A DNA stretch of 22,423 nucleotides from contig CAJVZA010000026.1 of NCBI GenBank assembly GCA_913009315.1, forward strand, positions 1 to 22,423, in the 5' to 3' direction. The DNA comes from an uncultured Hippea sp. (GTDB lineage Bacteria > Campylobacterota_A > Desulfurellia > JAADFJ01). Made by a program: the position numbers and the translations under genes. Under the pieces are notes generated by a model that was given only the letters and a program-made list of their open reading frames with translations, did no database searches and was not told the DNA's origin. Of this stretch, positions 1 through 22,423 are shown in pieces (position 1 is the first letter of the stretch; each line of letters opens with the position of its first letter).

Positions 1-113
1 AAAAGTTGAACGCGGTAGCAATGGGAGATAAGACATAGGTGAAGATAAAAGCGATATATCAGTATATGGAGTAAGGAAAGAATATAGTTCAGTTCTTTTA
101 TTGTTTTTTTTTT
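1..113. other. Probable sequencing artefact beyond adapter
   Basis: This stretch lies outside the adapter at 114-179. Read on the minus strand, the P7 flow-cell sequence ends and is followed at once by a run of ten A (with the plus-strand T run at 104-113), then low-complexity sequence. This is the usual look of an Illumina read that has run off the end of its template. An 11-nt string at 53-63 (GATATATCAGT) repeats adapter plus index bases 135-145, so part of it may be a degraded second adapter copy. I see no gene and would not treat these bases as genomic. Confidence 0.75.
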
Positions 114-179
114 CAAGCAGAAGACGGCATACGAGATATATCAGTGTGACTGGAGTTCAGACGTGTGCTCTTCCGATCT
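114..179 (+). other. Illumina P7 index adapter (contamination)
   Basis: Positions 114-137 are the 24-nt P7 flow-cell sequence, starting CAAGCAGAAGACGG and ending ACGAGAT. Positions 138-145 are an 8-nt index, ATATCAGT. Positions 146-179 are the 34-nt TruSeq read-2 adapter, starting GTGACTGGAGTTC and ending GCTCTTCCGATCT. No mismatch to the adapter as I know it is visible. Genomic insert begins at 180. Translated on the minus strand it gives RSEEHTSELQSH, a known artefact peptide in draft-genome proteins. Confidence 0.98.
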
Positions 180-383
180 CTGAGCAGCCTTACTATGATC
201 CAGTCTTACGCCTTTGCCATTGTCATATAGAAGACCGATATTAAAACATACTTCCATAACTCCACTATCACACTCTTTTTGCCATCGTTGAATATTCTTC
301 TGACTATTTCTAGCGCTTGCTGAAACACTAAATCCCAACAATCCTGCTACTATAAAAGCAATAATCAATACCCTATACTTCAT
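180..383 (-). CDS. Sel1-repeat secreted protein, 3' end lost at adapter
   Basis: Partial gene, with about 68 genuine codons. The start at 383 is preferred over the longer frame from 440 because a GGGGG Shine-Dalgarno lies about 6 nt upstream and the protein then begins with a clear signal peptide: MKYR, a hydrophobic core of about 15 residues, and a cleavage region near SVSASA. The mature part has two Cys flanking a short acidic stretch (CDSGVMEVC). It then enters a Sel1/TPR-like helix pair with the typical features FNIGLLYDNGKGV and the start of the next helix, DHSKAAQ. Sel1 proteins are solenoid scaffolds for protein-protein contacts; many with paired Cys are periplasmic. The remaining repeats are missing because the sequence runs into adapter at 179, so the last 12 codons of the open frame are not real. 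Confidence 0.75.
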
Positions 384-627
384 AAAACCCCCTTTTGCTT
401 GAGAACTCCTGTATTTATATATCTTTTTTATTCTAATCATTGTTTCTACAAATTTCTATCAGTTTTCTTAGTATATGATAAACGCAGTCTATGGATATTT
501 CATTTACACTAAAACGACTAGAAAAGAAGTATTTTGATATGCTTTCTTACTCTTTCAAACTCTTTCAAAAAAAACCGGCAAAACTAAATCGGTATCAGGT
601 AATTTGGTTGACTGTTAGCTAAACTGA
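384..627. other. AT-rich intergenic stretch, no gene seen
   Basis: This is upstream of the Sel1 gene. I find no convincing coding frame, tRNA or repeat. It presumably carries the promoter of the Sel1 gene, but I could not pick one with confidence. Confidence 0.4.
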
Positions 628-735
628 TTATTTCTCTACAACCGAAAGCTGCCTTTTGTGTTCCAAATTTGCAAGATCAATTTTTTCTTTTTTCTTTATT
701 TCATTAATACGATGTTTTCTCAAACCGCCTTTCAT
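628..735 (-). CDS. Possible 35-aa Lys-rich small protein
   Basis: The frame opens with ATG at 735 preceded by a strong Shine-Dalgarno (AAAGGGGAG, 4 nt before the start) and runs 35 codons to TAA. The product is basic and probably helical: it starts MKGGLRKHRINEIKKK and ends RQLSVVEK. It has no signal peptide, membrane segment or Cys. I do not recognise a family. It could be a genuine small protein or the surviving 5' end of a decayed gene. The good ribosome-binding site is the main argument for it; the short length is the main argument against. Confidence 0.3.
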   Translation of the reverse strand: MKGGLRKHRINEIKKKEKIDLANLEHKRQLSVVEK

Positions 736-985
736 CGGGCTCCCCTTTACTATTTGCGATAGCATACAAATTTATAATCTTAGGTATAAGAGATAACCTT
801 TAACTTATAGCACTAAAGTATTTTTTGTCAAAATTTTACATATTATCCCTTAACTCGTACTTCTGTTTTGGTGTGCTGAGAAGAGGTCCAGATATAGATA
901 TTGATAATGCCAGCAGGAAGATCAACCTTAAAGAAATCGTTTTGAACAGGATACCCTCTGATCGGCAGATAATATCAGCTTAGTC
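736..985. other. Intergenic stretch, no recognised gene
   Basis: There is a plus-strand open frame of about 50 codons ending at a TAG near 985, but it has no plausible start codon with a ribosome-binding site and no recognisable motif. I read it as non-coding or decayed sequence. Confidence 0.35.
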
Positions 986-1017
986 TAATACCAAAATTAA
1001 TTTTCGTGTTGGTATTA
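986..1017. repeat. 9-bp perfect inverted repeat
   Basis: Arms TAATACCAA (986-994) and TTGGTATTA (1009-1017) are perfectly complementary around a 14-nt loop. No U-tract follows on either strand, so it is not a standard intrinsic terminator. It lies just beyond the 3' end of the decayed ORF at 1032-1187. Confidence 0.5.
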
Positions 1018-1031
1018 AAATATCTATTGAT

Positions 1032-1187
1032 TTAATTCATCATATTTTCTTCTCTATCTATCCTTTGCTTTAGTATTGCTAATAATTGCCCGAGTTCTCT
1101 CGCAAATTCCATCCCCGAACCGCCTTTTGAGTACTTGTCAAAGAATCCCAAAACTTCTGCGGCGTCAATTTCCCGAACACTGGATTA
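1032..1187 (-). pseudogene. Decayed or frameshifted ORF remnant
   Basis: Fifty sense codons are open between stops at 1187 and 1032. The composition looks coding: AAEVLGFFDKYSKGG, then GMEFARELGQLLAILKQRI, then acidic/basic residues to the stop. No ATG, GTG or TTG precedes the conserved-looking part. The overlapping +1 frame just upstream reads NNPVFGKLTP, which would join naturally onto AEVLGFF if a single-base frameshift is assumed near 1160-1165, and that frame itself carries a TAA further upstream. This suggests a small gene broken by frameshift and stop. I do not recognise the family. Confidence 0.3.
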
Positions 1188-1299
1188 TTAAGGATAAGTT
1201 ACGGGAGCGTCATCTTGCTTGACCGAGCTTTATATTGGACGACATGATCTTGACATAAGCCATAAGAATGCAACCAGTTATGATAGTCGATTCCGGTTT

Positions 1300-1349
1300 A
1301 CCGCGCAAAACTACGAGGTCATTCCGGCAAGCTGCCGGTAATGCGCGGT
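1300..1349. repeat. Nested GC-rich hairpin element
   Basis: Outer arms ACCGCGCA (1300-1307) and TGCGCGGT (1342-1349) pair perfectly over 8 bp. Inside them lies a second perfect hairpin, CCGGCA (1324-1329) with loop AGC and TGCCGG (1333-1338), extended by ATT/AAT around a one-base bulge. It is GC-rich in an AT-rich gap, 53 nt past the 3' end of the phosphatidyltransferase gene. It may act as a transcript-end structure for that operon, but no U-tract follows on the minus strand. A REP-like or mobile-element remnant is the alternative. Confidence 0.55.
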
Positions 1350-1401
1350 TTATATTTATTCATATAAACTTTGCGAGTTGATAACGATATATTTAATTCT
1401 G

Positions 1402-2046
1402 TTAAGCTCTGTTCCAGAACAGCAAGCCGTAGATAACTGTCAATGCTAATGTGTAGGCGACAAGAATATAAAACCATTTTCCAGCAAACTTGGGAGTTTT
1501 TACAGGAGCTAAATTTAACACCAGTAATATCATCAAAAGAACGTAAATAATTATTGAAAATACTTTATAACTAATAAAGCCTTCAAATAAAAACACAAAT
1601 GAGAGAATAACAATATTGTTATCTAATGCCAATCCTCTGTAGGTTTTATCGTCAATCAGACCGAAAACATTGAAGTAACTTAATCGGATAGCACTAACAG
1701 CAACAATCAAAAATGCTCCCGGTAGGAACCATGGACTGAACTTGCCATAGCTTAAGAGAAAAATAGCTGGGAATACTCCAAAACTTACAATATCAATCAG
1801 CGAATCAAGCTGCTCCCCAACGGCTCGATGGTGAGCTGTCCGCCCTTTAATTTGTCGGGCAATGATTCCGTCAGCCCAGTCAAATAAAACAGCCCACAGA
1901 ACTCCAATTATTGCGAGAGGAAAAATGCCCAAAATCGCATAGTAAATACCAAGGACTGCACACAACAGACCTGCAAGGGAGCAGAGATTAGGAATATCCC
2001 TGGCAAAATAGAGCATTGTGGGAGTATGCGGTTTAGAATTTGTCAT
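1402..2046 (-). CDS. PssA-like CDP-alcohol phosphatidyltransferase
   Basis: Integral membrane enzyme of 214 aa, the length typical of the family, with about six hydrophobic segments. The catalytic CDP-alcohol phosphatidyltransferase signature is present: D56-W-A-D59-G60-I-I-A63-R64, then G77, D81 and D85. The following VSFGVFPA is characteristic of the phosphatidylserine synthase (PssA) branch. The R64-to-G77 spacer is 12 residues rather than the usual 8. Family enzymes transfer a phospho-alcohol between a CDP-activated donor and an alcohol acceptor at the membrane. The start overlaps the upstream gene's stop as TAATG, so it is translationally coupled to the PLP enzyme. PssA would use CDP-diacylglycerol and serine. 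Given its neighbours it may instead use a CDP-aminoalcohol and diacylglycerol (inference). I therefore give no gene symbol. Confidence 0.85.
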   Translation of the reverse strand: MTNSKPHTPTMLYFARDIPNLCSLAGLLCAVLGIYYAILGIFPLAIIGVLWAVLFDWADGIIARQIKGRTAHHRAVGEQLDSLIDIVSFGVFPAIFLLSYGKFSPWFLPGAFLIVAVSAIRLSYFNVFGLIDDKTYRGLALDNNIVILSFVFLFEGFISYKVFSIIIYVLLMILLVLNLAPVKTPKFAGKWFYILVAYTLALTVIYGLLFWNRA

Positions 2047-3167
2047 TATTTGTGTGCCTGGCAGTTTTTTAAGTCCATTACCTTGATTAATGCTTCAACT
2101 AATTTACAATTCTCTGTTTCTGTACGGCTGGCAATACGAAGATAACGATCTGAATCAGGTTGTGTTTTGCCGGCACAGTCCTTTATATACATATTATGTT
2201 CAATAAACAATTTTTTGGTGATTTCCGGAGCACTTTGCGCATAATCAGGCAGGCGGCAAAAGATAAAGTTGGCATCAGGTTTAAAAACAGTCATGCCGTT
2301 AATGTTGCAAAGTTTTTTATACAGGCTGTTTCGGTCAGTTCGCACCTGTTTGCAGCTTGCAATAAATTCTTGTTTGTAATCCGGCAAAAGTCGTAAAAAC
2401 TCTTCTGCAAACCCGTTAATATTCCAGATATGCACTCCATTTCGCACGGCTTCTGCAAATTTAGAATTTGCCGTCAGCATATAACCGATCCTGAGTCCAC
2501 AGATACCGTAAGCTTTGCTCATACTTTTGAAAATCGTTATATTTTGGTATTTTTCGATTTCTTGTTCCATGCTATGCAGATCAGGATTCTCTGCAAAATC
2601 TAAAAAAGATTCATCAATAATCAGCATACAGTTATTGGTTTCAAGTTTTTTGGCAAGACGAATGAGATCGGACTTGGGAATCAATAAAGATGTTGGGTTG
2701 TTTGGCGTTACCACAACAGCCACATCGGCTTTGACTCTAATCACTTCCGCCGCAAATTTGTCAATATCCATCGTAAAGGATGGAAATTCAAGCGGGAACT
2801 CAACTACCTTGTCTGCAGGGGCAGCATTGACATATTCGTTAAAAGAAGGCACGGAAACGATTAACTTGTTTGATATATGCCCTGATACTATCTTTATTAA
2901 TTCAGAAGCTCCATTCCCCACTACAATCCTTTCAGCAGGTTGGTTGATTATTTTGCCAATAAGCCCGGCTAAGGCATTTTGCGCCACCGGATAATTCAGA
3001 ACAAGATCGTGAATCCGATCTTTAAAATTTGAAAAAACAGCCTCCGGTGGAAAATATAGATTATAAAGGTAGGCATGATCTACAAAATGATATCGATAAT
3101 AACCACCGTGTTGACCACAGATAAATTCGTACTTTTCCGCTTGAGTCTTATAATTATTTCGTATCAT
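2046..3167 (-). CDS. CobD/HisC-like PLP enzyme (aminotransferase or phosphoserine decarboxylase)
   Basis: Fold-type I PLP enzyme, 373 aa. Visible landmarks are GQHGG at 18-22 (the N-terminal HGG typical of the CobD branch), PNNP at 155-158, D185 in IIDESF contacting the pyridine nitrogen, K218 in SMSKAYG as the Schiff-base lysine, R226 in GLRIGY for the cofactor phosphate, and R344 in YLRIA for the substrate carboxylate. Histidinol-phosphate aminotransferase is the generic reading. The N-terminal HGG and the C-terminal stretch around IKDCAG resemble threonine-phosphate decarboxylase CobD and its serine-phosphate-decarboxylating relatives. No cobalamin genes are nearby. It sits between a cytidylyltransferase-like gene and a phosphatidyltransferase, which suggests it makes a phospho-aminoalcohol such as phosphoethanolamine (inference). 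Confidence 0.8.
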   Translation of the reverse strand: MIRNNYKTQAEKYEFICGQHGGYYRYHFVDHAYLYNLYFPPEAVFSNFKDRIHDLVLNYPVAQNALAGLIGKIINQPAERIVVGNGASELIKIVSGHISNKLIVSVPSFNEYVNAAPADKVVEFPLEFPSFTMDIDKFAAEVIRVKADVAVVVTPNNPTSLLIPKSDLIRLAKKLETNNCMLIIDESFLDFAENPDLHSMEQEIEKYQNITIFKSMSKAYGICGLRIGYMLTANSKFAEAVRNGVHIWNINGFAEEFLRLLPDYKQEFIASCKQVRTDRNSLYKKLCNINGMTVFKPDANFIFCRLPDYAQSAPEITKKLFIEHNMYIKDCAGKTQPDSDRYLRIASRTETENCKLVEALIKVMDLKNCQAHK

Positions 3168-3219
3168 ATGAAATTCTTGTTATTTTTTTAGTGTTGTGCG
3201 GTATTGCACCATTGTTCAA

Positions 3220-4014
3220 TTACGTGACCCAAAAAACAGGAACAGTTCTATCAGCTATACGATTGTATAATGGAAATAATTTTTCAGCCTTTGCCAGATC
3301 TTCAATAGTGTCTATTTCATACCATGGCTTGCTGTCAAAAGAGACGATATCAAAAGAGAGGTTGCCATCAGCAATCATTTCCGTAAATATGATTTCGTAA
3401 TAGTCGTTTGTTTTGCCATCCGAAATATGCTGATCTAATTTTTTGACAATATTGCGCCAGGAACTAAGCGAAATACAATAAATATTAACTGTTTTATATG
3501 AATTCACAGCAAGGCGGGCTTTGTTGTCCTTAAAAAATGCTTTAACTTGTTGAGATTGATTGATTGTAACATATGCTCCGTCCATCCACGTTTGCATCTT
3601 TGCAACAGCTATTTTATCAGGATACAGCATGGATTTCAGAAGTGAACTATCAAATACAAGATCACTTTCGAGCAGCAGGAATGGCTCATTGATAATTTCA
3701 CGAGCCATCCAGAGAGAATAGATATTATTGGTCGTCTTGTATAGCGGACTAAAAATGTAATCGATTGCAATGTCACCTATCCGAGTTCCCAGGAAATCCT
3801 TAATGCAATTTTCTAAATACCCTGTAACCACGACGAGACGTTTGAAACCATTTAGACTCAGATTTGAGATCAAACGTTCAAGTATCGACACGCCATTAAC
3901 TAACGTTAGGCATTTTGGGGCATTCTGCGATAATGGATAAAGGCGGCTGCCTGTTCCGGCTGCAAGAAGCAATGCGGTGGTCACAGGTTTTTTATGGATG
4001 TAGCTATATCTCAT
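3220..4014 (-). CDS. LicC-like nucleotidyltransferase
   Basis: Cytoplasmic nucleotidyltransferase of 264 aa. The N-terminal nucleotide-binding signature spans residues 17-36, starting LAAGTGSRLYPLS and ending APKCL, with K34 the conserved PK lysine. TTNNIYS at 94-100, the metal-binding ESDLVFD at 116-122, and WYEID near 231-235 followed by an ED-AE helix are features shared with phosphocholine cytidylyltransferase LicC and 2-aminoethylphosphonate cytidylyltransferase PntC rather than with sugar-nucleotide enzymes such as RmlA. The expected product is a CDP-activated amino-alcohol. It is the first gene of a three-gene minus-strand operon; the PLP enzyme follows after 52 nt. The start has only a weak AGAG ribosome-binding site. 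The exact substrate cannot be read from sequence. Confidence 0.8.
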   Translation of the reverse strand: MRYSYIHKKPVTTALLLAAGTGSRLYPLSQNAPKCLTLVNGVSILERLISNLSLNGFKRLVVVTGYLENCIKDFLGTRIGDIAIDYIFSPLYKTTNNIYSLWMAREIINEPFLLLESDLVFDSSLLKSMLYPDKIAVAKMQTWMDGAYVTINQSQQVKAFFKDNKARLAVNSYKTVNIYCISLSSWRNIVKKLDQHISDGKTNDYYEIIFTEMIADGNLSFDIVSFDSKPWYEIDTIEDLAKAEKLFPLYNRIADRTVPVFWVT

Positions 4015-4149
4015 ATATACTCTTTTTTAATTTTTCAACATCTTACTATGTTACAAGTTTCATTGTTGAAGGAAAACAAGTTCGTAGTATAGTCTATTTA
4101 TAAACAAATAGCTGATTATGTTAAGAAGCCAACATCCTTTTTTATGCAT
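4015..4149 (-). other. Leader of the headgroup operon
   Basis: About 135 nt are predicted between the promoter at 4156-4184 and the start codon at 4014. The leader contains a small hairpin (CTATTT/AAATAG near 4094-4112) and no evident small ORF with a ribosome-binding site. I do not recognise a riboswitch class. Confidence 0.35.
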
Positions 4150-4155
4150 ATTACA

Positions 4156-4184
4156 TTTATATACGTATAGTAAGTCCTTGTCAA
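4156..4184 (-). promoter_or_regulatory. Sigma-70-like promoter for the headgroup operon
   Basis: On the minus strand TTGACA (4179-4184, perfect -35) is followed after exactly 17 nt by TATAAA (4156-4161, 5 of 6 to the -10 consensus). Transcription should begin near 4149 and run into the nucleotidyltransferase gene. Confidence 0.65.
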
Positions 4185-4249
4185 ATATAATAACGATCAA
4201 GGTTAAAAAACTATTAATATTATATCTGAATTCTAAATAGTTATTCATA

Positions 4250-4267
4250 GGTTCTATCAATAGAACC
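4250..4267. repeat. 18-bp palindrome, possible operator
   Basis: GGTTCTAT (4250-4257) and ATAGAACC (4260-4267) are perfectly complementary around CA. It lies about 65 nt upstream of the minus-strand -35 element. The size and symmetry fit a dimeric regulator's site, but I cannot name a regulator. Confidence 0.4.
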
Positions 4268-4339
4268 GCTGTTATTAGAGCATTTTTGATGATTTAGATC
4301 AATAGGAACATAGTAGGAATTATTATGTCAAATGCAAAC

Positions 4340-4465
4340 AGGCTGTTGAAAAATGTCATTGCTGAAAATAGAGTGACGTAACAATCTCAAAAGACGTTGA
4401 CAATAAAGAAATTGCTTCGTACCTTTTGGTGCTCGCAATGACAAATAGGAAGTTTTCAACAGGCT
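4340..4465. repeat. MITE-like inverted-repeat element
   Basis: The ends are imperfect inverted repeats. The left end begins AGGCTGTTGAAAAA and continues TGTCATTGC (to 4362). The right end carries GCAATGACA (4435-4443) and finishes TTTTCAACAGGCT (4453-4465). Inside are ACAATCTC near the left and GAAATTGCTTCGTACC with GGTGCTCGCAATGAC near the right. That GTCATTGC / CAATCTC / ATTGCTTCG vocabulary is a widespread non-autonomous bacterial repeat. No transposase is encoded. The sequence continues an apparent minus-strand open frame, which I consider spurious. Confidence 0.65.
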
Positions 4466-4501
4466 CAAAATATTTGATAACAGTTGATGCAAATTAATAA
4501 A

Positions 4502-4519
4502 AGCACTATTATTAGTGCT
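4502..4519. repeat. Small perfect hairpin
   Basis: AGCACTA (4502-4508) and TAGTGCT (4513-4519) pair perfectly around TTAT. It lies between the two larger inverted-repeat elements and may be part of either. Confidence 0.4.
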
Positions 4520-4543
4520 GTTAATAGCATTGAGAAGTAGAGT

Positions 4544-4726
4544 AGGGGTCGCGTCTCGACATCTGTCTTCTTCAATCTTTTTCTCAAATCTCTCAACAGC
4601 TTTGGATGCGTAAAAGATGCGAACATACAGGCAGATTTTCAAAAAGGGGAGTTTTGAAAAGCGCGTCATAATATCTGGATAATATCGGAAGAATAACTTA
4701 ATGTCCAATGTCGAGACGCGACCCCT
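4544..4726. repeat. 183-bp element with perfect 19-bp inverted ends
   Basis: The left arm AGGGGTCGCGTCTCGACAT (4544-4562) is an exact reverse complement of 4708-4726. Each arm contains its own small palindrome (GTCG...CGAC), and a GTAG tetranucleotide overlaps the left edge at 4542-4545, as in REP elements. The 145 nt between the arms hold no recognisable gene. The structure suggests a MITE or REP-pair mobilised in trans. The right edge is 10 nt from the efp promoter. Confidence 0.65.
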
Positions 4727-4736
4727 GGGATATGTT

Positions 4737-4765
4737 TTGACCAATGAGTTCGTGTATGCTATCAT
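4737..4765 (+). promoter_or_regulatory. Sigma-70-like promoter for efp
   Basis: TTGACC (4737-4742) and TATCAT (4760-4765) are each 5 of 6 to consensus and are separated by exactly 17 nt. Transcription should start near 4772, giving a leader of about 20 nt with the ribosome-binding site AGAGGTGG at 4781-4788. Confidence 0.65.
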
Positions 4766-4792
4766 TGAATAAATAGATTAAGAGGTGGATAA

Positions 4793-5353
4793 ATGATAGA
4801 AACGAAGGATTTCAGCAAAGGAACAAAGCTTGAAATTGACGGCTATCCGTTTGAAATAATTTCTTATGAGCATGTAAAGCCGGGCAAAGGTAATGCTTTT
4901 GTCAGAACAAAATTGAAAAATTTGAAAAACGGCAATGTTATTGAAAGAACATACAAAACCAGCACGAAATTAAAAAAAGCTGATGTTGTGGAATCTTCGA
5001 TGCAGTATCTGTATCAGGACAAAAGCGGCTTTTTCTTTATGGATAATACAAATTTTGAACAGGTCTCTATACCTGAAGAGATCGTTGGAGATGCAAAGTT
5101 ATTTCTCAAAGAAAACGATAATGTTGATGTGCTATTTTTTAACGGAGATCCGATCGGCGTGAGCGTTCCCAAAACCGTAGTGATGAAAATAACAAAAACT
5201 CCGCCGGGATTCAAAGGGGATACCAATACCGGAGGAAAACCTGCAACAATAGAAACAGGAGCAACTATACAGGTTCCGTTTTTTATAAAAGAAGGCGATA
5301 AGATAAAGATCGATACAAGAACAAAATCGTATATCGAACGAGTAAACAAATAG
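4793..5353 (+). CDS. efp: Elongation factor P
   Basis: Translation factor of 186 aa, the standard length, that binds between the P and E sites of the ribosome and relieves stalling at polyproline. The N-terminal KOW-like domain holds VKPGKGNAF with K32 in the position of the E. coli modified lysine K34. The two OB domains follow, with VPKTVVMKITKTPPGFKGDT near 123-142 and the conserved ending around KIDTRTKSYIERV. The start is set by the strong AGAGGTGG site. It is the first gene of the plus-strand run, directly behind its own promoter. No lysine-modifying enzyme gene (epmA, epmB) is in this window, so the modification state is unknown. Confidence 0.97.
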   Translation: MIETKDFSKGTKLEIDGYPFEIISYEHVKPGKGNAFVRTKLKNLKNGNVIERTYKTSTKLKKADVVESSMQYLYQDKSGFFFMDNTNFEQVSIPEEIVGDAKLFLKENDNVDVLFFNGDPIGVSVPKTVVMKITKTPPGFKGDTNTGGKPATIETGATIQVPFFIKEGDKIKIDTRTKSYIERVNK

Positions 5354-5399
5354 AGTTTATTTTACATAATATACATTATCGGAAGTTGAATATACATAT

Positions 5400-6329
5400 A
5401 TGTCTGAGACAATACTTTTAACCGGTGCAAACGGATTCCTTGGAACTGCCGCAGCCGAACTGCTGCTGAAAATCGGTTACAATGTTAAATGTATGGTAAG
5501 AAGAAAAAACAGCCTAAAAAAACAATTTGATTGTGAGCAAATTGTTGCAGACATCCGTAACCCTTCTTCGCTCTCAGGTATAACAAAACAGGTGGATATT
5601 GTTGTTCATGCGGCCGGATTAACAAAAGCGCGCAGATCCTCGGATTTTTATGAAGTTAATTTCGGAGGAACAAAAAATCTTATTAATTCACTCGATAAAA
5701 ATGTTAAACAGTTTATCTATATCAGCAGTCTTTCGGCAGCCGGACCCAGAAAAGACCCGAAGGAAAGCTCCTCTCCAATATCGCATTACGGGAGAAGCAA
5801 ACTTATGGCTGAAAATGAGGTTAAAAAATTAAAGATTCCGACAACTATAATCAGGCCTCCGGCACTTTACGGCCCCTATGACAGAGATTTTTTCCTATTT
5901 TTTAAACTGGCAAAAAGCGGATATGTAATCGTTCCAAAATCGGACAATTTTCTTTCGCTTATGCATGTAAGCGATGCCGCAAGATCAATACTTTTTGCGA
6001 TAAAGAACAGAGAGAATAAGGTGATTTACGAAATTGACGATGATACTATATATAAACAGTATGATATTATAAAATGTATTATACAAATCGTTAACTCTTC
6101 CGCTCATCTTATAAGGCTTCCGACGGGAATAACCGGAATCCTCAGGTTTTTATCGTACACCGGTATTTTCGGTACATTACTTAATCCCGATAAGCTGAAA
6201 GAGGCGCAATACAGCTGGGTTGCAGATTCTTCATATATTTCATCGAAAGGCTTTTTTCCGGCCATAACGCTCGAGAACGGCATAAAAAGCACATCGGAAT
6301 GGTATGAAAATAATCGATGGTACAGATAA
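5400..6329 (+). CDS. NAD-dependent epimerase/dehydratase (extended SDR)
   Basis: Extended short-chain dehydrogenase of 309 aa. The Rossmann motif is G9-A-N-G12-F-L-G15. D51 follows in a VADIRNP segment, the catalytic serine region is YISSLSAAG (107-115), and the active pair is Y130 and K134 (SHYGRSK). After it comes IIRPPALYGPYD, typical of the family. Members act on nucleotide sugars, sterol-like alcohols or dihydroflavonol-type ketones, and the substrate cannot be read here. The C-terminal half is diverged. A GGAAG site lies about 14 nt before the ATG, rather far. It follows efp after 46 nt and precedes murI by 53 nt. A role in envelope sugar or lipid synthesis is possible but unproven. Confidence 0.85.
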   Translation: MSETILLTGANGFLGTAAAELLLKIGYNVKCMVRRKNSLKKQFDCEQIVADIRNPSSLSGITKQVDIVVHAAGLTKARRSSDFYEVNFGGTKNLINSLDKNVKQFIYISSLSAAGPRKDPKESSSPISHYGRSKLMAENEVKKLKIPTTIIRPPALYGPYDRDFFLFFKLAKSGYVIVPKSDNFLSLMHVSDAARSILFAIKNRENKVIYEIDDDTIYKQYDIIKCIIQIVNSSAHLIRLPTGITGILRFLSYTGIFGTLLNPDKLKEAQYSWVADSSYISSKGFFPAITLENGIKSTSEWYENNRWYR

Positions 6330-6382
6330 TATGATTATATCAAAAAGAAAAACTGTGCCCTGCCCCGCCCGCTCATTTTAAA

Positions 6383-7138
6383 ATGCTGGGTATTTTTGAT
6401 TCAGGTGTAGGAGGTCTTACCGTATTAAAAGCTCTGATAAGGATAAACCCCGATATTGATTTTATCTATTTAGGAGATACTGCAAGAGTTCCTTATGGCA
6501 ACAAATCAAAAAAAACTATTTTCCGATATGCCCATGACGACATAGATTTTCTGATCAGAAACGGCGCAACTCAGATATTGTCCGCATGCAATACGGTCAG
6601 CTCGCTTCCGCTTGAGAATTTGAAGAGTTCGTATAAAATTCCTATTTATGGAGTTATTGAACCTGCGGTAACTGCCGCTGTAAGGATAACCAAAGGAAAG
6701 GTTGCCGTCATAGGAACAAAATCTACCATAGATAGTCATATATATAAAAATAAGCTAAACCGGCATGGAATCGAGGTTTTTGAACAGGCAACTCCGCTCC
6801 TGGTTCCCTTCATAGAAGAGGGATGGGTTAATAAAGCGATAACCGATGATTTAGTAAATATCTACATGAAACCGATAGTTGAAAGCAATGCAGACACATT
6901 GATCCTCGGGTGTACCCATTATCCTATGCTTTATGAAAATATAAAATCTGCAACCGGAGGAAAACTAAGAATAATCAGTTCTGCTGACGCAACAGCCGAG
7001 TTTTTGTCAAAAAAGATTGCCTTAAACGGCAGCGGCAATACAAAGTTTTTTGCTACTGATTCGGTCGAATCATTCAAAAAAATAGGTGCGGCTTTTCTGG
7101 CAAACAGATTCAACGGAGTAAAAGAGGTATCGCTATGA
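6383..7138 (+). CDS. murI: Glutamate racemase
   Basis: Cofactor-independent racemase that makes D-glutamate for peptidoglycan, cytoplasmic, 251 aa (family about 250-285). The two catalytic cysteines are C69 in SACNTVS and C177 in LGCTHYP. D6 lies in the N-terminal FDSGVGGL signature, and LGDTARVPYG follows at about 30-39. SACNTVS has Val-Ser where many relatives have Ala-Thr. The start at MLGIFDSG fits the family, although no clear Shine-Dalgarno is visible; the upstream gap carries an unusual C-rich stretch (CCCTGCCCCGCCCGCTC). Its stop overlaps the hisH start as ATGA. Confidence 0.95.
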   Translation: MLGIFDSGVGGLTVLKALIRINPDIDFIYLGDTARVPYGNKSKKTIFRYAHDDIDFLIRNGATQILSACNTVSSLPLENLKSSYKIPIYGVIEPAVTAAVRITKGKVAVIGTKSTIDSHIYKNKLNRHGIEVFEQATPLLVPFIEEGWVNKAITDDLVNIYMKPIVESNADTLILGCTHYPMLYENIKSATGGKLRIISSADATAEFLSKKIALNGSGNTKFFATDSVESFKKIGAAFLANRFNGVKEVSL

Positions 7139-7758
7139 TTGTAATTGTTGACTATGGAAGAGGAAATCTGAGAAGTGTGCAGAAATCTTTAGAGAAAATG
7201 AGGATAGCTTGCAGAATATCGGATAAACCGGACGTGATTGATAGCGCTGAAGGCATAATTTTCCCGGGTGTCGGTGCTTTTAAAGACGCAATGGAAACTC
7301 TTGATGATAGAGGATTAAGGAAACCGCTAAAGAAATATATTGCGAGCGGAAAACCGTTTTTAGGAATCTGTCTCGGACTGCAGCTGCTTTTTGAATATGG
7401 GACTGAATATGGCAAAACGAAGGGACTTGAAATATTTAAAGGTAAAGTAGTACGGTTTCAATCCGAAAAGCTCCGAATCCCGCATATGGGATGGAACAGG
7501 GTGCATTTTGATGATTCACCGCTTTTTGCCGGTATTACGCAGGATTCATATTTCTATTTTGTGCATTCTTATTATGCGGAATGTGAAAAAGATGAGGACA
7601 TAACGGCTGTCACCGAATATGGCTGCCGTTTTGTTTCTGCTGTAAAAAAAGAGAATGTTTATGCCGTTCAATTTCATCCTGAAAAAAGCGGTGAAAACGG
7701 TCTGAAAATTATAAAAAATTTTGGAGAAATTGTAGATGAATATTATACCGGCAATTGA
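7135..7758 (+). CDS. hisH: Imidazole glycerol phosphate synthase, glutaminase subunit
   Basis: Class I glutamine amidotransferase of 207 aa that supplies ammonia to HisF in histidine synthesis. The catalytic triad is visible: nucleophile C79 in GICLGLQLLFE, then H181 and E183 in VQFHPEKSG. HMGWNRV near 117-123 is a HisH hallmark. It overlaps murI by 4 nt and hisA by 23 nt, so it is tightly coupled. The partner cyclase hisF is not downstream of hisA, where it is often found, and is not elsewhere in this window. Confidence 0.96.
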   Translation: MIVIVDYGRGNLRSVQKSLEKMRIACRISDKPDVIDSAEGIIFPGVGAFKDAMETLDDRGLRKPLKKYIASGKPFLGICLGLQLLFEYGTEYGKTKGLEIFKGKVVRFQSEKLRIPHMGWNRVHFDDSPLFAGITQDSYFYFVHSYYAECEKDEDITAVTEYGCRFVSAVKKENVYAVQFHPEKSGENGLKIIKNFGEIVDEYYTGN

Positions 7759-8452
7759 CATTTCAGATGGAAAAGTAATAAGACTTAAGAAAGGCAGAAT
7801 CGAAGATAAAACAATTTACAGCAGCAGCCCTTATAAAATTTTGGAGGATTTTATAAAAAGCGGCGCAGAATGGGTTCATATAGTTGATATAGACAGAGCT
7901 ACCCGCAGAGCCGACAACAAAGATTTGATAAAAGAACTGCTTGGCAGCAAGGGAATAAAAAAGGAGGTCGGCGGCGGTTTAAGAACAAAAGATGAAATAA
8001 TTCAGATGTTTGAATATGGCGCAGACAGAGTAGTGATTGGAACTGCTGCATGTGAAAACAGAGATTTAGTCAAATCGATTGCCCTGCAATATCCGGGTCA
8101 AACCATAGTTGCATTAGATTTTTCGAATAACAGTGTTATGATAGATGGCTGGTTGAAGGATAGCGGAAGCACACCTATCGAATTTGCAAAACAGTTTATG
8201 CCGGAAATTAATCTATTTTTACTTACGGATATTTCAAAGGACGGCATGCTGAGCGGAATTGATGAAAAATTTTATAGTCGGTTTGCCGTTGAAACGGGCG
8301 CCAAGACTATAATTTCAGGAGGAGTACAATCAATCAAGGATATAAAAAAAGCTGTGAAGTTAGGCGAATCAGTTGAGGGCATTATTATCGGTAAAGCACT
8401 TTATGAGAAAAGATTCAGCTTGAAAGAAGCGTTAGAGGTTTCTAATGGTTAG
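7736..8452 (+). CDS. hisA: ProFAR isomerase
   Basis: TIM-barrel isomerase of 238 aa catalysing the Amadori rearrangement of ProFAR to PRFAR in histidine synthesis. The acid/base pair is D8 (IPAIDISDGKVIRL) and D128 (VALDFSNN). Phosphate-binding loops VGGGLR (78-83) and SGGVQ are present, with TDISKDGM at 164-171. The IPAIDI and KGR sequences separate it from HisF, which has IPCLDV. The start lies inside the end of hisH. The next gene is a methyltransferase overlapping by 8 nt, where hisF would often sit. Confidence 0.96.
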   Translation: MNIIPAIDISDGKVIRLKKGRIEDKTIYSSSPYKILEDFIKSGAEWVHIVDIDRATRRADNKDLIKELLGSKGIKKEVGGGLRTKDEIIQMFEYGADRVVIGTAACENRDLVKSIALQYPGQTIVALDFSNNSVMIDGWLKDSGSTPIEFAKQFMPEINLFLLTDISKDGMLSGIDEKFYSRFAVETGAKTIISGGVQSIKDIKKAVKLGESVEGIIIGKALYEKRFSLKEALEVSNG

Positions 8453-9080
8453 ATCTAAGATCAAAATAACAGGTGTTAAGGCGCGATTTTACGATCTGCT
8501 GGTCAATCTCGCCACCGGTTTCAAATACGGCAAACTTGTAAAAGATACTGCTGCAAAAATGAATATCACAGAGGGTGTCAGTTTGATAGATTTAGGAGGC
8601 GGAACAGGTAAAAATGCAAAGCTGTTTGCCCGTTCAGCCGGAAACTCCGGCAGGATTGTTTTGGTTGATATCGGCAAAACAATGCTTAAAAAAGCAGGAA
8701 GAAGGCTAAAAAAATATAAAAATTCTGAGGTTGTCCAGGCAGATATATTAAAACCGTTGAAGCTTAACGGATTTGATATGGTATTTATAGGTTTTATAAT
8801 GCACGGATTTGAGATTCAGGAACGATCGGCTCTAATGAAAAATGTCTCAAAACTGCTGAAAAGGGGCGGTCATCTTTTTATATTGGATTACAATCAGTTT
8901 GATATGAAAAAACTTAACCCGATAGCCGGATATCTCTTTAATCATTTTGAGTGCGAACTGGCAACGGAATTTATCAAATGGGATATGGAACGTTTTCTTC
9001 GGAGCTATAAACTTGGAAAATTTGAAAAATGGTATTGGCATGACAAGAAAATAAGACTGTTGAGGGCCGAAAAATTATGA
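8445..9080 (+). CDS. Class I SAM-dependent methyltransferase
   Basis: 211 aa with a Rossmann-fold methyltransferase core: motif I DLGGGTG (49-55), the acidic residue after strand 2 in VLVDIGKTM (72-80), a conserved VVQADI near 94-99, and GGHLFILDY near 136-144. It resembles the UbiE/Methyltransf_11 type. With futalosine-pathway genes later in the window, a MenG-like role in menaquinone methylation is conceivable, but the sequence does not show substrate specificity. It overlaps hisA by 8 nt and the next gene by 4 nt, so it is probably co-expressed with the histidine genes. Confidence 0.8.
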   Translation: MVRSKIKITGVKARFYDLLVNLATGFKYGKLVKDTAAKMNITEGVSLIDLGGGTGKNAKLFARSAGNSGRIVLVDIGKTMLKKAGRRLKKYKNSEVVQADILKPLKLNGFDMVFIGFIMHGFEIQERSALMKNVSKLLKRGGHLFILDYNQFDMKKLNPIAGYLFNHFECELATEFIKWDMERFLRSYKLGKFEKWYWHDKKIRLLRAEKL

Positions 9081-10060
9081 ATAATACGGATAAGAAAACT
9101 ATCTTTGTCAGCGATCTCAAAGAAACTACTGAAGAGTTTAGCTCTGTCTTCAAAGTAGGCGTAATTGAGCCGCTGAAAACAAGAGCAGGAAAGAAGTTCT
9201 ACAACATATTGTTGAAAGATAAAACCGGCGTAATAAAAGCGAAACTGTGGAACGACAAAATTGAGCTTGCAAAAGGAATAAAGATCAATGATATTGTCAA
9301 CATAGAAGGCAAAACAAACAGATACGCAGGCACTCTTCAAATAATTATAAAAAATATGAGCCGATCTGATTACTCGAATGAGGATGATTTTAAGATACTT
9401 TCCGATAAAAAAATTCTTCAGTTTTCAGCTGAACTTGACAGCCTTATTTTAGATGTTAAAAACAGTACACTAAAAAAAATACTTAAGAAATTTTTTGATA
9501 ATAAAGAGATCCGAAGTAGATTCATGAGCCATCCTGCGGCGAAATCTATTCATCATTGCTATATGGGAGGTCTGCTCGAACATTCCGTCTCTATGGCAAA
9601 AATTGCAAAAAACTTATCGGCATATTATGGTTTAGACAGCGATCTCATGATTGCGGGAGCACTTCTTCATGATATAGGAAAGCTGCAGGAACTGACGGAA
9701 AATGGTGAATACACAAGAGAAGGACAGCTCCTCGGGCATCTTGCCATAGGTGTTGCTGAAATAGAAAAGGCCTCAAGAGGCTTGGGTGAAGAGACTCCGG
9801 TTATACTCCATCTGAAGCATATAATAGCATCACATCATGGAGAACTTGAATGGGGCTCGATAAAAAAGCCGTTAACGGCTGAGGCAGAACTGCTGTTTAA
9901 TATTGATTATATGGATTCCCGGCAAAGCATCTATAAGTTAAAAAATTTTGACTTATCGAATGCGCGTTTTGACAATGAACTGAAAACGACCGATAAACCG
10001 ACTTCTTTAAAAAGCAATAAGGCCGAAAGCGGCAGCCCTACCCTATTTGGAGATCGTTAA
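9077..10060 (+). CDS. YhaM-like OB-fold/HD-domain 3'-5' exoribonuclease
   Basis: Two-domain protein of 327 aa. An N-terminal OB nucleic-acid-binding domain covers about 20-95 (FKVGVIEPLKT, then TGVIKAKLWND). A C-terminal HD hydrolase domain covers about 155-290, with metal ligands H169 (GGLLEHS), H198-D199 (LLHDIGK) and H253-H254 (IASHHGE). This is the architecture of Bacillus YhaM, an RNA 3'-5' exonuclease also active on single-stranded DNA. The N-terminal ATG overlaps the methyltransferase stop. The last 35 residues are polar and probably disordered. It is followed by tmk after 3 nt. Confidence 0.88.
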   Translation: MNNTDKKTIFVSDLKETTEEFSSVFKVGVIEPLKTRAGKKFYNILLKDKTGVIKAKLWNDKIELAKGIKINDIVNIEGKTNRYAGTLQIIIKNMSRSDYSNEDDFKILSDKKILQFSAELDSLILDVKNSTLKKILKKFFDNKEIRSRFMSHPAAKSIHHCYMGGLLEHSVSMAKIAKNLSAYYGLDSDLMIAGALLHDIGKLQELTENGEYTREGQLLGHLAIGVAEIEKASRGLGEETPVILHLKHIIASHHGELEWGSIKKPLTAEAELLFNIDYMDSRQSIYKLKNFDLSNARFDNELKTTDKPTSLKSNKAESGSPTLFGDR

Positions 10061-10063
10061 AGA

Positions 10064-10672
10064 GTGTTTATCGCATTTGAAGGTATTGACGGTTCGGGAA
10101 AATCAACCCAGATAAAACTGTTTAAAGATTATCTAAAATCAAAATCAATAGATGCATTTGTAACTGCCGAACCGGGCGGAACAGAGGCATCGAAAATGCT
10201 TGATTTCATAATAAGAAATTTTGATATTCCTACGGAAGCAAGACTTCTGCTTTTTATCTCAGACAGAATAATACATATAAAAGAGATAGAGGAGAAATTG
10301 AACAGAGGCGAATGGGTGCTTACCGACCGATACTCTTATTCAACTCTTGCTTACCAGGGTTACGGTGAGTGTATGGACATAAAGATGATTAGGGAACTTC
10401 TTGATCGTTTCTGTCCGCTGATGCCTGCTGTAACCTTCCTGCTTAACATATCGCCCAAATGTGCTATAAATAGAGCCGGTATGCATGATCTGATTGAGCG
10501 CAAAGGTTATGAATTTTACAGACAGGTCTCCGAAGGATACCTTCAATTGACAAAAAACGATAAAAGGATAGTGGTTATAGATGCATCAGGAAGCATTAAC
10601 GATGTACATAAAAAAATTATAGAGAAGTGGGAAAATGAAATCGAACGAACTAAAAGCCGCATATCTGTTTGA
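10064..10672 (+). CDS. tmk: Thymidylate kinase
   Basis: Phosphorylates dTMP to dTDP; 202 aa, within the family range. P-loop GIDGSGKST is at 7-15, TAEPGGT at 34-40, SDRIIHI at 67-72 and the DRY motif at 88-90, followed by SYSTLAYQG. The residue before EPGG is Ala where E. coli has Arg. The start is GTG at 10064, placed so that FIAFEGIDG begins the protein as in relatives; no strong ribosome-binding site is seen and initiation is probably coupled to the upstream stop 4 nt away. It overlaps the delta' gene by 38 nt. Tmk next to the clamp-loader delta' gene is a widely conserved pair. Confidence 0.95.
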   Translation: MFIAFEGIDGSGKSTQIKLFKDYLKSKSIDAFVTAEPGGTEASKMLDFIIRNFDIPTEARLLLFISDRIIHIKEIEEKLNRGEWVLTDRYSYSTLAYQGYGECMDIKMIRELLDRFCPLMPAVTFLLNISPKCAINRAGMHDLIERKGYEFYRQVSEGYLQLTKNDKRIVVIDASGSINDVHKKIIEKWENEIERTKSRISV

Positions 10673-11336
10673 AAATGCCGATATACTTACGGCAAAGAGA
10701 ATAATTGCCGATTTGTCATGCGAGAGGTCGGATGGACATGCAATATTTGATAATATAAAGGGCGGATGCGGAGAATGCCGAACCTGTAAAATGATATCAA
10801 ACGATCTGTATTCCAATATGTATATTGTCACATCGGATAAAGCCATTGGTATAGATGAAATTAGAACGGTGACTAAATTTCTCTCCTTTAAATCGGTCAA
10901 GGGAAGAAAGAATTTTGTTGTAATCGACTGCTCTAACGGAATAACCGATCCGGCTCAAAATGCAACTCTGAAACTGCTCGAAGAACCTCCTGAGCTGTCG
11001 CATTTTTTCATTACCGGAATAAAAAGAACAGAGCTTTTACCTACAGTGTTGTCGAGAGTAATTGTCATTAATCATAAATTTAATAAACAGATAGGCGCAG
11101 ATAAGAAATTTGAAAGTCTGCTTTTGAATGGTAACTATGAGGGTTTAATAAGTCATGTTAAAAAATTGAAAAGAAAAGATATTGCGGATAATCTGATAAA
11201 AATAGCAGAGAACAACCGGTCATCTAAAATTTTTGACAAACTTATGGATTCTGCAATCAATATCGTAAATTATAATTGCAATCAAAAAATTATACTTTAC
11301 GGACTTATAAGGGAACAGAATGAAAAAAACAGGTAA
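10635..11336 (+). CDS. holB: DNA polymerase III delta' subunit (HolB-like), short
   Basis: Clamp-loader subunit. The zinc site is C29, C45, C48 and C51 (GGCGECRTC). ATLKLLEEPPE (110-120) and LSRV near 139-142 are the sensor and arginine-finger regions of the delta'/DnaX family. The P-loop is degenerate (AYLFENADILTAKR), as expected for delta', which does not bind ATP in E. coli. At 233 aa it is clearly shorter than the usual 300-330, so the C-terminal collar domain is reduced. It overlaps tmk by 38 nt and ricT by 17 nt. The position between tmk and ricT supports the assignment. Confidence 0.88.
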   Translation: MKSNELKAAYLFENADILTAKRIIADLSCERSDGHAIFDNIKGGCGECRTCKMISNDLYSNMYIVTSDKAIGIDEIRTVTKFLSFKSVKGRKNFVVIDCSNGITDPAQNATLKLLEEPPELSHFFITGIKRTELLPTVLSRVIVINHKFNKQIGADKKFESLLLNGNYEGLISHVKKLKRKDIADNLIKIAENNRSSKIFDKLMDSAINIVNYNCNQKIILYGLIREQNEKNR

Positions 11337-12312
11337 AGTACGGTTTCATAAATTGGGAAAATTCGGATATTTTCAGTTTGAGAATAACTTTTCAGTGGGA
11401 GATTGGCTGGTTTGCGAAACCGATAACTATGTAGATATGGGAAGATTAATATCCATGGCAGAAGATAAAATGCCTGAGGAGAACAGCTCTATATTGAGAA
11501 TTGCCGGAGAAAGTGATCACAAAAAGAAAGAATCAAACAATTTGCTTGTCACAGAATTTCTAGATATTGCAAAATCTGAAGCTAAAAGACTCTGCCTGAA
11601 TATGAAAATGGTGGATTCGACAATAACTCTCGACAGAACGCACGCCACATTTTTCTTTACGGCAAATTCAAGGGTCGATTTTAGAACGCTCGTAAGAAGT
11701 CTGGCTCACAAATTACGCTGTAGAATTGAAATGTATCAAGTAAGAGCAAGAGAAGAAACCAAACTCATGGGCGGAATAGGTGTTTGCGGACAAAGACTCT
11801 GCTGTGATCGATTTTTGCAGGATTTTAAGCATATATCGGTTGCTATGGTAAAAAACCAAAATCTGAATGTTAGCGTTAAAGGCATAAAAGGTATATGCGG
11901 AAAACTTTTATGCTGCCTGAGTTATGAAGATGACATCTACAGAGAATTCAAAAAGACTATACCTAAAGTAGGTACTATGATTGAGAAGGGCGATGTTCAG
12001 GGAAAGATAGTCTTTATTTCACCGCTGAAAAAACAGGTCACAATAAGATGTCCGAATAACAGCTACATCGATATAGATCCTTATACATTTGAACCGGTTA
12101 AAAAGAAAACGGCAGAATTTCCATCCGTTGATAATAGTTTCACAAATCATAATCACGATGAAAATAACAACACAAAAGAAAAAGCCGGTTTTGCTGTTAT
12201 TGCCAAAAATAATGATAATGATAAAAATAAAGAAATTAATAATGAACAAAAGGCAAAAAGAGAACCGAGCAAAAGAAAAAAAAGAAGAACAAGGGGTAAC
12301 AAAAGAAGATGA
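11320..12312 (+). CDS. ricT: PSP1/RicT family protein
   Basis: 330 aa. The PSP1 domain lies in about the first 250 residues and contains two cysteine clusters, GVCGQRLCC (C156, C161, C162) and GICGKLLCC (C193, C198, C199). In Bacillus, RicT (YaaT) forms a complex with RicA and RicF that binds iron-sulfur clusters and promotes RNase Y-dependent mRNA maturation; no ricA or ricF is seen here. Residues from about 255 to the end are a Lys/Asn/Glu-rich, low-complexity tail ending in KRKKRRTRGNKRR, probably disordered and possibly RNA-binding. It overlaps the delta' gene by 17 nt and metG by 4 nt. Confidence 0.92.
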   Translation: MKKTGKVRFHKLGKFGYFQFENNFSVGDWLVCETDNYVDMGRLISMAEDKMPEENSSILRIAGESDHKKKESNNLLVTEFLDIAKSEAKRLCLNMKMVDSTITLDRTHATFFFTANSRVDFRTLVRSLAHKLRCRIEMYQVRAREETKLMGGIGVCGQRLCCDRFLQDFKHISVAMVKNQNLNVSVKGIKGICGKLLCCLSYEDDIYREFKKTIPKVGTMIEKGDVQGKIVFISPLKKQVTIRCPNNSYIDIDPYTFEPVKKKTAEFPSVDNSFTNHNHDENNNTKEKAGFAVIAKNNDNDKNKEINNEQKAKREPSKRKKRRTRGNKRR

Positions 12313-14159
12313 AAGAGAGTTTCTATATTACAACACCGATTTATTATGTTAACGACATTCCGCATATCGGTCATGCATACACCACTATTGCCGCCGACAC
12401 AATGGCAAGATACAAAAGAATGTCCGGCTGCGACACATTCTTTCTTACAGGCACCGATGAACACGGTCAAAAAATTGAAAGAGCGGCAAAGGCTCACGAG
12501 ACCAGTCCCATTGAGCTGGCAGACAAAGTTGTTATAAGATTCAAAAATTTATGGAAAAGACTTGATATTACAAATGATGATTTCATAAGAACTACCGAAC
12601 CCAGACATCTCAAGTTTGTGCAGCTTTTGTTTAACAAGCTGTATGAGCAAGGTGATATTTATTTAGGAAATTACGAGGGATGGTACTGCACGCCCTGTGA
12701 ATCCTTTTTTACCGAAACGGAGGCTCCCGATAAGTCCTGCCCGCAATGCGGCAGAACACTGGAAAAACTTAAAGAAGAAAGCTATTTTTTCAGACTTTCC
12801 AGGTATCAGAACAAACTGCTTGAATTCTATAAGTCGCATCCGAATTTTGTTATACCAAATACAAGATTCAATGAAGTAAAGAGTTTCGTTACCAGAGGTC
12901 TGCAGGATCTCTCTGTCAGCAGAACATCATTCAGCTGGGGCATTCCCGTACCCTTTGACGACAAACATGTGATCTATGTTTGGTTTGATGCACTTATAAA
13001 CTATATAAGCGCCATCAACTACGGCTGCAAAAATAGCGAAACATCAAGATATTGGCCTGCGGTACATATTGTAGGCAAAGATATACTTCAATTCCATGCA
13101 GTTTACTGGCCTGCTATGCTTATAGCAGGCGGAATAGAGCCGCCGAAACAGGTTGTTGCGCATGGCTGGTGGACATCGGAAGGCAAAAAAATGAGTAAAT
13201 CACTTGGAAACGTTGTGGATCCGAACAGTATGATTAGTCAGTTTGGACGCGATTCGTTCAGATATTTTTTGCTTCGTGATGTTCCTTTCGGCCAAGACGG
13301 CGATTTTTCGATTAAGGCAATAAAGAATAGAATCAATAGCGATCTTGCCAACGATCTGGGAAACCTTTTCAACAGGGTTGCGACGCTGATAAAGAAGAAT
13401 AGTTCAGGCCTGATACCTGATGTTTCAGGATTACCGGAGGCAGAAGAAAATTTTGAAAAAATGCATAAATCTGCAGCTGAAAGTATGGAGAAATTTGATT
13501 TTTTAAACGCACTCAAGTCAATATGGAACTATATAAGCTGGACAAACAAATTTATTACCGATGCTAAACCGTGGGCTCTTACCGACAAAAATAAGCTTGA
13601 TGTCACACTTGCCTCGGCCGCCTATGCCCTTCATGCTATAGCGTATGAATTGGCACCATTTATGCCTGATACTGCAGAGGTTATAAAAAGGCGTCTTTCT
13701 GATAATTCGGAATTTAAGTGGGATAATTTTAAGTGGGATATAAGAGGCAGCAAGGTGGAAAAAGGTGAAATTTTATTCAGACGATACGATTTCAAAAAGG
13801 ATGTTAAAGAAAACAAAGATCACGAAAAGGAGAAATCGCATATTTCCATAGATGATGTTATGAAGCTTGAACTCAAGACTGCAGAGATTGTCTCAGCCAA
13901 GCGCGTAGAAAAGTCTGAAAAACTGATAAAACTTGAGGTAAGCCTGAAAGATGAGAAACGGACAATTGTTGCAGGGATCGGAAAATCGTATAATCCAGAG
14001 GAACTTATCGGAAAAAAAATTATAATTGTTGCAAATTTGGCTCCGAGGCAGCTCTTGGGCATTCAGTCCAATGGAATGCTTTTGGCTGCTTCAAACAAAG
14101 ACACACTTTCTTTGCTGAGCGTTGACAAAGATATCGATTCGGGAAGTCCGATCCATTAA
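12309..14159 (+). CDS. metG: Methionyl-tRNA synthetase
   Basis: Class I synthetase that charges tRNA-Met; 616 aa. HIGH is at 19-22 (PHIGHAYT) and KMSKS at 294-298. A single-knuckle zinc site is formed by C127, C130, C144 and C147. The anticodon-binding helical domain follows, and from about 513 there is a C-terminal EMAP/Trbp111-like OB domain (VMKLELKTAEI ... APRQLLGIQSNGML) that binds tRNA and dimerises. It starts by ATGA overlap with ricT and ends 38 nt inside the open frame of the next gene. The two lysine-rich linkers near 500-512 may be flexible. Confidence 0.97.
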   Translation: MKESFYITTPIYYVNDIPHIGHAYTTIAADTMARYKRMSGCDTFFLTGTDEHGQKIERAAKAHETSPIELADKVVIRFKNLWKRLDITNDDFIRTTEPRHLKFVQLLFNKLYEQGDIYLGNYEGWYCTPCESFFTETEAPDKSCPQCGRTLEKLKEESYFFRLSRYQNKLLEFYKSHPNFVIPNTRFNEVKSFVTRGLQDLSVSRTSFSWGIPVPFDDKHVIYVWFDALINYISAINYGCKNSETSRYWPAVHIVGKDILQFHAVYWPAMLIAGGIEPPKQVVAHGWWTSEGKKMSKSLGNVVDPNSMISQFGRDSFRYFLLRDVPFGQDGDFSIKAIKNRINSDLANDLGNLFNRVATLIKKNSSGLIPDVSGLPEAEENFEKMHKSAAESMEKFDFLNALKSIWNYISWTNKFITDAKPWALTDKNKLDVTLASAAYALHAIAYELAPFMPDTAEVIKRRLSDNSEFKWDNFKWDIRGSKVEKGEILFRRYDFKKDVKENKDHEKEKSHISIDDVMKLELKTAEIVSAKRVEKSEKLIKLEVSLKDEKRTIVAGIGKSYNPEELIGKKIIIVANLAPRQLLGIQSNGMLLAASNKDTLSLLSVDKDIDSGSPIH

Positions 14160-16149
14160 AGAGGAAAAAGATATCGGCATAGCAGCCGTAGATCAATTTT
14201 TTTCTGCTGATGGAAGATTAAGCAGCACTATAAAGGGATATGAATATCGTCCTGAGCAGGAAAAAATGGCCCATGCGGTTGCCGATGCACTTTTTAATAA
14301 AAAAAATTGTCTGATTGACGCTCCCACCGGTATAGGCAAAACCGCTGCATATCTTATTGCTGCCATTATTTTTTCCAATAAGAGGCATGAGAAGGTGGTT
14401 ATCAGTACAAATACCATTAACCTTCAGGAACAGCTATTCAAATCCGAACTGCCGATGTTAAAAAAAGTTTTATTCAAAGATCTTAGATTTTCGGTCTTTA
14501 TGGGAAGAAATCGCTACATATGTCTGAACAAATTTTATAAAATCTTCCCGGGCAATGTCAAGATTGTGGAGAAAATGGAACATTGGATAAAAAATACAAA
14601 AACAGGAATAAAATCAGATCAAACGATTTTGACTGACAGCAGCTGGGATGATATTGCATCCGACTCGGATACATGCATAGGGAAAAAGTGCAAATTTTTT
14701 CAATCCGACTGCTTTTATTACAAGGCTAAAAGATTTGCTTTGAACTCTGATATTATTGTAACCAATCATCATCTGCTGATATCCGATTTTCTGCTTCCGG
14801 AAGGCAGAAAGATTCTTCCGGAACATCTATTTATTGTTTGGGATGAAGCTCATCATATTTCAGACGTGGCAACTAATCAGTTTGGAGGAAGCGTCTCTAC
14901 GGCAAAAATAGCCTTGATGATAAACAAACTTATTAGAAAAAACAGCGGAATTCTTCATCTGCTGAGATACAAAATGGCTATGCATGCCGATGATCAATTT
15001 TATGATCTCCTGAACTGCCTGATATCCGCACTCAAACAGCTCAAAAAAAGGGTTAAACTGATTGAGGTATCACACAAGATGATGATGCTCCATAATGAAA
15101 TTATTCAGATTGATAATGACAACAGAGAGACCGACGAGATTAAAGAAGCGGTAGAAAAAATAATTGCAGCAGCTAAACCGGTTATTAAAGCAATAGACGA
15201 ATTTTCCGATGATGATTCGATTCTTTTTGAAAAGATGCGTATAATCACATTGATAGAAAAGTTTGCTGATATAAAAAATATCCTGAAAAAGTTTCAGTTT
15301 AAGGACGAGCGTTTTGTCTGCTGCATCAAACATTCCGCAAAAGCCGTAACATTTCAGATAAGCCCGATTGATGTTTCCGATTTTCTGCATCCTCTTTTTG
15401 CGGAAAAAACAAACATTCTGACATCCGCAACTTTAAAGGCAGGTCAGGATTTTTCTTTTATCAAACAGAATATCGGATTGGAGAATCCGGAAGAAACCGA
15501 ACTCAAATCCGAGTTTGACTGGAATAATCAGGTTAAGGCGTTTATGGTTGAAGGTATTTCGCCTCTTGATAAAGAATATTCAGTCAAACTTGAAGATGCC
15601 ATAATAAAAATAGCAGCGGCCGTTAAAGGCGGCATACTCATACTGTTTACATCTCACGCTCAGATGAACAAAACTTATGATGAAATATGGCCTATTTTAG
15701 AAAAAGCCGGAAAAAATCCTATTATTCAGGGAACTATGCCGCGATATAAGCTTTTTGAAATAATGAGAAAGACCGAATCAATTCTGTTTGGAACAAGTTC
15801 TTTTTGGGAAGGCGTGGATATACCCGGAGATAATCTTTCTGCGGTCATAATAACGCATCTACCGTTTCAATCAAACAGAGATCCGGTGATTAACGCAAAA
15901 ATGAAATATTATGAAACAATCGGTTTGAACAGTTTTACTAAATTTTTGTTACCTGATATGATGCTGAAACTGCGGCAGGGGGTAGGCAGATTAGTAAGAA
16001 AGAGAACGGACAGAGGTGTTATAGTTTTTTTGGATTATAGAATGAAAACAAAAAGCTACGGCAAGACTGTATCATCATCTTTTCAATTTGACGTAAAAGA
16101 TCTTTCAATTGATAAAACAATAGATGAGATAAAAGAATTTTATGAATAA
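14122..16149 (+). CDS. DinG/XPD-type FeS DNA helicase
   Basis: Superfamily 2 helicase, 675 aa from the first possible start. Walker A is DAPTGIGKT (66-74). Four cysteines at 134, 185, 190 and 197 form the 4Fe-4S domain. The DEAH box is at 241-244 and motif VI at 618-623 (RQGVGR). DinG/YoaA-type enzymes unwind DNA 5'-3' and resolve R-loops and damaged structures. The start is uncertain: TTG at 14122 lies inside metG, while the protein resembles relatives only from about IAAVDQFFSADGRL. A good ribosome-binding site (AGAGGAAAA, 14160-14168) follows the metG stop, but only ATC (14173) or ATA (14179) lie in frame at the right distance. An exonuclease domain is absent. Confidence 0.93.
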   Translation: MTKISIREVRSIKEEKDIGIAAVDQFFSADGRLSSTIKGYEYRPEQEKMAHAVADALFNKKNCLIDAPTGIGKTAAYLIAAIIFSNKRHEKVVISTNTINLQEQLFKSELPMLKKVLFKDLRFSVFMGRNRYICLNKFYKIFPGNVKIVEKMEHWIKNTKTGIKSDQTILTDSSWDDIASDSDTCIGKKCKFFQSDCFYYKAKRFALNSDIIVTNHHLLISDFLLPEGRKILPEHLFIVWDEAHHISDVATNQFGGSVSTAKIALMINKLIRKNSGILHLLRYKMAMHADDQFYDLLNCLISALKQLKKRVKLIEVSHKMMMLHNEIIQIDNDNRETDEIKEAVEKIIAAAKPVIKAIDEFSDDDSILFEKMRIITLIEKFADIKNILKKFQFKDERFVCCIKHSAKAVTFQISPIDVSDFLHPLFAEKTNILTSATLKAGQDFSFIKQNIGLENPEETELKSEFDWNNQVKAFMVEGISPLDKEYSVKLEDAIIKIAAAVKGGILILFTSHAQMNKTYDEIWPILEKAGKNPIIQGTMPRYKLFEIMRKTESILFGTSSFWEGVDIPGDNLSAVIITHLPFQSNRDPVINAKMKYYETIGLNSFTKFLLPDMMLKLRQGVGRLVRKRTDRGVIVFLDYRMKTKSYGKTVSSSFQFDVKDLSIDKTIDEIKEFYE

Positions 16150-16756
16150 AGCAGCTTTGTTGCCGGTCATATTTCTGCTTTTGCTTCAAGGATGCGCTAA
16201 ACATATTATATACCCGCCTGTTCATCTAAATGATATCAGAAAAATTGCCGATGATCAGATAAAATTGCTTCCTAAAGAAACCGAGATAACAGGTTCGTTC
16301 TTTTATGTCGGTATGAGTTATCCTTTTTATGCACTTTATAAAAAAATAAACAACGGATATGATATTCTGTTTTTTGACCCTTATATGCGCCAAACCGGCC
16401 AAATTATATATAACGGTTCGAATATAAATTATAAATTTATTCAGAAAGATGCAGGCAGATATATAAAAATTCTCAAACCGATATTCAAGCAGTTCGCATC
16501 CCTGCTTTTCGGCAAAATAAACCTTAAAGATCTAAAAATCAAGCAGGAGCGTGATAATATAATATTTTCTAAAAACGGTTTTAATTTTACGATGAAAACA
16601 GATAAACTCGTACTGGCGCAAGTCAAATCTTCTGATATTCTTATCAAGTATGGTGATTATACAAATAGCTATAAAGGTATCTGGATTGCCGAAAAACTGA
16701 AGATTTTTAACGAAGGTATGATGATTGCAGAATTTTCTCTGAGAAATATGAAATAA
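16142..16756 (+). CDS. Predicted lipoprotein of unknown function
   Basis: 204 aa. A lipoprotein signal is clear: MNK, hydrophobic residues to 15, then LLQGC with the lipidated C18 and Ala at +2, which points to the outer membrane rather than retention by Asp. The rest is mixed beta-rich sequence (SFFYVGMSYPFYALYKK, later KLVLAQVKSSDILIKYGDY). I do not recognise a family. The layout of short amphipathic strands after the lipid anchor resembles LolB-like or DUF4292-type outer membrane lipoproteins that bind lipids, which would fit the neighbouring LPS-heptose genes, but this is only a guess. It overlaps the helicase by 8 nt and precedes gph by 1 nt. Confidence 0.75.
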   Translation: MNKAALLPVIFLLLLQGCAKHIIYPPVHLNDIRKIADDQIKLLPKETEITGSFFYVGMSYPFYALYKKINNGYDILFFDPYMRQTGQIIYNGSNINYKFIQKDAGRYIKILKPIFKQFASLLFGKINLKDLKIKQERDNIIFSKNGFNFTMKTDKLVLAQVKSSDILIKYGDYTNSYKGIWIAEKLKIFNEGMMIAEFSLRNMK

Positions 16757-16757
16757 A

Positions 16758-17393
16758 ATGAAAAAAAAGCCGCTGATTCTGTTTGATCTGGATGGTACTT
16801 TGATTGATTCAAGAAAAGATCTCGCTATTGCAGTCAACAAAACTATGGAACAGTTCGGCATAGAGAGCCTGCCGGATAAACTGATATTGAAATATATCGG
16901 CAACGGCATACGTCAACTGCTTTACGATTGTGCAGGAGACAAAAATCATCTCAAAGAGATGGTAGATTATTTTATGTCGTTCTATACGGAACATCTTACC
17001 GATAACACAAAAGCCTACCCGAATATCGAGACAATACTTGAACTGATCAGATCAAAAGATATAAAGATGGGCGTTGTGACAAACAAAATGACCGAACTTT
17101 CAAAAACAATTCTGCATAAACTCAGACTGGACAGCTATTTTGATGTGATTACGGGAGGAGATATCTATAGAAAAAAACCGCATCCTGAGTCGCTCCTGAA
17201 AACCGCCGACCAAATAGGAAGCAACGGCAGAGTAATTATGGTAGGTGACAGCGAAAATGATATAATTGCGGGCAAATTGGCAGAGTTTGAAACTGCCGGC
17301 GCATTGTGGGGATTAAGACCGCCGGAATTGGTAAAACAGCTTAGACCTGATTTCACACTTGCCGATTCAATGGAGATTCTGAAAATTTTATGA
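16758..17393 (+). CDS. HAD phosphatase, phosphoglycolate phosphatase-like
   Basis: HAD-superfamily hydrolase of 211 aa with a helical cap. Nucleophile D10 and acid D12 are in LILFDLDGTLIDS, T108-N109 in VVTNKM form motif II, K140 (RKKPHP) is motif III, and D164/D168 in VGDSENDI are motif IV. Sequence type is Gph/PGPase, which hydrolyses 2-phosphoglycolate or related phosphates. It sits immediately before gmhA and hldC with ATGA coupling, in the place where heptose 1,7-bisphosphate phosphatase (GmhB) would be expected, yet it is not the GmhB class of HAD protein. It may substitute for GmhB (inference) or simply be a housekeeping phosphatase. Confidence 0.88.
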   Translation: MKKKPLILFDLDGTLIDSRKDLAIAVNKTMEQFGIESLPDKLILKYIGNGIRQLLYDCAGDKNHLKEMVDYFMSFYTEHLTDNTKAYPNIETILELIRSKDIKMGVVTNKMTELSKTILHKLRLDSYFDVITGGDIYRKKPHPESLLKTADQIGSNGRVIMVGDSENDIIAGKLAEFETAGALWGLRPPELVKQLRPDFTLADSMEILKIL

Positions 17394-17944
17394 TAAAAAA
17401 GATTATAAAAGAGCACAACGATATCGTAAATAAATTTTTTGAAGTAAACAAAAAAGCTGTTCTTGAGGTAGCGGATCTGATGCTGGAGACTGTTAAAAAC
17501 CGCCATATCATCTTTTTTTTCGGCAACGGCGGAAGCGCGGCAGACAGCCAGCATCTTGCTGCAGAATTTGTAAATCGTTTTGAAAAAGAAAGAAGAGAAC
17601 TGCCGGCATTGGCTCTTACTACCGACAGTTCGGTGATCACCAGTATAGCTAATGACTATCATTACAATGATATTTTTAAAAAACAGATAAATGCTTTGGG
17701 AAGAACCGGAGATGTTGCCGTGGGCATTTCCACAAGCGGAAACAGCAAAAATGTGTATAGAGCGCTTGAATCCGCAAAAGATAGAAATATGCCGACGGTA
17801 GCCTTTTTAGGCAATAATGGCGGTTCAATTGCAGGGATTGTCGACTATCCGCTGATAGTTGGCTCTGTCAGGACGGCACGAATACAGGAAGTCCACATAC
17901 TGCTTGGCCATATCCTCTGTTCACTCATCGAACGGGAGTTATGA
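17390..17944 (+). CDS. gmhA: Sedoheptulose-7-phosphate isomerase
   Basis: Converts sedoheptulose 7-phosphate to D-glycero-D-manno-heptose 7-phosphate, the first step of ADP-heptose synthesis for the LPS core. SIS-domain protein of 184 aa. Phosphate-binding FGNGGSAADSQH (44-55) and SGNSK (116-120) are present. Zinc and catalytic residues H55, E59, Q166 and H174 match the GmhA pattern, with H169 beside them. It overlaps gph and hldC by 4 nt each (ATGA), a coupled heptose cassette. DiaA-type paralogues lack this full metal set, so GmhA is preferred. Confidence 0.94.
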   Translation: MIKKIIKEHNDIVNKFFEVNKKAVLEVADLMLETVKNRHIIFFFGNGGSAADSQHLAAEFVNRFEKERRELPALALTTDSSVITSIANDYHYNDIFKKQINALGRTGDVAVGISTSGNSKNVYRALESAKDRNMPTVAFLGNNGGSIAGIVDYPLIVGSVRTARIQEVHILLGHILCSLIEREL

Positions 17945-18411
17945 GAGCTCAAATTATAGAATATAGTGAGGTATCGGATAAAGCGGTTATCCTGCGCAAA
18001 AACGGGACAATTGTATTTACCAACGGATGCTTCGATCTGCTGCATGCCGGACATATAGAATACCTCAGAAAAGCCAAAAAATTGGGAGATATTTTATGGA
18101 TAGGTATCAATAGCGATAAATCCGTAAAGCGGATAAAAGGAGATAAAAGACCGATATTGTGTCAAACCGACAGAGTGGAAATCTTGGCAAGTTTAAGATT
18201 TGTCGACGCAATAACTCTGTTTGATGAAGACACTCCGCTTGAGCTTATAAAAATGATAAAACCGGATATATTGGTTAAGGGCGGGGATTATAAGGACAAA
18301 TTGATTGTCGGCTCCGATGTTCTCAAAAATAACGGGGGAACCGTCAAACTAATCGACTTTGTTGATGGAAAATCCACGAGCGCTATAATAAAGAAGATAA
18401 AAAGTTTATAA
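17941..18411 (+). CDS. hldC: Heptose 1-phosphate adenylyltransferase
   Basis: Transfers AMP to D-glycero-beta-D-manno-heptose 1-phosphate to form the ADP-heptose precursor. 156 aa, equivalent to the C-terminal half of the bifunctional HldE/RfaE. HAGH (35-38) in FDLLHAGHIEYL is the nucleotidyltransferase signature, followed by NSDKSVKRIKG and ILVKGGDY. The kinase half (hldA) is not fused and is not in this window, and no epimerase clearly of HldD type is present; the epimerase at 5400 is not assignable to that role. It overlaps gmhA as ATGA. Confidence 0.94.
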   Translation: MRAQIIEYSEVSDKAVILRKNGTIVFTNGCFDLLHAGHIEYLRKAKKLGDILWIGINSDKSVKRIKGDKRPILCQTDRVEILASLRFVDAITLFDEDTPLELIKMIKPDILVKGGDYKDKLIVGSDVLKNNGGTVKLIDFVDGKSTSAIIKKIKSL

Positions 18412-18433
18412 GTAGGAAGTGAGTTAAAAGATA

Positions 18434-19246
18434 ATGAGTAATCTTTTTGATGATTACGGAAAAAGCCTGCTGATTAGAGGGCTTTCCGAATACAGCATAA
18501 AGAGTTATATGTCGGATATAAAACCGATGATAAATTTTCTTAAAAATCATAATTTTGAGGATGCCGCCAATCTTTTTCTTCACAAAATATATATGAGCGG
18601 ATATAAACCTGCTACTATTGCACGAAAAATTATTGCGCTTAAGGGACTGGCAAAATATATGAACAAAACCGTTTCGGCAAGATCTCCCCGTTTTGAAAAA
18701 CCGCTTCCAAAATTTCTGAACAAGGAACGCATAAAATTAATACTTGAGAATGAGGAACTCAAGGAAAACTTGAGAGATAGAGCAATTTTGGAACTTTTCT
18801 ATTGCGGTTTGAGAATCGGAGAAATGTCGGCATTAAAGGTTTCCAGCCTTATGCTTGCCTCAAAAACTATCCGAATCTTTGGAAAAGGGTCGGTTGAACG
18901 AATAATACCTATTACCGGTAAAGCCAAAGAGGCGCTTCAGGCATACATTGACTCGCAAAACGGCTCAGGGCATCTGTTTTTGAATCGTTTCGGCAATCCT
19001 ATATCATCAAGAGGTATAAGAGATATTGTATATAAATGGAGTCTGAAAGCATTGGGATATAAGATAAACCCCCACTCGCTGAGACATTCGTTTGCAACAC
19101 ATCTGCTTGAAAACGGCATGAATATAAGAACCATACAGAAATTGCTGGGTCACAGCTCTATAAATACTACCGGACGTTATACGCATGTAAATATTTCTAT
19201 GTTGATAGCCGAATACAACAAAGCATTTCCTATGGGTAAATCATAA
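18434..19246 (+). CDS. Xer-type tyrosine recombinase
   Basis: Site-specific recombinase of 270 aa. Catalytic residues are R127 (CGLRIGE), K151 (FGKGS), H214 and R217 ([13 protein letters not shown]), H240 ([10 protein letters not shown]) and nucleophile Y249 (RYTHV). An N-terminal SAM-like core-binding domain covers about 1-90. It is a little shorter than XerC/XerD (about 295) and nearer to single-recombinase systems such as XerH or XerA in length, but this does not decide the class. The [10 protein letters not shown] and LLGH sequences are of the chromosomal XerC/D type, and housekeeping neighbours on both sides argue against an integron or phage integrase. It starts 22 nt after hldC with AGGAAGTGAG upstream. 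No dif site was identified. Confidence 0.9.
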
Positions 19247-19249
19247 AAT

Positions 19250-20254
19250 ATGAAACTTTCTGATTTTGACTACGATCTCGATCCTTCGCTCATTGCAAAA
19301 TATCCTCCCGCAGACCGCTCTTCATCCAGACTTCTCGTATATAACAGAAAGACCGAAACAACGGCTCACAAACGGTTCGAGAACATTATCGATTATTTCA
19401 AAAAAGGCGATCTTGTCATCGTTAATAATACCAGAGTGATCCATGCAAGAATTTATGCAGAGAAATTAACAGGCGGAAAGGTCGAAATTCTGCTTGTCGA
19501 AGAGATAAGTAAAAATGTCTGGAAAGTACTTATCAAAGGAAAAATTAGACAGGAAACCAAACTGCTTTTAAAAAACGACAATTATGGAATTGTAAAATCC
19601 GCAGAGGAAAAGCTGAAAATTGTTCAGTTCAAAAAAGATATTATGGAATACGCCGATAAATATGGTCATATTCCGCTTCCTCCATATATAAAGAGGGCCG
19701 ATGAGCCTGATGATAAAAAGTGCTATCAAACCGTCTACGCAAAAAGATTGGGCGCAATAGCCGCTCCCACTGCAGGACTTCATTTCACAAACAAGCTGAT
19801 TGACAGATTAAAAGAAAAAGGAGTAAAGTTCGGAGAACTGACACTTCATGTCGGAATAGGGACCTTTTCACCGGTTGAGGTTGACGATATAAAATTGCAC
19901 AAGATGCATTCCGAACGATTTTCAATAGGAGAAGAGTTGGCAGAACTTTACAACAGCACTAAGGGAAAAGGAAAGATTGTTGCAGTAGGGACAACAGTAA
20001 TCAGAGCGCTTGAATCTTCGTTGAACGGAAATAGATTATTAGAGACAAGAAGCGGCAGTACGGAGCTTTTTATATATCCGGGCAGGAAAGTTAGATCGGC
20101 AGATGCCATGATTACCAATTTTCATCTTCCAAAATCTACGCTGCTTATGCTCGTAGAAGCGTTTGTAGGAAAAAGGCTGCAGCCGATCTATGATGAAGCC
20201 ATTAGATTAAATTATCGCTTTTATAGTTATGGCGATGCCATGCTGATTTTATAG
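19250..20254 (+). CDS. queA: tRNA preQ1(34) ribosyltransferase-isomerase
   Basis: Transfers and isomerises ribose from S-adenosylmethionine onto preQ1 in the tRNA wobble position, giving epoxyqueuosine. 334 aa, near the usual 340. The N-terminal MKLSDFDYDL, IAKYPPADRSSSRLLV, IVNNTRVIHAR, the central PLPPYI (near 141), AIAAPTAGLHFT (169-180) and LHVGIGTFSPV are all QueA hallmarks, as is the C-terminal MITNFHLPKSTLLMLV. It starts 3 nt after the recombinase stop. No preQ1 riboswitch and no tgt are seen next to it. Confidence 0.96.
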   Translation: MKLSDFDYDLDPSLIAKYPPADRSSSRLLVYNRKTETTAHKRFENIIDYFKKGDLVIVNNTRVIHARIYAEKLTGGKVEILLVEEISKNVWKVLIKGKIRQETKLLLKNDNYGIVKSAEEKLKIVQFKKDIMEYADKYGHIPLPPYIKRADEPDDKKCYQTVYAKRLGAIAAPTAGLHFTNKLIDRLKEKGVKFGELTLHVGIGTFSPVEVDDIKLHKMHSERFSIGEELAELYNSTKGKGKIVAVGTTVIRALESSLNGNRLLETRSGSTELFIYPGRKVRSADAMITNFHLPKSTLLMLVEAFVGKRLQPIYDEAIRLNYRFYSYGDAMLIL

Positions 20255-20268
20255 AGCACCTTCCTTTT

Positions 20269-20297
20269 ACCCATTTCTGCTCAAGGCAGATTTGGGT
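20269..20297 (+). terminator. Stem-loop between queA and mqnE
   Basis: ACCCA (20269-20273) pairs with TGGGT (20293-20297), and TCTGC (20276-20280) with GCAGA (20286-20290), around a 5-nt loop and a T.T internal loop. An outer pair, ATAGAG (20251-20256, containing the queA stop) with CTCTAT (20315-20320), could enclose it. No U-tract follows, so this may be a Rho-type or attenuator structure rather than a classical terminator. Confidence 0.4.
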
Positions 20298-20364
20298 AAT
20301 AATTAATAGGGGCACTCTATATAGCAGCACCTAAATTTGAGACGTTTTTTATAAGGAGAAACGG

Positions 20365-21381
20365 ATGATTACACATAGCGAGGCAGTTAAACTGCTGAAA
20401 GGAAACCTGATTGAAATAGGCAAAAAAGCCGATGAGATAAGAAGAAAAAAACATGGTATAAACAGCTATTATGTGCTGAACAGACAGATAAACTATTCCA
20501 ACGTATGTATTTCGCGCTGTAAATTCTGCGCATTTGCCAGAAGTCCGGGTGAAAAAGGCGAGTATCTTCTAAGTAATCAGGAAATAATTAACATCGTCGC
20601 TCAGAGAGAAACCGATGAGGTTCATATTGTCGGAGGACTTCATCCCGACCTGCTCTTTTGCCACTACACAGATATGATAAAAGCCATTCGATCCAACTTT
20701 CCCGATATCTGGATTAAGGCTTTTACTGCCGCTGAAATTGACCATTTTTCAACAATCAGCGGTCTGCAAGTTGAAGAAATTTTATCCGGTCTTAAAACGG
20801 CCGGCTTGAATTCGCTGACCGGAGGAGGAGCAGAAATCTTCTCCGACCGCATCAGACAAAGGCTTTTTCCAAAAAAAGCCGATGCGGACAGATGGCTTTT
20901 TATTCACAAATCGGCTCATAAAATTGGCTTGAGAAGCAGCGCCACCATGCTTTTTGGTCACATAGAAACTGATGACGAAATAGTACATCATCTTTTTGAG
21001 CTGAGAAAACTTCAGGCAGAAACCAACGGTTTCAACGCCTTTGTAGCACTGCCTTTTCATCCGGGCAGCAGTTTTCTTGATCTGCCTCCGGTTTCAGCAG
21101 TCAGAATTCTTAAGGTCATTGCGCTGTCGAGAATTATTCTGTCAAATTTTCCGCATATAAAGGCATACTGGGTAATGCTGACACCGAAACTTGCCGAGAT
21201 TGCGCAATTTTTCGGCGCTGACGATCTTGACGGAACAATAGGAAAGGAACTCATAACGCATTCAGCCGGTACGGAATCGCCATCATCCATGAGTGAAGAA
21301 AAATTGCGCAAGTTAATCACCGGAGCCGGTTTTGCACCGGTTAGACGAACAGGAAACTACCTTAAGGCTGCCCTGCAATGA
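20365..21381 (+). CDS. mqnE: Aminofutalosine synthase (radical SAM)
   Basis: Radical-SAM enzyme of 338 aa in the futalosine route to menaquinone; it joins 3-[(1-carboxyvinyl)oxy]benzoate to the SAM 5'-deoxyadenosyl group to give aminofutalosine. The 4Fe-4S ligands are C48, C52 and C55 (CISRCKFC). HIVGGLHPD, IKAFTAAEI and GGGAEIF are MqnE-type landmarks that distinguish it from MqnC, which reads LIQGG. The residue before GGGAEIF is Thr where I would expect Pro. The start has a good AAGGAG site. It overlaps mqnC by 4 nt (ATGA). mqnA, mqnB and mqnD are not in the window. Confidence 0.93.
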   Translation: MITHSEAVKLLKGNLIEIGKKADEIRRKKHGINSYYVLNRQINYSNVCISRCKFCAFARSPGEKGEYLLSNQEIINIVAQRETDEVHIVGGLHPDLLFCHYTDMIKAIRSNFPDIWIKAFTAAEIDHFSTISGLQVEEILSGLKTAGLNSLTGGGAEIFSDRIRQRLFPKKADADRWLFIHKSAHKIGLRSSATMLFGHIETDDEIVHHLFELRKLQAETNGFNAFVALPFHPGSSFLDLPPVSAVRILKVIALSRIILSNFPHIKAYWVMLTPKLAEIAQFFGADDLDGTIGKELITHSAGTESPSSMSEEKLRKLITGAGFAPVRRTGNYLKAALQ

Positions 21382-22406
21382 AAAGATACGATTTCGGAGA
21401 GGCGTTAAATCTTTTTGACAAAAATTTTTATGAATTGGAAGAAGAGGCGTCTGCCGTAAGATTTGCGAAAAATCCTTTAAAAACCGTCAGTTTTGTGGTG
21501 GATACCAATATAAACTATACAAATATATGCAATACGAAATGCAGCTTCTGCGCATTTTATAGAGACGAAAAAAGCACCGAATCTTATACAATGAGCATAG
21601 AAGAAATTTTGCAGAAGGCTGAGAAACTGCAGGATTTGGGGGTGGAGACACTTCTTATACAGGGCGGATTAAATGAAACCATAAAATATAAATATTATCT
21701 TGATATGATACGAAAGCTTAAAGAACGTTTCCCGAAGTTATTTGTTCACGCATTCAGCCCTCCCGAAATAGATCTTATGAGCAGAATAAGCTGCAAAACA
21801 ACAAGCAGTGTGCTGCGCGCTCTTTGGGATAACGGCCTAAGAACTATTCCCGGAGGAGGCGCTGAAATACTAACAGAAGATGTTAGAAAAAAAATAGCAC
21901 CGTTAAAAATAAGCTCCGACAGATGGCTTGAGATAATGCGAATTGCGCACAATCTTGGGTATAGAACTACTGCTACCATGATGTTCGGGCATATTGAAAC
22001 ACATGAGGATATAATCAGCCATCTGATAAAACTGAGGACCCTTCAGGATGAAACAGGCGGTTTTACCGCATTTATAAGCTGGGATTTTAAGCCTTTAAAT
22101 ACCGCTTTACGCGATAGAAAAGGAGATGTAAGCGCCTCTGATTATCTGAAAATTGTTGCAATTTCGAGAATTGTTCTTGATAATTTTGATCATATACAGG
22201 CTTCCTGGTCTTCTCAGGGAAAAAAGATCGGCCAGCTTGCTCTCTATTTTGGAGCCGACGATTTGGGAAGCATACTTGTCGAGGAGAATGTTATGCGGCT
22301 CGCAGGTCACAGAAATATTGCGAGCGTTAACGAAATTGAGCAGCTGATAAAAGATGCCGGATTTGTTCCGGTCAGACGAGATCCGCTATACAAGGTTGCG
22401 CGCTAA
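21378..22406 (+). CDS. mqnC: Dehypoxanthine futalosine cyclase (radical SAM)
   Basis: Radical-SAM enzyme of 342 aa that cyclises dehypoxanthine futalosine in menaquinone synthesis. The cluster ligands are C51, C55 and C58 (CNTKCSFCAFYR). TLLIQGGLN (near 92-100), HAFSPPEI and PGGGAEIL are typical of MqnC, and the C-terminal ADDLGSILVEENV is shared with the family. It is clearly paralogous to the preceding mqnE along its whole length and starts by ATGA overlap with it, so the pair is translationally coupled. It is complete; 17 nt remain to the window end. Confidence 0.95.
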   Translation: MKRYDFGEALNLFDKNFYELEEEASAVRFAKNPLKTVSFVVDTNINYTNICNTKCSFCAFYRDEKSTESYTMSIEEILQKAEKLQDLGVETLLIQGGLNETIKYKYYLDMIRKLKERFPKLFVHAFSPPEIDLMSRISCKTTSSVLRALWDNGLRTIPGGGAEILTEDVRKKIAPLKISSDRWLEIMRIAHNLGYRTTATMMFGHIETHEDIISHLIKLRTLQDETGGFTAFISWDFKPLNTALRDRKGDVSASDYLKIVAISRIVLDNFDHIQASWSSQGKKIGQLALYFGADDLGSILVEENVMRLAGHRNIASVNEIEQLIKDAGFVPVRRDPLYKVAR

Positions 22407-22423
22407 TTAATATTAGATTGCCC

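Follow-up and report, generated by a model that had tools for sequence, protein, structure and literature searches.

The window, that is, the whole 22,423-nucleotide stretch of DNA that was analyzed, is contig C26 of a genome bin (G000) that has a size of 1.74 Mb and is 87.6% complete. A previous sequence-only reading of this DNA placed three adjacent genes on its minus strand, and three complete ORFs were confirmed there (Table 1; the products are called CYT, PLP, and CDPOH below, and the three genes together the trio). The families proposed for these products were also recovered, as each protein matches the predicted Pfam domain above its cut-off (NTP_transferase, PF00483, for CYT; Aminotran_1_2, PF00155, for PLP; and CDP-OH_P_transf, PF01066, for CDPOH). 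At the junction of the PLP and CDPOH genes, the stop of the former overlaps the start of the latter in the sequence TAATG (2048–2044), in agreement with the translational coupling that had been claimed for this pair.

Table 1. Features of the trio locus in the window
Feature	Coordinates	Strand	Evidence
CYT, LicC/PntC-type cytidylyltransferase, first operon gene	3220–4014	minus	complete ORF, 264 aa
PLP, CobD-like pyridoxal-phosphate enzyme, predicted phospho-amino-acid decarboxylase	2046–3167	minus	complete ORF, 373 aa
CDPOH, CDP-alcohol phosphatidyltransferase, PssA-related subfamily	1402–2046	minus	complete ORF, 214 aa
Decayed ATP-grasp ligase gene remnant	1178–1356	minus	blastx pieces and genome search

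The "one good promoter" that had been assigned to these genes was not recovered. The minus strand of the upstream interval (4015–4321) lacks a sigma-70–like site with at least 9 of 12 matches, and the 23 sigma-70–like sites in the region are not in excess of the number found in shuffled sequences (20.1, S.D. 4.2). A promoter of a type that is not sigma-70–like may lie upstream of CYT. When 21 regions upstream of the trio were aligned, conservation was mainly at the ribosome-binding site; a conserved regulatory element was not found in this alignment, and there was no Rfam match.

Analysis of the remainder of the genome bin showed that it contains its own copies of the housekeeping enzymes to which the trio proteins are related. 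A separate HisC is encoded on contig C7 (362.4 bits, above the NCBIfam cut-off), a separate CobD-type gene is present on contig C87 beside cobU and cbiB, and an ordinary PssA is encoded on contig C74 (139.5 bits, above the cut-off), apart from CDPOH. PLP is therefore not the only HisC of this genome, and the candidate assignments of PLP as the genome's HisC or CobD and of CDPOH as its PssA were ruled out. The highest NCBIfam score of PLP is to CobD (TIGR01140), at 171.6 bits compared with an equivalog cut-off of 290.55; its score to hisC (TIGR01141) is 137.2 bits (equivalog cut-off of 276.55), and that of CDPOH to PssA (TIGR00473) is 69 bits (cut-off of 107). Based on these scores below the cut-offs and the separate genes for each function, the trio represents an extra enzyme set.

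The sequence-only reading had also proposed that this locus operates without the usual Psd decarboxylase. This does not hold for G000, where Psd is encoded on contig C36 (350.8 bits, above the NCBIfam cut-off), or for most carriers, as 41 of 49 sampled trio genomes contain a Psd match by Pfam. The idea that the trio replaces Psd was thus rejected for G000 and most carriers, and the trio is an addition. Since Psd is present in most carriers, the production of simple phosphatidylethanolamine would be redundant in them; in those 41 genomes, the headgroup is therefore likely to be an additional or a different one. The eight genomes without a Psd match include Spirochaetales, Chloroflexota, and Coriobacteriales bins, and some of these absences may be due to bin incompleteness.

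Among proteins of solved structure, PLP has its best sequence match in SMUL_1544 of Sulfurospirillum multivorans (6oux, 135 bits), the O-phosphoserine decarboxylase of norcobamide synthesis; the corresponding score for Salmonella CobD is 86 bits. By structure, the PLP model (pLDDT of 85.9) superposes best on CobD (1lc7, Z of 37.5), followed by SMUL_1544 (Z of 36.0) and the HisC structures (highest Z of 35.9 for those that were named). The trio PLP proteins retain an N-terminal HGG motif and the sequence WNIN. CobD-type enzymes share HGG and have a basic residue at the position of the second RxAxR arginine, whereas the genome's own HisC has neither feature. These signatures fit decarboxylase-type chemistry on a phospho-amino acid, and by analogy with SMUL_1544, we infer that PLP would have O-phosphoserine decarboxylase activity; the conserved features of PLP do not separate phosphoserine from phosphothreonine, nor do they prove decarboxylation. 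The gene is not located with cobamide genes as a CobD would be, but sits between CYT and CDPOH.

For CYT, the closest solved structures by sequence are LicC (1jyk) and PntC (6pd1). Its nucleotidyl motif, GxG(S/T)Rx4-8PK, is intact (GTGSRLYPLSQNAPK). Glu116 of CYT, which is invariant in the alignment examined, aligns with Glu104 of Tde-PntC, a residue positioned to contact the primary amine of 2-aminoethylphosphonate (AEP), whereas the equivalent residue in the choline-specific LicC is Asp105. This active-site signature fits a small amine.

In CDPOH, the catalytic motif DxxDGxxAR...GxxxDxxxD is intact, and a looser form of this pattern is present in 71 of 71 sequences examined. PssA proteins, which CDPOH most resembles in fold, use CDP-diacylglycerol and a free alcohol as substrates. 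The closest solved structure by sequence is the PssA of Methanocaldococcus, and the CDPOH model best fits the same enzyme (MjPSS, Z of 20.4; choline phosphotransferase, Z of 10.5); fold matches to rhodopsins and others were set aside as weak (Z of about 5). CDPOH thus resembles PssA in its fold and catalytic Asp motif. In PSS, the conserved residues Arg101 and Arg104 belong to the serine-site ionic network (PMC8633023). CDPOH retains Arg101 but has Tyr in place of Arg104 (RLSYF compared with RLARF), and it differs further from PSS by a four-residue insertion before the GxxxD part. The Tyr (in RLSYF, RLTYF, or RFSYF) was found in all 66 trio CDPOH proteins in which this motif was located (it was not located in 5 more), and the phosphatidyltransferases encoded in PEP-mutase clusters that include a CYT have the same change.

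When 84,980 species genomes were scanned, 76 loci with a relative of PLP (59–94% identical) were identified. The trio is conserved together across genomes: the order CYT-PLP-CDPOH is complete in 66 of these loci, from about 15 phyla, and nine of the 10 incomplete loci end at a contig edge where the missing gene would lie (the exception is L080). One locus (L073) has an insertion of three genes that separates PLP from CDPOH. The carriers include Desulfobacterota, Bacteroidota, Calditrichota, Chloroflexota, Spirochaetota, Deferribacterota, and two Methanosarcinaceae (archaea), among others; some of these placements may reflect mis-binned contigs, but two of the loci (L085 and L087) are on complete chromosomes. 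Desulfosediminicola flagellatus (L087) and Saccharicrinis aurantiacus (L048) are carriers that have been cultured. The conservation of this gene order across phyla indicates more than chance. In addition, the pairwise distances of the three genes correlate with each other (0.78–0.82, a value reached in 0 of 999 permutations), and their dN/dS values of 0.10–0.36 indicate purifying selection.

The distribution of the trio is sporadic: of 25 genomes from the phylum of the window, only one contains it, and of 297 genomes sampled from the phylum to which a Desulfopila carrier belongs, only three do, with this carrier counted. In a quick tree, 70 trio PLP sequences form one group (98% SH-aLRT) with a topology that conflicts with taxonomy in places, although the Bacteroidota stay together, and its sister clade consists of enzymes that rhizobial plasmids encode within PEP-mutase clusters. 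Similarity to the window at the DNA level ends near the operon boundaries, and the flanks of the trio loci are mostly unrelated. A genome of the same genus (G021) has other genes and no trio upstream of efp, and in another (G020), the contig ends before that point. No relative was found in the viral contigs searched, and the phage records searched contained only distant CobD/HisC-like matches. A base composition that would point to a recent foreign origin was not seen, as the GC content (0.384) and GC3 (0.36–0.37) of the trio are those of the rest of the window. From the co-inheritance, purifying selection, and sporadic occurrence of these genes, we conclude that the trio is a horizontally mobile operon that occurs across domains and has a native-like base composition in G000. 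A literature search of limited coverage found no paper describing this operon.

Many relatives of the trio are followed by a fourth gene. Among the 70 loci with downstream sequence, an ATP-grasp gene or its remnant is present in 19 (the window counted), a methyltransferase gene is present in nine (two of them on the opposite strand), the two never occur together, and 42 loci have neither. The ATP-grasp protein has a weak likeness, far below the cut-offs, to amino acid ligases such as LdmS, BesA, and MfnD. In the window, this gene is decayed: two blastx pieces of the remnant are 65–89% identical to residues 41–97 of the L032 protein, the DNA identity to L032 is 77% over 164 nucleotides, and a genome search also recovers the remnant, interrupted by a single internal stop, as the only close match in G000. 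Genes of the LicD family, which transfers phosphocholine-type groups, are found after the trio in L075 and L077 and between trio genes in L073. A fourth gene that encodes either an ATP-grasp ligase or a methyltransferase would be consistent, if indirectly, with a product whose free amine is subsequently decorated.

Taken together, we consider it somewhat better than an even chance that the trio is a self-contained mobile pathway for an amino-alcohol headgroup of a phospholipid (or another lipid-linked molecule), additional to Pss/Psd, with a predicted substrate and acceptor. PLP would decarboxylate a phosphorylated β-hydroxy amino acid, most likely O-phosphoserine to form phosphoethanolamine or, as an alternative, O-phosphothreonine to form aminopropanol phosphate. 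CYT, given its intact motif and amine-contact Glu, would use CTP to convert this product to a CDP-amino-alcohol, and CDPOH would then transfer the phospho-amino-alcohol to diacylglycerol or a different lipid alcohol. The headgroup would be ethanolamine or another amino-alcohol, and in many relatives, its amine is then probably modified by the ATP-grasp ligase or methyltransferase. The route from serine phosphate to phosphatidylethanolamine that had been proposed for this locus is therefore retained in part: the trio is a unit, its enzymes are distinct from HisC and PssA, and their signatures fit, but Psd is present. Observations that favor this pathway are the same-order loci and their co-inheritance, the separate HisC, CobD-type, PssA, and Psd genes, Glu116 of CYT, the LicD neighbors, the CYT-PLP fusions described below, the similarity of PLP to SMUL_1544 by sequence and to CobD by structure, its HGG motif and basic RxAxR residue, the occurrence of its sister clade in PEP-mutase clusters (with an analogue of phosphoserine as the likely substrate there), and the Arg104 change in CDPOH. 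Observations against it are that the HisC Z score of the PLP model is only slightly below that of CobD, that the fold of CDPOH is most like that of PssA, and that most carriers contain Psd.

For the phosphonate alternative raised by the sequence-only reading, a PEP mutase encoded elsewhere in the genome would supply phosphonopyruvate, PLP would then yield AEP, a PntC activity of CYT would form CMP-AEP, and CDPOH would produce a phosphonolipid. The PntC-type Glu of CYT is consistent with this, as is the finding that the nearest relatives beyond the trio clade adjoin aepX (PEP mutase) on plasmids of Mesorhizobium, Rhizobium, Bradyrhizobium, and Sinorhizobium, from which it follows that the substrate of these rhizobial enzymes is probably phosphonoalanine, the phosphoserine analogue. 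However, a PEP mutase scoring above the cut-off, as a PntC would have in the same genome, was detected in none of 50 trio genomes (G000, where Pfam also gave none, and 49 others), and pepM was absent from all 76 trio loci. AEP may be supplied by uptake from outside, but these results disfavor the phosphonate alternative, which we regard as very unlikely, and they make O-phosphoserine, the phosphate analogue, the likeliest substrate, with O-phosphothreonine as the alternative. If O-phosphothreonine or a different phospho-amino acid entered the same three steps, the resulting headgroup would be 1-amino-2-propanol or similar instead of that of phosphatidylethanolamine. CobD, which gives PLP its best structural match and top NCBIfam score, is a threonine-phosphate decarboxylase, and a new headgroup would explain the retention of the trio in carriers that contain Psd. 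This proposal seems unlikely nonetheless, given the higher score of PLP to SMUL_1544 than to Salmonella CobD and the wider availability of phosphoserine as a metabolite compared with phosphothreonine.

Fusions of CYT and PLP, found in L088 and likewise in Fusobacterium, Rahnella, and Priestia, suggest that both parts act in sequence. The fused proteins of Rahnella and Erwinia are encoded in natural-product–like clusters with ATP-grasp and MFS genes, and that of Fusobacterium in a polysaccharide locus with LicD. These contexts, the ATP-grasp or LicD neighbors at some trio loci, and the sporadic distribution would be consistent with a secreted or cell-surface small molecule or a glycan decoration as the product in place of a bulk membrane lipid. 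We find this distinctly unlikely, as 42 of the 70 loci have neither fourth gene, the flanks are mostly unrelated, and the presence of CDPOH as a partner speaks for a lipid as the acceptor. The aminotransferase fold that PLP shares with HisC and the proximity of CDPOH to MjPSS could also mean that PLP is an aminotransferase or side enzyme, that CDPOH is a PssA-like synthase for which CDP-diacylglycerol is the substrate, and that the genes are linked without forming a single pathway. The strict gene order, the co-inheritance across phyla, and the CYT-PLP fusions make this highly improbable.

A bolder form of the amino-alcohol headgroup pathway, which we put forward tentatively and at less than an even chance, is that this portable bacterial and archaeal operon is a kinase-free, Psd-independent route from phosphoserine through phosphoethanolamine and CDP-ethanolamine to lipid, with a swappable fourth gene that would aminoacylate or methylate the headgroup amine, and that it would be the sole source of such a lipid in carriers without a detected Psd. 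If the chemistry holds, a single transferable cassette could bring membrane headgroups to members of different phyla and even of different domains, and bacteria and archaea would have a Kennedy-type route with an amino acid as its starting point. This would predict lipids detectable by lipidomics of marine anaerobes and make the trio a way to examine the benefit that an additional aminophospholipid route brings to an organism.

The Kennedy-type route to membrane lipids is best known from animals and yeast. By homology, the trio contains its cytidylyltransferase and CDP-alcohol phosphotransferase, and we infer that the headgroup would likewise be transferred to diacylglycerol. The phospho-alcohol of the Kennedy pathway is derived from a kinase, whereas in the trio, which has no choline or ethanolamine kinase and has the PLP enzyme in that place in the conserved unit, it is proposed to come from decarboxylation. 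A bacterial precedent is the CDP-choline pathway of Treponema denticola, which consists of LicA, LicC, and a CDP-alcohol–type choline phosphotransferase (PMC6805115). The trio resembles it in the succession of a LicC-like cytidylyltransferase and a CDP-alcohol phosphotransferase, for which the acceptor would be diacylglycerol, but differs in that the amine pocket of CYT has Glu, as in PntC, instead of Asp and in that the trio has no kinase; the CobD-like PLP would make the phospho-alcohol de novo.

In the bifunctional protein FrbH, a cytidylyltransferase domain is joined to a CobD-like PLP decarboxylase domain. The trio shares this pairing, and its CYT is PntC-like; unlike FrbH and the PntC clusters, its genomes lack a detected PEP mutase, its genes are separate in the window, and a phosphatidyltransferase is added. 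In FR-900098 biosynthesis, FrbH is named as the cytidylyltransferase acting on 2-amino-4-phosphonobutyrate (PMC6697681). SMUL_1544, which has a Sulfurospirillum homologue annotated as a norcobamide serine-O-phosphate decarboxylase, sits in a cobamide operon, whereas PLP lies beside CYT and CDPOH; PLP and SMUL_1544 are about 28–30% identical, and both contain the DESF and WNIN signatures.

The genes that accompany the trio (encoding the cytidylyltransferase, the CobD-like pyridoxal-phosphate enzyme, and the CDP-alcohol phosphatidyltransferase) differ among loci. In trio locus L073, genes for a class III aminotransferase, a 2-hydroxyacid dehydrogenase, and a LicD-family protein (7096-10049) separate those for the CobD-like enzyme and the phosphatidyltransferase. 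Twelve of the trio loci (L040, at 4085-4930, and 11 others) have a calcineurin-like phosphoesterase gene in the flanking DNA that was retrieved; its side and strand vary.

Related genes also occur outside the trio. On rhizobial plasmids (L014, L015, L016, L018, and L019), aepX is accompanied by aminotransferase-like, PntC-like, CDP-alcohol phosphatidyltransferase and/or CobD-like genes, a combination that suggests a phosphonolipid route via decarboxylation of phosphonoalanine to 2-aminoethylphosphonate.

Two other loci carry a fused cytidylyltransferase/CobD-like gene. On Priestia megaterium plasmid pBM700 (L012, 7998-11644), it is found with ATP-grasp genes and a DXR gene, a set reminiscent of FR-900098-type clusters, which contain a resistant DXR; no PEP mutase was found in the 16.7 kb of sequence at this locus. 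PEP mutase is likewise absent from the 16.7 kb at the Fusobacterium vincentii locus (L013, 5017-10863), where the fusion belongs to a polysaccharide locus; a DUF1015 gene follows it immediately, and a LicD gene is close by.

In the window, two inverted-repeat elements that look like small non-coding repeats are sited upstream of the trio. DNA within element 1 (4382-4466) was found again before efp in G020, a genome of the same genus.

Inverted-repeat elements in the window
Element	Position	Repeat ends	Flanked DNA
1	4340-4465	13 nt, AGGCTGTTGAAAA/TTTTCAACAGGCT	100 nt
2	4544-4726	19 nt, perfect pair	145 nt

The start of the contig (window bases 1-180) is probably chimeric and artefactual. Sequence of the Illumina P7 adapter (CAAGCAGAAGACGGCATACGAGAT...GTGCTCTTCCGATCT) lies inside the contig at 114-179, and the terminal part of the ORF at 141-440 is translated adapter (RSEEHTSELQSH).
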